From NCBI RefSeq assembly GCF_000014585.1, contig NC_008319.1, positions 248,001 to 312,000 of the forward strand: a stretch of 64,000 bases of DNA. The letters run 5' to 3'. Source of the stretch: Synechococcus sp. CC9311. GTDB lineage: Bacteria; Cyanobacteriota; Cyanobacteriia; PCC-6307; Cyanobiaceae. This document shows, piece by piece, positions 1-64,000 of this stretch. The notes beneath the pieces are model-generated. The model worked only from the letters and a program-made list of their open reading frames with translations. It had not been told where the DNA came from and searched no databases. How positions within the stretch are numbered: the stretch's first letter is position 1; every line of letters starts with the position of its first letter. Both the position numbers and the translations under genes were made by a program.

Positions 1-246
1 CCCCATCGTGTGTTCAATATCGGCAACAGTCAGCCCACCGAACTTCTTCGTTTTATTGAGGTGATGGAACAGGCGTTAGGCAGGGAAGCAATCAAGGATT
101 TTCAGCCGATGCAGCCTGGTGATGTGGTGGCCACGGCTGCAAACACAGAGGCTTTAGAAACTTGGGTGGGATTTAAGCCTTCGACCCCGATCGAAGAGGG
201 CATCCAACGGTTTGCTGATTGGTACCGGAAGTTTTATCAACCATAG
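1..246 (+). CDS. NAD-dependent sugar-nucleotide epimerase, C-terminal fragment
   Basis: The frame is open from the first base, so the gene begins outside the window. The 81 visible residues match the C-terminus of extended short-chain dehydrogenases of the UDP-glucuronate 4-epimerase type (CapI-like). Visible features are VFNIGNSQPTEL, the beta strand and loop that packs against the sugar nucleotide, then GDVVATAANT and the terminal GIQRFADWYRKFY helix. Such enzymes supply UDP-galacturonate or related sugars for surface polysaccharide. The catalytic Y-x3-K and the NAD site lie upstream and cannot be seen, so substrate specificity is inferred. The gene converges with the next one and their 3' ends overlap by 10 bases. 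Confidence 0.8.
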   Translation, partial: PHRVFNIGNSQPTELLRFIEVMEQALGREAIKDFQPMQPGDVVATAANTEALETWVGFKPSTPIEEGIQRFADWYRKFYQP

Positions 247-689
247 AAGCGTTTCCCGTCCACACGTTTTTGTTGGTGCCTGCGGGCTTGCTTGCGGGTG
301 TATTCGCTAACGGTTGGATTGGCCACGCTCGGGTCGACATGAGCCACCTGCTCCCAGAGATGTTGGGGCGCCCAGCGCACTGTGTATTCATCAGGGGAAT
401 GTTTGATGATGTGGCACCAATGGTTGCTGCCGCATTGTTCGCAATACAGCTCCTCAAGCCACTCGTTGCTTAACACAAACACTGGATAAGCATTGATGAC
501 CAGTCGTGCAGTTTTGGAAGCCATCCCACGTCTCTGAAGCGCTTCTGCGCTCAGTAAATGCAAAAAATATTTTTTACCATTGCCGCGAATAATCTGGTCT
601 TGGTGGACCGGGCAAACCAGCTTCCGGCCTTTTAGGCGTCTGTCGCGAGATCGCCGTATTTTCTGATGCTGTTTGACTGAAGAGGTCAA
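237..689 (-). CDS. conserved hypothetical protein with Cys/His zinc-ribbon-like pairs
   Basis: This is a 150-residue soluble protein whose function I do not recognise. It has a very basic N-terminus (KIRRSRDRRLKGRK), then a CPVH pair near residue 26 and a CEQCG pair near residue 83. Together these could form one zinc-ribbon site. A run of aromatic and basic residues follows (NHWCHII, YTVRWAPQHLWEQV), and the C-terminal tail is basic. The composition suggests nucleic-acid binding, but this is inference. The frame opens with TTG and has no upstream in-frame ATG, so the start is uncertain. It is convergent with the epimerase and separated from psbJ by a terminator. Confidence 0.6.
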   Translation of the reverse strand: MTSSVKQHQKIRRSRDRRLKGRKLVCPVHQDQIIRGNGKKYFLHLLSAEALQRRGMASKTARLVINAYPVFVLSNEWLEELYCEQCGSNHWCHIIKHSPDEYTVRWAPQHLWEQVAHVDPSVANPTVSEYTRKQARRHQQKRVDGKRFYG

Positions 690-850
690 TGAGAACCATT
701 CTTCGTTTCACTCAGACTATGCCTTCACACCTCGATTGAGGAATCTATAAGTGCTTGAATTGGATTGAGAACTGATTTATGCACGATTGGAATTACGCAT
801 CGTGTTACGCGCCTGCCGCCTGAGTGATGCCTTCTCAAATAAACTTTAAT

Positions 851-883
851 AAAAAACCCATTGATAATAAAGATATCAATGGG
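851..883 (-). terminator. Rho-independent terminator after psbEFLJ
   Basis: A perfect 10-bp stem (857-866 with 874-883, arm CCCATTGATA) has a 7-base loop. Read on the minus strand it is followed by six T residues. It lies about 30 bases beyond the psbJ stop codon, so it probably ends the psbE-psbF-psbL-psbJ transcript. Confidence 0.8.
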
Positions 884-911
884 AAATATTTAATAGGGTT
901 GAAGAAATTAT

Positions 912-1112
912 TTAAGCAGAGCCAACGCCCACATAGGAGCCATAAAAGAAGAGGCCAACAACAAAAATGACTGCCATCCCGCCCGCTGTGGCAACAAGCC
1001 AAAGAGGAAGAGTGCCTTCAGTCCAGCGCGACTTCCAGGCAACGGCTGGTCGGCCATCAGGTAGACGATCTGGTATGCGACCGTCTGGCAGATTGGATTT
1101 CTTACCGCTCAT
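912..1112 (-). CDS. psbJ: photosystem II protein PsbJ
   Basis: This 66-residue one-helix protein is the last gene of the psbEFLJ operon. The hydrophilic N-terminus ([18 protein letters not shown]) precedes a single membrane span, [20 protein letters not shown], and ends in the conserved [10 protein letters not shown] tail typical of PsbJ. PsbJ sits beside cytochrome b559 in the thylakoid membrane and affects electron flow from QA to the plastoquinone pool. It follows psbL by 11 bases. Confidence 0.97.
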
Positions 1113-1123
1113 GATTCAGACCT

Positions 1124-1243
1124 TCAGTTGAAGAAGTAGCTGGAAAAAAGGATTCCAGTCGTAAAAACAATCAACAGCCCGAGATAAAGGCTGGTGCGGT
1201 TTAGTTCAACCGGCAGATTGTTGGGGTTGGGATTGCGCTCCAT
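1124..1243 (-). CDS. psbL: photosystem II protein PsbL
   Basis: This 39-residue gene was found by reading the gap between psbF and psbJ. The translation begins [20 protein letters not shown], the nearly invariant PsbL N-terminus. It continues with one transmembrane helix ([13 protein letters not shown]) and ends SSYFFN. PsbL is needed at the QA side and the dimer interface of photosystem II. Its length equals the usual family length. It lies 18 bases after psbF in the psbEFLJ operon. Confidence 0.97.
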
Positions 1244-1261
1244 GGAAATTTCGTTGGGTGA

Positions 1262-1399
1262 TTAGCGGCGAATAAACTGCATCGCAGCTAGGGCACCCAA
1301 GAAGAAAACTGTGGGAACACCCAAGGTGTGCAAAGCAAGCCAACGCACCGTAAAGATCGGGTAGTTGCGAGGCGTTGAAGTGGCTGGAGTCTGTGTCAT
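1262..1399 (-). CDS. psbF: cytochrome b559 beta subunit PsbF
   Basis: This is a 45-residue protein encoded between psbE and psbL. The N-terminus is [20 protein letters not shown]. The single span contains the heme-ligating histidine in [11 protein letters not shown], followed by [15 protein letters not shown]. With the PsbE histidine it coordinates the b559 heme in photosystem II. Length and sequence match the family. Only 3 bases separate its ATG from the psbE stop, which suggests translational coupling. Confidence 0.97.
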
Positions 1400-1402
1400 G
1401 GC

Positions 1403-1651
1403 TTATTTCAAGCGCAGGTCGAGTTCAGATTTGCCCTCATAACGCTGGCTCACAACAGGAGCCTTGCTTTCAGAGGCCTGAAAATAAGCATCTGGACGAG
1501 GTGTGCCGAAGGCGTCGTAAGCGAGGCCTGTGGACACGAACAGGAACCCTGCCAAGAAAATGGATGGCAAGGTAATGGCATGAATCACCCAGTAGCGAAT
1601 ACTGGTGATGATTTCAAAAAACGGGCGTTCCCCGGTGGAGCCGGCAGCCAT
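1403..1651 (-). CDS. psbE: cytochrome b559 alpha subunit PsbE
   Basis: This 82-residue protein is the first gene of the psbEFLJ operon. It shows the conserved [18 protein letters not shown] segment with the heme-binding histidine, one membrane helix ([20 protein letters not shown]) and the lumenal tail [10 protein letters not shown]...[14 protein letters not shown]. It pairs with PsbF to bind the b559 heme and is needed to assemble photosystem II. The order ycf48-psbE-psbF-psbL-psbJ, all on the minus strand, is a familiar cyanobacterial arrangement. Confidence 0.98.
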
Positions 1652-1760
1652 AGCATCGGGCGTATCAGCTAATTGATCTTAGGGCAGCTGCCCCGAACTC
1701 GCGCTGCTCTCACCGCACTGGTTACAGAGCGTTGTCAGAGCCGCGGGAGTTCTCATCTGA

Positions 1761-2771
1761 TCAGCTCGTCGCGGACCAGCGCAAGAGGTTGCCGCGCTCG
1801 CCGAGAAGGAAGGCGTGCAATCGATTGCCGCTGTGATCGAACACGAAACGGTTGAAATTCGTGGGGGTTTGATTCGCTTCGGGATCTCGTTCCCAGCTGT
1901 CACCGTTGTCACGACTCACCAGCAAAGTCCCATTGCCACCACCGGCCCAAATGGCACCGTCATCGGACCAGGCCATGTCCATGTAGCCGTAGCCATTGGT
2001 GATCGGGATGATCGCTTTACCCCAGTTCTCGTTGTCAACGTCATCTTCGTTAAAACGAATTTGAGCACCTCGAGCCACCATCCACAACTTTCCATCAGGT
2101 TGATAGCCGATGCTTTGCAGGCGCTGACTGCTTACGCGCTGGTGCACTTGCCAGACGTCTTGCCCAGGAGCCCATCCGGCATAGAAGTTGCCGAGGCTGC
2201 TCACGCTCACATATCCCCCTTCAGGTCCGCGGCGCAAATCGCGAATCGCACCTGCGGCATCACTCACTTCCGCTTCCCAGCTTCCGCCTCCGTCACTGGT
2301 GCGATAAACAGCGCCAACATTGGTTGCTAGTTCGGCTGTGTTGGGTCCCAGAGCGGTAATCAAGTAGGGCTCGCCTGGAAGTTTGGTGTCAAGGAAGAGT
2401 CGCGTCCAGTTATTGCCACCATCTGTGGTGTGCATGAGCAAACCAGGCTGACCTGCAATCCAGCCATCGTCACCGTCGAAGGCAATACTGATTAATCGAA
2501 AATTCTCTTCTTCTGGGAGATCAAGGCTGCGTTCATTCCAATTGGCGCCGCCATCATTCGTTTCGAGGATGAGTCTGTTGCTTCCCACAAGGAAGCCATG
2601 GTCTGCGCTCGTGAAGGCCACATCCAGAGGATTGGCTTGGGTGTTGAGATCAATGGCTTGCCAGGGGCTGGATTGTGCCATCGGCAAACGCGTGGTGACG
2701 CACCCACCAAGACCGAGGCCAATGCAGGCCACTAAAAAAAGATTGAAAAAAGGGGTAAGCAGTTGCTTCAT
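1761..2771 (-). CDS. ycf48: photosystem II assembly factor Ycf48 (HCF136 homologue)
   Basis: This 336-residue protein begins with a lipoprotein signal: a hydrophobic stretch, then the lipobox LGLGGC near residue 24. The mature part is built from repeated beta-propeller blades with BNR/Asp-box-like motifs such as TSADHGFLVG, TNDGGANWNERS, TTDGGNNWTRL, TSDGGGSWE and SRDNGDSWE. Ycf48 binds newly made D1 during early photosystem II assembly and repair on the lumenal side. Its place between rubredoxin and psbE fits the known cluster that supports photosystem II biogenesis. The ATG start is supported by the signal peptide. Confidence 0.95.
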   Translation of the reverse strand: MKQLLTPFFNLFLVACIGLGLGGCVTTRLPMAQSSPWQAIDLNTQANPLDVAFTSADHGFLVGSNRLILETNDGGANWNERSLDLPEEENFRLISIAFDGDDGWIAGQPGLLMHTTDGGNNWTRLFLDTKLPGEPYLITALGPNTAELATNVGAVYRTSDGGGSWEAEVSDAAGAIRDLRRGPEGGYVSVSSLGNFYAGWAPGQDVWQVHQRVSSQRLQSIGYQPDGKLWMVARGAQIRFNEDDVDNENWGKAIIPITNGYGYMDMAWSDDGAIWAGGGNGTLLVSRDNGDSWERDPEANQTPTNFNRFVFDHSGNRLHAFLLGERGNLLRWSATS

Positions 2772-2788
2772 TGGGATCAGAGGTGGTC

Positions 2789-3229
2789 TCAGCGCAGTGA
2801 ATAAAGGGAGAGGAAGAAAGCAAAGCCAAGGGCGAGGCCGCCAAAAATCAGCACATTTTTTTGCCCTGGAGTGAGGCGGTTAACGCCGAGACCGAAATTA
2901 AGGTTCTCCTCAAATCCACTCGCTTTGGATCGAGGGCCAATGTCGGTAAAGGCTCCAACCCTGCTGCGGCAGACCGGACAACGGAATCTGATGGGGTCGA
3001 GATCTTCAAAAGCGGTGCCCACAACGATGCCCAGCTTTTTGACACCCTCATCGGGGTCGTAAACGTATCCACAGCTTCGACATTCGAACCGATGCGTGCG
3101 TGGATCGGTTGTCTCCTTGTCTGTACTGGTGCTTGCTTCGTCTTGATTGGGTTCTGCTTCGATTAACTCCTCTGCGAGGGGGTCAACGTCGGCGGGAACT
3201 TCCGCTGCTGGGCTGATCTCGTCGCTCAC
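2789..3229 (-). CDS. rubA: membrane-anchored rubredoxin (RubA type)
   Basis: This 146-residue protein has three parts: an acidic N-terminal extension of about 50 residues, a rubredoxin domain with two CxxC iron ligand pairs ([10 protein letters not shown] and CPVCRS), and a C-terminal membrane helix ([20 protein letters not shown]). In cyanobacteria and chloroplasts this membrane rubredoxin is required for photosystem assembly, consistent with its position just upstream of ycf48 and psbE. I chose the GTG at 3229 because GGAGGA lies just upstream; the frame is open further, to a TTG at 3250. It is divergent from ndhC. Confidence 0.93.
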
Positions 3230-3329
3230 CGCTCCTCCACAAGGTGTCAAGACTCTATCGGCGTTGGGCCTTGCAACGACAGAGGTGGTCTACGAATGCC
3301 AGACTGGGGTCCAGATCGAGGCTGCCTTG

Positions 3330-3692
3330 ATGTTTGTGCTGCCGGGTTATGACGCATTTCTGGGATTTCTGCTGATTGCAGCAGCAGTACCGGTTTTGGC
3401 GTTGGTAACCAACAAGCTTCTGGCTCCTCGCAGTCAGACCGGAGAGCGTGAGCTCACCTATGAATCCGGGATGGAGCCGATCGGTGGAGCTTGGATTCAA
3501 TTCAATATTCGCTATTACATGTTCGCGCTTGTCTTCGTCATTTTTGATGTGGAGACGGTCTTCCTTTATCCCTGGGCTGTTGCCTTCCATCGCTTGGGCT
3601 TACTGGCTTTCATCGAAGCCCTTGTGTTTATTACCATCCTGCTTGTGGCATTGGCCTATGCATGGCGTAAAGGCGCCCTCGAGTGGAGCTGA
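3330..3692 (+). CDS. ndhC: NAD(P)H-quinone oxidoreductase subunit 3 (NdhC)
   Basis: This 120-residue membrane subunit of NDH-1 has three hydrophobic segments (around [34 protein letters not shown] and [18 protein letters not shown]). The conserved loop [17 protein letters not shown] is present, as is the [12 protein letters not shown] signature. The frame is open about 60 codons upstream, but [12 protein letters not shown] is the usual NdhC start, so the ATG at 3330 was chosen. It is the first gene of ndhC-ndhK-ndhJ, which function in respiratory and cyclic electron flow in the thylakoid membrane. Confidence 0.96.
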
Positions 3693-3695
3693 TTG

Positions 3696-4475
3696 ATGAC
3701 CGACCCCATCACCATGACCTCAACAGGCGACAGCCCTTCGATCCAATCCCTTCGCGATCTTCGTGAAGCGAGTTGTGGGCCTGTTGGTGGCGCCGCAGAG
3801 GGTTCGCCCACTGTCACGAACGATCTGAGTGAGAACGTCATCTTGACGAGCTTGGATGACTTACACAATTGGGCGCGTCTGAGCAGCCTTTGGCCGCTGT
3901 TGTACGGGACGGCCTGTTGCTTCATCGAGTTTGCGGCCCTCCTCGGCTCGCGTTTCGACTTTGATCGCTTTGGACTTGTGCCTCGCAGCTCACCCAGGCA
4001 AGCCGACCTTTTAATCGTTGCTGGCACCGTCACGATGAAAATGGGTCCGGCGTTGGTGCGTCTTTATGAGCAGATGCCCGAACCGAAATATGTCATCGCA
4101 ATGGGGGCCTGCACCATCACGGGTGGCATGTTCAGCGCTGACTCCACAACAGCTGTTCGTGGTGTTGACAAACTCATCCCTGTTGATCTTTATCTTCCCG
4201 GATGTCCGCCGCGTCCCGAAGCGATTTTCGATGCGGTGATCAAGCTTCGTAAAAAGGTGGGAAACGAGTCGGTGAGTGATCGCCGTCAGCTCAAGCAAAC
4301 GCACCGTTACTGCACCATCGATCACGCCATGGTTCCCGTTGAACCGATCGTGACGGGGGCCTACCTGCGCGCTGAGACTCAGGTCGCAGCTCTCTCACCT
4401 GGTGTAGGTGTTCCGATGGCTGCACCAGAGCAAACTGAGTCTGCTGAGCCCGTCTCCTCAGGTGCGTCGTCATGA
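3696..4475 (+). CDS. ndhK: NAD(P)H-quinone oxidoreductase subunit K (NdhK)
   Basis: This is the 259-residue NDH-1 subunit that carries iron-sulfur cluster N2. Cysteine ligands are visible in [11 protein letters not shown], in [11 protein letters not shown] and in [11 protein letters not shown]. The N-terminal 40 residues and the C-terminal 50 or so are variable, low-complexity extensions (the end is rich in Pro, Ala, Glu and Ser). The ATG at 3696 lies 3 bases after the ndhC stop, and the stop overlaps the ndhJ start as ATGA, so the three genes are translated as a coupled unit. Confidence 0.96.
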
Positions 4476-5023
4476 GTCCTAATTCTTCCGAGAAGCAGTC
4501 GTCTGCTGATGTGCCTGTTGCGGCGTCGCCTCAACCAGGTCCTGTTAGTCAATGGCTGAATCAGCAAGGCTTCGATCACGATGCCTTAGAGCCCGACCAT
4601 CTAGGTGTCGAGCAAATCGGTGTTGAAGCGCTCTTCCTGCAAGTGATTACTGCAGCCTTGAAAAGCAATGGTTTCGACTACTTGCAATGTCAAGGCGGAT
4701 ATGACGAGGGTCCGGGCGAGCGGCTCGTATGCTTTTACCATTTTGTAGCGATGGCTGAGCTCATCGACGGAAAAAGAGACAACCTGCGTGAAGTGCGTCT
4801 CAAGGTGTTCTTGTCTCGGGAGGGGGAGCCCAGTCTTCCCAGCATTTATGGCCTCTTCCGTGGTGCGGATTGGCAGGAGCGTGAAACCTTCGACATGTTT
4901 GGCATCCACTTCGAAGGTCATCCCCATCCCAAGCGTTTACTGATGCCTGAAGACTGGACGGGCTGGCCGCTTCGCAAGGACTACGTGCAACCCGACTTCT
5001 ATGAAATGCAAGACGCTTACTAA
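4472..5023 (+). CDS. ndhJ: NAD(P)H-quinone oxidoreductase subunit J (NdhJ)
   Basis: This 183-residue hydrophilic NDH-1 subunit corresponds to the 30-kDa subunit of complex I. The family signature region is clear: [20 protein letters not shown] followed by [16 protein letters not shown] Ser/Pro-rich N-terminal stretch of about 25 residues is variable. Its ATG overlaps the ndhK stop codon. It is the last gene of the ndhCKJ unit and ends two bases before the convergent yvcK-like gene, leaving no room for a separate terminator. Confidence 0.96.
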
Positions 5024-5024
5024 A

Positions 5025-6425
5025 TCAAGCGTTTTGATTGTCACGCTTATGCCGCCGGTAAAAGCGCATCACAGCTAAGGCAAGACTGCGCGGATCGTGA
5101 CGGAGAGTCGCCGTGGGCCGACTCCCTTGAAGTGGGGCTTGCATGACTTCAAAGCCTTCTTGTTGCAGGTGGCTGCTGTTGCAGATCACTGGTTCTGCAC
5201 CCAATTTCCGGTAGTGCGCCAGAAGAGCAGATTCCCTGATTGGCTCCTGGGCGAGCACGCAGTCGAACAAGCGCTTGCTCACCCCGAGAGAAGCCAATTG
5301 GGCTTCGATGGCTCGCAGGTGACCACTCACATCCAATCCATCCGTTTCGCCTGGTTGGGTCATCAGGTTGCAGATGTAAAGCCTGGGCGCGCGGCTGCGT
5401 TGAATGGCCGTGACTAATTCAGGCACTAGCAAGTTGGGGAGGAGTGAGGTGTACAAACTGCCTGGCCCCAGCAAAATCAAATCGGCGTGGGCAATGGCTT
5501 CCAGTGCTCTGGGTAATGCCGGTGGCTTTTCCGGCAGGCATCCCATCCGCACAATCGGGCTGCGTGCATTGCCGATCGCCGATTCCCCTTCAATCCTGGT
5601 GCCGTCTTCGAGTTCAGCCCAGAGACGGACGTCAGCGTTGGTGGCAGGGACCACTTGGCCTTGAACCGCGAGAACGCGACTTGAGGCTGTGATCGCTGTT
5701 TCCAGACTCCCCGTAATCGCGCTGAGGGCGGAAAGAAAGAGATTGCCAAAGCTGTGGCCTTCTAGACCGCTGCCAGCCGAGAAGCGGTATTGGAACAGCC
5801 GGGTGAGTAAGGGTTCTTCTGTAGAGAGCGCGGCAAGACAGTTGCGGATGTCACCTGGAGGCAACACACCAAGTTCGCGGCGCAGCACGCCGCTACTGCC
5901 GCCGTCATCGGCAACGGTCACGATTGCGGTGATGTGGCTGCTGTAGCGCTTAAGCCCACTCAGCAAGGTGGATAGGCCTGTTCCACCACCAATCGCCACG
6001 ATGCTCGGCCCTCGATTGAGGCGACTTTTTGCACGCAACGCATCCACTAAGACCGTGTCTTTTTCCGGGGCCAGGGCTTGTTGGATCGAACCAAAACTCT
6101 GGCTTTGCCCCCAGAGCAGCAGTCCGACTCCCAGCAGAAGAACAAGAGGGCCGGTGATCGCCCCCGGCAACACTCTTGTGATCCATCCAAGGGATTCTTG
6201 AATCGCCCACAGCATCCAATAAATGGGTTGCAGGTCTGCCCAGACGGCAGCCCCTAACAGGGCTAAGACCAAGCCGAAGCCTGAGGTGAAAAGCCACCTC
6301 TTTACCACAAGTCCTGGTTGCAACCAGCTCATCGCCCTGCGGGAGCGCAGCATCAAATCGCGCTGCCGTTCCACCTGCATGGCTCGGAGGTGCTGACGAT
6401 TTCCGCGGCGTGGAGGGCTGCTCAA
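5025..6425 (-). CDS. yvcK: YvcK/CofD-like UDP-sugar-binding protein with N-terminal membrane segment
   Basis: This 466-residue protein has about 130 N-terminal residues with two hydrophobic spans (WLFTSGFGLVLALLGAAVW and a second near GPLVLLLGVGLLLWGQ). A YvcK/GlmR-type domain follows: IVAIGGGTGLSTLLSGL, VTVADDGGSSG, LPPGDIRNCLAAL, GHSFGNLFL and LLGPGSLYTSLLPNLLV. YvcK proteins bind UDP-GlcNAc and control carbon flow to cell-wall precursors; that role here is by homology. The longest frame starts at TTG 6425; an ATG at 6380 is an alternative. It is convergent with ndhJ and divergent from the ABC ATPase. Confidence 0.88.
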   Translation of the reverse strand: MSSPPRRGNRQHLRAMQVERQRDLMLRSRRAMSWLQPGLVVKRWLFTSGFGLVLALLGAAVWADLQPIYWMLWAIQESLGWITRVLPGAITGPLVLLLGVGLLLWGQSQSFGSIQQALAPEKDTVLVDALRAKSRLNRGPSIVAIGGGTGLSTLLSGLKRYSSHITAIVTVADDGGSSGVLRRELGVLPPGDIRNCLAALSTEEPLLTRLFQYRFSAGSGLEGHSFGNLFLSALSAITGSLETAITASSRVLAVQGQVVPATNADVRLWAELEDGTRIEGESAIGNARSPIVRMGCLPEKPPALPRALEAIAHADLILLGPGSLYTSLLPNLLVPELVTAIQRSRAPRLYICNLMTQPGETDGLDVSGHLRAIEAQLASLGVSKRLFDCVLAQEPIRESALLAHYRKLGAEPVICNSSHLQQEGFEVMQAPLQGSRPTATLRHDPRSLALAVMRFYRRHKRDNQNA

Positions 6426-6520
6426 AAGGGATCGGGTGCGATGGAGTCAAATCCATCGATGTGAGTGAACTGTACGGAAGTTGACCCTGATGACCAACCT
6501 TTTGCGGCAATCCAGGCAGG

Positions 6521-7348
6521 ATGAGTCAACTTTCAGCCATCAGCCCTTTGGTTAACGCGCGGGATTCCTCGTACAAGCCCGTTGTTGAGATGAGAGATCT
6601 CACGATGCAGTGGGGTTCCCATTCGGTTCTGGACGGGGTGAATCTGTTGATGAAACCCGGGGAGCGCATCGCAGTGGTGGGTCCTTCAGGAGCGGGAAAA
6701 TCAACGGTTTTGCGTTTGTTGGCTGGTTTACAACTACCCACCGCTGGCGAATTGAGGTTGTTTGGTGAACCTCAGCCATACCTCCGCCTGGATCAACGGC
6801 GCCCGCCCGATGTGCGTCTTGTCTTCCAAAACCCAGCACTGCTGGCGTCCTTAACGGTGGAGGAAAACGTTGGCTTCCTATTGAACCGGCTCGGAAGGAT
6901 GCGTCCGGCCCAAGTTCGCGACCGTGTCATGGCCTGCTTGGAAGCTGTGGGTCTTTATGAAGTCGCTCATCAATATCCCGGCGAAATAAGCGGAGGGATG
7001 CAGAAGCGAGTGAGCTTTGCTCGCGCCTTGATTGACGATCCAGATCGAGATGAAGCTGCGATGCCTCTCTTGTTATATGACGAGCCCACAGCGGGTCTAG
7101 ACCCAGTTGCAGCCACGAGGATTGAAGATTTAATCGTGAAAACCACCACAGTGGCTCAGGGGTGTTCGGTGGTGGTCAGCCATGTGCACAGCACTATCGA
7201 ACGCACGGCAGAGCGGATTGTGATGCTGTACGGCGGCCGGTTCCAATGGGAAGGAACAGTGGACGATTACCGAACAACAGATAATCCCTACGTTGTTCAG
7301 TTCAGGACGGGTAACCTGCGCGGACCTATGCAGCCTGCTGAACACTGA
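6521..7348 (+). CDS. MlaF/TGD3-like ABC transporter ATP-binding protein
   Basis: This 275-residue ATPase has Walker A GPSGAGKST, the signature EISGGMQKRVSFARAL and Walker B LLLYDEPTAGLDP, and an H-loop histidine in VVVSHVHST. The GGMQKR form of the signature and the adjacent MCE-domain gene point to the Mla/TGD class. These energise phospholipid movement between the inner and outer membrane (or the thylakoid/plasma membrane). No MlaE-like permease is next to the pair, so it is presumably encoded elsewhere. The ATG follows the gap between this gene and the divergent yvcK gene. Confidence 0.9.
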   Translation: MSQLSAISPLVNARDSSYKPVVEMRDLTMQWGSHSVLDGVNLLMKPGERIAVVGPSGAGKSTVLRLLAGLQLPTAGELRLFGEPQPYLRLDQRRPPDVRLVFQNPALLASLTVEENVGFLLNRLGRMRPAQVRDRVMACLEAVGLYEVAHQYPGEISGGMQKRVSFARALIDDPDRDEAAMPLLLYDEPTAGLDPVAATRIEDLIVKTTTVAQGCSVVVSHVHSTIERTAERIVMLYGGRFQWEGTVDDYRTTDNPYVVQFRTGNLRGPMQPAEH

Positions 7349-7351
7349 ATT

Positions 7352-8245
7352 ATGCGTAGGAGCGTACGTGAGGGGCTTGTCGGATTTTCTGTGATTGCCG
7401 CTGTTGTCTGCTTTGCAGGCACCATGCTCTGGCTCAGAGGCGAGCGCGTTTTGTCGAAGACCTGGAGCGTAACGGCCGATTTCCAGGATGCAGGGGGATT
7501 GGCGGTTCGTTCACCTGTCACCTACCGGGGAATCATGGTGGGAAATGTGACGGATATCAAAGTCACGCCCAAGGCTGTAAGGGTGTCGATCGAGATCAAT
7601 CAGGATGATCTTCAGTTAACGCTGCCTGTGCAAGCCACTGTGTCTTCCGCATCGCTGTTGGGAGGAGACTCTCAGGTGGCCTTGAGCAGTGTTGGTCCGC
7701 CCTTGAAAAAGAACGCTCCAATGCCTAAATCTCAGAGCTGTAAGGGGCAGGGTGTGCTGTGTGATGGAGCAACCATTCAAGGAAGCGAATCCGCGAGCCT
7801 CGCATCGATAACGAACTCTTTTCAGGAACTTTTGCATCAGGCAAAGACAGAACAGTTGGTCCCCAAATTGGTTGGATCTACAGAACAGTTCGACGAAACG
7901 TTGCGGGATATTGAGCTGCTTGCCACGCAACTCAGAGAGGATTTAGCGAGGGCTGCTCCCACGATTTCGAACCTCAACGAAGCCACGGCTCAGGCGGCGA
8001 GTGCCAGCCGTCATATCAATAATTTGGTCAGTGCTTTTGACAATCCAACAACGATTACGGACCTCAAGCAAACAGTGAGCAATGCACGATCGTTGACGGC
8101 AACCTTCGATGCGGTGGGCGGTGACGTTGACAAACTCACGGCAGACCCTCAATTCATGGCTGCTGTGCGCAGCGTCACGATTGGTTTAGGGCAGTTTTTC
8201 CATGAGTTGTATCCCGCACGCACCCCGGATGTCGCCAAGCCTTAA
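7352..8245 (+). CDS. MCE-family lipid-binding protein (MlaD/TGD2-like)
   Basis: This 297-residue protein has one N-terminal membrane anchor ([18 protein letters not shown]) and then an MCE domain ([32 protein letters not shown]). A long C-terminal helical region, about residues 150-290, is rich in Asn, Thr, Gln and Ala and resembles the coiled or tunnel-forming tails of MCE proteins. Such proteins form hexamers that carry lipids across the periplasm. It starts 3 bases after the ATPase gene, so the two are one operon. Its 3' end overlaps convergent chlD by four bases. Confidence 0.88.
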
Positions 8246-10323
8246 ACCGTGTTCAGGGCATCCATGGCGACGGCGGCAATCGCCTGATCGCTTGCTTTGG
8301 GGAGTTGAACATACTTGCCTCCCGCGGCTTCGGCGAGATCTTTTCCCATGCCGCTACCGATGAATTTGCGTTCGGTGTCGATCACCAGCAGCTTGAGACC
8401 CAACATCCGATAACGGGTGGCCACATCCAGCACTTCTTGCTTGAGATCGGGCTTTTCCTCTCCCTCCAGCACCGGTTGTCCAAGGGAGGTGCTGAGGGGA
8501 ACATTGCCTCGACCATCCGTGATTGCAACCACTACCACTTGGCCGAGATCGCCTGTTGCAAGGGCATTGGCACCAACCCGGGCGGCTTGGGTGAGGCCGT
8601 GGGCCAGCGGTGAGCCACCGCCACAGGGCATGGATTCCAGGCGTCGCCGCGCGGCCGTAATCGAGCGGGTAGGGGGCAGCAGCACTTCAGCTTGATCACC
8701 GCGGAAGGGGATGAGTGCCACCTCGTCGCGGTTTTCGTAGGCCTCTGTGAGGAGTCGGATGACGGCTCCTTTGGCGCTCTGCATGCGGTTCAGAGCCATC
8801 GAACCACTGGCATCCACCAGAAAGATCACCAGGGCACCGGCCTGGCGTTGCAGCAGCTTGGCTCGGAGGTCGGATTCTTCAACGATGACGATGCGGTCAG
8901 GCTGCCGCGCTCGCCGCGCCTTTTGATACGGGGCAGCAGCGCGCAAGGTGGCGTCAACAGCGATGCGGCGCACGGGACCGCGGGGCAACATCGGTTTCAC
9001 ATAGCGGCCACGGCTGTCACTGAGGACGACGGAGCGGCTGCCGCTGTTGCCGCTTTTGCTCTTGGCAGCGTTGAACAGCAGCAGATCAGGATCAATCGCT
9101 ACGGCCTCTGGATCGAGCATGAACTCCTCCGGCACCGACGGTGGTGGCTGCTCTTCGGGGGTGTCGTCATCATCGTCGCTGTTGTCTTCACTCTCCTGTT
9201 CTTCGCTTTCCTGCTCTTCCTCTTCCCCTGAGCCCTCAGGTGGTGGCGGTGGTTGTTGATCCTGGGGTGGTGGTGGCTCCATCTGTTGTTCAGGTGGGGG
9301 CAGTTGAGAAGCGCGTGGGGCGATCACCAGCGCAACAGCGACTTGTAAGTCCTCTGCTTCCACCTGATCGCGCCCGCTGAGGGCGGCATGGGCTTTGGCG
9401 GCACGCACGGCGTAGAGCTCGGAGCGATGCCCTTCCACCCCACCGCGAATGGCCTCAGTCACCAGATATTCGATCTGATTGCTGCTGATTTGTACATCCG
9501 GTAGCCATTGCCGCGCCAGGAGCAGTTGGGTGGCGAGAGCGTCGGTTTCTTCGCTCCACTTGTCGGAGAAGCTCCGGCTGCATTGACCGTGGGCCAGGAC
9601 CGCGTTGGTGATCTCCACTCGTTGCTCAGTGCTAACGATTTGATTGGCGGATAAGACGATCGCAAAGCGATCCAATAGGTGATCTCGGATGGCCCCTTCT
9701 TCGGGGTTGTAGGTGGCAATCAGCAGTGGCCGGCAGGGGTGGCTCAGGCTGAGCCCTTCTCGTTCCACCTGGTTTTCGCCGCTGCCAACAGCGGCAAGCA
9801 ACAGATTGATGATCCCATCGTCGAGCAGGTTCAGCTCATCGACGTAGAGCACACCGCGGTGTGCTTCTGCCAGTAATCCAGGCTGGAAAACGGGTGACCC
9901 ACTGGCCAAGGAGGCGGTGACATCCACGGAGCCCACCAGGCGATCTTCCGTAACGCCAAGGGGAATCTGGATAAACGGTGCTGGAATCACTGTTTTGGGT
10001 GGATCTTGCTGCCGTTCGCCCCAATCCTGGACATCCTGCGGATCGAGGTTGCGTCCTGGCAGCTTGGTCTCTCCAGCTGCTTCAAGGTCAACAACCTCGA
10101 TGGGAGGGATCAGGGCATGCAAGCCTCGAGCCAGCACCGACTTACCTGTCCCACGCCCGCCAGCAATGATCACTCCGCCTAAGCCTGGATCTACCGCTGC
10201 CAACAGCAGGGCCAGCTTGAGGGTGCCGTGGCCGGTAATGGCCGCCAGCGGAAAAGCCCGGCTGGCTTGATTCAGCGCCGCCGTGCTGATGACTCCGTTT
10301 GATGTCACCCCGCTTGCAACCAT
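8242..10323 (-). CDS. chlD: magnesium chelatase subunit D (ChlD)
   Basis: This 693-residue protein is the AAA+ and von Willebrand subunit of the enzyme that inserts magnesium into protoporphyrin IX, the first committed step of chlorophyll synthesis. The N-terminal AAA domain has a Walker A-like GGRGTGKS near residue 55 and [13 protein letters not shown] Pro/Glu/Asp-rich linker follows (runs of [13 protein letters not shown] and DDDDD). The C-terminal vWA domain has the MIDAS motif VDASGSMA and later [11 protein letters not shown] 10323 was chosen because homology begins there, although the frame is open upstream. Its start codon lies only nine bases from that of divergent folK. Confidence 0.96.
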
Positions 10324-10332
10324 GGATGCGCC

Positions 10333-10893
10333 TTGACTCCACCTGTGAGAAACAGTCTCGCTGATCAGACCAACAGCCTTGCTGTGGCCCTGGGTTCCAA
10401 TCAGGACGGCCCTTGTGGCTCGCCGCTGCGGACTCTCATGGCAGTGAGGCCTTTGCTGGAGGGTTTGTTGGGCCTTTGGGCTCAGTCCGTGGAAGAGATC
10501 AGTCCAGGGGACACTGCTCCGAACGGTGTCTCTTCGCCACTGACCTTCTCTTGGTCCCCGTTGCAGCAAACCGCACCTGTGGGTGGACCAATCGATCAGC
10601 CCTCCTATCTCAATGCCGTTCTGCTGGTGAAAGGCCTTGAGCTGTGCCCTGAATCGGCCACTGCGTTGCGTTTGCTGGATGCCCTCCAACAGTTGGAGCA
10701 ATCGTTCGGGCGCAACCGCTCTCAAGAGGAACGATGGGGACCGCGACCTTTGGATCTCGATTTGTTGTTTTGGGGAGATTGGCGTTTGGATCATCCGCGC
10801 TTGACGCTGCCGCACCCCCGCTTGCATTTGCGCAGTTTTGTGATGGAGCCATTGCTGGCGGCCATGCAGGCTTCAACGCCCTGGCTGAGCTGA
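10333..10893 (+). CDS. folK: 2-amino-4-hydroxy-6-hydroxymethyldihydropteridine pyrophosphokinase (HPPK)
   Basis: This enzyme transfers pyrophosphate from ATP to 6-hydroxymethyl-dihydropterin in folate synthesis. The N-terminal strand [11 protein letters not shown], the central [10 protein letters not shown], the helix [14 protein letters not shown] and the signature [15 protein letters not shown] are all visible, followed by [17 protein letters not shown] proline/serine-rich insertion of about 35 residues after residue 50 is longer than in many homologues. The start is TTG 10333 or GTG 10345; both are weak, and the gene is nearly back to back with chlD. Confidence 0.9.
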
Positions 10894-10960
10894 AAGGGTG
10901 GCTGACGCACGGCTGTGGGACTGAACCCGCCATGCTGGTTTGAAAGCTTGCTCCATCTGC

Positions 10961-11523
10961 ATGGTCCCGCTGCCCGCGCCTGAGCCCTCCAAGTTGTTGG
11001 AGACCCTCGAGACCATGGATGCGCGCAAGATTCGTTTCGAGCGCAATCGCATCCTGTTGCCAATGGGGGTGGAGGGCACGTTTGGGATCATTCGCCACCC
11101 AGGGGGCCTCACTGGGCGGTTCCCATCACGTCTGACGGCCAGGTTGTGATTTTGCGTCAATACCGTTTCGCGGTGCAGGCACGTCTCCTTGAGTTCCCTG
11201 CGGGAACCCTTGAAGAGGGTGAAGATCCGCTGGAATCCATGCAGCGAGAGCTTGGGGAAGAAGCTGGCTATAGCGCTGCCCGTTGGGATTCGCTTGGCCC
11301 GATGTTGCCTTGTCCTGGATACTCCGACGAAGTCATTCATTGCTTTTTGGCGCGGGACCTCAGCCGTTTGGAGCATCCACCTGCTGGCGATGACGATGAG
11401 GATCTTGAGGTGATCTTGATGAGTCCGTCGGAATTGGATGCCCGTCTGGCATCCGGTGATGAATGGCTGGATGGCAAGAGCGTCACCGCCTGGTTCCGTG
11501 CCAAGCAACTGTTGGGTCTCTGA
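10961..11523 (+). pseudogene. Nudix hydrolase (ADP-ribose pyrophosphatase type), frameshifted
   Basis: The gene reads in two frames. From ATG 10961 the first frame gives LLETLETMDARKIRFERNRI and GTFGIIRHPGG, then degenerates and stops at 11147. The next frame supplies the expected continuation, AVPITSDGQVVILRQYRFA, and the full Nudix box GTLEEGEDPLESMQRELGEE, to 11523. The switch is at 11101-11110, at a run of five Gs. Adding one base there would restore a protein of about 187 residues. The Nudix box is intact, so the break is recent, a sequencing error, or programmed slippage. Its end overlaps the photolyase start as TGATG, so it sits in an operon with it. Confidence 0.8.
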
Positions 11524-13001
11524 TGACAGCGTCTCGCGTTTTGTTTTGGCATCGCCGCGACCTGCGATTGGCCGACAATCTCGGTTTGCAGGCGGCTGAG
11601 GCGATCAGTCCTGCGGTAACTGGCGTATATGTTCTGGATCCAGCTCTGATCCAACCACCTGAGTCGTTGCCGCCGATGGCTCCAGCTCGGCTTTGGTTCC
11701 TGGTGGAAAGCCTGCGCGAACTTCAGCAGCGCTGGCGTGATGTGGGAAGTCGTTTGCTTGTGGTGGCCGGCGATCCGGTGCAGCTGCTGCCGCGTTTGGC
11801 GTCGTTACTAGAGGCGCCGGCGGTGGTCTGGAGCCGGGATGTGGAGCCTTATGCACGGGAACGCGACCGTCAGGTGGCCAAAGCACTGCAAGCGGATGGG
11901 TGCAAGGTGTTAGTGGATTGGGATCAGCTGCTGCTGGCACCGGATTTGATCAAAACCGGCGGTGGTGATCCGTATCGCGTGTTTGGCCCTTTCCTGCGCA
12001 ATTGGCGCGGGCAGGTGGAGCGCAGTGGGCCAAGCACGGTGGACCCTCCCAGGGCCTTGATCGATCTGGAGGCCGAGATGCTGGAAGCTGTTCTCGGAGG
12101 TGAAGGTGCGCTGGGCCGTTTGTGCACTGAGGGGCAGCGTCAGCTGGAGCAGTTGCAGGTTGAGCACGGTTTTCGTGGCACGGACCTGTGCCCCAGTCGT
12201 CCAGGAGAGGCCGCGGCTGCTGCGCAGTTAGCCGCCTTTGCGGACGGGGCATTGCTGGCCTATGAACCCGATCGTAATTTTCCGGGGATGCCAGGAACGT
12301 CTTATCTCAGTGCGGGATTGAGTGTGGGTACGGTCAGTCCCCGTCAGGCCTGGTGTGCTGCGCAAGGAGTCAAGGAGATCGCCCGTAGTGATGAGCAACA
12401 GCAGGCGATCACGGTATGGGAACAGGAACTCTGCTGGCGTGAGTTTTACCAGCAGGCCTTGTTCCATTTCCCAGAACTGGCGGATGGTCCTTACCGCGAG
12501 CAGTGGCGGCGTTTTCCTTGGGAAAACAACAGCGACTGGTTTGAGGCTTGGAGGGAAGGACAAACGGGGATGCCGATCATCGATGCGGCGATGCGACAGC
12601 TCAACCAAAGCGGCTGGATGCATAACCGTTGCCGCATGATCGTGGCCTCATTCCTTGTGAAGGATTTGATCTGTGATTGGCGTTGGGGCGAACGCGCCTT
12701 CATGGAGTTGGAGGTGGATGGAGATTTGGCCGCTAACAATGGTGGCTGGCAATGGAGCGCCAGCAGTGGCATGGATCCAAAGCCTTTGCGGATATTTAAT
12801 CCGGCCACTCAGGCGACGAAATTTGATGCCGAGGGTGAGTACATCCGTGAATGGGTTCCTGAATTGCGGCACGTCAACACGAAGGATTTGATCAGTGGTG
12901 AGATCCCTGCTTTAGAGCGCAGGAGCTATCCGGAGCAGCTGATTAATCACAAAGTGCAGCAGGCCAAGTTCAAGGCGCTTTACGCCACCATCCGCTCTTG
13001 A
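11523..13001 (+). CDS. phrA: class I cyclobutane pyrimidine dimer photolyase
   Basis: This 492-residue enzyme repairs UV-made pyrimidine dimers with blue light. The N-terminal antenna domain starts RVLFWHRRDLRLADN. The FAD domain includes WRDF-like ELCWREFYQQALFHFP, MPIIDAAMRQL, WMHNRCRMIVASFLVKDL and DGDLAANNGGWQWSAS, containing the flavin-N5 asparagine and the electron-transfer tryptophan. IFNPATQATKFD follows. Length is typical. The start is fixed by the TGATG overlap with the Nudix gene. The 3' end overlaps the convergent aminotransferase by 22 bases. Confidence 0.95.
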   Translation: MTASRVLFWHRRDLRLADNLGLQAAEAISPAVTGVYVLDPALIQPPESLPPMAPARLWFLVESLRELQQRWRDVGSRLLVVAGDPVQLLPRLASLLEAPAVVWSRDVEPYARERDRQVAKALQADGCKVLVDWDQLLLAPDLIKTGGGDPYRVFGPFLRNWRGQVERSGPSTVDPPRALIDLEAEMLEAVLGGEGALGRLCTEGQRQLEQLQVEHGFRGTDLCPSRPGEAAAAAQLAAFADGALLAYEPDRNFPGMPGTSYLSAGLSVGTVSPRQAWCAAQGVKEIARSDEQQQAITVWEQELCWREFYQQALFHFPELADGPYREQWRRFPWENNSDWFEAWREGQTGMPIIDAAMRQLNQSGWMHNRCRMIVASFLVKDLICDWRWGERAFMELEVDGDLAANNGGWQWSASSGMDPKPLRIFNPATQATKFDAEGEYIREWVPELRHVNTKDLISGEIPALERRSYPEQLINHKVQQAKFKALYATIRS

Positions 13002-14194
13002 ATCTGAGCGACGAGTTGTTCGCGCAACACCGTGATGACCCGTTCCTGTTGTTCAGCCGTTAATTCCGGGAAGATCGGCAGACTCAGGACTTCGCTGCAC
13101 AGTTGATCTGTGATCGGCAGGTTGCCCTCAGCGTGCGCTTGGCCTTCGTAAGCAGGCTGCCGATGGATTGGGATGGGGTAATAGATAATCGTGTTAACGC
13201 CTTGCTCTTGGAGGCTTTGCTTGAGCCAGTCACGGCAACGACTGGAGGGCAAGCCCAAGGTGCTGGCTGACTCGGAGCAGGTTCTGTCACATGTTGGCTG
13301 GTTGTTTGGGCAGAGGCCTACGCGCACAACAAACTGATTCCAGCCATGGCCCACGCTCGCGTCAGTGGCGGAATCGGGGAGCTGAACGCCCGGGAGGTCT
13401 TTGAGAGCTTCGAAATAGCGTTTGGCGATTGCTGCTCGCTTCTCGACCCATCCGCTGAGGTATGGCAGTTTCACGTTGAGAACAGCGGCCTGAATGGAAT
13501 CCAGGCGGCTGTTGTAGCCCAAGGCGGTATGGAGGTAGCGGCGGGGCATACCATGCACCGCGAGTTCACGCATTCGTTGGGCAAGATCATCGTCTTGGCA
13601 AGTCATGGCGCCGCCATCACCAGCAGCTCCGAGATTCTTTGTGGGAAAAAAGCTGAAACAGCCCACATCGCCCCAACTGCCAACGGGTTTGGAGTCCCAG
13701 CTGGCGCCAGTAGCCTGCGCGCAATCCTCCACCACCTTGAGCCCATGGGAATGGGCGATCTCCATGATGCGTGCCATATCCACCGGACGGCCAAACAGGT
13801 GAACCGGTAGCAGCGCCTTGGTGGCGGGTGTGATCGCGGCTTCAATCAGATTGAGGTCGATCAGATAGGTGACAGGGTCAACGTCCACGAACACGGGCGT
13901 CGCTCCCACAGCACTGATCGCTTCGGCCGTTGCAAAGAAGCTGAAGGATGCGGTGATCACCTCATCGCCAGAGCCGATGCCAAGGCCTCGCAACGCCAGG
14001 ACCAAAGCATCAGTACCGCTGTTGCAACCCACGGCATGGCGACTGTTCACGCTTGCGGCAAACGCCTTCTCAAATTGTTTGATCTCGGCGCCACCGATGT
14101 ATTGCCCACTGCGCAACACCCGCAAGACAGCATTATCGAGCTCCGATCCGAGATCGGCGAGTTGATCTGTGAGGCTGAACGGAGGCACCTGCAT
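12980..14194 (-). CDS. DegT/DnrJ/EryC1/StrS family sugar aminotransferase
   Basis: This 404-residue PLP enzyme transfers an amino group to a nucleotide-linked keto-sugar, usually for surface polysaccharide. Motifs visible are GQYIGGAEIKQFEKAFA, GCNSGTDALVLALRGLGIG, VEDCAQATGA and FFPTKNLGAAGDGGA with the PLP lysine, then GYNSRLDSIQAAVL. A tail rich in Cys, Ser and Arg around residues 315-330 (NNQPTCDRTCSESAS) looks like an insertion before the C-terminal domain. ATG 14194 was chosen because AAGGTG precedes it; the frame continues upstream to a TTG at 14221. Confidence 0.9.
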   Translation of the reverse strand: MQVPPFSLTDQLADLGSELDNAVLRVLRSGQYIGGAEIKQFEKAFAASVNSRHAVGCNSGTDALVLALRGLGIGSGDEVITASFSFFATAEAISAVGATPVFVDVDPVTYLIDLNLIEAAITPATKALLPVHLFGRPVDMARIMEIAHSHGLKVVEDCAQATGASWDSKPVGSWGDVGCFSFFPTKNLGAAGDGGAMTCQDDDLAQRMRELAVHGMPRRYLHTALGYNSRLDSIQAAVLNVKLPYLSGWVEKRAAIAKRYFEALKDLPGVQLPDSATDASVGHGWNQFVVRVGLCPNNQPTCDRTCSESASTLGLPSSRCRDWLKQSLQEQGVNTIIYYPIPIHRQPAYEGQAHAEGNLPITDQLCSEVLSLPIFPELTAEQQERVITVLREQLVAQIQERMVA

Positions 14195-14204
14195 GGCGGG
14201 CACC

Positions 14205-14822
14205 TTAAGTCGACTGGCCAAACCATGGGGGTTCCTGGCCAGGGTTCCACTTGATGTTGCAGCCCACGGAGGGCAGTTGCGTCTCGCTCACAGCGGTCCC
14301 AGCCAAGATATTTGTGAGTGCAGCGCGTAGATCAGCTCCGTCGAGAGGCTGGTTATTCCCTGGCCGACTTGAATCGAGTTGGCCTCGATAGCGAAGCGTT
14401 TGCGTGCCATCAGCATCGGGTGCAAAGGCATAGAACTCAGGGGTGCAGGCGCCACGCAGATCTTTGGCCAGCGTTTGCTGTTCATCCAGCAAATAGGGGA
14501 AGCGCCAGCCCTGCTGATCGGCCTGTTGACGCAGCCCATCACGTCCGTCTTGAGGGTGAGTGGTGAGGCTATTGCTGGAGATGGCGAGCAGGGTGATCTG
14601 GCCTGCGAAATCCGACTCCACACGGGTGATCTCTGGCTCCACGTGTTTCACGAATGGACAGTGAGCACAAATCAGCATCACCAACAGAGGGCGCCCCGGC
14701 AGATCCCTGCTAGTCACCAGCTCATCCAGCGAGGACCAGGGCGGATGACCCGACACCAAGGGCAGTGAAAATTGAGGCAGAGGATGCTGAAGAGGAAGCA
14801 TCGTGGATGGCGTCAGGACCAT
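14205..14822 (-). CDS. thioredoxin-like/AhpC-TSA family protein
   Basis: This is a soluble protein of about 205 residues with a thioredoxin fold. RPLLVMLICAHCPFVKHVEP carries a CAHC redox pair at the N-end of the first long helix. LLAISSNSLTTHPQDG, FPYLLDEQQTLAKDL and GACTPEFYAF (with the cis-proline context) follow. This pattern is typical of the large group of bacterial peroxiredoxin-like thioredoxins often annotated as alkyl hydroperoxide reductase/thiol-specific antioxidant. The start could be ATG 14822 or ATG 14801. It lies just upstream of the aminotransferase gene on the same strand. Confidence 0.83.
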   Translation of the reverse strand: MVLTPSTMLPLQHPLPQFSLPLVSGHPPWSSLDELVTSRDLPGRPLLVMLICAHCPFVKHVEPEITRVESDFAGQITLLAISSNSLTTHPQDGRDGLRQQADQQGWRFPYLLDEQQTLAKDLRGACTPEFYAFAPDADGTQTLRYRGQLDSSRPGNNQPLDGADLRAALTNILAGTAVSETQLPSVGCNIKWNPGQEPPWFGQST

Positions 14823-14893
14823 GGCGTCGAGCAATGGTGGATCCCGCCATCCTGAGCCGGTAGAGAATTACCTGTCAAAGAAGGATCGATTTG

Positions 14894-15397
14894 ATGGTGC
14901 GGGTGCTGACAATGGTGGTCATGGCAGGACTCTTGAGCGCCTGTGCGCAGAAGCAAGGAATCACCTGGAAAGTCTTTCCCCTGCAGCGCAATACGCCCCA
15001 CGATGGACTTGCTGTCGTCAGTCAACCCGATGGCTATGGGGTTCATCTCTATTTGGAAACCGATACCAGCGATCCAGCTGTTTGTTCACCGCGCTGGCTT
15101 CCAGACCCGGCACGATTGTTTAACGGCAACGGCAGTGTTCCGTTTAGTTCGGGATTGGCGCCCCGTGCAGAGTTTCTTGCAGCGGTGAATCGGAGAGACG
15201 TTCGAAATACTCTGAAGCAGGAGCTCGAGGCGCTGTGCAAGCTCAGAGCTCCTCAGGCGCGCTGGCAATGGCTGGAACCACCGTTAAAGGCATCAGAGCT
15301 GATGCCCGTGAGCCTGCCGGCCTTGGAATACCCAGACCTTCTTACCGATCCTGCAGAGGAAAAAGAGCGCGAGGACAAGCTTTTGAAGGAGGACTAA
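14894..15397 (+). CDS. putative lipoprotein, unknown function
   Basis: This 167-residue protein has a short N-terminal signal (MVRVLTMVVMAGLLSAC) ending in the lipobox LSAC, so it is probably an envelope lipoprotein. The mature part has GYGVHLYLETDTSDPAVC, a second Cys-containing helix region (QELEALCKLRAP), a WQWLEPPL segment and an acidic/lysine tail. I recognise no enzyme domain. AAGGA precedes the ATG at 14894. It is divergent from the thioredoxin-like gene and converges on the antenna-like ORF, overlapping it by four bases. Confidence 0.75.
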   Translation: MVRVLTMVVMAGLLSACAQKQGITWKVFPLQRNTPHDGLAVVSQPDGYGVHLYLETDTSDPAVCSPRWLPDPARLFNGNGSVPFSSGLAPRAEFLAAVNRRDVRNTLKQELEALCKLRAPQARWQWLEPPLKASELMPVSLPALEYPDLLTDPAEEKEREDKLLKED

Positions 15398-15858
15398 AAG
15401 GTCTCCCAGACCACAGGTTCCGCTTCTCGCCAGTAGCGACTAAATCGACCCAGCCGTGGTGGTTTGTGTAACTCCACAAAGGGATCCGGGTCGAGCATCC
15501 AGAGGGGAAGCTCCCGATCAATGGCCGCAGCAATGCGTTGCAGGCGGGGATCCACCACGGTGCTGGTGACCACAGCATCGGCTCCGTGGCGTTGGGCGAA
15601 ACCCAGCACCTCACGCGCCACATCACCTCGGCGCAGGGTGAGCGGAAGGCTCAAAGCGGATTCGTACAAAAAACCGATGCGTTTGCGACTGATGGACTGG
15701 TCTTCAATCCAGGTGTCGTCGAATACGAATAGTCCTGGTGCGTTGGGGTAGTCCTGAAGAGCCGGGTTGGCTGGTCCCAGGGCTTCTTCATGCACCCAGA
15801 GGATTGGTTTACTGGGATCCATCAAAATCGCTGGGTACTGGGGCGTGTGCTGGGGCAT
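15394..15858 (-). CDS. stand-alone photolyase-type alpha/beta (antenna-like) domain protein
   Basis: This 154-residue protein resembles the N-terminal Rossmann-like domain of photolyases/cryptochromes. It begins with ILWVHEEALGPANPAL in place of the usual WFRRDLRLxDNxAL, then GLFVFDD, RIGFLYESALSLPLTLRRGD, VVDPRLQRIAAAIDREL and FSRYWREAE. It lacks any FAD domain. The immediately preceding ORF on the same strand encodes a photolyase FAD domain, and the two genes overlap by 37 bases. Together they could form a two-subunit photolyase or cryptochrome. The assignment rests on my alignment to the photolyase encoded at 11.5 kb and is moderately certain. Confidence 0.65.
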   Translation of the reverse strand: MPQHTPQYPAILMDPSKPILWVHEEALGPANPALQDYPNAPGLFVFDDTWIEDQSISRKRIGFLYESALSLPLTLRRGDVAREVLGFAQRHGADAVVTSTVVDPRLQRIAAAIDRELPLWMLDPDPFVELHKPPRLGRFSRYWREAEPVVWETF

Positions 15859-16769
15859 TGACTCGACTTTTTGCTCGAGCGGGAGCCGGATCGGTGTGAT
15901 CGACGTGCAGTTACCTCACGGATGGCTGGCTGAACCTTGAACAGCTGTTGCTCCAACTGTTCGTAACTGCGATCAAAGGGGCAGGATTCGTTGCTTGGAC
16001 ACTCCTGGCAATACCTCCCGCTGCTGTAGCGCTCCAGGTTTTGACGATTAAAGAAATAGGGCTTGTGACTGAAGCAGCTGGCGACCCACTGCCAGCTGAG
16101 GTGGTTGCTGGCGGGGTCGCCATCCAGGAGGTGCTCGAGGAACCAGTCAGCCCCTACCCGCCAGTGCACCCGTCTCCAGTGCACGAGGTAGGCCGCCATC
16201 CACATCCGCGCGTGGTTATGCAGCCATCCTTGAGTGACTAATTCGTTTCTGAAGCCATCCATACAGGCCAGGTTTGTTCGTCCCTCCCTGATGTCATCGG
16301 GGAGACCCTGCTCATACTCACTGGCGGCATGGCCAGTTTTGTGATCTTCTTGATCGTCATGAATGCGATCACCGAGATCAAGCCACATCCGCTGCCAGAA
16401 ATCACGCCATCCCAGCTCATTGATCAGTTTTTCGCCGTTATCCCTTCTTTGGCTGGTTTGTTTCAGCTGTGAGAACACGGCATCTCGCACTTCCGCAAGC
16501 GTGAGAATTCCGTGGCGGATGTAGGGCGATAGGCGTGTGACGGAACCGTTGAGGTGGTTGCGACTGCGGCCATAGCGCTTGGCATCCATCGCACTGAGCT
16601 GCCGTTCAGCAGCGGCTCGACCGCCTTCGATCGGGCTGAGCTCCCCCAATGCGTTCGGAAACTCTTGCGATAACAGGGAATTCAGCGCTGTGCGCTCGAG
16701 AAGATCTCGGGGCAGATCTGTGGATTCGCTCGGCCAACTGAGCGGCGCAGCGTGCGGCAGCCTGGACAC
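15822..16769 (-). CDS. photolyase/cryptochrome FAD-binding domain protein lacking the antenna domain
   Basis: This 315-residue protein corresponds to the C-terminal helical FAD domain of photolyases. It shows YGRSRNHLNGSVTRLSPYIR, GWRDFWQRMW, WLHNHARMWMAAYLVHW and DGDPASNHLSWQWVAS, where the Asn facing flavin N5 and the first electron-transfer Trp are kept. FSHKPYFFNRQNLERY follows. A CQECPSNESC cluster near the C-terminus could bind metal or an Fe-S centre. The last 40 residues are Ser/Arg-rich. The N-terminal alpha/beta domain is absent and instead encoded by the next overlapping ORF. The start is GTG 16769. Confidence 0.82.
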   Translation of the reverse strand: MSRLPHAAPLSWPSESTDLPRDLLERTALNSLLSQEFPNALGELSPIEGGRAAAERQLSAMDAKRYGRSRNHLNGSVTRLSPYIRHGILTLAEVRDAVFSQLKQTSQRRDNGEKLINELGWRDFWQRMWLDLGDRIHDDQEDHKTGHAASEYEQGLPDDIREGRTNLACMDGFRNELVTQGWLHNHARMWMAAYLVHWRRVHWRVGADWFLEHLLDGDPASNHLSWQWVASCFSHKPYFFNRQNLERYSSGRYCQECPSNESCPFDRSYEQLEQQLFKVQPAIREVTARRSHRSGSRSSKKSSQCPSTRPSTQRF

Positions 16770-16879
16770 TGGTGCATGTCAAAAAAACGCCACACCATGC
16801 TGTCGATGTGTCGTTGTGAGCGTGAGTGCCCCGGCATGGGAGAGAATCGCTCGAATGAACCACTCCGGGGTGCGGCCTG

Positions 16880-17662
16880 ATGCTTCTTGATCTCACTGGT
16901 AAGAAGATCCTTGTTACTGGCATCGCCAACAATCGCTCCATTGCCTGGGGCATCGCGCAACAGCTCAAGGCGGCTGGAGCCGAGCTAGGAATCACCTACC
17001 TGCCTGATGAGAAGGGCCGGTTTGAATCAAAGGTTCGTGAGCTCACGGCTCCGTTAGAGCCTTCGTTGTTTTTGCCTCTGAATGTTCAGGATGCCGCTCA
17101 GATGGAGACGGTGTTCGCTGAAATTAAAGACAAGTGGGGGCAGCTGGATGGCCTCGTGCATTGTTTGGCGTTTGCGGGAAAAGAAGAATTAGTGGGCGAC
17201 TTCAGCGCCACCACGGCGGAAGGTTTTGCACGTGCCTTAGAGATCAGTGCCTATTCCCTTGCACCTCTGTGCCGTCATGCCAAGCCGTTGTTCAGTGAGA
17301 AAGCGGGTGTGGTGACCTTGACCTACCTCGGCGCTGAGCGGGCGATTCCTAACTACAACGTGATGGGTGTGGCTAAGGCGGCTCTGGAAGCCTCCGTTCG
17401 CTATCTCTCTGCTGAGCTTGGACCCGAGAAACAGGTGCGCGTGAATGCGATCAGTGCTGGCCCGATCCGCACGCTGGCGAGCTCTGCAATCGGAGGCATC
17501 CTCGACATGATCCACAACGTGGAGGAAAAGGCGCCGCTACGCCGTACGGTTACTCAAAATGAAGTTGGGAACACGGCTGCGTTCCTGCTCAGTGATTTGT
17601 CGAGTGGCATTTCTGGCCAAACCATCTACGTGGACGCTGGCTACTGCATCAACGGCATGTGA
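16880..17662 (+). CDS. fabI: enoyl-[acyl-carrier-protein] reductase [NADH]
   Basis: This 260-residue short-chain dehydrogenase reduces enoyl-ACP in each cycle of fatty-acid elongation. The NADH-binding GIANNRSIAWGIAQQL segment is characteristic of FabI, as is the Y-x6-K catalytic pair in NYNVMGVAKAAL, together with LTYLGAERAIPNYN and VNAISAGPIRTLA. The end, GQTIYVDAGYCINGM, is typical. Length is usual. Its stop codon overlaps the GTG of the next gene (bestrophin). Confidence 0.96.
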   Translation: MLLDLTGKKILVTGIANNRSIAWGIAQQLKAAGAELGITYLPDEKGRFESKVRELTAPLEPSLFLPLNVQDAAQMETVFAEIKDKWGQLDGLVHCLAFAGKEELVGDFSATTAEGFARALEISAYSLAPLCRHAKPLFSEKAGVVTLTYLGAERAIPNYNVMGVAKAALEASVRYLSAELGPEKQVRVNAISAGPIRTLASSAIGGILDMIHNVEEKAPLRRTVTQNEVGNTAAFLLSDLSSGISGQTIYVDAGYCINGM

Positions 17663-18558
17663 TCAGGCCGCGCGGATGTCTTGATTACCTGAAACTCTCC
17701 TGGTGGTTGATTGTTCACCAGGGGAAGAGTTTGCTGCTCGCAACGCTGCTTTGTGCGATCAGTCTCCCTTTAAACGAGATAATTTCTACGGCGCTGCTCC
17801 CAGAAGCTCTTGTTCAGGTTCTTGGTCTGCTTCTCAGCCTTTTTCTTGGTTTTCGCTACAGCCAGGCATACAACCGCTGGCTAGAAGCACGGGTGTTGTG
17901 GGGCGCGTTGGTGAATCACAGTCGCAGTTGGCGTGACTTGTTAGTGCGTGTTTTACCCCGCCAGCTGCCGCTGTCCTGGAAACGTCGCCTGCTTCAGGAG
18001 GTGGTGCTTTTGGTGTGGTGCCTGAATGCTCAACTGCGCAGCTCCAAAGGCAGCGCGGTCTTGCTCCCCGAGCCTGTGCGTGAGCTGGGGGTGAAGATTG
18101 GACTGCGCAACCTCAGTGTGCAATCGCTGCTGAAGCGAATGGCACGAGAGCAGCATTTACTTCGCCAGGGAGGCTGGGTGGATAGTTTCCAAAGCAGTGA
18201 GTTTGGTCTTCTGCAGCAGGCGTTCACCAATGTGATTGGCGGTCTGGAACGCATCCGTCACCAACCTCTTCCAGCGTCATCAACCTTCTTTATTCGAGGC
18301 ATGACCTGGGTCTATGGCTATTTGGTTTTTCTAAAACTCGATGCGCTGGGACACATTTCTGCAGCGCTGCTGGGTTGGCTGGTGTTTTTGATTTTTCTCA
18401 TGGCTGAGAGGATTGGAACTTTTATTGAGCGCCCTTTTGTTGATGCCCGTTTTGCGTTGCCGATGGATCACTTTTGTGCGTTGATCAGCCTCGATCTTCT
18501 TGGGGCTTCCTCCCCATTGGCTAAACCTTCTTCCACAAAGGGCCCCTGGCTGCGCTGA
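17659..18558 (+). CDS. bestrophin-family (UPF0187) membrane channel protein
   Basis: This is a 299-residue membrane protein. The bestrophin-like segments FLGFRYSQAYNRWLEARVLW, WGALVNHSRSW and LPASSTFFIRGMTWVYGYLV are visible, with hydrophobic helices near residues 25-65 and 215-260. Bestrophins are anion channels. In cyanobacteria, plausible roles are chloride or bicarbonate movement across the thylakoid, but that is inference. GTG 17659 overlaps the fabI stop (ATGTGA). hisB follows after 12 bases, so the three genes may be co-transcribed. Confidence 0.88.
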   Translation: MIRPRGCLDYLKLSWWLIVHQGKSLLLATLLCAISLPLNEIISTALLPEALVQVLGLLLSLFLGFRYSQAYNRWLEARVLWGALVNHSRSWRDLLVRVLPRQLPLSWKRRLLQEVVLLVWCLNAQLRSSKGSAVLLPEPVRELGVKIGLRNLSVQSLLKRMAREQHLLRQGGWVDSFQSSEFGLLQQAFTNVIGGLERIRHQPLPASSTFFIRGMTWVYGYLVFLKLDALGHISAALLGWLVFLIFLMAERIGTFIERPFVDARFALPMDHFCALISLDLLGASSPLAKPSSTKGPWLR

Positions 18559-18570
18559 GCTTCATTCGCG

Positions 18571-19218
18571 ATGATCAAGTCAGTCACGGGGCGTCGAGCG
18601 GCGCTGGAACGCATGCGCACTGGGGAGATTCACCGCGTTACAGGCGAGACCGATGTCAGTGTTCGGCTCGGGCTTGACGGCAGCGGCCGCTGTCAGGCCA
18701 GCACAGGTGTGCCTTTTCTCGATCACATGCTGCATCAGATCAGCAGCCATGGCCTGATTGATTTGGAGATCACGGCAAGCGGCGATACGCATATCGACGA
18801 CCATCACACCAATGAAGACGTTGGGATTGCGTTTGGTCAGGCACTCTCTAAGGCCCTGGGTGATCGTCGCGGGATCTACCGCTTTGGCCACTTTGTGGCA
18901 CCGCTGGATGAAGCGTTGGTGCAGGTGGTTCTTGATTGCTCCGGACGCCCTCACATCAGTTGGGGGCTCACCATCCCAACGCAGAAAATCGGAACCTATG
19001 ACACCGAATTGGTGAAAGAGTTTTTTGTGGCTGTCGTCAATAACTCAGGCCTCACCTTGCACATCCGTCAATTGGATGGGGTGAACTCCCACCACATCGT
19101 TGAGGCCTGCTTTAAGGCTTTTTCAAGGGCGCTGCGCATGGCGACTGAGATTGACCCTCGCCGGTCTGGATTGGTGCCCAGTAGCAAGGGGGTATTGGAG
19201 CAAGCGGGTGGCTCTTAG
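18571..19218 (+). CDS. hisB: imidazoleglycerol-phosphate dehydratase
   Basis: This 215-residue enzyme catalyses the dehydration of imidazole glycerol phosphate in histidine synthesis. The metal-binding motifs are clear: [36 protein letters not shown], then [18 protein letters not shown] near the C-terminus, in the two-fold repeated fold typical of HisB. It is the monofunctional type with no phosphatase domain. It lies 12 bases downstream of the bestrophin gene. Confidence 0.97.
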
Positions 19219-19291
19219 ACAGCCAATCTTCTCTGAGGGCCACGCTTCATGGTCAGTTACGAGAGGATAGGGGTTGCGTCTGGGTAGCCCA

Positions 19292-20788
19292 GTGACCGTT
19301 GCACCCACCTCTGCTCGTTTCAACCGCTCGGAGTGGTCTAGTGCCTTCCGCAACGTGGAGGAAGAACTCACTGATGTGCCCCTGAAGCCAGTACGAGGTG
19401 CGGTGCCGGATGCATTACGCGGCACGCTGTATCGCAATGGACCTGGCCGTTTGGAACGGGATGGTCAGCGCGTGCATCATCCGTTTGATGGTGACGGAAT
19501 GATCACAGCCCTTCACTTTGATGCAGACGGAGTGCGCTGCAGCAACCGATTCGTTCGAACCAGTGGCTGGAAGGCTGAGGAGGCCGCAGGGAAGGTGCTG
19601 TTCAGGGGTGTTTTTGGGAGCCAAAAACCAGGAGGTCCGCTTGCAAATGCATTTGATTTACGCCTGAAAAATATTGCCAATACCAGCGTGGTTCGGCTTG
19701 GAGATGATCTTCTTGCTTTATGGGAAGCCGCTGAGCCTTACGCCTTAGACCCCCAAACCTTAGAAACGAGGGGCCTCTCCCTCCTCGGCGGTGTTCTCAA
19801 GAGAGGTGAGGCCTTTAGTGCTCACCCCCGTTTCGATCCTGGCCATCACGGTGACCCGCGGATGGTGACTTTTGGAGTAAAAACCGGGCCTCGCAGCACC
19901 ATTCGCTTGATGGAATTTGCGACTGAAGACAATGCTGCGGCTGGAATTCGAGCCGGTGATTTGCTCAGTGATCGCCGGGATACATTCGCCGGATTCGCCT
20001 TCCTGCATGACTTCGCGATCACTCCGAATTGGGCGGTCTTTCTGCAGAATGCGATTAATTTCAATCCGCTCCCCTTTGTGCTTGGACAAAAGGGAGCGGC
20101 TCAATGCCTCACGTCCAACCCCAATGGAAAAGCCAAGTTTTGGTTGATTCCCAGAGATAGCGGTACTTTTGCTGGGCAGGAACCACGTGTCATCGATGCT
20201 CCCGATGGCTTCGTATTTCATCACCTCAATGCCTGGGAAGAGGATGGAGATGTTGTGGTGGAGAGCATTTATTACAGCGACTTTCCCTCGATCGGTCCTG
20301 ATCAAGATTTTGCTGATGTGAATTTCGACCTCATCCCCGAGGGATTGCTCGAGCAGTGCCGCATTAATCTAATTTCTGAAAAGGTTGATACCACTCGTTT
20401 GAGCGAACGTTGCTGTGAATTCGCGATGGTTAACCCCAATCAAGAAGGTCTTCCTTGTCGCTTCGCTTGGATGGCCGCTGCCGCTCGTGAACGAGGGAAT
20501 GATCCACTGCAAGTTGTGAAAAAGCTGGATCTTCAAACTGGTGAAAAGCTTATTTGGAGTGCGGCGCCAAGTGGATTTGTGAGTGAGCCAATAATGATTC
20601 CTAGGCCAAATGCCAGTGATGAAGATGATGGCTGGGTATTGGATTTAGTTTGGAATGGAGCAAGGGATGCATCTGATCTCTACATCCTCGATGCGCGAGA
20701 CCTCAGCGAAGTTGCTTTGTTGGAATTACCGCTAGCTATTCCCCATGGCTTACATGGAAGCTGGAGTGAATCCTCATTACAACCTTAA
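19292..20788 (+). CDS. carotenoid oxygenase (apocarotenoid 15,15'-oxygenase type)
   Basis: This protein of about 498 residues is of the carotenoid cleavage oxygenase family, which uses a four-histidine iron centre on a seven-bladed propeller. Candidate iron histidines sit in AHPRFDPGHHG, FLHDFAITPNW, FVFHHLNAWEEDGD and IPHGLHGSW. HPFDGDGMITALHF near the N-terminus is also typical. It probably cleaves apocarotenoids to retinal-like products; the exact substrate cannot be read from sequence. Start candidates are GTG 19292 and TTG 19274; the latter has a purine-rich stretch just upstream. It is the last gene before the AT-rich segment. Confidence 0.92.
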   Translation: MTVAPTSARFNRSEWSSAFRNVEEELTDVPLKPVRGAVPDALRGTLYRNGPGRLERDGQRVHHPFDGDGMITALHFDADGVRCSNRFVRTSGWKAEEAAGKVLFRGVFGSQKPGGPLANAFDLRLKNIANTSVVRLGDDLLALWEAAEPYALDPQTLETRGLSLLGGVLKRGEAFSAHPRFDPGHHGDPRMVTFGVKTGPRSTIRLMEFATEDNAAAGIRAGDLLSDRRDTFAGFAFLHDFAITPNWAVFLQNAINFNPLPFVLGQKGAAQCLTSNPNGKAKFWLIPRDSGTFAGQEPRVIDAPDGFVFHHLNAWEEDGDVVVESIYYSDFPSIGPDQDFADVNFDLIPEGLLEQCRINLISEKVDTTRLSERCCEFAMVNPNQEGLPCRFAWMAAAARERGNDPLQVVKKLDLQTGEKLIWSAAPSGFVSEPIMIPRPNASDEDDGWVLDLVWNGARDASDLYILDARDLSEVALLELPLAIPHGLHGSWSESSLQP

Positions 20789-21018
20789 TGATCTAATCAA
20801 TGAGGACTTGCCGAAGCGAATTTGCCTCAATTCAGGAAATATGTAAGGGGTTGCCATCAGTGGCTTTTGCGTTAATTTAAGAAGATGAAAAGAATTAGTT
20901 GTTCCAATTGCGCATTAATGTTCCATTTCCGCATAGTTTCTCTTGCCTTATAGCCAGGGCTTATGCATGCCTCTATTATGAATTCATAGGAGTTCTATTC
21001 CGCTTGCACCATTAATCA

Positions 21019-23727
21019 GTGCTGTTCTCGATTCTATTTAAGGGCAAGCTAGGAAACGTATACAATTCATTTCTCTATTCTTTTTGGGGTAAAAAGTCAA
21101 GCGCTAGCCCTTATGATAAGACCTCTTTGGGCGACAATCGAGATGAACCCGAATTTGATTTAGTCTCAAGTATTGACGAAAAAGCAAAGCTTGCATTAAC
21201 GGTCTTTAGTGGCGACATTAAGATAGCGCCTAATGGCTTGGAATTAAATAATGATATTGAACTACAGTCTACTGGCTTGGAGCTAAATAGTGATACTGAG
21301 TTCAAGCCTACTAGCTTGGAGTTAAGTAATGATATTGAGTTACAGTCTAATGGCTTGGAGTTAAGTAATGATATTGAGTTGCAGTCTAATGGCTTGGAGT
21401 TAAGTAATGATATTGAGTTACAGTCTAATGGCTTGGAGTTAAGTAATGATATTGAGTTACAGTCTAATGGCTTGGAGCTAAATAGTGATATTAAATTGAA
21501 ATCAGTTGACTTTTTCCCTGAATCCCAATTCGTCTCTGACGGGAATGAGATCAATGTCACTTTAGAGTCTTCCACTCAAATCTCAGGCATCAATGCTCTG
21601 CCGACAACTTTTAAAATTCAATCTGAGACTGGCACACCGCGTGCTAACTCATCTCTCATTTCTTTTGCTGATTCTTCCTCACAGAATTTTAGCGCAAAGA
21701 GTCTACTTGCTCCTTGGTTAGATTTAATCAAAGAGCCGGTCGTCAACAGTGGCTCTTTTCAGGATGCCTTCTCTTCTGTGGGCAACTTTAATTCGCTAAT
21801 TAAAAATATATTACAGCTTAATCCCTCATCATTGAAAATACAGCCTTTAGAGAATCTAGCTGGTGTATTTGACACGGCTGATCATCTTTTAGCATGGAAT
21901 ACCCTTGCTTTAGATTTTGCGACTGCTTCAGTCAGCGGTCCAACTCCATGCTCCCGCTTTTTTGGTTATCTCAATATAAGCCAATGGGATTCTTGGGCAG
22001 TCTTTGAGGATACGGCTATAGGCTCAATTTATAATAAGGAGAAGCAAGCAAGTTTTATTTCTCTACTTGATAGCTTTGAGATTTCGTCCAATGACTTAGC
22101 TGAATTTAAATGTCTATATCAAGCTTCTACGAAAATTGTTCAGGAGATCCTGGAACATGCTGTGCGCCAAGTGGCAATGGATGTTTCTGCATTTAATGTA
22201 GTCTCTGGCATAGAGACCTCGTTGTTTAAAGAGGGAATACCTGAGAGCCTGGTTGGTGCTGCTCAAAAGCTACTGGCAAAAAATTTAGATTTGTCTGAGC
22301 TAGGAAAAAAAATTGGTGATTTGGTTGTCTCTATCGGAACCAATATTGGTGAGACAGTTTCGTCAAGCATTAATCAGTATGCATTAGGAGATGGCTCCAA
22401 TCAGCTTGGATTTTATGCAGATACTACTGACTATATCCCCTCCCCAAGTGTGTATGATCCTAATGACCCTAATACAAAAATAGATTCATCCTGGCAGCCT
22501 CTAGAGGGGCAAAGTGCACTGACTCCTCAATGGGGAGCGGTAACACCATTTGCAATTGAACCTGATAATTTAATTCCATCTAGTAGTATTGTCACACCCT
22601 ATACAGAACTTGGTGAACTCAATAGTGATTTTATAGATGAATTGATGAATGTCAGAGATAAACGTCTAAATCTCACTGCAGAAGAAGCAGCAATTGCTGA
22701 GTATTATGAGGGTGGACCATTTACTTCTTTCCCTCCAGGTCTATGGCAACAACAATCCGTTGATCTATCTATAAGCCGTAATCTTGATCTTGACCAGGCT
22801 CTAAAGTTAAATTTGGGGGTCTCTCTTGCTCTGTCCGATGCTGGAATAGCGACCTGGAACCTAAAATATTCCGCAAACACAGTTCGACCCATAACAGCAA
22901 TACGCCAATATAAGCCTGATACAGTGTTAAGTGACGGATCGCTTGCTGGAGATTGGGAACCTTACTTAGATACTCCACCTTTTCCAGATATTGCATCAGG
23001 GCATTCAGCTTTCAGTAGCTCTGCTAATTATATTTTTAATCAATCCTTTGAAAGCAATTACTTTGATTTTTCAGTAACCCTAGCAGATGATGATTCAGTT
23101 TATTCTGTCGATGGTTTTGATGGAATTCCAGGGGTTGGTGATGACGTTACTATTCAGGCTGTTTACTTTACAGGGGCTGCAGCTCAAGCTGGAGATTCAA
23201 GAATTTATGGCGGTATTCATCTGAAAGATGGAGATCTTAAAGGTCAAATAATTGGCTATATTACTGGGCTTAAAGTGAGCCGAAAGATCGACAGTCTGGA
23301 GCAAGGTATTTCTCTTGAGGAATTAAGCTCGCTTCCAGTTCAATCATTTGGAACGATGAAAAGTGATATTTTGACTGGGCTCTCTATGGAAGATTTTGAT
23401 GAAATTTCTGTCCATCAACTGTATGCTTTTGACGGTGATGATACGCTTATAGCAAAAGGAGAATCACTGTGGCAACTTTATGGCGGTTCGGGAATGGATA
23501 CCTTTCAATTATTTGAAACAGGCTCGGTGAGTTTGCGTGATTACGAAAGAATGGAGGAGATTGAATTGGCTTCGACCATTTTTCAGCAAGGTGAGTCTAT
23601 CGATGATATCCAATTCACGATATCTGCTACAGGGCCATTTACTGACGTTTCTATTAATGATCGTTTGTTGTTTGTTATGGACGGGTATTGGATATCAGAT
23701 GATGTAAGTGTATCAATTTTGGCATGA
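21019..23727 (+). CDS. vanadium-dependent haloperoxidase-like protein with N-terminal tandem repeats
   Basis: This is a 902-residue protein. Residues 71-161 form seven 13-residue tandem repeats (consensus SNGLELSNDIELQ). The region around residues 560-750 is a PAP2/vanadium haloperoxidase domain. It has K616 and R623-P624 in KYSANTVRP, S660-G661-H662 in PPFPDIASGHSAF, R728 and H734 in SRIYGGIHL, which correspond to the vanadate ligands. The C-terminus has a degenerate RTX-like stretch (AFDGDDTL, YGGSGMDTF), suggesting type I export; no N-terminal signal peptide is seen. Such enzymes oxidise halides with peroxide; an acid-phosphatase relative is the alternative. The start is GTG with a weak ribosome site. 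The gene is clearly AT-richer than the neighbours before 20.8 kb. Confidence 0.85.
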   Translation: MLFSILFKGKLGNVYNSFLYSFWGKKSSASPYDKTSLGDNRDEPEFDLVSSIDEKAKLALTVFSGDIKIAPNGLELNNDIELQSTGLELNSDTEFKPTSLELSNDIELQSNGLELSNDIELQSNGLELSNDIELQSNGLELSNDIELQSNGLELNSDIKLKSVDFFPESQFVSDGNEINVTLESSTQISGINALPTTFKIQSETGTPRANSSLISFADSSSQNFSAKSLLAPWLDLIKEPVVNSGSFQDAFSSVGNFNSLIKNILQLNPSSLKIQPLENLAGVFDTADHLLAWNTLALDFATASVSGPTPCSRFFGYLNISQWDSWAVFEDTAIGSIYNKEKQASFISLLDSFEISSNDLAEFKCLYQASTKIVQEILEHAVRQVAMDVSAFNVVSGIETSLFKEGIPESLVGAAQKLLAKNLDLSELGKKIGDLVVSIGTNIGETVSSSINQYALGDGSNQLGFYADTTDYIPSPSVYDPNDPNTKIDSSWQPLEGQSALTPQWGAVTPFAIEPDNLIPSSSIVTPYTELGELNSDFIDELMNVRDKRLNLTAEEAAIAEYYEGGPFTSFPPGLWQQQSVDLSISRNLDLDQALKLNLGVSLALSDAGIATWNLKYSANTVRPITAIRQYKPDTVLSDGSLAGDWEPYLDTPPFPDIASGHSAFSSSANYIFNQSFESNYFDFSVTLADDDSVYSVDGFDGIPGVGDDVTIQAVYFTGAAAQAGDSRIYGGIHLKDGDLKGQIIGYITGLKVSRKIDSLEQGISLEELSSLPVQSFGTMKSDILTGLSMEDFDEISVHQLYAFDGDDTLIAKGESLWQLYGGSGMDTFQLFETGSVSLRDYERMEEIELASTIFQQGESIDDIQFTISATGPFTDVSINDRLLFVMDGYWISDDVSVSILA
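21229..21501 (+). repeat. seven 39-base tandem repeats inside the haloperoxidase-like gene
   Basis: Units start at 21229, 21268, 21307, 21346, 21385, 21424 and 21463. Units 4 to 6 are almost identical at the DNA level (unit 4 has ttg where units 5 and 6 have tta before the last codon). Units 1, 2, 3 and 7 are diverged. Each unit keeps the reading frame and encodes a 13-residue acidic leucine-rich repeat. This suggests expansion by slippage or unequal exchange from the inner units. Confidence 0.95.
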
Positions 23728-23864
23728 TTCTTGTTGTTCGAAATCTTTGAATACACCGAATAGGCTCTTTTGGCTTATTTGCCAGCGAGTTGTTAGTCAT
23801 CGGAAGCAATGGGGTTGTTTCGCCTGCAGGTCAGCGCTAAAAAGACTGTAATTAGTAGTTTCTG

Positions 23865-25304
23865 ATGACTCAACACAATATTTCAATCCGTAGACGTCTG
23901 GGATATTCTTTGGTAGGCCTCTTTACGATTAGTTTTGGGATCTTGTTAATTGCTACTAACCAAATCATAAAACGCGATCGCTTGCAGCGACATGAGCGAT
24001 TAGTGATGGCAACCGCCATGGCAATTAAAACTGAGTTTGAAGACGTTAGCCAGAAACCGGTTGGTCAAGAAGAGAGTCTCGATAATCAAAGATATAGACA
24101 GATTCTGAATAATTTTTCAGCAACTCGTGTATTGGTATGGTTGAGTCGCCCCGAGGCTGATCCCCTATTTCCTAACACGGCTACTGTTCAACAGTTTTTT
24201 GGTAACCCAAAGTTGTTAGAAGCAGCAGGTGTCAATGCTTCTGGAATGCAAAAACCTAGAAGCTTTGTTTTTGATGGCCAAACCTATTTCACGTGCTCTA
24301 TGCCTTTACCAGGCAACCAGGGAGTACTGCGATTTCTTGAAGATGTAGGCGTTAGCCCAGCGGGACGTCAAGAGAATTTGATCTTCTTATTTGTGGTTTG
24401 GATCTTTTCTGTTGCTATTGCCACAGTTCTAATTCGTAGATTTTTAACCAGTTCTTTGCTGCCTTTAATCAAGCTTGAATCCGTTATGGACGATATGAGT
24501 CTCCGGCCTACTGGGCTTGTTTCAGAGAAACGGGTACCTATTGAGTCTCAACCAAATGAACTTCAAGGTATTGTGAAATCCTACAATAGGCTGGCTGACC
24601 GATTGCAAGAATCTTGGAGCAATCAATTATTATTTATACGTGCAGTTAGTCATGAGTTAATCACTCCGCTCACTTTAATTAATAGTTCTGCACGACGCCT
24701 TGATCGACGTTTGACAGATCTTTCAGATTCGGATCGCAAACTTCTTGCTTCTATTAGAAAGGAAGTTTGGGATGCTGACCATTTGGTTAGAGATTTAGTA
24801 GATTTAGCGCGAAGTGAATCAGGCAGTCTCAAGCTTAAACTGAGTTCAGTAAAGGCAATGGATGTCATTGCTGATCTATCTGCTGAACTTGAACCATTGG
24901 CTTGGGGGAATCGAGTTCAAACCCCTTCTCCAGAGAATTTGAGTATTGTCGAGACTGTAATGATTTCAGTTAATTCAGACCGTTTGCGGCAATGCATTAT
25001 TAATGTTTTAGAAAATGCTTCAAAGTATTCTCCTGAAGATGCACCTATAGATTTGTCGGTCACCTCTGATGACTGTAATATTTATTTTGATGTACAGGAT
25101 TATGGTCCTGGTATCTCTCAGGAGGATCAACGGACAATATTTAAGCCCTTTCAGCGAGGTAAAAGTGATTTAAACGACGTTCCAGGAGGTGGAATTGGAC
25201 TTGCTTTGGTTCATCAAATCGTACGGCTTATGAATGGCAGTATCTATATCTTGTCTTCTGGCGAAAGTGGGACGATCATGCGCTTCGAATTTCCTATTGA
25301 GTGA
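23865..25304 (+). CDS. membrane sensor histidine kinase
   Basis: This 479-residue kinase has one membrane helix at about residues 13-33 and another at about 171-192, framing a sensor region of about 135 residues. A HAMP-like linker follows, then the H box AVSHELITPLTLI (His263; Ile replaces the usual Arg after HEL), the N box NVLENASKYSP (Asn384), G1 DYGPGIS and G2 GGGIGLALVHQI. The sensor domain is not one I recognise. It lies 137 bases after the haloperoxidase gene. The nearest receiver is the lone receiver protein 1.6 kb downstream, and an AraC-type regulator lies between them. Confidence 0.92.
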   Translation: MTQHNISIRRRLGYSLVGLFTISFGILLIATNQIIKRDRLQRHERLVMATAMAIKTEFEDVSQKPVGQEESLDNQRYRQILNNFSATRVLVWLSRPEADPLFPNTATVQQFFGNPKLLEAAGVNASGMQKPRSFVFDGQTYFTCSMPLPGNQGVLRFLEDVGVSPAGRQENLIFLFVVWIFSVAIATVLIRRFLTSSLLPLIKLESVMDDMSLRPTGLVSEKRVPIESQPNELQGIVKSYNRLADRLQESWSNQLLFIRAVSHELITPLTLINSSARRLDRRLTDLSDSDRKLLASIRKEVWDADHLVRDLVDLARSESGSLKLKLSSVKAMDVIADLSAELEPLAWGNRVQTPSPENLSIVETVMISVNSDRLRQCIINVLENASKYSPEDAPIDLSVTSDDCNIYFDVQDYGPGISQEDQRTIFKPFQRGKSDLNDVPGGGIGLALVHQIVRLMNGSIYILSSGESGTIMRFEFPIE

Positions 25305-25632
25305 TCAATAGTTTTGTTGTTTGTGTATTGGCATGCCCCAATGAGTTCCCTCCTTTTTGATGTTTTATCTATTAAGTTGTGACTGATATCAGCTTTGCTT
25401 ACTTGGGGCTCCATGCATATTGACGAAATATTTGTGAGTTTATTCTTGTCATTTTAATGCTTTGTTGACAATCTTTTCTCACTCATGGTTTTGATGAGTT
25501 TGCTGGCTTTAGATAATATGCGGCCATTTGGGCGCCATTCTTGCTTTTGGTCTACCCTTTTTTTGCATATCATTGTTTTGGCGCAGTAGTTTAAGCGCCA
25601 TCTCTCCCACTACTTGACGAAAAAGGGTTACC
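25305..25632. other. intergenic region upstream of araC-type gene, with inverted repeat
   Basis: This region is AT-rich and has no convincing ORF. It holds three copies of GCGCCA or its complement: at 25532-25537, 25579-25584 (TGGCGC) and 25595-25600. The last two form a perfect 6-bp inverted repeat with a 10-base spacer, ending 32 bases before the AraC start codon. It could be an operator or a small hairpin. Confidence 0.4.
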
Positions 25633-26598
25633 ATGCCCCAACAGCATGTATCTGGATCTGGAGGCATCGTGAAGCTTGAGCTTGATCAATGCCTTTCTGC
25701 GTGGGTCTCTAGAATTGATCCACGGTTTCACTCAGAAGAAGATGATGCATCACTGGAAGTTGCCGGATCTGAGTATTTAGGAAGTAATCTATCGATTGTC
25801 AAAGTTAGCTCTAGGGGACATGTAAAAAGTATTCTTGCTCGAAACCCCCAAGATCTTTTCTCTTTTGGTATTTCTGATGTTGGCCTTTTTAGAGGTGTGG
25901 CGGGTAATCGTGAAATTTTTTCAAACCCTCAGCGTCTTGCTTTTATTCTTCTTCCTGGAGAGTCAATAAAGCTCGTCCCAGCTGCGGAATTTTTTTCTGG
26001 TTACATATTTCATATAAAGTCGGAATATCTGTTGTCTGAATCTATCAAGCATGGCACTCAGCTGCCGAGTCTCCTTACGCTTCATGACGCTATTCCTGGG
26101 CATGAGCAACTTATATTGGCTTGTGCTAATCAATTGTTGAAGTTCTTTGCTCTTGGAGATGAGATTGGCAGCCTTCGAGTCCTTCAGCCGCTTGAAGAAT
26201 CAATTGTTTCACTATTGGCTACATTGATTAGTGTTGAGCCTGATTTGCTTGTTAGTGGAAAGCAGGCTCAATCTCAGCCTAGTTATGTGCAGATCGCACT
26301 TTCTTATATGGAGAATAATATTAATAAGAATATCACTCTTTCTGACCTTTGTATCGCCTGTAGTGTCTCCGGTCGTACTTTGCAGGTTGCTTTTCAGGCC
26401 GTTATGAGTCGCACACCTCTGCAAGTTCTGCAGGAATTACGACTCAATAGGTTGAGAGATAAAATTATTGATGGAATGGATATATCTTCTGCCTGCGAAC
26501 AGGTTGGAATCCAGCATAGCGGACGTATTTCGGCTAAATATAAACAATTATTTGGCGAGTTGCCCAGAAACACCCGGTCTCGACGCACTCGCTCTTAA
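25633..26598 (+). CDS. AraC-family transcriptional regulator
   Basis: This is a 321-residue protein. The N-terminal 200 residues resemble the sensing half of AraC-ON/AraC-binding-like regulators (PGESIKLVPAAEFFSGYIFH), with no ligand assignable. The C-terminal 100 residues contain two helix-turn-helix units. The first is NITLSDLCIACSVSGRTLQV; the second follows LQELRLNRLRDKIIDG and includes ISSACEQVGIQHSGRIS. It probably controls nearby genes. In marine Synechococcus, AraC-type proteins FciA and FciB control chromatic acclimation, but no phycoerythrin genes are present here. Confidence 0.88.
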   Translation: MPQQHVSGSGGIVKLELDQCLSAWVSRIDPRFHSEEDDASLEVAGSEYLGSNLSIVKVSSRGHVKSILARNPQDLFSFGISDVGLFRGVAGNREIFSNPQRLAFILLPGESIKLVPAAEFFSGYIFHIKSEYLLSESIKHGTQLPSLLTLHDAIPGHEQLILACANQLLKFFALGDEIGSLRVLQPLEESIVSLLATLISVEPDLLVSGKQAQSQPSYVQIALSYMENNINKNITLSDLCIACSVSGRTLQVAFQAVMSRTPLQVLQELRLNRLRDKIIDGMDISSACEQVGIQHSGRISAKYKQLFGELPRNTRSRRTRS

Positions 26599-26615
26599 GG
26601 CCAGTTCGGCCTTTT
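26597..26615 (+). terminator. short hairpin terminator after araC-type gene
   Basis: A 6-bp stem AAGGCC/GGCCTT (26597-26602 with 26608-26613) with a 5-base loop overlaps the stop codon and runs into a short T-rich tail. It is weak, but placed where termination would be expected. Confidence 0.5.
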
Positions 26616-26890
26616 GAAGCATTGACAACCCAATCCTCTTACTTGTCCGGGCTTTATGTGTTTTCTGGCAATTGAGGTGTTGATTTTATACCGCTTCATG
26701 CCGCCATTGTTGCATTTTAGTGTTAAAATTCATTAAATGCATTATTGTTTTTTGATCATAAGTGATTCGTCTCAATACGTAGTTAAGATAATTTTGTTGA
26801 CTCAAGAGCTGTTTTTTGCCAGCTTAGTATTGAGCCCTACTCCCAGGGTTGCTTTCCTGTGATTCAATTCAATCAACTAAAGCCGCGCTA

Positions 26891-27259
26891 ATGTCTGCTA
26901 ATCCCATTCTTATTGTTGATGATGATCCTCGTATTCGATCTGCCCTTCAGGTTGAATTGGATGAGTTAGGCATCAGCTCTTGTTTTTTTGACAATGCCTT
27001 TGATCTTATTGACTATGCATCTGCTAATCCATCGGCTGGTATTTTCGTGGATTTGCTTTTGCCTCAGATGAATGGTATCGATTGTGTTAAGCGCTTAAGG
27101 TTGCTTGGGTATAAAGGTTGTGTATTTGTCTGCACAAGTCTTTGTGACGGTGATATCAAGAAGCAGGCTCTCGACGCTGGTGCAACTGATTACTTTGTAA
27201 AATCTGATCTGTTTAATGATCTTGAAAAGATTGTTTCAAGCTGTTTCGTAAGCGCATAG
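26891..27259 (+). CDS. single-domain response regulator (receiver only)
   Basis: This 122-residue protein is just a CheY-like receiver. The acidic pocket is DDD at residues 10-12, the phospho-acceptor is Asp54 in IFVDLLLPQMNG, the conserved Thr is in FVCTSLCDG and the Lys is in DYFVKSDLF. No output domain follows. ATG 26891 was chosen because MSANPILIVDDDPRIR is the natural receiver N-terminus. It lies 292 bases after the AraC-type gene. It may receive phosphate from the kinase encoded upstream and pass it on, or bind a partner such as the AraC-type protein; this is inference. Confidence 0.92.
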   Translation: MSANPILIVDDDPRIRSALQVELDELGISSCFFDNAFDLIDYASANPSAGIFVDLLLPQMNGIDCVKRLRLLGYKGCVFVCTSLCDGDIKKQALDAGATDYFVKSDLFNDLEKIVSSCFVSA

Positions 27260-27950
27260 GTCGTTTTATGGGATTTGTGTTGGCTGCATGATTTTTTGTT
27301 GTGCATGATTCTTTCGTTTTTATTTTTGCCGACGTCTTGTGAATTTGTCTGGCCTTGAGCTGTATTTCGTTTTAATTAAATATTTGTGATTGCTGTATTG
27401 CTTTGGATCAGTCTTTTCTCCTTTTGAATAGTCGAGTTTGTGTATGGATTGTTAGGGTTTTCCTTCCTGCCGATCCTGTATGCGGGAGCATTAAGTTGGT
27501 GATAAGTGCTTGCTAGTGAGGTTCTATTGCTCATCTCCTGGCTGAGAGCCTGCATCTGCAATCTCTTGATTTTGTATTATGTGTGTCGTTGAGAACTAGC
27601 TTGATTCGCTTTGGCTTGGGTGTTTCATTGAACTCTTGGTAAGCGTTTCTTGAGGCTTTTAATTGTTATCTATGGCTCAGGGTATATCCCTTTGTTTTCC
27701 CCGCCGATCAAGGGGTTGTTTAGGGTCTGGCTTTTTGTTTGGATATGGCCCCAGGCTTTGCGATTTTGTTTTCTTTGATGCTTGAAGCTTTGAGGGAGCT
27801 AATTATTGTGTAATCTTTTGGCATTCCTTGTGGTGGCTTTGTCTGTCGGGGTTTTATGAACAGTTAGCCCTAAGCGTCAGCGTAATAGTGAAATCTTGTC
27901 CATGCATCGCCTCCGATTATCGTCAGGAGTGTTTGATTACTTGATTTCAT
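27260..27950. other. long T-rich intergenic region, no gene recognised
   Basis: This is about 690 bases with no ORF that looks real on either strand. The plus strand is strikingly T- and G-rich. It contains a near-repeat TGCATGATT spaced by about 15 bases near 27285-27310. I found no tRNA-like fold. It could contain decayed genes, a small RNA or leader of the next gene. Confidence 0.5.
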
Positions 27951-28685
27951 ATGTTTCAACTTTTGATGTGGCGTCCTTTCCGAAAAGTTGCTTTCATCAT
28001 TTCGGCAATGATTACACCGCTTGGATTTCAGGTCTCCTTTTGGTCAGCTGCACCAGCTCTTGCGTCAGTGCAAATCTGCAGTGGCACATTGTTGGAAATT
28101 CAGGTTCAGGAAAGTGTCACCACATCCAGCGATCGCTTTCGCTTCTCGCTTGGATTGCTAGCGGAAGCTCCTTCCAAAGCTGCCGCGATGGCGCTTCTCA
28201 ATCAGCGACTTGATCGGGCGCGCCAAGAGCTGAGACCCTTCGTTCTCGATGCGTTGAGCATTCCCTCTCCGCGCAGCTACTCCTATGGAAGTGGCAGTTC
28301 CTCTAGCCCCAAGTTGGAGCGAGCTTCGACACGTATTGGTGGTGTTGTGAGCCGCGACAACTACGACGCGTTGATTCAATTGGCGGGTCGCCTGCCTGGA
28401 GTTCGCCTGCAAGATATGACATCACTGACCTCCAGTAGCGGAGGTGTGGCCTTGGATGATCTGTTGCTGAAACGGGCCTTAAAGGAAGGACGACGTCGCG
28501 CGAACGTCACTGCGCGCGCCTTGGGGTTGGCCCGCGTGGACCTCCTCCGCATCAACGAACGCGGTGGTCGTGTGCGGCCAGTTGCCTATGCAGAGGCGAG
28601 GATGTCTAAGCCAGCGTTTCGCCCTGACGAGGCTCCCAAACCCCAGCGAACCCTCACGCTTGGTTTGGATTATTGCCTGCGCTGA
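27951..28685 (+). CDS. SIMPL/DUF541-domain exported protein
   Basis: This is a 244-residue protein with an N-terminal signal region (about residues 10-35, RKVAFIISAMITPLGF then VSFWSAAPALAS), so it is probably periplasmic. The mature part contains SIMPL-like elements: SDRFRFSLGLLAEAPSKAAAMALLNQRLDRAR early on, and ALDDLLLKRALKEGRRRANV with TARALGL later. The function of this family is poorly defined. Ser-rich YSYGSGSSSSP lies in the middle. The ATG at 27969 is an alternative start. It ends the AT-rich segment; downstream base composition looks normal again. Confidence 0.72.
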   Translation: MFQLLMWRPFRKVAFIISAMITPLGFQVSFWSAAPALASVQICSGTLLEIQVQESVTTSSDRFRFSLGLLAEAPSKAAAMALLNQRLDRARQELRPFVLDALSIPSPRSYSYGSGSSSSPKLERASTRIGGVVSRDNYDALIQLAGRLPGVRLQDMTSLTSSSGGVALDDLLLKRALKEGRRRANVTARALGLARVDLLRINERGGRVRPVAYAEARMSKPAFRPDEAPKPQRTLTLGLDYCLR

Positions 28686-28724
28686 TGGTGGTCGACACAC
28701 TCGAGTGGTGTTGTCTGTGCCCGT

Positions 28725-29912
28725 ATGCCCAATCGCCGCCTCTGGTTGGTCAGCTTGCTGTTTGTGGCCTGGCTGATCTGGGCAGAGACCAGTTTTCAAT
28801 TTTATGACCATGCTCTTGGTCGTGATTTGCAGCTCTCGGCGAGTCGGATCTCCTTGATCGCCGGAAGTTTCCTGGTTCCTTATGGTTTGCTGCAGATTCC
28901 CGTCGGGCGTCTGCTGGACCAGGGCCGAGTTGATCGCTGGATCTGGATTGCCGCTTTGATGGCCTCCGGTTTCAGTCTGACTTTTGCGTTCAGTACGGAT
29001 CTTGTTGGGCTGATGCTCAGCCGTATGGGAACTGGAGTGGCCTGTGCTGTGGCCTTTCCTGCCTCTGCCTTGTTGGCACGTCGCGCCTTGCCGGAGAACA
29101 GATTTGCCTTGGCAATGGGCCTCACCGATAGCTTGCTGGGTTGGGGTGCCGTCTTTGCTGCTCTAATTCCGCTGGTTTTTCCGTGGACGGTTTGGCGCCA
29201 GTTGGTGCTCTTTCAAGCTCTTTTTCTGGCCGTGATGGTGGTGGTGCCCGTGATGGCCCTTGGTCGAGGTTTGCCATCCCCTGAGCCACATAGCCATGGA
29301 CGCTTGCCCACCTCTGTTTATTGGGATCGTGCTGGCGTTGGCAAGGTCATCAAGGCTTGCTTGATGTACGCATGGGGTGGTGGTTTTGTGTTTGGTTTGG
29401 CCCAGTATGGGTTGATTTCAGGATTGCGTGTTTGGGGCTCTGAGCGCACGCAGTGGATGTCCCTGACGATGTCGTTTGGGATCGGAATTGGGATGGTGTT
29501 GGCTGGTTGGATTGGTAGCCGCTCAAGCCGCCGCGGGCTCGTGTTGCTCATCGGTACCGGCATGAGTGTGTTGGCGTTGATCGCCTTGCTCCAGCTTCCC
29601 AATCAAGCGGGAGGCCTGTTGTTGCTGGCAGCATTTGGCCTCGGTCTTGGGCTTGGCTCCTCGGTCCTGGCGTTCCCCATTGCTGAAGATGCAGCACCTC
29701 CAGGCCAAACCGCCCTCACTATTGCCATCGTGAATACCACTGGCACCGTGACGGGCGGGGTGATGTCGATCGTGTCGGGGTTGATCCTTGAGGCCTCAGG
29801 GCCGGGTGAGCTCAGCCCGGTCCTTGTCGTTTATGGCCTCTTTGGCCTGTTTGGCGTAGCGGTTGCGGCTTGGATTCAGTTCGGCAGCGCGCCTGCTCAT
29901 TCAGCAGATTGA
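28725..29912 (+). CDS. major facilitator superfamily transporter
   Basis: This 395-residue polytopic membrane protein has about twelve hydrophobic helices. It shows the MFS loop-2-like motif PVGRLLDQGRVDRW between helices 2 and 3 and the matching IGSRSSRRGLVLLIG after helix 8. The N-terminus, MPNRRLWLVSLLFVAWLIWA, is the first helix. Substrate cannot be predicted from the sequence. It follows the SIMPL gene by 39 bases on the same strand, and its 3' end overlaps convergent BCCT transporter sequence by 16 bases. Confidence 0.88.
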   Translation: MPNRRLWLVSLLFVAWLIWAETSFQFYDHALGRDLQLSASRISLIAGSFLVPYGLLQIPVGRLLDQGRVDRWIWIAALMASGFSLTFAFSTDLVGLMLSRMGTGVACAVAFPASALLARRALPENRFALAMGLTDSLLGWGAVFAALIPLVFPWTVWRQLVLFQALFLAVMVVVPVMALGRGLPSPEPHSHGRLPTSVYWDRAGVGKVIKACLMYAWGGGFVFGLAQYGLISGLRVWGSERTQWMSLTMSFGIGIGMVLAGWIGSRSSRRGLVLLIGTGMSVLALIALLQLPNQAGGLLLLAAFGLGLGLGSSVLAFPIAEDAAPPGQTALTIAIVNTTGTVTGGVMSIVSGLILEASGPGELSPVLVVYGLFGLFGVAVAAWIQFGSAPAHSAD

Positions 29913-31453
29913 CCGCTGCGTTGCCATTCCTTGAAAGCGAGTCTTGGAGCGCTCCACAGCGTGAACAACACCAGTGGTGTGACGGGCACCGCTGTGATCA
30001 CGATGAAGGCTTGGAGGGCATCAATTGAGGTGCTGTCCCCTAAGCCCGTTCCGATTCTCAATAACACCAAGGTGAGGCTGCCGATCATCAAGGCCCAGAA
30101 CAACCTCAACCTCTGAGATGGCTCATTGCGTCCGCTCACCACCATGGCGGCGGCATAACTCATCGAATCGGCACTTGTGCACATGAATAGCACCACTAAC
30201 AGAAGCCCGATCGGGATGAGCAAGCCTGATAGGGGAAGGGCACTCAGGATCGCAAGCAAGGCGGCAGCAGCTCCGTTTTGCGCCAGTGCATCACTGATGC
30301 CTGACCCTGCGAGTTCCAGGTTCATTCCTGTTCCACCAAGCAAGGTGAACCAGAGATTGGTCACGATCGGGCAGAGGATGGCTACCGCGAGAACAAGTTC
30401 ACGGATGCTGCGGCCCCGGCTCACTCCCGCCGTGAACAGACCCATGAGTGGTGCATAGCCCAAAAACCAGCCCCAGTAGAAAACAGTCCAGCTGTTCAAC
30501 CAGGGTTCAGTGACGTCAGATCGCGGCATCAAGGCCATCTGAGGTAGATGCAGCAAGTAGGTCCAAAAACCGCTGAAAAAATGCTGGATCAGCCAGATTC
30601 CAGGACCGAGGATCAGCAACCCAGCTCCTAATACGAGCGTTAGCCAAACATTGAGTTCCGACAGCCACTTAATGCCTTTTTGGATTCCGCTCACGGTGGA
30701 TGTGGCAAAGACTGCAGTGAGCAGAACCACCACCAGGGACTGAAGTCCGGCACTATCGCTCAGCCATGGGAGTTGTCCTGCTGCATTGCTGAGTTGCAGC
30801 GACAGGAAACCCAGCGGGCCAACGGTGCCTGCGATGGCCGCAACAACCGAAAGGCCATCTGCAAGATCTCCAATCGGACCATTCACCCAACCCTTGGGAA
30901 GGATGTTGACCAGGAGCGTGCGAGGCCACAGCGGTTCGCCTCGTTGTTCCAAAATGGAAAAGGTAATCGTGGTGGTGGTGGCCACGAGCGCCCAGGCGAG
31001 AAAGCCCCAGTGCAGAAAGCTCACGGCTAGAGCAGGATCAACAGCTGCCGCTGTGCTTCCCACCACTCCCTCGAAGACAGGGGAGGGGGTTTGAAAGTGG
31101 TAGAGCGGCTCAGCTGCAGACCAGAACACACCGCCGCCAGCTAGCAGGGTGCAAATCAAGACAGCACACCAATCGAAAAATTTCAGACTGGGCTTCGCTG
31201 TTGCTCCCCCAAGCCGAAGTTTCCCGACCGGACTGATGGCAATGGCAAGGGCGATCAGGAACAGCAGCATCACCATCCATTGCCAGAGCCCCCCGAGCGC
31301 GTGGCTGACAATGGTTTTGCCGGTTTCCGTGAAGTGCTTCGCTAACGCCAGATCGATGGCGGAGACCAGCAGAAAAATCAGAAGCGGAATGGCACCAACC
31401 CAAAGGGGTGGTTGGCTCAAAGACGAGCGGACTGGGGTGGGGGATTCAGACAA
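29897..31453 (-). CDS. BCCT-family transporter (betaine/choline/carnitine type)
   Basis: This is a secondary transporter of about 518 residues. The BCCT signature is clear in SWTVFYWGWFLGYAPLMGLF followed by TAGVSRGRSIRELVLAV. About twelve hydrophobic helices are seen, including AIPLLIFLLVSAIDLALAK near the N-terminus and the GGVFWSAAEPLYHF segment near the ligand site. BCCT proteins carry quaternary ammonium compounds such as glycine betaine or related methylated solutes. The start is unclear: TTG 31453 lies 19 bases after the upstream gene's stop; the frame is open to 31564. It is the last gene of a four-gene cluster. Confidence 0.9.
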   Translation of the reverse strand: MSESPTPVRSSLSQPPLWVGAIPLLIFLLVSAIDLALAKHFTETGKTIVSHALGGLWQWMVMLLFLIALAIAISPVGKLRLGGATAKPSLKFFDWCAVLICTLLAGGGVFWSAAEPLYHFQTPSPVFEGVVGSTAAAVDPALAVSFLHWGFLAWALVATTTTITFSILEQRGEPLWPRTLLVNILPKGWVNGPIGDLADGLSVVAAIAGTVGPLGFLSLQLSNAAGQLPWLSDSAGLQSLVVVLLTAVFATSTVSGIQKGIKWLSELNVWLTLVLGAGLLILGPGIWLIQHFFSGFWTYLLHLPQMALMPRSDVTEPWLNSWTVFYWGWFLGYAPLMGLFTAGVSRGRSIRELVLAVAILCPIVTNLWFTLLGGTGMNLELAGSGISDALAQNGAAAALLAILSALPLSGLLIPIGLLLVVLFMCTSADSMSYAAAMVVSGRNEPSQRLRLFWALMIGSLTLVLLRIGTGLGDSTSIDALQAFIVITAVPVTPLVLFTLWSAPRLAFKEWQRSGQSAE

Positions 31454-31472
31454 AGGTCGTATCAGTAAAGAT

Positions 31473-32660
31473 TCAGGCGCGCACGGCGTCGCGTTGATGG
31501 CTCCAGCAGGAGATGTCTGCAGCGGGTTGATCGCCGCTGGCAAGACGGGCCAGAGAATCACCAATCAGCGGCGCAAATTTGAACGATTGGCCGGATCCAC
31601 CTGCAAACAGGCTCAGTTTGGGGGTGAGCCGATCCAACACGAAATTCACATCGCTGGTCATGGAGTATGGACTCATCACCGTTTCCACCCGCTCTTGTAC
31701 GCCGTCCAGTTCGTTAAACAAGAAGGTGTCCAGGAGCTCCAGGAGGCGGGCCGGCGCTTCGGTGCACATGGCGTTGGGTTCAGCGACGCGGAGCTCCTTG
31801 GGAGACCAGTCGATCCCGGCTTTGATGCGAGGACGCCCGTCAGCGGTGGTGCTGAGGGAGGGGAAGCCGTAATAAAGGCCTCCGTCATCGCCGCGCTCTT
31901 TTTGGAAGCAAAACCACTGGGGGTAGCGGCTGGCGAGAGCTGGATCCACGGTGTAATGGGCCCATAGCATCGGCCATATTTCCAGCTTTGGCGCAAGTCC
32001 TAATGGGGCCAGCAGAAGTTGACTCCAGATGCCGCATGCCACAACAACATGCCCTGCACTGATGTGATGACCGCCTTCGAGGGTGACGCCGCCGCCATCA
32101 GCATCGATGCTGCTAACAGGACTGTGTTCCTCGAGCTGGTGGCCTGCTGTACGAGCTGTGCGAACCCAATGGGCAATGACTTTGTCGCTGCGGACGGCAC
32201 CAGCTGTGGGTTCGAACAGTCCGGTGAAATCGGCCTTGGGTTTCAGCGGGAAGCGCTCTGCGATCTGAGCGGCACTCAGGGCTTCGTAGGGGATGCCCTG
32301 ATCATCCATCACTAAGCGAGCGCCGGGGATCGATCCTTCGATTGTCTCCTCATCCCAGCTTTCTCCGTAAAAAAGAAGTCCATGGGTGTCACGCAGAATT
32401 TCCCCTGCATGGGTCTCCTCTTCCCGCCAAAGGCGATTGGCTTCCTGCGCGAGACGGCAGAGCACTGGGTCGGAATACATCTCACGGAACATCCGGGTCT
32501 CGCCGAAGCTGCTGGCTCGCGCATGAGCCAGGGTTTTCCCTTCAAGAAGAATCACGTCGCTGATTCCTCGGCGTGCGAGCGATGCGGCACAGCTGAGGCC
32601 TGCCATGCCGCCTCCGATGATCACCACTGCTGCGCTGGCGGGGAGAGAGGTGGATGTCAT
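31473..32660 (-). CDS. FAD-dependent amine oxidase of the sarcosine/pipecolate oxidase (SolA) family
   Basis: This is a 395-residue flavoprotein. The N-terminal dinucleotide motif VVIIGGGMAGLSCAASLARRG is followed by SSFGETRMFREMYSD. The C-terminal GGSGQSFKFAPLIGD is typical of monomeric sarcosine oxidase, N-methyltryptophan oxidase and pipecolate oxidase, which oxidise secondary or tertiary amines of amino acids. The cysteine that holds flavin covalently in sarcosine oxidase appears to be a Ser here (VMSPYSMTSD), so FAD may be bound non-covalently. Its ATG overlaps the stop of the dehydrogenase gene. Confidence 0.85.
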   Translation of the reverse strand: MTSTSLPASAAVVIIGGGMAGLSCAASLARRGISDVILLEGKTLAHARASSFGETRMFREMYSDPVLCRLAQEANRLWREEETHAGEILRDTHGLLFYGESWDEETIEGSIPGARLVMDDQGIPYEALSAAQIAERFPLKPKADFTGLFEPTAGAVRSDKVIAHWVRTARTAGHQLEEHSPVSSIDADGGGVTLEGGHHISAGHVVVACGIWSQLLLAPLGLAPKLEIWPMLWAHYTVDPALASRYPQWFCFQKERGDDGGLYYGFPSLSTTADGRPRIKAGIDWSPKELRVAEPNAMCTEAPARLLELLDTFLFNELDGVQERVETVMSPYSMTSDVNFVLDRLTPKLSLFAGGSGQSFKFAPLIGDSLARLASGDQPAADISCWSHQRDAVRA

Positions 32661-33721
32661 GCGGCTATTCCGAAGCTGAGTCCTATGGGATCTTTACCGG
32701 TGTGGGCGGCAACTTCAACCAGAGCGTCACTGACAGTGAGGCCATCTCCTCGTTGTTTTAAGAAATCAGTAGCGCGCTGACGCACTTCATGGCGCACAAA
32801 GTCATACACCTGCTGAGGTGTGGCTTTACCCCAAGCCTCAGGCGAGAAGCGCTCGATCGAGTCGGCAATCACGGCGCCAGCATTCACGAGTGGATCGGGC
32901 AGGACGCGGATGCTGCGGCGTCGCAGATCATCGGCAATTTCGGGCTCTTGGAAAGGAGCATTAGCGGCTGGAACAATCGCTCTAACCTGAAAAGATCTTG
33001 CCATCTCTGGGTCGATCAAGCCTGAGATGGAGCAGGGCAAGAGGAGGTCGAGTTCCTGTTCCCACCACGCACTGCTGGGGGGGAGGGGTGTCGCTCCAGA
33101 AAGCCCTGCCCGCTTTGGATCCATATCAACAGTGAAGACGTCCCAGCCGTGTTGGATCAACGTTTTCGCCACCGTTCCACCCACGGCTCCACATCCGTGC
33201 ACCAGGGCCTTGCCTGGCTTCGCTTCCGTCAGAGATTGAGCGAGCACCGCCTCAACGGCACCCACTGTTCCAAAGGCAGTGGCAGCGCTTGCATCCACAG
33301 GGCTCCCGACGGCGGCTAAAACATGGGGCGTGAGCGACATCAATCGCTCCATGTCTTGCAGGCTTGTGTTGAGATCACAGCCGGTGATCATCGCGCCGTT
33401 CAAGGATTGGAGTAGCTCAGCGGTGACGTTGATCAACTCATCTTTGACAGCGCCGGGTTCCGCAGCCCTGGCAACAATTTTGCCGCCAGCAAAGCCCGTT
33501 CCATAGAGGTCGTGCTTGTGAGTCATCAGACTGGCCAACCGATGCCCGTCGGCGATGCAGGCTTCATCACTGGAGTAATTGAGCAGCCGCAGTCCACCGT
33601 TAGCGGGTTTGCCGGTATCGCTGCTTTCGGCTACGACAAACACCGATAGATGATCGGAGACATGTTGAGCCAACACCGACACCGCAGGGGGGCCGGCGGA
33701 TTGCAGAGAGGCCATGGTCAT
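32657..33721 (-). CDS. Glu/Leu/Phe/Val dehydrogenase-family protein
   Basis: This 354-residue protein resembles amino-acid dehydrogenases that interconvert amino and keto acids with NAD. The N-terminal domain has GGLRLLNYSSDEACIADGHR and LASLMTHKHDLYGTGFAGGK, matching the two lysines of the active site, then GCDLNTS. The second domain has KALVHGCGAVGGTVAKTL, the NAD-binding Gly pattern, and NAGAVIADSIE. The closest families are Leu/Phe/Trp dehydrogenases (the scytonemin enzyme ScyB is also in this group), so the substrate is uncertain. ATG 33721 shares a base with the upstream stop (TGATG), and its own stop overlaps the next gene's ATG. Confidence 0.84.
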   Translation of the reverse strand: MTMASLQSAGPPAVSVLAQHVSDHLSVFVVAESSDTGKPANGGLRLLNYSSDEACIADGHRLASLMTHKHDLYGTGFAGGKIVARAAEPGAVKDELINVTAELLQSLNGAMITGCDLNTSLQDMERLMSLTPHVLAAVGSPVDASAATAFGTVGAVEAVLAQSLTEAKPGKALVHGCGAVGGTVAKTLIQHGWDVFTVDMDPKRAGLSGATPLPPSSAWWEQELDLLLPCSISGLIDPEMARSFQVRAIVPAANAPFQEPEIADDLRRRSIRVLPDPLVNAGAVIADSIERFSPEAWGKATPQQVYDFVRHEVRQRATDFLKQRGDGLTVSDALVEVAAHTGKDPIGLSFGIAA

Positions 33722-34758
33722 CAGGCCACACGCTCCATGATTTGGTGATGCTCTACGTAATCGAGACTCCACTCCTCTGGAGAATCGGCGATGCGCTGCT
33801 TGAGGCGCTCGTACACGAGATCTGCGGTCTCATCACCAGCTACTGAGGCGAAACTGTGTCGGCTCCAGCTACGAATAGTCGCCATCAGTCCCTCGGCGAA
33901 AGCTGCGGTGTCAGCGTCTTCGTTCCAACGCTTGCGATAGGGGCAGGGAACGTGAACGGTGCGCTCGTCAACGAGCCTTAGACCATTGAGGTAGGCCGCT
34001 GAAGTCTTGTCCTTCAGTGGGGCCATGAACTCCTCCGGAGACTTGTAGAAGTTCAGGATCGTGCCCTTGCGGTAGATCTCTTCGCTGATTACCCCTTCAT
34101 CAGCGAGGCTGCGCCAGATCTGATGCAGCTGGTCGTGGACATTGCGCGTTACCCCGCCGTTGTGACCGAGGTAACGGCCCTCTTCGTCACGGGACAAATT
34201 CACGGTGAGGAGGCGGCCGCCTACGGCAAGCTCCACGCTGCGCAGCTCGAGGATGCTGGCCCAGTCCTTCATGGCTTGAGCGGTGAATCGCTCAAGGGCC
34301 TCTTTGTCGTCTGAGGCGAGCACGTGGGTGTGCGTGTTGAGTGGGCCAGGGGATTCACTCAACCAATGCATGGCTGTGGCTGAGAATCCGAAACTCACGG
34401 TTTCAGGGGCCACCAGTGGCTCATAAAAGCTGCGAGCACTCACCAGCACGGTGGGATTGGGGGGGCGCCCCAGCTGCTTGGCAATATTTTCGGCTAAAGC
34501 AACGTTGTCGTTACTTGGGAGGTCGTTGCCAATCAAGGTGAGATGGGCTTTGGGCTGGCGTTTGTGGAGCCGATCCAAGACCTGAGACCACAGCCCTACA
34601 GCGGTGCCGCCGTCGGCAGCGCCGTAATCCATCAGCACATGGCTGCAATCGTTCGTTAATTGTTCAACACAAGTCAGGGCCCAGTCCGAGGCGGCATCGA
34701 TGCAGAGGCGTGCGCCTTCGGTTTGCGCGCTGTAACCCGTGGTCATGGCGATGGCCAT
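33721..34758 (-). CDS. SABATH-like SAM-dependent methyltransferase
   Basis: This 345-residue protein resembles the plant-type SABATH family (salicylate, jasmonate, indole-acetate and caffeine methyltransferases). Seen are YSAQTEGARLCIDAASDWAL, the SAM site VLMDYGAADGGTAVGLWSQV, LIGNDLPSNDN and GFSATAMHWLSESPGPL, which line substrate and SAM pockets in that family. Substrates in SABATH enzymes are usually carboxyl groups, or ring nitrogens in the caffeine branch. ATG 34758 was chosen because GAGG precedes it; the frame is open to TTG 34776. It is the first gene of the cluster with the dehydrogenase, flavoprotein and BCCT transporter. Confidence 0.82.
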   Translation of the reverse strand: MAIAMTTGYSAQTEGARLCIDAASDWALTCVEQLTNDCSHVLMDYGAADGGTAVGLWSQVLDRLHKRQPKAHLTLIGNDLPSNDNVALAENIAKQLGRPPNPTVLVSARSFYEPLVAPETVSFGFSATAMHWLSESPGPLNTHTHVLASDDKEALERFTAQAMKDWASILELRSVELAVGGRLLTVNLSRDEEGRYLGHNGGVTRNVHDQLHQIWRSLADEGVISEEIYRKGTILNFYKSPEEFMAPLKDKTSAAYLNGLRLVDERTVHVPCPYRKRWNEDADTAAFAEGLMATIRSWSRHSFASVAGDETADLVYERLKQRIADSPEEWSLDYVEHHQIMERVA

Positions 34759-34800
34759 AGACCTCGTCAGTAGCAAGGGGCACCGTACAGGGTTGTTCTG

Positions 34801-35421
34801 TTATGGAATTGGCGTCGCGCCCGCGTCTTGGCCTGGGTCGTTCTCGAGAAGCTTCTCCAGCTCTGGCTTTAGCAGGGCAAAGGCGCGACCTCGATGCCCG
34901 TGTTGTTTTTTGTGATCCTGCGTCATTTCAGCAAAGGTGAGTCCACTGTTTTTGACCTCAAACACGGGGTCGTACCCGAACCCTTGCGTCCCCCGGGCGC
35001 TGAAGGTGATCGAGCCTTCGCAGTACCCCTCAACTGCTGCAAGCACGCTGCCGTCAGGTGCTGCGATGCAAAGGGCCGCACTAAAGCGAGCCTGGCGGTC
35101 GGTGCGGTCTCCTAGCTCTTTGAGAAGACGTTCGATGCGTTCGGGGTCGGAGTTTGCATAGCGAGCGGAGTAGACCCCCGGAGCACCACCCAGTGCATCC
35201 ACGCTTAGGCCCGAATCATCGGCGAGTGCCCAATGGCCAGTGGCTTCCGCCACGGCCCTGGCCTTGAGCAATGCATTGTCGCGGAAGGTGATTCCGGTTT
35301 CTTCCACCTGGATTCCATCGGGTTGAGGATTCACTTGCAGAGGCAATTCTTGAAGCAGGTTCGAAAACTCTCGGATTTTGCCGGCGTTGCCACTGGCAAT
35401 GACCAGGACGCGGTTGGTCAT
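34801..35421 (-). CDS. rdgB: non-canonical purine NTP pyrophosphatase (RdgB/HAM1)
   Basis: This 206-residue enzyme hydrolyses dITP/XTP and so prevents incorporation of deaminated purines. The N-terminal VLVIASGNAGKIREFSNLL, then TGITFRDNALLKARAVA, ADDSGLSVDALGGAPGVYSA, GFGYDPVF and the C-terminal HGHRGRAFALLK fit the family signature. ATG 35421 overlaps the stop of the upstream phosphohexomutase gene (ATATGA), so the two are coupled. The frame is open further upstream but homology starts at MTNRVL. Confidence 0.94.
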   Translation of the reverse strand: MTNRVLVIASGNAGKIREFSNLLQELPLQVNPQPDGIQVEETGITFRDNALLKARAVAEATGHWALADDSGLSVDALGGAPGVYSARYANSDPERIERLLKELGDRTDRQARFSAALCIAAPDGSVLAAVEGYCEGSITFSARGTQGFGYDPVFEVKNSGLTFAEMTQDHKKQHGHRGRAFALLKPELEKLLENDPGQDAGATPIP

Positions 35422-36881
35422 ATGGCGGCTGCAAAGGTGCGGGCCCAGCTCAGAACCTCCTCGACTCGCGACGGGCTGGGGGCTTCGCAGTAAAGGCGTA
35501 GCAAGGGTTCTGTCCCAGAGAAGCGCAGCATTAGCCAATGGCTTGGGCCGAGCCTGAGTTTGACGCCGTCTGTGGTGACCACCTCGACCACAGGACTTCC
35601 AGCGACCTCCTGGGGAGGAGTGTCAGCCAGTAGAGCTTCCAGCCTGCGGCGCGAATCCATGTCGGCGAGGCGGAGATCGAGGCGGTCGTAATGGGCCTCG
35701 CCACCACAACGCTCTTGGATGGCTGTCATGCGCTCGCCAAGCGGTTGCTTCCCTTCCACCAACGCTTCGAGCACGAGCATGGCTGCAAATAGGGCGTCGC
35801 GTTCTGGTAGGTGCATGCCAAATCCCACGCCGCCGGACTCCTCGCCGCCGATCAGCACCTCTCCGGTCAACATTTCAGCTGCGATGTACTTAAAGCCCAC
35901 AGGCAGTTCAAGGACTTCCCGTCCCAGATCTTCCGCAACAAGACGCATGAGGTCGGAGCCGCTAACCGTTTTCACGACTGATCCAGGCAGAGATTTGGCA
36001 CGAGCTAAGTGATCGATCAGCAGTGGCATCAACTGCTGGGTGCTGCAGAACCCTCCGTTTTCATCCACGGCGGCAATGCGGTCGCCATCGCCATCAAAGA
36101 CCAGTCCAACGGCATTGCGGCCCGCAGCTTTTGAGGCTTTCACCGCAGCAATCAGTTCCCCCAGGTGAGGGGCGAGGGGTTCCGGCGCGCATCCGCCAAA
36201 GAGGGGATCTCGATTGGTGCGGATCTCGGTGATGAGATCCTTGGCATCGTCTCCCAGCAGCTCTTCCACGCAACCGGCTGCAGACCCATGCATGGGATCG
36301 ACGAACACGTGGAGGCCCATGGCCCTCAGTCCCACGGTCAGAGCCTGGAGGTCCAATTTGGTTCGCAATCCTGCGAGATGCTCTCCGCGACCATCAAAGC
36401 GTTCGCAACTGCCAGCCATAGGCACCGTGATGCCTCCAGCGGCCAGCCGTCGCTCTACCGCTGCAGTGAAGGTGCCCTCGACCGATCCACCAAAGGGACC
36501 TTTGATTTTGAGACCAAGCCATTCCGGAGGGTTATGGCTGGCGGTAATCACCAGTGCTCCAAGCACTTGGCGCTCCACCACCGCCCAGCTGCAGGCTGGG
36601 GTGGGAACGGCCGTATCGGTGAGAAGCGGTTCTAGGTCGCAGCCGCGGACGGCTGCCGCCACGACTTCGGCGAGCTCAGGGGCGAGGAAGCGGCGGTCAT
36701 AGCCGATCACCACGGTGCGGCTGTTTAAACCTTCAGGTGCCTGGTGGAGGAGCTCCTGGGCTGCTGCGACGGCAACAGGAAGCAATCGCTCCACGGTGAT
36801 ATCCACCCCCAAAATGCCTCGCCAACCATCCGTCCCAAATCGGATCGGGGAGGCATCCAGCGGGAGCGGGGAAGACACCAT
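35418..36881 (-). CDS. phosphoglucomutase/phosphomannomutase family enzyme
   Basis: This 487-residue alpha-D-phosphohexomutase has the four usual parts. RFGTDGWRGILG binds the substrate phosphate. The phosphoserine loop is TASHNPPEWLGLK. The metal loop is VFDGDGDRIAA, and GGEESGGVGFG is the sugar-binding loop. The C-terminal domain has LMLRFSGTEPLLRLYCEA. It interconverts hexose-1- and hexose-6-phosphates, feeding glycogen and polysaccharide synthesis; whether glucose or mannose (or both) is preferred is not clear. ATG 36881 begins MVSSPLPLD; the frame extends upstream to 36899. Confidence 0.93.
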   Translation of the reverse strand: MVSSPLPLDASPIRFGTDGWRGILGVDITVERLLPVAVAAAQELLHQAPEGLNSRTVVIGYDRRFLAPELAEVVAAAVRGCDLEPLLTDTAVPTPACSWAVVERQVLGALVITASHNPPEWLGLKIKGPFGGSVEGTFTAAVERRLAAGGITVPMAGSCERFDGRGEHLAGLRTKLDLQALTVGLRAMGLHVFVDPMHGSAAGCVEELLGDDAKDLITEIRTNRDPLFGGCAPEPLAPHLGELIAAVKASKAAGRNAVGLVFDGDGDRIAAVDENGGFCSTQQLMPLLIDHLARAKSLPGSVVKTVSGSDLMRLVAEDLGREVLELPVGFKYIAAEMLTGEVLIGGEESGGVGFGMHLPERDALFAAMLVLEALVEGKQPLGERMTAIQERCGGEAHYDRLDLRLADMDSRRRLEALLADTPPQEVAGSPVVEVVTTDGVKLRLGPSHWLMLRFSGTEPLLRLYCEAPSPSRVEEVLSWARTFAAAI

Positions 36882-36933
36882 TGGTTGCAAGCGATGCACA
36901 GGATCTAGCAGCTGGCCGCCTTACCGTCGGTTG

Positions 36934-38436
36934 ATGGGTGCCACCCCTCTCGCTGACAAGCCACTCACGGACAGGTTGCTGCGCAGTTGGGTGCGCTGCC
37001 GAAGGAGGGCATGGCTCGACCGCCATGCCAATCCAGATGATCGGCTCTATACCGCGCATCGCACGCTGCAGCTCGATGATCAACAGCGCAGTTTTGTGGC
37101 CCTGCTGCCGGGTAAGCCAGGGTATGGCCTGGCAGCTTGCAAGCGCGGTGATACCGGTGTGGTGGGGGTGAGATTGCGCGGGGTCCTGCTGGATGACTCA
37201 GCGCCAAAGGGTTTGGATCTAGAGGCCCATCCGCCACTGCTTGAAAGGGTGAAAGGGGCGAGTCGCTGGGGTGACTTTGCCTATCGGCCCGTGATTGCTC
37301 GGCAGGGCCGCCGATTAAACAGAGAACATCGTTTGCAGCTGGCCCTGGCTGGACGCCTGTTAGTTGAATTCCAGGGTGGGCCAGTGCCTAATGGCCTTGC
37401 GGTGGCTGGCGCGGGGCGACGCTTGGAGCGTGAGCGTCTTCCTCTTGGCAGCAGCTTGAATCGCCAGCTTGAAGAATCTCTGCTGAGATTGTCGGCCGAC
37501 ATCAACAGACCAGATCCGCCAGCTTTGGCGGCAGATCGCCGCAAATGCACACTCTGTAGTTGGCGGGGGCTCTGCAACGACGTTGCGTCTCAAGAAGGGC
37601 ATCTCAGTGAAGTGAGTGGGATTGGCGCCAAAAGGCGGGAAATGCTTCAAGACATTGGGATCAATAGCCTCCAGGCCCTAGCCGCAGCCAACCCCAAGGA
37701 ACTTGGCGGGCAGCTCAAGCGCTTCGGCGACCAGCATGCAGCGATGGCGGCCCCTTTGGTGGCTCAAGCCCGTGTCCAGCGAGATGGGGTTGTGAAGCGT
37801 CTTGATGCTCTCCCCGCATTGCCTGAATTGAGGAATGCTCCAGGGGTGTTGCTCTACGACATCGAATCAGATCCGGATGCCCGCGATGACTTTTTGCACG
37901 GATTTGTGCGCTTGCCCAATGACGGGTTGCCTAATGACGACGTCCACAGCTGGGATCTAAAGCGTGCCACGTATCACCCGCTGCTGGTGCTTCAAGAGCA
38001 TGGTGAGAAGCGTTGTTGGCAAAGGATCCGGAAATTTCTTGCCACCTATCCCGATTGGCTGATCCTTCACTACGGCGAAACCGAATCGCTGGCTCTCTTG
38101 CGCATGGCCAAACGCCAGGGGGCTTCAGATCAAGAGCAGCAAGCCCTGCGAGAGCGGTTGATTGATGTGCATGCCCGTTTGCGTGCCCATTGGCAGCTCC
38201 CCCTCAGCAGCTATGGCCTCAAGGCCGTAGCGGGGTGGAGAGGATTTAAGTGGAGCCAGTCAGGGGTCGATGGAGCGAGGGCTCTGTTGTGGTGGCGTCA
38301 GTGGCGGGGTGAGGGGGTCAAGGCGCGGGGCTCCTGCCATGCCTTGCGTTGGATTCTTACTTACAACCGCGACGATGGATTGGCTACATGGGCGGTGGCC
38401 CAATGGTTGTTGAGTGGTGATCAACGCCCGGCCTAA
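36934..38436 (+). CDS. TM0106-family RecB-like nuclease fused to RNase H-like domain
   Basis: This protein of 500 residues has an N-terminal RecB-like region (about 1-215; WVRCRRRAWLDRHANP, CTLCSWRGLCNDVA with a Cys cluster). A helix-hairpin-helix-like segment follows (EVSGIGAKRREMLQDIGINS, about 230-260). The C-terminal domain is YprB/RNase H-like, with the acidic motif LLYDIESDPDAR, ILHYGETESLALL, DVHARL and YNRDDGLATW. Such proteins are probable DNA-repair exonucleases; the role is inferred. It is divergent from the phosphohexomutase gene. Its stop codon region overlaps the 3' end of ygfZ by four bases. Confidence 0.88.
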   Translation: MGATPLADKPLTDRLLRSWVRCRRRAWLDRHANPDDRLYTAHRTLQLDDQQRSFVALLPGKPGYGLAACKRGDTGVVGVRLRGVLLDDSAPKGLDLEAHPPLLERVKGASRWGDFAYRPVIARQGRRLNREHRLQLALAGRLLVEFQGGPVPNGLAVAGAGRRLERERLPLGSSLNRQLEESLLRLSADINRPDPPALAADRRKCTLCSWRGLCNDVASQEGHLSEVSGIGAKRREMLQDIGINSLQALAAANPKELGGQLKRFGDQHAAMAAPLVAQARVQRDGVVKRLDALPALPELRNAPGVLLYDIESDPDARDDFLHGFVRLPNDGLPNDDVHSWDLKRATYHPLLVLQEHGEKRCWQRIRKFLATYPDWLILHYGETESLALLRMAKRQGASDQEQQALRERLIDVHARLRAHWQLPLSSYGLKAVAGWRGFKWSQSGVDGARALLWWRQWRGEGVKARGSCHALRWILTYNRDDGLATWAVAQWLLSGDQRPA

Positions 38437-39287
38437 ACGCGTTTAGGGGGCTCAGAAAAGGCCTGCGGTTTGAACAGCTGAATTGATCCTTGATCGTTGT
38501 CGAGGCTGAGTTGGGGATCTGCCAATGCTTGTCGACGCACCAGGGCGAGGCCAATCCATTCCTGGGGCAACCCCTCAGCAGACGCAATCTCAAGAGCAGA
38601 GGTGATCACACCAGCACGTTCACCCTGGCGTCGCAGCACGGTGCCCCGCTGAGGAACAGTTCCTTGAAGCTCGCTGGAGAAGGCCCGCCAACTCCGCAGT
38701 TGTTGCTTGACTTCCCCTTTAGAAGCGAGCTTTGCCACCGTTTCCTGCCCCAGATAACACCCTTTGTTGAGGTGCACCCAGGGAGAGAGGCCCAGTTCAA
38801 AGGGATTGGTGGTTCCATCTAATTCGCCAGCACTGAGAGGCCACCCCTGTCCGATGCGCCAACGATCGAGTTGGGTGGCGTTGGCGGCCTCACTGGCGGG
38901 GAAGCGATCGCTTGCGCTCGGCTCATCCTCTGTCCAAAACACATTGACTGGCTCCATTGGCTGGGCTTGGACCAGCAGCTCTTGTCGTCGTTGTTGTCGG
39001 ATTCCTTTGAGGCGAACGCGGTCGGCGGGAAAAATCACCCGATCGAACCCTTGGCTAACGGCATCCACGGCACCCGCCAGAACGAGCACATCAGCGCCTG
39101 TGGCGTCCATTCGGATTTCAAGCAGGGCCTGCACCCGTCCGGTGGCATCAAGCCAGCAGGCCGGCAGAAGATCGCCCTCTTCAGCCTGCTGGACGTCGGC
39201 GCTGGTTTGACCTTGAAGGAACGTGCGGCTGCCACTCCCTTCGAGTCGCAGCACTGGGAAGTTGTGATCCCAAAGGAGCTGGCTCAT
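38433..39287 (-). CDS. ygfZ: YgfZ/GcvT-domain folate-binding protein
   Basis: This 284-residue protein is similar to the GcvT aminomethyltransferase fold but carries the YgfZ signature [17 protein letters not shown] at about residue 170. YgfZ proteins use tetrahydrofolate and help iron-sulfur cluster enzymes. The N-terminal [17 protein letters not shown] and the C-terminal barrel are recognisable. Its start codon overlaps the pyrE stop (ATGA), so it is coupled to pyrE. It is convergent with the RecB-like nuclease gene. Confidence 0.9.
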
Positions 39288-39853
39288 GCTTGGAGCTCTC
39301 TGGACTGGGCGGCCACCTCTTCCAGGCGATACAGGCTGTGTAACTCGAGGCCAGCGGCTTGCATCGCAGCAGCCCCTCCCTCTTCACGGTCAACAATCGT
39401 CACCACCCGATTCACGATGTAGCCAGCGGCTCGGAGTTGTTCAACAGCTTTGATGGATGATCCACCGGTGGTGACCACATCCTCAAGAACGGTGACGAGC
39501 GCGCCCTGCTCTGGCAGTGGACCTTCCAGCCAGGCCCCTGTGCCGTGGCCTTTGGCCTGCTTACGCACGATCAGAGCATTCAGAGAGCGTCCTCGCTGAG
39601 CGGCAGCAAGGGCGACACCACTCACGAGCGGATCGGCTCCCAGGGTGAGGCCGCCAACGGCTGCCGCATCCGTTTCAACCAGAGCCAGCATCGCTGGGCA
39701 GAGCAGGGCTAGGCCTGAGCCGCTCAAGCTGACAGGCTTGCAATTCACGTAGTGATGGCTGCTGCGACCGGACGCGAGGGTGAAGTTGCCATGGCGGTAA
39801 GCCTCTTTCGCTAGGCGTTCCAGCAGGGGGTCGTGTTCAAAACGTTGAGACAT
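39284..39853 (-). CDS. pyrE: orotate phosphoribosyltransferase
   Basis: This 189-residue enzyme makes orotidine monophosphate from orotate and [22 protein letters not shown] starts the fold, [10 protein letters not shown] and [19 protein letters not shown] follow, and the PRPP motif is [20 protein letters not shown]. Length is slightly shorter than the 210-215-residue enterobacterial enzyme but normal for cyanobacterial relatives. It is divergent from the gene at 39899 and shares translation with ygfZ. Confidence 0.93.
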
Positions 39854-39898
39854 CGGGGCTGGTGCGCAGCGAATCCTCTGCCTAGTTTGCGCGCAGTC

Positions 39899-40432
39899 GT
39901 GACGGTTTTTGTGCGCAGGCTCCCGTTTGGTGTTCTAGTGATCATGGGTCCACTCGCTCTGTGGCAGGCCGATCCTGGTCAGGCCAATCCGGTGGTTTGC
40001 GTAACGAGCCTTGAAGCTCCTTCTCATTCAAGTAGTGGTGGTGAGGTCCTTGCTCCCGTTGAGGTGAGCCGCTGTGGCCCTGTCAAAACCACAGAATCAC
40101 TGGTCACTGAGCGGTTTTATACCTGGACGGCACCCTTTGCTCGTGGTGTGGATGTGATGCACCAGTTCACCGACATTCTTGGCATTGCTGTCGCGGGGCC
40201 TGAGGGCAACAAGGTGATGGGATTTGGCTTCCCAGATCAGACGATCGTTTGGGATGGATCTGCTGTGCAATCCACCTATCAGGCCTTGCTAGAGGAGCAA
40301 AGTCCGGCGATTCCGTGGCGCACTGTGGACATTTCCAACGGATTCACGAGCAGCTTGGCGGAGGAAGGTCAGGTCAGAATGCCAATCGAATGGAATGATC
40401 CACCCTCAGCACCCATACGTGCCCTGTGGTAA
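39899..40432 (+). CDS. exported conserved hypothetical protein
   Basis: This is a protein of about 177 residues with a basic N-terminus and a hydrophobic signal region ([19 protein letters not shown]) ending at about residue 28, so it is probably exported. Two Cys residues (VVCVTSL and [13 protein letters not shown]) could form a disulfide. The rest includes [21 protein letters not shown] and [14 protein letters not shown] recognise no domain. GTG 39899 was chosen because it begins the signal; the frame is open further upstream. It precedes the tRNA gene. Confidence 0.68.
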
Positions 40433-40446
40433 ATCCGTCATAACGC

Positions 40447-40519
40447 GGGGGTCTAGCAATCTGGTGAATGCAGCGAACTCATAATTCGCCTTAGCCGAGT
40501 TCGATCCTCGGGACCCCCA
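40447..40519 (+). tRNA. tRNA with CAT anticodon (Met type)
   Basis: The 73-base cloverleaf folds well. The acceptor stem is GGGGGTC with GACCCCC. The D arm GCA/TGC holds a GG in its loop. The anticodon stem is GCGAA/TTCGC around loop CTCATAA, giving anticodon CAT. The T arm is CCGAG/CTCGG with loop TTCGATC. The elongator Met is most likely, because the anticodon stem lacks the GGG/CCC of initiators. A CAT-anticodon tRNA-Ile (modified C34) cannot be excluded by eye. CCA is not encoded. Confidence 0.88.
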
Positions 40520-40533
40520 TCCATTCCTGACTC

Positions 40534-41811
40534 ATGCGCAACCTGCTGCTGATCGCGCTTTTGGTGTTACCGGCGTTTTTTGCAGCGTCTGAATTGGCAT
40601 TGCTGCGGCTGCGTCCAAGTCGAGTTCATGAACTTCGAGAGGAGGGCCTGCCAGGTGCGCCAGCGGTCGAGCGTCTCCAGCGCCGGTTGAGAACAGCTCT
40701 GCTGATGACTCAGTTCGGGACCACCTTGTCGTTGGTGGCACTCGGTTGGATTGCAAGAGGCTTTGGGCAGCGTTGGTGGCCGATGGAAACACCAGCCGGT
40801 CGATGGTGGGATCTGGCCTGGTTCCTTGTGTTGGTGATCTTGGCCACGCTGCTATCAGGGTTGCTCCCAAGGGCTCTGGTGCTCAGCCGTCCGGAACCTG
40901 CTGCGTTGGAACTATCTCCTGTCTTGGAAACCACCATGCAGGTGTTGCGTCCCCTGTTGTCTGTCCTGGAGGTCATTGCGTCACTCCTGCTTCGTCTTGT
41001 GGGCTTGAAGCCTCGCTGGGATGCTCTCGTGCCGGCACTGACAGCTGGTGAGTTGGAGACCCTGGTGGAGAGTGGTGGAGTCACGGGCCTTCGGCCCGAT
41101 GAGCGCAACATCCTTGAAGGGGTGTTTGCCTTACGGGACATGCAAGTGAGAGAGGTGATGGTCCCTCGCTCTGGGATGGTCACCCTGCCCGTGGAGGTGC
41201 GATTCGCCGAGTTGATGGAGGCTGTTCACCGCACCCGACATGCGCGTTTTCCTGTGATTGGGCAGTCTCTGGATGATGTCCGTGGAGTGCTGGATTTACG
41301 CCGGTTGGCTGAGCCCATCGCCCGCGGCGAATTGCAAAAACATTCCGCACTAGAGCCTTATTTGAGTCCTGCAGAGCGGGTGCTGGAGACCAGCAACCTC
41401 GCTGAATTGCTTGCGATTATTCGATCAGGTCATCCTTTGCTCCTGGTGGTGGATGAACATGGGGGCACCGAGGGATTGGTGACTGCTGCCGATCTCACAG
41501 GTGAAATTGTTGGGGATGAGCCAGAGCATGAAAGTGCCGAGCCAGACCTGCAGGCGATCGAGGGGGAGGAGGGTGCCTGGCTGGTTGCAGGTGATTTGGA
41601 GATCTTGGAGCTCAATCGCCAACTCGACCTTGACCTGCCTGAGGCCTCGGAACATCACACGCTTGCTGGCTTCTTGTTGGAACGGTTACAGCACATTCCT
41701 GCCGCTGGAGAAGCACTGCGGCACAACGGAGTTCAATTCGAAATCATCACGATGAGAGGCCCGCGCATCGTTCAAGTGAGACTGGTTATCCCTGGTGTGA
41801 CAAACCTCTGA
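40534..41811 (+). CDS. CorC/HlyC-family membrane protein (CNNM + CBS domains)
   Basis: This is a 425-residue protein. The N-terminal DUF21/CNNM part has helices at about residues 1-20 and 50-115 (ASELALLRLRPSR between). A linker with MQVREVMVPRSGMVTLPV precedes the two CBS domains. GHPLLLVVDEHGGTEGLVTA is the second CBS core. The C-terminal CorC/HlyC domain begins at about WLVAGDLEILELNRQLDLDL. Related proteins influence magnesium or cobalt efflux. It starts 14 bases after the tRNA gene. Confidence 0.89.
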   Translation: MRNLLLIALLVLPAFFAASELALLRLRPSRVHELREEGLPGAPAVERLQRRLRTALLMTQFGTTLSLVALGWIARGFGQRWWPMETPAGRWWDLAWFLVLVILATLLSGLLPRALVLSRPEPAALELSPVLETTMQVLRPLLSVLEVIASLLLRLVGLKPRWDALVPALTAGELETLVESGGVTGLRPDERNILEGVFALRDMQVREVMVPRSGMVTLPVEVRFAELMEAVHRTRHARFPVIGQSLDDVRGVLDLRRLAEPIARGELQKHSALEPYLSPAERVLETSNLAELLAIIRSGHPLLLVVDEHGGTEGLVTAADLTGEIVGDEPEHESAEPDLQAIEGEEGAWLVAGDLEILELNRQLDLDLPEASEHHTLAGFLLERLQHIPAAGEALRHNGVQFEIITMRGPRIVQVRLVIPGVTNL

Positions 41812-41864
41812 AGCGGTCTTAGCTGTTGATCACCGATAATCAGCTCTGACCTGCACTCCATCCG

Positions 41865-42869
41865 ATGACCGACCCTATGGTTCCGGTAAAGGTCGGAGTG
41901 ATCGGAATCGGCAACATGGGTTGGCATCATGCCCGTGTGCTCAGTCTTTTGAAGGATGCGGATCTGGTTGGTGTTTCCGATCCGGATGCCAAACGCGGAG
42001 CGCTGGCAAAAGACCAGTTTGATTGCCGCTGGTTTGCGGATTACCGCGAGATGCTGTCTGAGGTCGAAGCGGTTTGTATTGCTGTGCCGACCCTGCTTCA
42101 CCATGCCGTTGGTTTGGCCTGCTTAGAGGCTGGACTCCACGTTTTGATCGAAAAGCCGATTGCGGCCAGTCAGGAGGAAGCGGCTTCCCTCAGCGAGTCG
42201 GCAAGCCGGGTTGATCGGCTGTTGCAGGTGGGACATATCGAACGCTTCAATCCCGCGTTTCGTGAGTTGACCAAGGTGGTTGCGAATGAGGAAGTTGTCG
42301 TGCTGGAAGCCCGACGTCATAGCCCCCATTCCGATCGAGCCAATGATGTTTCGGTGGTTCTTGATTTGATGATCCACGATTTGGATCTTGTGTTAGAGCT
42401 CGCTGGGGCGTCTGTTGTGCATTTATCGGCGGCCGGCGGAAGGAGCTCCCAAGGCCCCATCGATTACGTCAACGCCACATTGGGCTTCGATAACGGTGTG
42501 GTGGCAAGTCTGACTGCCAGCAAAATGAGCCATCGCAAGATCAGGAGCCTGAGTGCTCACTGCCGAGGGAGCCTGGTGGAAACAGATTTCTTGAATCACA
42601 CCTTGCACATTCATCGGCGCGCTCATGAGTGGTATTCGGCTGACCACGGCGAGCTGTTGTATCGCAACGATGGTTTCATCGAAGAGGTGAGCACCACTTC
42701 CATCGAGCCGCTTTACGCTGAGCTGGAGCATTTCCTGCAATGTGTTCGAGGTCGTGAAACCCCGGCCGTGGATGGCCAGCAGGCGTCTCGGGCTCTGCGC
42801 CTTGCCGACATGATTGAGCAGGCTGTGGAGCGGCCAGGAGTTGGCATTGCTCTGGACGCTCCGATTTGA
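41865..42869 (+). CDS. Gfo/Idh/MocA-family NAD(P)-dependent oxidoreductase
   Basis: This 334-residue enzyme has the N-terminal NAD motif VGVIGIGNMGWHHARVLSL, the LIEKPIAASQEEA motif carrying the conserved Lys-Pro, and GHIERFNPAFRELTKVV followed by VLDLMIHDLDLVLEL. The substrate is probably a sugar or cyclitol, perhaps a nucleotide sugar, because homologous genes often sit with polysaccharide genes. This is inference; the substrate cannot be read. It starts 53 bases after the CorC-like gene and ends 1 base before a convergent gene. Confidence 0.88.
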   Translation: MTDPMVPVKVGVIGIGNMGWHHARVLSLLKDADLVGVSDPDAKRGALAKDQFDCRWFADYREMLSEVEAVCIAVPTLLHHAVGLACLEAGLHVLIEKPIAASQEEAASLSESASRVDRLLQVGHIERFNPAFRELTKVVANEEVVVLEARRHSPHSDRANDVSVVLDLMIHDLDLVLELAGASVVHLSAAGGRSSQGPIDYVNATLGFDNGVVASLTASKMSHRKIRSLSAHCRGSLVETDFLNHTLHIHRRAHEWYSADHGELLYRNDGFIEEVSTTSIEPLYAELEHFLQCVRGRETPAVDGQQASRALRLADMIEQAVERPGVGIALDAPI

Positions 42870-42870
42870 T

Positions 42871-45800
42871 TTAAAGCAGGCCTTCCTGTTCGGCTAGCTC
42901 CTTGAGCGCTTTGATTTGCCAGCGGCGGCATTGCGCCGGAGAGGCTTGGTAAAACTGTTCCCAAGCCGCTGCTTTGTGCTGGCTGTAGGCCCCTGTGTCT
43001 TGTTCGGGATAGGTGCTTTGCCAGCCCACCCGGACGGCATGACCAATGACGACATCGAGTGCGATGTCGTCTTCAAAGCGCATGTCTGGGTTGGTCATCG
43101 TGAAGGCCATCAGCGAGAGCAGGCTTTCTGTGCAGAGTTGGCGGTATTCGGCGGCTTCAATCCGACTGAGTAGATGCTCAACCTGAATGGCAAAGTTGCG
43201 CTCTCCTGGTGTTTTTTCCAGCACCAAAGCGCTGGTTAGCCGGTTGCGTCGCTCCAGCTTGTCTCCGATCACCAACCCACGGCAGTGATGCAGTAACGAC
43301 CAAATGCCTGCATAGAACTCCTTCGGGACTTGTTGCAGGGAGCCCAGTCGCATGCGGTGTTGCAGCCAGTCGGATCCGCTCGGTCGTTCCTCAAGGGGCT
43401 CAGGTACGGACCACTGCACATGGCCGCGAAGGTGAAGCAGTTCTCGTCTCTGTAAAGCGGCTCGGGCGTGGTCGACGTCATTAAGCAGTGCTTGAAGGCG
43501 CAAGCTGATCGCATGGGGGGCTTCGCTGCACAGGGCTTCAAAGGCTTCGTCCTGGCTCAGTTGTCTTTCCGCTGCAAGCTCTGAGGTGAGCAAAAGCAGC
43601 AGTTGACCAAGCTGCAGGGTGAGCGTGCCCTTGAGTTTTTCTGGTTCTCGCCGGGCAAGGCCATCAAGCGCCACCAGCAATTCCTGCTGCAGCATGCGTT
43701 CTCGGCCGTCATTGCCGCAGGTGCGTTCAATCAGAGCGGCGATCGCTGGGCTTGAGGCCGGGGCGCTGAGACGAGAGTCACTTGTGTAATTTCGGCCGAC
43801 CACCACTTGCTTCTGGCGGCTGAGCAAGTCGATGACGGCATCCTCCAGTTGGGGATGGACGAGCCCCATGGCGCCTGCGCAGCGGCGGGCCACATTCCAA
43901 TCCTCCTGGCTGAGCCCGCGGTGGTAGATCTCCTCGAGCAGGGTGACCAGCTCAACCGGTGTCCCTTGTGGGCCGCTGAGAATCGCGCGATGGCCGAGTT
44001 GGCGCTTCAGCAGTTCAAGCACTTCGGCTTGTTCGCGGAGCGAATGGCTGCTCCAGAGACGATCGCGTAGTTCACCGAGGGGAATGTCATCCAGCTCCTG
44101 CTCCTGGGCTGCGGTCAGGTCGCTGAAGTCGGTGGAGGCTTGTAGGTAGCGCGTTGCATCGCTCCGCTGATGGGTGTTGTTCCTGGCTGTTGCGGCTGGC
44201 AGGGTCACCCACTGAGCGCTTTGGGCGAGTGTTTCAAGGTCGCTAAAGCAAACAGGAACATCCTCGATCCGTCCTGAGTGCAGACGCCTGGTGAGATCCA
44301 TCAGCAGCTCTGGATTGTTCTCCAGCAGGGAGGCTTCAACAGGGATCAGTAAGAGCGGTGAACCCTCACCGCGCCAGTGCCGCTGCAGTAGGTGCAGTTC
44401 ATTGATGACCGTTTCCATGAGCTGGCGTGGGTCATGACTGACGAAAAAGGTGTCTTCTTCCAACACAGCCGGTAACACGGCAAACTTTTCGTCGTCTTGT
44501 TGGTAGAGGCGGGCTGTGTCCGAGGTGTCGGCTCGGAGCATCGGCTGACCGCTCAAGCGGAGAGCTTCATCGCCTCCAACTGCGCTGAGGCGATCGTTGA
44601 GGTTGCTGGATGGCACCACCTGGATCAAGGAGGTCTGGGGATCGCTAACGGGCAACCCTCGTGCCTTCAGTTCGTCTGCAAGTGCGCTGCTCGTTGGTGC
44701 AAGGGCAACGAGCACCTGCTCGGCACCAATCTCGGCTTGGAATCTGCGACCGCATGGATCGAGGTCCGCTGGCTCGATCAGTCCTTCGATCAGCATCTCC
44801 CCCAGCCAGGCAAGGCTCTGGGTCCAAAGCAGAGGCACGTTGTCATTGGCCAAACGTTGTTGGCTTCCTGGTGCCCGCCGTTCGAGTTCCACTGCACTGT
44901 CTGGGACCAGATAAAGCTCGGGGTAAAGCTGCTGCCCATGGCATTCCACCTGCAGGATCTTGAGCCTTTCTTGCCAGTAATGCGCGTCTGTCCAACGCTT
45001 TTCACAGCAGGCTGTCAGCTGCTCATAGGCCAGGAAGAGAGGCCATTCCGATTCCACGCCTTCGAAGTTCACGAGTTCGGCCCGTTCGTAATGCAGTCGA
45101 CTGACGTCTTCGATAACGGTTTGATGACCGTCCCGGCGGAAGCGTTTGTATCCATAGGGCCCCCCTAGTTCGCGACGGATCCGCTGGATGGTTCGTTCCA
45201 CCAGGTCTCGCTCCTCCACCGCCCAGGCTGGGTAGCCGATCACGGAGAGACAAGCGCTGTCGACTTCCTTGCTGGCGGATTCCCGTGGCAGAAGTCCTTG
45301 GAGTGCCCGACGCAAGCGGACGACAGCGCCTTGCGGCACCAGCACCTGCATTGATCCATCGCCATGGGAACTAAACAGATCCACGCCATCTAGGGCTTCA
45401 AGTGCCGCTTTGGCCATGCCAATGGAGCTGGCGTTGCGTTCGGGTAGGCCTTGATTTCCCTTGTCCCCCCGCTCCCAGATTCCGTAGTCGGGCACGCGAT
45501 AGGCCCGGGCCACGTAGTACACGAGGTTTTGGATGAACGCCACTTCGTGGCGGTTGCGAATCACGGCAAGGCCGCCGCGGCTGAGTTGAGCTAGCTGCAG
45601 CAGAAAGAGAGATGTCGCATCAAGTTGCAGATGCCCCCAGCCGTCATCGGCCACAACCTGATCGCCATTGGCGCTGTTGTATTTGGCATGCAGGGCGTCG
45701 AGCGGATCGAGGCTGTGCTTAAAGCGTTCCACTTTTGAGGCTTGGCGCATCATGCTGTTGAGCAAGCCGCGCATCAGCCCAAGAACCCGTTGTTCAAGTT

Positions 45801-46056
45801 CCCAGCTGCGTTGCGTGGTGCCCCTTTGAAGGCGACGATGGGCGATGGCCAGGCCCCAAACGCACTGAATCGAGTACACGCAGTCGCGAACCCAGGCGTC
45901 TCCGTAGTTTCCGTGCACCGTGTTGGCCGTGCTGGCTGGAAGCAATCCGCTCACTGGATGCTGACGTTGTAGAACCACCGCGTCGATGGCCATATCCAGG
46001 CTCTTTAGTTTTTCAAGGCGTAGCTCGTGTTGCTCCTTGGGGTTCGGATGCGACAA
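42871..46056 (-). CDS. glycoside hydrolase family 15/phosphorylase kinase alpha-like protein
   Basis: This is a long protein (about 1,061 residues). The N-terminal half resembles glucoamylase-type (GH15) and phosphorylase kinase alpha/beta subunits: PASTANTVHGNYGDAWVRDC, VVADDGWGHLQLDATSLFLL, YGIWERGDKGNQGLPERNAS and YGYKRFRRDGHQ. The C-terminal half is helical with no catalytic motif that I recognise. Such proteins are found across cyanobacteria; a role in glycogen or glucan handling is guessed. The start is unclear: TTG 46056 is chosen, with GTG 46128 overlapping the divergent gene, and an ATG at about 45990 also possible. Confidence 0.82.
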   Translation of the reverse strand: MSHPNPKEQHELRLEKLKSLDMAIDAVVLQRQHPVSGLLPASTANTVHGNYGDAWVRDCVYSIQCVWGLAIAHRRLQRGTTQRSWELEQRVLGLMRGLLNSMMRQASKVERFKHSLDPLDALHAKYNSANGDQVVADDGWGHLQLDATSLFLLQLAQLSRGGLAVIRNRHEVAFIQNLVYYVARAYRVPDYGIWERGDKGNQGLPERNASSIGMAKAALEALDGVDLFSSHGDGSMQVLVPQGAVVRLRRALQGLLPRESASKEVDSACLSVIGYPAWAVEERDLVERTIQRIRRELGGPYGYKRFRRDGHQTVIEDVSRLHYERAELVNFEGVESEWPLFLAYEQLTACCEKRWTDAHYWQERLKILQVECHGQQLYPELYLVPDSAVELERRAPGSQQRLANDNVPLLWTQSLAWLGEMLIEGLIEPADLDPCGRRFQAEIGAEQVLVALAPTSSALADELKARGLPVSDPQTSLIQVVPSSNLNDRLSAVGGDEALRLSGQPMLRADTSDTARLYQQDDEKFAVLPAVLEEDTFFVSHDPRQLMETVINELHLLQRHWRGEGSPLLLIPVEASLLENNPELLMDLTRRLHSGRIEDVPVCFSDLETLAQSAQWVTLPAATARNNTHQRSDATRYLQASTDFSDLTAAQEQELDDIPLGELRDRLWSSHSLREQAEVLELLKRQLGHRAILSGPQGTPVELVTLLEEIYHRGLSQEDWNVARRCAGAMGLVHPQLEDAVIDLLSRQKQVVVGRNYTSDSRLSAPASSPAIAALIERTCGNDGRERMLQQELLVALDGLARREPEKLKGTLTLQLGQLLLLLTSELAAERQLSQDEAFEALCSEAPHAISLRLQALLNDVDHARAALQRRELLHLRGHVQWSVPEPLEERPSGSDWLQHRMRLGSLQQVPKEFYAGIWSLLHHCRGLVIGDKLERRNRLTSALVLEKTPGERNFAIQVEHLLSRIEAAEYRQLCTESLLSLMAFTMTNPDMRFEDDIALDVVIGHAVRVGWQSTYPEQDTGAYSQHKAAAWEQFYQASPAQCRRWQIKALKELAEQEGLL

Positions 46057-46111
46057 AACCGTGGCCTTCCAAGCGACCGGATTTAGATTCTCCCTCGCAG
46101 ACGAGTTAGGG

Positions 46112-46897
46112 ATGGATATCACCAGCACCGGTCCGCGTGATCAACGTCGCTTCCAAGTCCTTGGGGTGCCAGTGGATGCTTGTCGCGATGTCACTGCCGC
46201 AGCCATCGGTGTGCATGCCGATGGGGGAGGTCAGATCGTGACCCTGAATGCCGAGATGACGATGGCAGCACGAGCGAACCTTCGCTTAGGTGCCGTGATT
46301 GCTGACGCCGATCTGGTGGTTCCCGATGGCGCAGGCGTTGTCTGGGCTCTTCGTTTACAAGGTGTGCGCGTTCGCCGAAGTCCCGGCATTGAGTTGGCAT
46401 GGGAACTCTTGAGTTATGCCGAGGCCCATGGGTGGTCTGTGGCGCTCGTTGGGTCTGCACCGCAGGTGATGGAACGATTGTGTGATCGCTTGGTGGTTGA
46501 GCGCCCTGAATTGCGTCTGGTACTGGCGCAACATGGATATCTCACCGAAGAGGATTGGCCTCAGCTTGAAGCCAACTTGTGCGAGCTCAACCCGGATTTG
46601 GTGCTTGTTGCTCTTGGCGTTCCCCGACAAGAACTTTGGGTTCAGCGCTTGAAAGCTTCACAAACCGGAGTGTGGATGGGTGTGGGTGGCAGCTTTGATG
46701 TATGGGCTGGCCTCAAGGAACGGGCACCACAATGGGCAAGCCGTCTCCAAGTGGAATGGCTCTACAGGCTTTTGCAGGAACCAAGCCGCTGGAGGCGTTA
46801 TCTGGCGCTACCCCAATTTGTTTGGGCTGTTTTGCTCAGCGGAAGCCGACGGAAGCCTGCCAAACAAAAGCAAGCAACAGGAAAAACAACGGAATGA
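46112..46897 (+). CDS. WecG/TagA/CpsF-family glycosyltransferase
   Basis: This enzyme is about 261 residues. Features of the WecG/TagA family are [65 protein letters not shown] and [19 protein letters not shown]. It probably adds N-acetylmannosamine-type sugars (or a related residue) to a lipid-linked sugar in surface polysaccharide assembly. It pairs logically with the WecA/MraY-like transferase at 62.2 kb. ATG 46112 begins [18 protein letters not shown]; the frame is open upstream. Its 3' end overlaps antiparallel psbK by 62 bases. Confidence 0.88.
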
Positions 46898-46979
46898 TCG
46901 GCAGGATGTCGATCAGCGGACCGAAGGCTTGATAGGCCTCAGGTAACTGGGCCAGCAAATCGAGGGTGTAAACAGCCAT
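46836..46979 (-). CDS. psbK: photosystem II protein PsbK
   Basis: This 47-residue gene is too short for most gene callers and was found by translating the minus strand. The product begins [20 protein letters not shown]. It has the hydrophobic core [19 protein letters not shown] and ends ASVGFR, matching mature PsbK, which binds near CP43 in photosystem II. It lies 30 bases downstream of tgt on the same strand. The last 62 bases overlap the 3' end of the wecG-like gene on the other strand. Confidence 0.95.
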
Positions 46980-47009
46980 CCCGGCGAGTTCATGGTCGGA
47001 GCTCGGACG

Positions 47010-48128
47010 CTACCACGTGTGATGGGCTCTTGAGCTTGGCTCCCACGGAGCGAAATCCTCTGAAAAGCAACCATCACGAATTGCTTGCCCCATGGCGGTG
47101 GTGAATCGGATCAAGTGGGTGAGGTTATGGATGCTTAAGAGCGTGAGGCCGAGCAGCTCCTCGCTACGGATCAGATGATGCAGGTAGGCACGGGTGTGCT
47201 GGCGGCAAGCGATGCATGGGCAGTTTGGATCTAAAGGGGTGTGGTCGTGCCGAAAACGAGCGTTGCGCAGGTTCCAGCGCTCGCCCCCAACCAGTGCCGT
47301 GCCATGCCTGCCTAGGCGTGTAGGCAGGACGCAATCAAACATGTCAATCCCGTTGGCCACGGCAACTGCCATCTCACGCAGCGTGCCAATGCCCATCAGA
47401 TATCGGGGGCGATCAGCGGGTAACAGGGGTGTGACCTGGCGCACGATCTGATGCATCTCCTCCACCGGTTCTCCAACGCTGACGCCGCCGATAGCGATGC
47501 CGGGCAGGTTGAAGCTCGCCACCGTTCGCGCGCTGAGATCGCGGAGGTGGGGGAAACAGCCTCCTTGCACAATCCCAAAGAGGGCTTGATCGTCGCGTTG
47601 ATGGGCGTCTGCGCAGCGGCCTAACCAGGCGTGCGTACGCCGACAGGCCTCCGCGACATCGTTCTCGGTGGCTGGATAGGGCGGACATTGATCGAAGGCC
47701 ATGGCCACATCGGCGCCAAGGCGCATTTGGATCTGCATCGACCTTTCGGGGGTCAGCAAAATTCGGCTGCCGTTTCGAGGGTTGCGGAAGTCCACTCCTT
47801 CATCGTCAATGCGATTGAGGTCGCCGAGGCTGAACACCTGAAAGCCACCGGAATCGGTGAGCATCGGACCGTCCCAGCCCATGAACCGATGTAGCCCTCC
47901 GGCGTCGGCAACGATCTCCTCCCCAGGCTGGAGATGCAGGTGATACGTGTTGGACAGCACCATTTGGGCGCCGGTCTCCGCCAACTGGGAGGTGGTCACC
48001 CCTTTCACGGTGCCCAGTGTGCCTACGGGCATAAACCGCGGTGTTGTGACTGGACCATGAGGTGTGTGGAAGCATCCACAGCGAGCACCCGTGTTGCTGC
48101 AAGTGGCCTGAATCTCGAATTGGAACAC
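47010..48128 (-). CDS. tgt: queuine tRNA-ribosyltransferase
   Basis: This 372-residue enzyme exchanges guanine for 7-deazaguanine at position 34 of tRNAs with a GUN anticodon. Motifs visible are [32 protein letters not shown] with the first catalytic Asp, [29 protein letters not shown] and [15 protein letters not shown]. The zinc ligands [17 protein letters not shown] close the domain. GTG 48128 was chosen because it begins FQFEIQATC; the frame extends to TTG 48143. It is upstream of psbK and divergent from cobS. Confidence 0.95.
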
Positions 48129-48187
48129 AGGCCCTCTGTGCAACGCATCAATTTACGGTGAGCCATGTCGGTTTATGGGTCGAGGTC

Positions 48188-48952
48188 ATGGCTTCAGCCC
48201 CCTCCTGGCTACGCGATTTAGTGGGTGCTTGGATTTTTTATTCGGTGTTGCCTGCCTGGCCCTGGCCTCAGCCTCGCTTCGAACGCATCGCCCGCTTTGC
48301 TCCTTGGATCGGCTTGGTCATTGGTGGCCTGCAGGCGGGATTGTGGTGGTTTTTATCCGGTTTGGGATGGCCTCACGTCGCGCTTGTTCCATCTGTTTTG
48401 GCCTTGGGGTTGTTCCTCACTGGTGGGCTCCATTTCGATGGACTGATCGACACCGCTGATGGTCTCGCTGCAGGACCTGAGCGTTGCCTGGAGGCAATGG
48501 AGGACAGCCGTGTGGGTGCGAGTGGTGTGCAGCTGTCGGTGGTGGTGCTGTTGTTGCAGTTCGCCGCTTTGGTGCGTTTGGGCTCCCTGGCGCCAATCGC
48601 TTTGGTGGTCACGAGCGCTTTGGCAAGGGTGTCGCCCCTGTGGGCGATGGCGCGTTTCACTTATTTGAAGGTGAATGGAACAGCTGGTTTTCACCGCCGT
48701 CACCAAAAGGGTCTTGGAGATGCTGTCCCCACCTTGTTTTTACTGGTGTTGGTGAGCCCACTGCTACAGCAGCTGCCGCTCTTGACTGTTCCGATTTGTT
48801 TGCTGAGCGCACTCGTTACGGCTGAGTGGCTTGGTCGGCGGCTGGGGGGGATGACGGGAGACGGCTATGGAGCTGTTGTAATGCTTAGCGAGACCTCTAG
48901 TTTGTTGTTGGTAGGCCTTTTGGCTCCTTCGCTGGGCTCGGGGGGAGGCTGA
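48188..48952 (+). CDS. cobS: adenosylcobinamide-GDP ribazoletransferase
   Basis: This 254-residue membrane enzyme joins ribazole to adenosylcobinamide-GDP in the last steps of cobalamin or pseudocobalamin synthesis. The family core GLFLTGGLHFDGLIDTADGL, with acidic metal ligands, and MEDSRVGASG are clear. About six hydrophobic helices are present. ATG 48188 has GAGG just upstream. The 3' end overlaps the convergent histidine kinase gene by 56 bases. Marine Synechococcus can make pseudocobalamin, so this enzyme is expected. Confidence 0.92.
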   Translation: MASAPSWLRDLVGAWIFYSVLPAWPWPQPRFERIARFAPWIGLVIGGLQAGLWWFLSGLGWPHVALVPSVLALGLFLTGGLHFDGLIDTADGLAAGPERCLEAMEDSRVGASGVQLSVVVLLLQFAALVRLGSLAPIALVVTSALARVSPLWAMARFTYLKVNGTAGFHRRHQKGLGDAVPTLFLLVLVSPLLQQLPLLTVPICLLSALVTAEWLGRRLGGMTGDGYGAVVMLSETSSLLLVGLLAPSLGSGGG

Positions 48953-50045
48953 GGAGGAAGGCATTACCGCGGCTTGGGAGATTCGGATCAAGCTGGTTGG
49001 GTCTGGTGTGTAAAACCAGTGCGCCACCTCTTTCCTCGGCGAGATGTCGAGCAAGTGCGAGCCCTAGTCCGGATCCGGATTGATCCTTGCTGCTGCTTCC
49101 CCGTTCGCCTTTGCGGAAGATCAGTTCTTGTTCTTGATCTGGGATGGGAGGCCCCTCGTCCCAGATCAAGATGCTGTGGTCGAACAGGCTGAGCCCTAGT
49201 GAACAGCCCGTAGGGCTGTATCGAAAGGCGTTCTCTAGAAGATTGGCCACGATTTCTGAGATGACGGCATCGTCATCTGGCCGAATCTCTTGAGTCCAGG
49301 CGGGCCAGTTTGGTGGTGTGTGCCAGGCGCGGTTCTGGAGTGCTGCGGTTGCGGCAGCCCGCTCAATCAAAGGTTGGAGAACTTGTTCGATCGTGAGCCC
49401 TGGGCCCTTTGATTGCACCTGTGGAAGCAGCAGTGGGGCGGGCGCCTCGGGGCGATGCGGCAGGTTCTCTTGACCGATGAGGTCCAGGGATGTGATGTAG
49501 CGGTCTAGCTGGGCCTGCTCTTGAAGGAGTCCCGTCACAAGTGGGCGTTGGAGGTGCTCGGGCCCCAAACGACGGAGTAGAAGCTGGGCATAGGTGCGCA
49601 AGGCTGCCAGTGGATTGCGCAACTGATGCACCACAAGATTCATCTGTTGGCGTTGCTGTTGGAGTTCTTCCAGCAAGCGACTGCGTTCGAGTTCAAGGCC
49701 AAGGCTGTAAGCCAAGGCTGAGGCGCTGGCTTGCAGGCGGCGATCCAGTTGGTCGGACCATTTCGCCTCCCGGTGCTGTTCTGCCCTCAGAACCCCTAGT
49801 AAGAGATCGTCATGACGGAGGGGAAACCAGTGCCGCTCTGGCGAAGGAAGGCGCAGGATTGGGTCGTCGGCAATTTCTGGCAGTCGACCGCCATCTGGAG
49901 GCCACTGATCCAGCATGGTGAAGCTGGGTGCATCTCCTTCACTGCTTTGTGCGATGTAGACAACAAGTTTGTCCAGAGCTTGATCGCCAGAAAAACTCTG
50001 CAGTTGTTGCTTGACCAGGGTTAGGAACCGGTTGGACAGCTGCAT
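48897..50045 (-). CDS. soluble sensor histidine kinase
   Basis: This is a 382-residue kinase without membrane spans. The N-terminal 110 residues look like a GAF-type sensor domain (YIAQSSEGDAPSFTML, PLRHDDLLLGVLRAE), followed by a helix into the H box NLVVHQLRNPLAALRTYAQL (His140). The ATPase domain shows N box ANLLENAFRYSP, G1 IWDEGPPIP and GSGLGLALARHLAEE. A short Pro/Lys-rich tail ends the protein. No response regulator is adjacent. The start is ATG 50045; the frame is open to 50087. Confidence 0.9.
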   Translation of the reverse strand: MQLSNRFLTLVKQQLQSFSGDQALDKLVVYIAQSSEGDAPSFTMLDQWPPDGGRLPEIADDPILRLPSPERHWFPLRHDDLLLGVLRAEQHREAKWSDQLDRRLQASASALAYSLGLELERSRLLEELQQQRQQMNLVVHQLRNPLAALRTYAQLLLRRLGPEHLQRPLVTGLLQEQAQLDRYITSLDLIGQENLPHRPEAPAPLLLPQVQSKGPGLTIEQVLQPLIERAAATAALQNRAWHTPPNWPAWTQEIRPDDDAVISEIVANLLENAFRYSPTGCSLGLSLFDHSILIWDEGPPIPDQEQELIFRKGERGSSSKDQSGSGLGLALARHLAEERGGALVLHTRPNQLDPNLPSRGNAFLLSLPPSPAKEPKGLPTTN

Positions 50046-50434
50046 TCGTGAAATTGTGAGCCTGGATACAGCCGGGGAGACAACCAAAAACCCGACCTTC
50101 TTGCCAATTCAGGAAAAAGTCTTAAGATCTGATGATCGACCGACGGCGCTCTTCGTTGCGGTGCCGGTTTCCTGTCGATTCTGCTCGGGTTGCACTTTCG
50201 TTGCTACCAAGGTTACAGCAGAGGTTGATGTGTCTCCTGTTGTCATCGGCTCTATGCCGTTGAAAGCGATGGTGTTTGTCCATCGATTGTGCAGCTCTGG
50301 CTGCGCGATCGATCTACCGATTCGCTGACGTCACGATGCTCCTTTGAGCATCTCACTTGGTCGTTTGCCGTTGCGAAACGGTGCCGATCTTTCTTGACAG
50401 CCCCCTCTCACTCCCTCAACAGGGATTTTGCTCA
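50046..50434. other. intergenic region between kinase and DUF3155 gene
   Basis: This region of 389 bases holds no recognisable gene. A TTGACA-like hexamer is at 50394-50399, only 36 bases before the DUF3155 start codon and with no convincing -10 element. CGATCGATC-like runs occur near 50310. Divergent promoters for both genes must lie here, but I cannot place them. Confidence 0.4.
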
Positions 50435-50803
50435 ATGTCCAAAAAACGTAAGAGGATTAGTCGTCGTCGCCTCGCTGGCCAGCGTGTGCTGGCGCATGTG
50501 CCGACTCACCATCTCGAAACTGGTGAACACAAGCCTGTAACAGCGGCTCGTCGCTACATCGCCGAGGGCGTTCTCATGCCTCCAGCCCTCGTCAATGTGC
50601 GCCGCAACGAACACACCACAGATCGCTTTTTCTGGGGGGAAAAGGGACTCTTTAGTGCCCAGTACGCCGAGGAAAATCATTTTCTGTTCCCGTCCCTGCG
50701 TTCGATCGTTGATCACGTTGGTGAAGAGGTCATCTTCGAAGGCCTAGACCTGGCTTCTGATGACTGGGAGGAAATGGAAGAGTACGAATACGCTTTCGTC
50801 TGA
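50435..50803 (+). CDS. DUF3155 protein, conserved in cyanobacteria
   Basis: This is a 122-residue protein. The N-terminal KKRKRISRRRLAGQRVLAHV is very basic and may bind nucleic acid. PVTAARRYIAEGVLMPPAL and RRNEHTTDRFFWGEKGLFSA, followed by ENHFLFPSLR, are characteristic of DUF3155. The C-terminus is acidic (DDWEEMEEYEYAFV). I know no defined function for the family. ATG 50435 starts MSKKRKR; the frame is open upstream. A strong terminator follows. Confidence 0.8.
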   Translation: MSKKRKRISRRRLAGQRVLAHVPTHHLETGEHKPVTAARRYIAEGVLMPPALVNVRRNEHTTDRFFWGEKGLFSAQYAEENHFLFPSLRSIVDHVGEEVIFEGLDLASDDWEEMEEYEYAFV

Positions 50804-50854
50804 TTTTCCCTTCCCCTCCCGCTCTGGATTCCAGTTCTGAATTGGAAAGCCCTG

Positions 50855-50908
50855 AAGCCCTCAAGCGCTCTGAGCTGGTTGATCCAGCCAGCGCTTGAGG
50901 GCTTTTTT
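50855..50908 (+). terminator. strong terminator after the DUF3155 gene, inside the antisense hydrolase gene
   Basis: A perfect 15-bp stem (50855-50869 with 50890-50904; arm AAGCCCTCAAGCGCT) is followed by T residues to 50908. The 3' end of the minus-strand hydrolase gene lies inside it, so the hydrolase's last codons are encoded by the hairpin. Confidence 0.85.
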
Positions 50909-51484
50909 CATTTCAGCCTGCGCCTCAACAGGGATGGCATGCCCATTGTCGAAACTGAAGAGGTCACACGTTTGATTGCTTTGCACTAACTCTTCTTTGA
51001 GCGTTAAGGCCGCTGAATGCGGCACGACGTCGTCTTGCCGTCCATGCAGAAGAAGCACAGGGGGGCGAATCAGAGGGGCTTGCCATTTGGGATGGGGATA
51101 GGCACTACATGCGATTAATCCTGCGAGAGGCAAGTCACAGCCGGCAGCCATGGCCATGGCACCTCCTTGAGAAAAGCCCAAAAGCACCGTTGCTTCCAGT
51201 GGGATCTCCGTTGAACCAAGGTTATTGATGCGTTTTTTTAATCGTTCAACAGCTGCTGGAACGGCGGCCCAGTCGGCTGGGAAGAGGCCATACCACTGTC
51301 TTCCTGAACCTTGGGTTTGGAGTTGAGGAGCTTGCAGTGCAACAAGCTCCAGTGGTGTCGCGATCGTCTCGGCGAGCGCTTGTCCCAGTGGCATCAGGTC
51401 GCCGGCATCGGCTCCCCAGCCGTGAAGAAGAATCAGCCGTGCCCGAGCCTTCGTTGAAGGTTGGCGGAGCAGATCGGCGGCCAT
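50861..51484 (-). CDS. alpha/beta hydrolase (phospholipase/carboxylesterase family)
   Basis: This 207-residue enzyme is of the small carboxylesterase/acyl-protein thioesterase type. The oxyanion region is RLILLHGWGADAGD. The nucleophile is in VLLGFSQGGAMAMAAG, the Asp is in LHGRQDDVVPH and the His is in FDNGHAIPVEAQ. Substrate is not evident. It is divergent from purH. Its stop codon and last residues overlap the terminator of the DUF3155 gene. Confidence 0.9.
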   Translation of the reverse strand: MAADLLRQPSTKARARLILLHGWGADAGDLMPLGQALAETIATPLELVALQAPQLQTQGSGRQWYGLFPADWAAVPAAVERLKKRINNLGSTEIPLEATVLLGFSQGGAMAMAAGCDLPLAGLIACSAYPHPKWQAPLIRPPVLLLHGRQDDVVPHSAALTLKEELVQSNQTCDLFSFDNGHAIPVEAQAEMKKALKRWLDQPAQSA

Positions 51485-51544
51485 GGCGTCAAGTGCGCGG
51501 TTGCTGCGTAGGTTGGCTCAAGCCCTGTCTTTCGTCCTGCTGTA

Positions 51545-53134
51545 ATGGCTCCAACTGCCTTGCTGAGCGTGTCTGATAAGCGGGGGGTGGTGCCCCTTGC
51601 TGAGGCTCTCCATCGGCTCCATGGCTATCAGCTGCTGTCCAGCGGTGGAACCGCCAAAGTGCTTCAAGAGGCTGGATTGCCTGTCACACGAGTGGCAGAC
51701 CACACCGGTGCTCCTGAGATTCTTGGCGGTCGCGTTAAAACCCTCCACCCTCGAATCCATGGCGGAATCTTGGCGCGACGAGGAGATCCAGCCCATGAGG
51801 CGGATCTCCTCGAACAGCAGATTGATCCCATCGATGTGGTGGTAGTGAACCTTTATCCGTTTAGGGAAACCGTTGCAACCCCAGATGTGAGTTGGGACGC
51901 TGCCATTGAGAACATCGACATCGGCGGACCCACCATGGTTCGATCTGCGGCGAAAAATCATGCCCATGTCGCTGTGCTCACCAGTCCTGAGCAGTACGAC
52001 AGGTTTTTGAAAGCGCTGTCTGGATCGGCTGGAGGCGTGAACGCCAATGTGCGCCGGCAGTTGGCCTTAGAGGCTTTTGCCCATACGGCTGCGTATGACG
52101 TCGCCATTAGTCGCTGGATGCAATCCCGCCCTGAGCTGCAACCTGATGTTGAGGCCGCGGCTCCAGCAGAAGCTTTGCCTTGGCTTGAAGCGCTTCCGCT
52201 CCGGCAGACGTTGCGCTACGGGGAGAACCCGCACCAGAAAGCGGCTTGGTTTAGCAGTCCCATGGGATGGGGGGGGGCCAAGCAGCTTCAAGGCAAGGCG
52301 CTCAGCACCAATAATCTGCTCGATTTGGAAGCGGCCCTGGCCACCGTTCGTGAGTTTGGTTATGGATCATCTGGCCTCCATCCCGCTCAGCAGGCGGCTG
52401 CGGTGGTGGTGAAGCACACCAATCCCTGTGGCGTGGCTGTGGGTGATGGCGTGGGCATAGCCCTCACTAGAGCTCTCGATGGCGATCGAATCAGCGCCTT
52501 TGGCGGCATTGTTGCCCTGAATGCGGTGGTTGATGGCCCTGCGGCTAAGGAGCTCACCAGCTTGTTTTTGGAGTGTGTCGTGGCGCCTGGGTACAGCTCA
52601 GAGGCGCTTGAGATTTTGGCGGCCAAAGGCAATCTCCGCCTGCTTGAGTTGCCTCCTGAGGCGATTGATGCTGCCCCCAAAGATCATGTGCGCAGCATTC
52701 TTGGTGGTGTGTTGGTGCAGGATCTCGACGATCAACCGATCGATCCCTCCGCTTGGACGGTGGCGAGCCAGCGTCAACCCACCACGGCTGAAACCGCTGA
52801 TCTCAGATTTGCTTGGCAGCTTGTACGTCACGTGCGTTCGAATGCGATTTTGGTCGCACGTGATGGGCAGAGCCTGGGAGTTGGGGCTGGTCAGATGAAT
52901 CGAGTTGGCTCTGCCAGAATTGCTTTAGAGGCTGCTGGTGAGCAAGCAGTGGGGGCTGTGCTCGCGAGTGATGGTTTCTTCCCGTTTGATGACACCGTTC
53001 GCCTTGCCGCAAGCCATGGTATTAAGGCCGTTATCCATCCAGGCGGCAGCCTTCGGGATGCTGACTCGATCAAAGCCTGCGATGAACTCGGTTTGGCCAT
53101 GGTGCTGACCGGACGCCGTCATTTCCTTCACTAA
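51545..53134 (+). CDS. purH: bifunctional AICAR transformylase/IMP cyclohydrolase
   Basis: This 529-residue protein completes purine synthesis. The N-terminal cyclohydrolase domain (about 1-195) has [52 protein letters not shown] and [17 protein letters not shown]. The transformylase domain follows: [30 protein letters not shown] and [14 protein letters not shown], with [14 protein letters not shown] near the end. Length and ATG start fit the family. Confidence 0.97.
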
Positions 53135-53184
53135 GAGGACGGGCGCCTAATCTCGCTTTATTGGTCCACTCAACGAACTGAACC

Positions 53185-53658
53185 ATGACCCTGCCAGCTT
53201 TGCCTTTTGCCGCCAGCTTCATGCACCCTCTGATGATGTGGGTGCTCTTGGCCGCAGGTGGTTATTCGATGTTTCTTGGCATCAAAGCCAAGAAGGTGAG
53301 GACAGGTACCCCAGAGCAGCGCAAGGCCCTACTTCCGGGCAAATTTGCTCAGCGTCATTACCGCTGGGGAAGCCTGATCCTCGCGGTGATGGTGATCGGA
53401 ATGATCGGAGGTATGGCCGTGACTTACCTCAACAACGGCAAGTTGTTCGTGGGCCCCCATCTGCTCGTTGGCTTAGCGATGACCGGAATGATTGCCCTAG
53501 CGGCCGCTTTGGCTCCGTTCATGCAGCAGGGCAATGGCAAGGGCAATGTCATTGCCCGCAAAGTTCACGTCGGCCTCAACATGGGCATGCTCACCTTGTT
53601 CCTGTGGCAGGCGGTGAGCGGAATGCAGATTGTGAACAAAATCTGGGTGAACCGCTGA
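53185..53658 (+). CDS. DUF4079-family membrane protein
   Basis: This 157-residue protein has about four hydrophobic helices (MHPLMMWVLLAAGGYSMFLG, WGSLILAVMVIGMIGG, HLLVGLAMTGMIALAAALA and VGLNMGMLTLFLWQAVSGM). Between helices 1 and 2 lies GIKAKKVRTGTPEQRKALLP, which resembles the DUF4079 signature. The layout, with His residues in or near helices (AQRHYRW, GPHLLV, KVHVGL), hints at a heme-binding membrane protein, but this is inference. It follows purH by about 50 bases. Confidence 0.78.
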   Translation: MTLPALPFAASFMHPLMMWVLLAAGGYSMFLGIKAKKVRTGTPEQRKALLPGKFAQRHYRWGSLILAVMVIGMIGGMAVTYLNNGKLFVGPHLLVGLAMTGMIALAAALAPFMQQGNGKGNVIARKVHVGLNMGMLTLFLWQAVSGMQIVNKIWVNR

Positions 53659-53664
53659 TCTTGA

Positions 53665-54291
53665 TCAAAAGGCTGCCCGCCTTCGCGGCGGGCAGGTTAG
53701 CCCGTGGCTGGCATGGAAATCTTCTTGTACTTTCCAGGTGAGGCGCCTTGAAATTTGACGCACAATTTGGCGCAAGAGGTGATCGCCGCTGGACTGAACC
53801 AGCCCATCAGGAAGCAGGGTGATCATCTTGGGAAGGTGAATCCAAACCGAAAGGTCAAGTTCCCAGCTCACAGCGGTGAGTTCTTCAGGTGAGTCGCTTG
53901 AGCTGTTGTCCTCAAGACTGAGGTTGGCTTGGAAGTCAACGTCATAGAGATCAGCTAAGGCTGGATCTTGATTGTTGAGAGGCACCGTACAGATTGCATA
54001 ATTGCCCGCGTTCTGCGGTAAGAGGCGCAATCCGATCGTTGGTTCCACCTCAAAACCGAAGTTGCCAAATCGCCCGAGAGTGAGGGCATAGGCCTGCTCG
54101 TCAATGGACGTGACCTCCATGGGTGTTGCGCATCGTCGAAACCAGCCTTCGTGACGATCGAGGTAAGCACCAACGGTTTGAAAGTCGGCACGCATCTCCA
54201 TGCGATCGCGAAATTGACTGCGATAGCAGCGAACTTGACGGCTATCGCTACCGCGCAATGTGTCGGTTGAGGGTCTCGTCAAGAGCAGCAC
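53665..54291 (-). CDS. DUF1997-family protein
   Basis: This is a soluble protein of about 208 residues. DFQTVGAYLDRHEGWFRRCA, PMEVTSIDEQAYALTLGRFG and FGFEVEPTIGLRLLPQNAGN are typical of the DUF1997 family of cyanobacteria and plastids, whose role I do not know. SWELDLSVWIHLPKMITLLP follows. The last residues (CPPRRRAAF) are encoded by a hairpin that also looks like a terminator. GTG 54291 was chosen; the frame is open to TTG 54333 and other starts are possible. It is convergent with the DUF4079 gene. Confidence 0.8.
   Translation of the reverse strand: MLLLTRPSTDTLRGSDSRQVRCYRSQFRDRMEMRADFQTVGAYLDRHEGWFRRCATPMEVTSIDEQAYALTLGRFGNFGFEVEPTIGLRLLPQNAGNYAICTVPLNNQDPALADLYDVDFQANLSLEDNSSSDSPEELTAVSWELDLSVWIHLPKMITLLPDGLVQSSGDHLLRQIVRQISRRLTWKVQEDFHASHGLTCPPRRRAAF
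53673..53695. terminator. GC-rich hairpin between convergent genes, within DUF1997 coding end
   Basis: A 9-bp stem (53673-53681 with 53687-53695, arms CTGCCCGCC and GGCGGGCAG) has a 5-base loop. Read on the minus strand it is followed by CCTTTTG, so it may terminate the DUF1997 transcript; on the plus strand it lies 15 bases after the DUF4079 stop codon but lacks a T run. Confidence 0.6.
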
Positions 54292-54351
54292 GTGTGCAGG
54301 TCCCCGGTTGGAAAAGTCTCCATCATGAACCAATGTAAAGGGGGCTGGCGA

Positions 54352-55548
54352 TCAGTTTTCGCTCAGGGCGATCAGTCTCTGGATGACATGCTCCACAACT
54401 CGATCTGGGGTGGAGGCCCCTGAGGTGATCCCTACGGTTACGGGCCCACTGGGCAGGAATAACTCTTCGACTGTGAGCTCTTCGCCAAGGGGCTTGTGCT
54501 CGATCGAGTTGTCGGTGTGGATTCGTTCTGGAGTGTCGATGTGGAAGGAACGGATCCCGCGGCTGACTGCAATTTCTTGCAGATGGGTGGTGTTGGAGGA
54601 GTTGTAGCCCCCAATCACCACCATTAGATCCACAGTTTCGTCAACGAGCGAGAACATGGCGTCCTGCCGCTCCTGGGTGGCGTCGCAGATGGTGTTGAAC
54701 GCTAAAAAATGCTCATTGAGATCCGTTGGCCCGTATTTGCTGAGCATGGTGCGCTCAAACAAGCGTCCAATTTCTTCAGTTTCACTTTTGAGCATGGTGG
54801 TTTGGTTGGCCACACCCAAATGTTCGAGATCGCGATCGGGGTCAAATCCTGGAGAACAGGCCTTGGAGAACCGTTCCATAAATGATTCACGATTGCCTTT
54901 GCCGAGAATGTAATCAGCGACAAGCCGGGCTTCCTCAAGATCGAGAACGACGAGATACGTTCCGGCAAAGGAGCTGGTTGCAAGCGTCTCTTCATGTTTC
55001 ACCTTGCCGTGAATGATCGACGTGAAGGATTGCTTCTTGTGCTTCTCAACCGTCGTCCACACCTTTGAAACCCATGGACAGGTGGTGTCAACAATGTGAC
55101 AGCCACGCTCATTGAGCAGTTGCATCTCTTGAACGGTGGCGCCAAAAGCGGGAAGGATCACCACATCGCCCGTTGCCACGCCCGAAAAGTCCTTCACTCC
55201 ACCCTCCACGGAGATGAACAACACGTCCATTTCTCTTAGGTGGTCATTCACTGAGGGGTTATGGATGATTTCGTTGGTGATCCAGATGCGTTCTTGCGGG
55301 TAGTGACGTCGCGTCTCGTAAGCCATGGCGACAGCCCTTTCCACTCCCCAGCAAAATCCAAACGCTTCGGCGAGGCGCACCTTGAGTCGGCCATGGGTCA
55401 GGCTGTACCCGTTGTCTCGGATGGAACCAATCAGGCTGCTTTGGTACGCCTGTTCCAGACTGCCAGCCACCTCGTCAGCTCGACCGAAGCCTCGCCGGTT
55501 GTAGCGATCGGAGTGATGAAGGGAGCGTTTGAAGGCGTGAGTATCCAT
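54352..55548 (-). CDS. ispH: 4-hydroxy-3-methylbut-2-enyl diphosphate reductase
   Basis: This 398-residue iron-sulfur enzyme is the last step of the MEP pathway to isoprenoids (carotenoids, chlorophyll phytol tail, quinones). The three cluster cysteines are in [22 protein letters not shown] and [27 protein letters not shown] and [18 protein letters not shown] are typical. An N-terminal extension of about 60 residues is normal for cyanobacterial and plant-type IspH. It lies upstream of the DUF1997 gene on the same strand, 60 bases apart. Confidence 0.96.
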
Positions 55549-55610
55549 ATTCGTAACGGCAGTGGTTCGACTCTATGGGCTGTCTGGCACTAGCGACTGA
55601 ATGCAGATGC

Positions 55611-55644
55611 CAATAAAAAACCCTGGCCCAGGATGGGACAGGGT
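55611..55644 (-). terminator. Rho-independent terminator after amt
   Basis: On the minus strand, CCCTGTCCC and GGGCCAGGG form an imperfect stem around a short loop, followed by a run of six Ts. It lies about 35 bases after the ammonium transporter stop codon. Confidence 0.8.
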
Positions 55645-55677
55645 GAAGTGCAGATTAAACGCTGCCAATGAAAAGGG

Positions 55678-57150
55678 TTATCGGCCTGATGAGACGAAAT
55701 CTGGATAGGCCTCCATGCCGTGCTCACCAATATCCAGGCCTTCCACTTCTTCCTTCTCGGTGACTCGGATGCCTCCGAACAAACCACCGATCACGGACCA
55801 AGCAATCCAGCAGGTCACAATCGTCCAAATGGCATAAGCCGCACAACCGAGTGCTTGGATGCCGAGCTGGCTGATGCCACCTCCGACGAGCAAGCCGAGG
55901 GGAGAGCCATCCCCCTGGATGTCAAAGCCCCAAAGACCAACCACCAAAGTTCCCCAGACGCCACACACGCCATGGACTGAGAAGGCTCCAACCGGATCGT
56001 CAATGCCTGATGCGTCAAGCGCTGATACGGCAAAGACAACGATGATTCCGCCGATCAGACCAGCAACCCAGGAGCCAACAAAGGTGAGGTTGCCGCAACC
56101 TGCCGTGATGCTCACCAGGCCGGCAAGGATGCCGTTGATGATCATGGTCAGGTCAGGCTTGCCGGAGGTCAGGGTTGAGATCACGGTGGCACCGATCGCT
56201 CCACCAGCCGCCGCCAAGGTTGTCGTTACAGCAACGTAAGGGACCCACTGATCCATGGCGAGCTGGGAACCAGGGTTGAATCCATACCAGCCAATCCAAA
56301 GAATCAGTGCACCAAGAGTGGCAATGGCCATGTTGTGGCCTGGGATCGCCTGAGGCTTGCCATCAATGAATTTGCCGATACGAGGGCCAAGAAGCATGGC
56401 TCCAATCAGTCCAGCCCAGGCTCCAACGGAGTGAACAATGGATGAACCAGCAAAATCGATAAATTCTTTGTCACCAACGGAGTTCAGCCAGCCTCCATTC
56501 CATTCCCAACTACCCGCAATGGGATAGATGAATGCAGTGAGAATGAGCGAAAACACCACGAATTCGCCAAATTTCACGCGCTCAGCGACGAGGCCTGAAA
56601 CGATGGTTGCTGCTGTTCCAGCGAAAGCAGCCTGAAACAAGAAGTCAACACTTGGAACAAGGCCGGCTTCTGAAATCAGTTCGGGCGTAACAGCTGGATC
56701 AAAAAACAACCCGTTGAAATAGAGCCATCCAGCGGCAATGGCATTGCCATACATCAACGAATAGCCAACGAACCAGTAGGCGGTTACTGCAAGCGCGAAA
56801 ACAAACAGATTTTTAGCGAGAATATTGACCGCATTCTTTTGGCGGCACATTCCGGCTTCGACCATGGCGAAACCGGCGTTCATGAAAATCACCAGAATTG
56901 TCGCTACGAGCAGCCAAAGATTGTTGGCTAAAAACGCTGCATTGAGTTCCGGCATCTCTGCGGCATGAGCCGAGAGGTTGAAAAGTCCAAGACCGAAAAG
57001 GGCCAGTGGCACGCAGCCAAGCCACAAGAGTGAGCGATTGGTTTTAAAACCGCGAATGCTTTGAAGGAGGAGCATCGGGCCCTCCAAAAGACTTGCCTCC
57101 TGGAGGCGAGATTTGCGTCGCGTGTTGGGCGACTCGTAAGCAGTTGTCAT
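55678..57150 (-). CDS. amt: ammonium transporter (Amt family)
   Basis: This 490-residue membrane protein has a cleavable N-terminal part and eleven or so hydrophobic helices. Features are NNLWLLVATILVIFMNAGFA, MVEAGMCRQKNAVNIL, DFAGSSIVHSVGAWAGLIGA and GWYGFNPGSQLAMDQW. The paired pore histidines are in SIVHSVGA and AFSVHGVCGVWGTL. It takes up ammonium across the plasma membrane. ATG 57150 starts MTTAYESP; the frame is open upstream. An NtcA-like site lies about 85 bases upstream. Confidence 0.95.
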   Translation of the reverse strand: MTTAYESPNTRRKSRLQEASLLEGPMLLLQSIRGFKTNRSLLWLGCVPLALFGLGLFNLSAHAAEMPELNAAFLANNLWLLVATILVIFMNAGFAMVEAGMCRQKNAVNILAKNLFVFALAVTAYWFVGYSLMYGNAIAAGWLYFNGLFFDPAVTPELISEAGLVPSVDFLFQAAFAGTAATIVSGLVAERVKFGEFVVFSLILTAFIYPIAGSWEWNGGWLNSVGDKEFIDFAGSSIVHSVGAWAGLIGAMLLGPRIGKFIDGKPQAIPGHNMAIATLGALILWIGWYGFNPGSQLAMDQWVPYVAVTTTLAAAGGAIGATVISTLTSGKPDLTMIINGILAGLVSITAGCGNLTFVGSWVAGLIGGIIVVFAVSALDASGIDDPVGAFSVHGVCGVWGTLVVGLWGFDIQGDGSPLGLLVGGGISQLGIQALGCAAYAIWTIVTCWIAWSVIGGLFGGIRVTEKEEVEGLDIGEHGMEAYPDFVSSGR

Positions 57151-57234
57151 AGAAGAAAGCAGGACTGCAAGAGAGGCAGGACGCTGAAGTCCTTTTGCGC
57201 TTCCCAAAACTGCTCGCCTGCGCACACTTTTTAA

Positions 57235-57248
57235 GTCGTTGTTGCTAC
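57235..57248 (-). promoter_or_regulatory. candidate NtcA-binding site upstream of amt
   Basis: On the minus strand the sequence is GTAGCAACAACGAC, which matches the NtcA consensus GTA-N8-TAC except for GAC in the second half. It lies 85 bases upstream of the amt start codon. Amt genes are commonly NtcA-activated in cyanobacteria. No clear -10 element is seen at the usual distance, so this is tentative. Confidence 0.4.
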
Positions 57249-57279
57249 CGAATGTGCGTTTCCCAACGATTTGAGCTTT

Positions 57280-58032
57280 TTACAGGCGAGGACAAACGGT
57301 CCTGACTCCCTCCCATTGGATCTGGTCCTCATAAAAACTGAAGCAGCAAGGCAGCACTTCAACCCCTGCTGCCATGGCCTGTCTGAACAGATCCCCGTAG
57401 CGGGGATCTGCGCTGTCCCCGGGTGCGAAGGCGATGACATCCGGACGGCTCAGGCAGGGAACCAAAACACCTCGTGCATCAGGAAGGAGCGCCGTAAGTT
57501 CCTCCAGGTGTTTTTGGCCCCGTTCCGTGACGGTGTCTGGGAAGAGCGCAACATCGCCGTGACTCCAGGTGGTGTTTTTCACCTCGACGTAGATGGGGCG
57601 TTGATCGTCTGCGCTGTCGTCTGGGGTAAGCAATAAGTCAATGCGACTTCTGCGATTGAGGCCATAGGGCACTTCGGCGCGGATGGTCTTGATCGGGCCG
57701 AGCTGGTCTTTGAGTCCACCGGCTTCAATCAGGGCCCGAATCAGTTTGTTCGGCAAAGCCGTATTAATGCCAGCCCAGCAGAGAGTTCCGTCGCTGCTTG
57801 GGATCTCAGCTTGTTCCCAAGTCCAAGCCAACTTGCGCTTCGGGGAAGGGGCATGGCGGACCCTGACTCTCCCACCGGGATGGAGCACGCCTTTCATGGG
57901 CCCAGTGTTGGCACAGTGGACGGTGACGACTTGTCCATCTTTGAGCTCCACATCAGCCAGAAAGCGTTTGTAGCGCTTCAGGAGCACACCTTCGCTGAGG
58001 ACAGGAAATTGAAGGATCGACGTGCCGGTCAT
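57280..58032 (-). CDS. sfsA: SfsA-family DNA-binding/nuclease-like protein
   Basis: This 250-residue protein is of the sugar fermentation stimulation protein A family. Its N-terminal OB-like domain has RYKRFLADVELKDGQVV, CANTGPMKGVL and VRVRHAPSPKRKLAWTWE. The C-terminal part has a PD-(D/E)xK-type core: SRIDLLLTP, YVEVKNTTWSHG, FPDTVTERGQKHLEEL. The true role of SfsA is unclear; it may act on DNA. It lies upstream of amt on the same strand and is divergent from murJ. Confidence 0.92.
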   Translation of the reverse strand: MTGTSILQFPVLSEGVLLKRYKRFLADVELKDGQVVTVHCANTGPMKGVLHPGGRVRVRHAPSPKRKLAWTWEQAEIPSSDGTLCWAGINTALPNKLIRALIEAGGLKDQLGPIKTIRAEVPYGLNRRSRIDLLLTPDDSADDQRPIYVEVKNTTWSHGDVALFPDTVTERGQKHLEELTALLPDARGVLVPCLSRPDVIAFAPGDSADPRYGDLFRQAMAAGVEVLPCCFSFYEDQIQWEGVRTVCPRL

Positions 58033-58097
58033 GGCTGCTGGCTCAATCGGCCCATGGTGGCCTGGCGGAGGGTTGAGAATGCTCGCTCAGAAGGGCT

Positions 58098-59720
58098 GTG
58101 AAGAGACGACGAATGGCGAGATCTCTCAAGCGCATTGCTTTAGTCGTGACCTACGGCACGTTGTTGAGCAAGGTTGGCGGTCTAGTGCGTCAGTTGGTGA
58201 TTGCGGCCGCCTTCGGGGTGGGTGCTGCCTATGACGCGTACAACTACGCCTATGTCCTTCCTGGATTCCTATTGATCCTGTTGGGAGGGATCAACGGGCC
58301 GTTTCATAGCGCCATGGTGAGCGTGCTCAGCCGCCGTCCCAGAGAGGAGGGAGCACACATTTTGGCCACGTTGAACACGATGGTTAGCGCTCTGCTGCTG
58401 GTGTTAACGATCGTTCTCGTGTTGGCAGCTGATCCATTGATCACGCTCGTTGGCCCTGGTCTTAGTCCGGAATTGCATCGCATCGCCGCGGTGCAACTAC
58501 AAGTGATGGCTCCAATGGCGCTACTGGCTGGTCTGATCGGCCTTGGCTTTGGATCGCTCAATGCTGCTGATGAGTTCTGGATCCCGGCGATTTCGCCGTT
58601 GATGTCCAGCCTCGCTCTCATCGTGGGGATCGGTTTGCTCTGGTGGCAGGCGGGATCCGAGATCTCAACTCCCGCTCTCGCGCTCTGGGGAGGGGTGGTG
58701 TTGGCGTTATCCACCCTGGTCGGTGCGTTTCTGCAATGGCTTCTTCAGCTGCCTGCCCTGATGAAGCAGGGACTGGTTCAGTTGCGTCTCGCCTGGGATT
58801 GGCGCCATCCCGGGGTTCAAGAGGTTTGGCAGGTGATGGGCCCGGCCACCCTGTCGTCGGGAATGTTGCAGATCAATGTGTTTACCGATCTGTTTTTCGC
58901 TTCGGGCTTGCTGGGAGCAGCGGCTGGGCTTGGTTACGCCAATCTGTTGGTTCAGACGCCGCTGGGGTTGATTTCCAACGCGTTATTGGTGCCACTGCTG
59001 CCAACCTTTTCCCGTCTCACGGCTGCGCAAGATCGTCCAGAGCTGATTGCTCGAATCCGTCAGGGTTTGATGTTGTCAACGGCATCCATGCTTCCCCTTG
59101 GTGCCTTGTTTCTGGCCCTCGCCTCCCCAATTGTGGCTTTGGTCTACGAACGCGGTGCTTTCAATCAAGGTGCGGTGGAGCTCGTGACTGGCTTGCTGAT
59201 GGCCTATGGACTTGGCATGCCGGCCTATCTCGGCCGTGATGTTTTGGTGCGCGTGTTTTACGCCTTGGGTGACGGCACCACCCCCTTTCGGCTGTCGGTC
59301 ATCGGCATCGGTCTCAATGTGGTGTTCGACTGGGCTTTGGTGGGTGGTCCAACGCCTTGGGGGGCTCAACTTCCCTTCAATTTCGGAGCAGCGGGTCTGG
59401 TGCTTGCCACCGTCTTGATCAATGTGCTGACCTGCGTAGCCCTGTTGTTGGCCTTGCAACATCGCCTGAAAATATTGCCTTTAAAAAAGTGGGGTTTGGA
59501 TGGATTGCGCTTAACGGTTGCAGCCGTAGGCGCTGGGATCGTGGCCTGGGGAATGAGCCACGGGGTGCGTTGGCCTATTGATCTTGTGGGCCGCCTCTTG
59601 CAGGTCGGCCTCTCGGGATCATTGGGGGTTTTGGTGTTTATGGCGTTGGGGCAAGCTTTCTCCGTTCAAGAGGTACGCGAGATCAGCCAAGGCCTGACGC
59701 GTCGCTTCATTCGTCGCTGA
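58098..59720 (+). CDS. murJ: lipid II flippase MurJ
   Basis: This is a 540-residue polytopic membrane protein with about 14 helices. The N-terminal VTYGTLLSKVGGLVRQLVIA, then GVGAAYDAYNYAYVLPGFLL are typical of MurJ/MVF. YALGDGTTPFRLSVIGIGLN is also typical. It flips the peptidoglycan precursor lipid II across the plasma membrane. The start is GTG 58098 or ATG 58113 (MARSLKR); the longer frame is listed. Its 3' end overlaps the convergent gene by 14 bases. Confidence 0.92.
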   Translation: MKRRRMARSLKRIALVVTYGTLLSKVGGLVRQLVIAAAFGVGAAYDAYNYAYVLPGFLLILLGGINGPFHSAMVSVLSRRPREEGAHILATLNTMVSALLLVLTIVLVLAADPLITLVGPGLSPELHRIAAVQLQVMAPMALLAGLIGLGFGSLNAADEFWIPAISPLMSSLALIVGIGLLWWQAGSEISTPALALWGGVVLALSTLVGAFLQWLLQLPALMKQGLVQLRLAWDWRHPGVQEVWQVMGPATLSSGMLQINVFTDLFFASGLLGAAAGLGYANLLVQTPLGLISNALLVPLLPTFSRLTAAQDRPELIARIRQGLMLSTASMLPLGALFLALASPIVALVYERGAFNQGAVELVTGLLMAYGLGMPAYLGRDVLVRVFYALGDGTTPFRLSVIGIGLNVVFDWALVGGPTPWGAQLPFNFGAAGLVLATVLINVLTCVALLLALQHRLKILPLKKWGLDGLRLTVAAVGAGIVAWGMSHGVRWPIDLVGRLLQVGLSGSLGVLVFMALGQAFSVQEVREISQGLTRRFIRR

Positions 59721-60027
59721 GTCGGACCTCTCGGTCTTCACGCACTTGGATCGGTAACTCGAGGTGTTGTCGGCCAACGAGCTGGGGCCCTTGGACAGAC
59801 AGAATCCGCGCCTCAATCCCAAAGTCGCGGAAGGCGGTTTCCATTTCCTGGATGAGTGCTTTCTCAACCTGGGCTTCAGGATCGACAACCTTTCCAATCA
59901 ACCGTTCGCCGAGGCGTCCGATCCGTTGCCGCACCACATCGCGGGCGTTCGTGACCTCGATGATCAGCACGGCAGAGTCCAACAACGTTTCAACCTTATC
60001 GGCAGTGTCCTTCGAGAATCTCCTCAA
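59707..60027 (-). CDS. conserved hypothetical protein, unknown function
   Basis: This protein of about 106 residues contains TLLDSAVLIIEVTNARDVVR, QRIGRLGERLIGKVVDPEAQ and VEKALIQEMETAFRDFGIEA, a pattern I associate with cyanobacterial genomes but without a known function. It then ends in QLVGRQHLELPIQVREDREV. It is acidic and soluble. The start is not clear: TTG 60027 lies within the end of the DUF3181 gene, which overlaps it by 32 bases. This suggests that the two are translationally coupled. The 3' end overlaps murJ. Confidence 0.65.
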   Translation of the reverse strand: MRRFSKDTADKVETLLDSAVLIIEVTNARDVVRQRIGRLGERLIGKVVDPEAQVEKALIQEMETAFRDFGIEARILSVQGPQLVGRQHLELPIQVREDREVRLSDE

Positions 60028-60286
60028 GGTCCGAAAGTTGAGAGGACGGCAACAGACGCGCCATCGGCAAGCGCGCACTTCCACCTCCTATTGGCACTTG
60101 AACGGCCTCCAGTGCTTGTCGTGCGGCGACAACGGCGCCTTGGTCGATGAGAGCGCTGCACTCAATCGCAAGGGCTTCGGCTAAGCCGGCATCTCCTAAA
60201 TACAAATGCCAACCAGCCACCTGGATGTAAAGACGGTCTGCCAGCGTTGAGGTGAGTACGCGTAAATCAGCTGAGTCCAGAGTCAT
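59996..60286 (-). CDS. DUF3181-family protein
   Basis: This is a 96-residue protein. SADLRVLTSTLADRLYIQVA, GWHLYLGDAGLAEALAIECS and ALIDQGAVVAARQALEAVQV, followed by GGGSARLPMARLLPSSQLSD, match the DUF3181 family, which I know only from cyanobacteria and plastids. Function unknown. ATG 60286 starts MTLDSADL; TTG 60325 is the alternative, and it would overlap the upstream gene's stop. It forms a small minus-strand operon with both neighbours. Confidence 0.78.
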   Translation of the reverse strand: MTLDSADLRVLTSTLADRLYIQVAGWHLYLGDAGLAEALAIECSALIDQGAVVAARQALEAVQVPIGGGSARLPMARLLPSSQLSDLEEILEGHCR

Positions 60287-60321
60287 CGTTGTGGAATCGG
60301 AGCGGCTGATTACATGCTGAC

Positions 60322-60576
60322 TCAACTTTCGTCAGCGTCTGCGTCTTTGCCAGGGCGGAGTCGAATGACGATCAGGAGGTGAATAATCAACACTCCCAGC
60401 CAAGCTTCACTCCACAGGTCGAGATGGTTCCAGGGGTGACGCATCTCTTGTACAAACCAAAGTCCGCTATTGACAGCGGCAAATCCCCCGGCGTGGAGGC
60501 AAAAATTCACCACCCTGTTGAAATGCCTGTACGTGGCATTGTTCGGATCGGCGGGCCCGTACCAGCGGAGCGGCAT
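60322..60576 (-). CDS. small conserved membrane protein, unknown function
   Basis: This is an 84-residue protein. It starts MPLRWYGPADPNNATYRHFN, then has two hydrophobic segments (VVNFCLHAGGFAAVNSGLWF and EAWLGVLIIHLLIVIRL), with HPWNHLDLWSE between. The tail is charged (RPGKDADADES). The layout suggests a small thylakoid or plasma-membrane protein of two helices. No function is known to me. It is the first gene of the three-gene minus-strand unit that includes the DUF3181 gene. Confidence 0.72.
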   Translation of the reverse strand: MPLRWYGPADPNNATYRHFNRVVNFCLHAGGFAAVNSGLWFVQEMRHPWNHLDLWSEAWLGVLIIHLLIVIRLRPGKDADADES

Positions 60577-60667
60577 GGGATGACCCTCTTAACTGCACTG
60601 ATTTTGACGTGTTGCTGTCCGTTGGTTGACGAAGGGTGCCTTGATACGGTCAGATGGTGGCTTCCAA

Positions 60668-60741
60668 GCGCTTGTAGCTCAGCGGATTAGAGCATCTGAC
60701 TACGGATCAGAGGGTCGGGAGTTCGAATCTCTCCAGGCGCG
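60668..60741 (+). tRNA. tRNA-Arg (anticodon ACG)
   Basis: The 74-base cloverleaf has acceptor stem GCGCTTG with CAGGCGC (one T-G pair) and D arm GCTC/GAGC. The anticodon stem TCTGA/TCAGA surrounds loop CTACGGA, giving ACG. The T arm is GGGAG/CTCTC (with a G-T pair) and loop TTCGAAT. CCA is not encoded. A terminator follows within seven bases. Confidence 0.95.
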
Positions 60742-60747
60742 TTTTTG

Positions 60748-60775
60748 AAAACTGCCCACAAGGCAGTTTTTTTTT
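60748..60775 (+). terminator. terminator after tRNA-Arg
   Basis: AAAACTGCC and GGCAGTTTT form a 9-bp stem with a five-base loop, and the T run continues for nine bases. It lies directly after the tRNA gene. Confidence 0.88.
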
Positions 60776-60835
60776 GAATCTTCGTATTCGCAAGGGGCCT
60801 GTTCCCTACGATTCGTCTATTGGTACTTGAAACGC

Positions 60836-62125
60836 ATGACAGACCGTTCCGCAGCCCCAATTAATGCATCTCTGAAGGCTGCAGACCCTGCCATTGCTGG
60901 TTTGATCGATCAAGAGCAGATGCGTCAGGAGACGCATTTGGAGTTGATCGCATCGGAGAACTTCACCTCCAAGGCGGTGATGGAAGCTCAGGGTTCGGTT
61001 CTGACGAATAAATACGCCGAGGGGTTGCCTCACAAGCGTTACTACGGCGGCTGCGAGCATGTGGATGCCATTGAAGAATTGGCAATCACACGAGCCAAGC
61101 AACTCTTCGGTGCGGCTTGGGCGAATGTTCAGCCCCACAGCGGCGCTCAGGCGAACTTTGCTGTGTTTCTTGCCTTGCTTCAGCCCGGTGACACGATTCT
61201 TGGGATGGACCTCAGTCATGGGGGGCATCTCACCCATGGCTCACCGGTGAATGTCAGCGGCAAGTGGTTCAACGTGGTCCAGTACGGCGTGGATAAAGAG
61301 ACTCAGCGCCTCGACATGGAGGCCATCCGCAAGCTGGCTCTCGAGCACAAGCCCAAGCTGATCATTTGCGGATACTCGGCTTACCCGCGCTCGATTGACT
61401 TTGCCGCGTTCCGTTCCATTGCGGATGAGGTGGGTGCGTACCTGTTGGCAGACATGGCCCATATCGCCGGCCTCGTGGCGGCTGGGGTTCATGCAAGTCC
61501 AGTCCCTCACTGTGATGTTGTGACCACCACGACGCATAAAACTCTTCGCGGGCCCCGTGGTGGCTTGATCCTGTGTCGCGATGCAGAGTTCGCGCGTCGA
61601 TTTGATAAGGCGGTGTTCCCTGGATCGCAAGGTGGTCCGCTTGAACACGTGATTGCAGCCAAGGCTGTGGCTTTCGGCGAAGCGTTGCAGCCCGACTTCA
61701 AAGCCTATAGCCGTCAGGTTGTTGCCAACGCTCAGGCCCTCGCAGCCCGTCTTCAGGAGCGAAAGATTGATGTGGTGAGTGGTGGTACGGATAACCATGT
61801 GGTGCTTTTGGATCTGCGCAGCATCGGGATGACCGGAAAGGTGGCTGATCTTTTGGTGAGTGATGTGCACATCACGGCCAATAAGAACACGGTTCCATTT
61901 GATCCTGAGTCCCCCTTCGTGACGAGTGGTTTGCGTTTGGGGACTGCTGCCCTTACCACCCGTGGCTTCGACGAGAAGGCCTTCCACGAGGTTGCTGATG
62001 TGATCGCTGATCGCCTTCAGAACCCTGAAGATGACGCCATTCAGGCGCGTTGCTTGGAGCGAGTCAGTGATCTTTGCAAGCGGTTTCCGCTCTATGCCCC
62101 TGCTTTGGAACCGGCTCTCGCTTGA
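60836..62125 (+). CDS. glyA: serine hydroxymethyltransferase
   Basis: This 429-residue PLP enzyme interconverts serine and glycine with transfer of a one-carbon unit to tetrahydrofolate; in cyanobacteria it also serves photorespiration. Visible are [54 protein letters not shown] and [18 protein letters not shown] with the PLP lysine. [12 protein letters not shown] lies near the end. ATG 60836 was chosen over the TTG at 60827. Confidence 0.97.
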
Positions 62126-62214
62126 GGGTCTTAACCGCCGTGTCCTTCAGCTTTTTTCTGCCTAATATTGATTTCTAAAAGATCCTGTTAGGTGACCTTT
62201 CGCCGGAGTTTTTT

Positions 62215-63339
62215 GTGACGTTCGCGAGTACTCCTCTCGCAGTCGCTTCGGCGAGTCTGGTGGTCGCTGCTGTCATTACGACGCTGCTTGTTCCCCTAGT
62301 TCGTGGGCTGGGTTTGAGATTAGGTCTCACGGATCAGCCCGATTCGCGCAAACAGCACACCACCCCCATGGTGCGATTGGGGGGCATTGCCTTAGTTCTG
62401 GGTTTTTGTTTGTCCCTTGGGGTGACGTGGTGGATGGGCGGGTTTGGCATGTTGGCCCCGGCCCGTGACCAGCTGATCTGGACCACGCTTGCAGGGTCGC
62501 TCTGCTTCTTCGTCATCGGTCTTGCTGACGATCTATTCGCCCTGTCCCCTTGGCCGCGCCTAGCGGGTCAGATCGCTGTTTCGATGGTGGTTTGGTCTCA
62601 GGGTGTCCGTATTGGAGCGATTGATCTGCCCTGGGTAGCAAGCAGCTCTGAAGCCTTGCTGCTTCCTGATCTGCTCAGCTTGGCCGCCACCGTGATTTGG
62701 CTGGTGGGGATCACCAATGCGATCAACTGGCTTGATGGTCTTGACGGTTTGGCCGCAGGTGTTGCTGGAATCGCAGCGGTTGGCTTGGTGTCAGTGAGTT
62801 TTTCGCTCCATCAGTCAGCGGCTGCTTTTCTTGCTGCCGCGTTAGCTGGCAGTTGCCTTGGCTTCCTCCGCCACAACTTCAATCCGGCCCGCATCTTTAT
62901 GGGTGATGGCGGATCGTATTTTTTGGGATTCACCTTGGCCGCCGTGAGCATTGTGGGTCCGGCAAAAGGGCTGACAACGGTGAGCTTGTTGCTGCCGTTG
63001 TTGATTCTTTCGTTGCCCTTGGCAGATATGTCGGCCGTGATCATGGGACGTCTCAGCGATGGTCACTCCCCCTTTTATCCAGATCGCCGCCATCTCCATC
63101 ACCGCCTTCTTCGTGCTGGCTTTAGCCATCGACGCACGGTCCTTTTGATCTATGTGTTCACCCAGTGGTTGGCATCGTTGGCCATGGTGGTGGCCAACGT
63201 GGAAATGCGTTTTCTCTGGCTTGGGCTGGCTACGGCCATCCTTGTGGCCACGGTTGTGACCATCAATCGTCAGCGTCATCTCGAGGCGGCGATTGAACCT
63301 TCAGAACTGGACCCTTCAGCCACTGACCGCCATGGCTGA
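62215..63339 (+). CDS. WecA/MraY-family sugar-phosphate transferase
   Basis: This 374-residue membrane enzyme transfers a sugar-1-phosphate from a UDP-sugar to undecaprenyl phosphate. The family motifs are [51 protein letters not shown] and [32 protein letters not shown] is the HIHH-like motif seen in WecA/TagO enzymes, which use UDP-GlcNAc. About ten hydrophobic helices are present. GTG 62215 is the start. It overlaps cinA by eight bases. It likely initiates a surface polysaccharide that the WecG-like enzyme at 46 kb could extend. Confidence 0.92.
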
Positions 63340-64000
63340 TCGCTCTGAGCGTTCTGGTGTGGAGATCCTCTGTGTTGGGACGGAGCTCCTGCTTGGCAAC
63401 ATCCTCAACGGAAACGCCCGTTGGCTGTCGGAGGAGCTTGCCACTCTTGGCCTCCCTCACTTTCGCCAAACCGTTGTGGGCGACAACCGCGATCGCCTGA
63501 TTGCCCTGGTTCAGGAGATTGCGCAACGCTCCAGGGTGTTGATCGTGACCGGTGGGCTTGGACCAACCCCGGATGACCTCACCACGGAGGCGATTGCAGC
63601 TGCGTTTTCTGTTCCTTTGGAAGAGCGCGTCGACGTTTGGTCTGACATTCAAGAGAAAGCCCGTAGCCGCGGTCGCACCCCTAGCCCTGAAACCCGTCGT
63701 CAGGCGTTATTGCCTGTTGGCGCTGAGGTTTTATGGAATCCAACCGGAACCGCTCCTGGCATGATCTGGACCCCGGTGCCTGGATTTTCAGTTCTCACGT
63801 TTCCCGGTGTGCCCAGTGAGATGAAAGCGATGTGGAAGGCCACAGCGGTGCCTTGGTTCCGCTCGTCTGGTCTCTCCAAGGGTGTGTTTGTGAGCCGTTT
63901 GCTGCATTTCTGGGGAATTGGCGAATCCACGTTGGCCGAACAGGTGGCTGATTTGTTGGAGGGGGTGAACCCCACCGTTGCGCCGTATGCCGGTCGCGGA
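63332..64000 (+). CDS. cinA: CinA-family protein, N-terminal part (partial at window end)
   Basis: The frame from ATG 63332 is open to the last base (223 codons). It encodes the CinA N-terminal MoaB/MogA-like domain: [50 protein letters not shown] and [13 protein letters not shown]. It begins MADRSERSG. CinA proteins pyrophosphatise or deamidate nicotinamide mononucleotide-type substrates in salvage; the C-terminal domain is outside the window. It overlaps the WecA-like gene's stop, so they share a transcript. Confidence 0.93.

Follow-up and report, generated by a model that had tools for sequence, protein, structure and literature searches.

What would a methyltransferase, an amino-acid dehydrogenase, a flavoprotein and a betaine-type transporter make or handle together when their genes are packed head to tail in a Synechococcus genome? 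The four genes occupy positions 29897-34758, all on the minus strand, of the window, i.e. the whole 64,000-nucleotide stretch of Synechococcus sp. CC9311 DNA analysed here (Table 1). An open reading frame check confirmed the coordinates and junctions of this four-gene cluster as given in the sequence-only reading: the methyltransferase and dehydrogenase genes overlap in TGATG, the stop codon of the dehydrogenase gene overlaps the start codon of the flavoprotein gene in ATGA, and 19 bases separate the flavoprotein gene from the BCCT gene.

Table 1. Genes of the four-gene block and its upstream neighbours, with positions in the window
Feature	Positions	Strand	Remarks
SABATH (Methyltransf_7) SAM-dependent methyltransferase	33721-34758	minus	345 aa
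ELFV NAD-linked amino-acid dehydrogenase	32657-33721	minus	354 aa; ATG inside TGATG
NikD-like flavoprotein, sarcosine-oxidase family	31473-32660	minus	395 aa
BCCT-family betaine-type transporter	29897-31453	minus	518 aa, TTG start
Ham1-type NTP pyrophosphatase	34801-35421	minus	conserved upstream neighbour of block
Phosphoglucosamine-mutase-like protein	35418-36869	minus	conserved upstream neighbour of block

Of 151 Cyanobiaceae genomes, an identical set of 19 carries the genes for the methyltransferase, the flavoprotein and the BCCT protein, and the dehydrogenase gene was found in those 19 carriers plus one genome (G030) with neither a flavoprotein nor a methyltransferase gene near the orphan dehydrogenase gene. 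As all 19 carriers keep the four genes in one order, the block is not a chance arrangement. The methyltransferase/dehydrogenase overlap was conserved in carriers as -1 or -4, except for a few genomes of genus g1 with a spacing of +5 that depends on start choice, and the dehydrogenase/flavoprotein overlap was -4 throughout, one frameshifted copy excepted. In genome G414, the methyltransferase gene of the block carries a frameshift. In the carrier genus, two nearly complete genomes gave no match at the DNA level to the block, whole or in part. In the block-free genome G419, the site is bordered by Ham1 and a carotenoid-oxygenase-like gene, which enclose two unrelated genes, and the Ham1/phosphoglucosamine-mutase-like neighbours are kept despite the missing block. 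These neighbours, located beside the block in 17 of the 19 carrier genomes, are an anchor of the site and probably lie outside the pathway. The same gene order was seen in the named loci with sufficient contig, including those of WH7803 and RCC307. The scan of named strains used two narrow peptide patterns, so that strains missing from its list, such as WH8102, cannot be taken to lack the block. Strain WH8102 has a predicted operon, SYNW0229-0233, whose first gene is of the BetT type (PMC2874817); its size matches that of the block plus Ham1, a match resting on the gene numbers in PMC2874817, not on sequence. The four genes form a single block that is conserved and inherited together. Co-conservation across marine Synechococcus genomes had been suggested as a check on the idea that they form a compact pathway for a methylated solute derived from an amino acid, and this idea is now well supported by strict co-occurrence, co-linearity and loss as a unit.

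We consider it quite likely that the block makes homarine (N-methylpicolinate), by way of L-lysine, piperideine-2-carboxylate (P2C) and picolinate, and handles it at the membrane. The dehydrogenase would catalyse NAD+-linked oxidation of the alpha-amino group of L-lysine, and the resulting 2-oxo-6-aminohexanoate would close spontaneously into P2C. By analogy with NikD, the flavoprotein may then oxidise P2C by four electrons, presumably using O2, to the aromatic picolinate, and SAM-dependent methylation of the picolinate ring nitrogen by the SABATH enzyme would yield the zwitterion homarine. The BCCT protein could act in uptake or retention of homarine as a compatible solute, either direction being possible. 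An operon composed specifically of an ELFV lysine 2-dehydrogenase, a non-covalent, aromatising oxidase of the NikD type, a picolinate N-methyltransferase of the SABATH family and a BCCT transporter specific for homarine appears fairly probable; this lysine-based route would differ from the quinolinate route proposed for homarine. Homarine has been measured at up to 18 mM after correction in Synechococcus WH8102 and at about 0.2 mM in WH7803 (PMC8269262, PMC10134881). Both strains are covered, by the block itself in WH7803 and by the predicted operon counterpart in WH8102. Counting against the model, WH7803 carries the whole block, yet its homarine production is about 90-fold lower than that of WH8102. 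Diatoms and Emiliania are also homarine producers, which likewise counts against it.

The flavoprotein matched PF01266 (DAO, 157 bits), and its top PDB match by sequence was NikD (E = 1.7e-37; 7.2e-40 with a profile), which also ranked first by fold (model pLDDT 74). The NikD residues E101, D276, R53, Y258 and K358, whose roles in the active site we assume from the NikD papers, correspond to E108, D284, R59, Y264 and K361 of the flavoprotein, all invariant in 15 orthologues. NikD and the flavoprotein have in common E101, D276 and an insertion around E101, all of which ten SolA/MSOX-type proteins lack; among three NikD-type proteins compared, D276 was present in 3/3 and E101 in 2/3. The flavoprotein groups with NikD, not with SolA/MSOX, in a tree where its join to NikD lies between long branches, a point against the homarine model. 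The SolA/pipecolate-oxidase-like label of the sequence-only reading was rejected because NikD ranks first by sequence and fold and the catalytic Cys/His/His pattern of SolA is absent. Homarine, named there as a speculative product, is now the leading candidate; the suggested route via pipecolate oxidation is replaced by lysine and a NikD-like oxidase, i.e. by lysine to P2C to picolinate, because the flavoprotein is NikD-like. The FAD-linking Cys321 and the Trp355 beside the flavin in NikD are missing from all flavoprotein orthologues, which have S330 and Q358 instead, and this counts against the homarine model.

The dehydrogenase was searched as the fragment 32657-33712 (351 aa), which its residue numbers follow. 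It scored above cut-off for both PF00208 and PF02812 (ELFV), but far under every NCBIfam equivalog cut-off, the nearest named model being ScyB (95 bits; cut-off 600). The catalytic Lys/Lys/Asp are K66, K78 and D113, all invariant, so that both active-site lysines noticed earlier are indeed kept. At the positions of L40 and V294 in LeuDH, which we take to line the side-chain pocket, the dehydrogenase has invariant N38 and D284, where Leu/Met and Val stand in five solved dehydrogenases of the Leu/Trp type; the hydrophobic pocket of the Leu/Phe/Trp dehydrogenase subgroup is thus absent. The Asn/Asp pocket would suit a cationic side chain such as that of lysine, and we propose that the enzyme is an L-lysine 2-dehydrogenase giving P2C. 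On these pocket residues, an aromatic amino-acid dehydrogenase was rejected, and they bear on the other product named earlier, an ester derived from an aromatic amino acid, for example the methyl ester of an indole or phenyl acid. Plant SABATH enzymes methylate indole-acetate and salicylate, and the dehydrogenase has a low-scoring resemblance to ScyB/TrpDH, both in keeping with an ester; however, the pocket is polar, acidic and invariant, the flavoprotein groups with NikD and not with N-methyltryptophan oxidase, and a betaine transporter would fit oddly, so that such a product is now very improbable.

The methyltransferase matched PF03492 (SABATH, Methyltransf_7) with 84.1 bits against a curated cut-off of 29.8, and W132 of its HWLS motif is invariant. 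Its fold model (pLDDT 60) was too poor and was left out of the analysis. Among solved structures, its nearest relatives are a fatty acid O-methyltransferase and the plant salicylate, geniposidate and IpCS3 SABATH enzymes, and the nearest other bacterial member found is a Rhizobium plasmid protein with 33% identity. A SABATH and DAO gene pair on the plasmid of Rhizobium CB3171 resembled another copy of the system at first sight; since hardly any of its oxidase can be aligned with the flavoprotein, the pair is at most an analogy. We propose that the methyltransferase is a picolinate N-methyltransferase. Solved SABATH enzymes are mostly O-methyltransferases, and sequence does not prove N-methylation; both points count against the homarine model. 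The predominance of carboxyl methyltransferases among solved SABATH structures would also suit another small methylated product of lysine or a cyclic amino acid (methyl picolinate, an N-methylated piperideine or pipecolate betaine, or an ornithine-derived pyrrole acid), as would the loss of the covalent FAD link and Trp355 of NikD and an acidic dehydrogenase pocket that also suits ornithine. Such a product is nevertheless unlikely: every copy of the block includes a BCCT gene, which agrees with a zwitterionic betaine and not with a neutral ester, the E101 and D276 equivalents are kept in the flavoprotein, and homarine, whose structure fits, is known as an abundant solute of Synechococcus.

The BCCT protein carries a full-length domain (PF02028, 418.6 bits over residues 18-504), and each carrier genome has exactly one full-length BCCT match. 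Read against TmaT, the W-W-x-x-W of TM8 is W329-F330-x-x-Y333 and the aromatic-box Tyr of TM4 is V157, all invariant. By the aromatic-box positions of BetP, the complete aromatic (Trp) box of the glycine-betaine BCCT subgroup is absent, with F330, Y333 and V157 replacing Trp, Trp and Tyr. We propose, from sequence, that this protein is a homarine transporter. A BCCT protein could also import a betaine for breakdown, with the flavoprotein demethylating it like sarcosine oxidase. Another cyanobacterium (G311, L136) has adjacent BCCT, SolA-type oxidase and Rieske oxygenase genes that resemble a set for betaine breakdown, and a role in DMSP import has been proposed for BCCT genes of Synechococcus (PMC13310141). 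But the block lacks a Rieske demethylase and has a methyltransferase and an alpha-amino-acid dehydrogenase in its place, and the position of MSOX His269 is Asp as in NikD, unlike the SolA protein of G311. Breakdown, weighed on account of the Rieske-BCCT-SolA locus of G311, was rejected as the main reading and is improbable.

According to the cited literature, homarine belongs to the abundant polar metabolites of ocean particles and turns over daily, and its synthesis genes are described there as unknown. It has no characterised synthesis pathway (PMC8269262, PMC10134881; the 2026 catabolism paper lies outside this statement) and is missing from KEGG, so it is invisible to gene-based surveys. 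A 2026 report in Nature Microbiology, cited in PMC13390433, described a catabolic route. If the homarine model is true, the block, as a synthesis operon, would complete the homarine cycle, and as a marker it would let metagenomes and metatranscriptomes show homarine makers. Homarine would be predicted in most marine Synechococcus and not in block-free Cyanobiaceae genomes, an antibiotic-precursor module (lysine to picolinate) would be joined to osmolyte biology, and three enzyme activities would be new to their families. What is new here is that the chemistry of the pathway may be readable from its proteins, through the NikD-like oxidase and the Asn/Asp dehydrogenase pocket.

Each protein shares its framework with a known family and departs from it in defined places. 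With Leu/Phe/Trp dehydrogenases including ScyB, the dehydrogenase has the catalytic lysines and aspartate in common and, as in ELFV dehydrogenases, a Rossmann domain with Asp at the NAD-type position, whereas their Leu/Met and Val pocket is Asn and Asp here. The methyltransferase has the HWLS and DLPSND motifs in common with SABATH enzymes (fatty acid O-methyltransferase, salicylate carboxyl methyltransferase and caffeine-type N-methyltransferases), with an identity of only about 1/4 to 1/3 to the other bacterial members compared. The transporter shares a full-length BCCT match with BetP, BetT and TmaT, with the aromatic box altered in TM8 and TM4. The flavoprotein has the fold of the MSOX/SolA/pipecolate oxidase family and keeps the FKF lysine, and its K280 aligns with MSOX K265. 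Unlike that family, it has S330 in place of the covalent-FAD Cys, D284 in place of MSOX His269, SGQxFKF (Gln replacing His) in place of the SGHGFKF motif of SolA/MSOX, and an insertion with Glu around residue 108. Of NikD it keeps R53, E101, Y258, D276 and K358, and it probably shares a P2C-type substrate with NikD/CrmD. In nikkomycin and caerulomycin biosynthesis, lysine to P2C followed by NikD/CrmD oxidation is an established module started by an aminotransferase (PMC11446937). The role of the lysine 2-aminotransferase NikC/CrmC would be taken here by the ELFV dehydrogenase, and the picolinate that enters the antibiotic in those pathways would be N-methylated here, with a BCCT transporter attached.

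The four minus-strand genes are best read as an operon for homarine (N-methylpicolinate), which would be made from lysine through piperideine-2-carboxylate (P2C) and picolinate; we consider this reading probable. In the source genome, a single contig of 2,606,748 bases, the genes were recovered where the sequence-only reading had placed them (29897-34758), and their junctions in gene order were likewise as claimed: TGATG, ATGA and a 19-base gap.

Genes of the minus-strand block, in transcript order
Gene	Window position	Strand	Remark
SABATH methyltransferase	33721-34758	-	first gene at transcript 5' end; over Pfam cut-off
ELFV-type dehydrogenase	32657-33721	-	second gene; over Pfam cut-off
DAO-family flavoprotein	31473-32660	-	third gene; over Pfam cut-off
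BCCT transporter	29897-31453	-	fourth gene; over Pfam cut-off

Among 151 Cyanobiaceae genomes, strong flavoprotein matches, strong methyltransferase matches and BCCT each fell in the identical set of 19, a count that does not represent independent trials because the sampled genomes are related; the dehydrogenase occurred in these 19 and, as an orphan copy, in genome G030. The co-conservation that the sequence-only reading had proposed to look for was found, with the four genes together and in the same order in 19/19 carriers. The four-base dehydrogenase-flavoprotein overlap was retained in every carrier except G112, in which the flavoprotein gene (L135:1966-3145) is frameshifted near codon 50 and the remaining three genes are apparently intact. 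Ham1 and GlmM were the upstream neighbours in 17 carriers and were not found beside the block in two others (loci L032 and L037), indicating that the block holds together away from its usual site. The methyltransferase was present in 28 of 34 genomes of one carrier genus, and a DNA search of two near-complete genomes lacking it (G419 and G437) with the whole block matched no part of it. The G419 site has Ham1 on one side, a carotenoid-oxygenase-like gene on the other, and two unrelated genes in between. No orthologue was found in the remainder of the 292-genome phylum sample. The case for one unit rests more strongly on losses of the block as a whole and on its changed sites than on the genome counts.

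The catalytic lysines of the dehydrogenase, already recognized from the sequence alone, and the catalytic aspartate were invariant across orthologues. Also invariant were Asn38 and Asp284, at the equivalents of LeuDH L40 and V294, which we take from LeuDH/GluDH structures to be side-chain pocket positions. In five solved leucine-/tryptophan-type dehydrogenases the first of these positions is Leu or Met and the second is Val. An acid at the pocket end (Asp284) suits a positively charged side chain. The enzyme would thus oxidize lysine to a product that would close to P2C, the substrate of the nikkomycin-pathway oxidase NikD, and this step would join the dehydrogenase to the flavoprotein. The G030 orphan (L041:7549-8580), about 60% identical and without partner genes, carries this Asn/Asp pair in its pocket as well and may share the substrate.

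The operon methyltransferase (METHYLTRANSFERASE) is a divergent SABATH protein, and its sequence does not tell which of the family's targets, carboxylates or ring nitrogens, it methylates. The aromatic box of the BCCT protein is altered, so that it may carry something other than glycine betaine. The constant presence of a betaine transporter in the operon favours N-methylation, which would give a zwitterion. CC9311 has a second SABATH gene (L043:7059-8150, minus strand; G000:C1 around 1325064-1326110; 124 bits), adjoining acyltransferase, TPR protein and two SPFH protein genes; its product is 22% identical to the operon enzyme and resembles the SABATH protein of genome G102. Another, 33% identical to the operon enzyme, is encoded on a Rhizobium sp. 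CB3171 plasmid (L107:9944-12339), directly 5' of an unrelated DAO oxidase gene and near a B12-binding radical-SAM gene, with transposases around. Genome G025 carries a fragmented second BCCT gene (G025:C14:3207-4996) and a complete block elsewhere. A gene cluster in cyanobacterium G311 (L136:2223-7191) that encodes a Rieske oxygenase, a BCCT protein and a SolA-type oxidase is likely a betaine-breakdown set.

A scan of named genomes yielded 32 loci, every one from marine Synechococcus or from uncultured relatives, with WH7803 and RCC307 among them, and wherever the contig was long enough, all four genes were present in order. The scan did not recover WH8102, but in that strain an operon SYNW0229-0233 beginning with a BetT-type transporter gene was predicted in 2010 (PMC2874817). 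From the gene numbers, we infer that these are BCCT, flavoprotein, dehydrogenase, methyltransferase and Ham1, the match to the block resting on the five genes and the leading BCCT-type gene. Homarine has been measured at up to 18 mM in WH8102 and about 0.2 mM in WH7803, both values with the published correction applied, with no pathway characterised and quinolinate decarboxylation mentioned as the presumed source (PMC8269262, PMC10134881). In the library of papers searched, which does not include subscription papers and preprints, we found no description of homarine synthesis genes, so earlier publication is possible. Homarine, a speculative product in the sequence-only reading, is kept, with the route now running from lysine via P2C. 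In a 2,234,828-bp genome, the methyltransferase gene (L134:10201-11231) has a frameshift at about codon 110 that splits it in two, either a natural mutation or a sequencing error. The question of homarine synthesis is now directly testable, natural mutants included, namely this frameshifted locus and the block-free G419.

The flavoprotein had been labelled SolA/pipecolate-oxidase-like; it is of the sarcosine-oxidase type, but NikD, which converts P2C to picolinate, was its top solved relative in the single-sequence search (E 1.7e-37), the profile search (7.2e-40) and the fold comparison. The Synechococcus proteins were aligned with NikD, two more NikD-type proteins and ten SolA/MSOX-type proteins. 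They share with NikD an insertion holding E101, and D276 in place of the MSOX histidine; D276 was present in 3/3 and E101 in 2/3 NikD-type proteins, whereas the SolA/MSOX-type set lacked both acids. In the tree, they joined the NikD branch with support of 98/95, subject to a long-branch caveat. Also retained is the lysine corresponding to MSOX K265, an oxygen-activating residue. However, the FAD-linking cysteine of NikD is replaced by Ser and its Trp355 by Gln, and the flavoprotein is therefore NikD-like rather than NikD.
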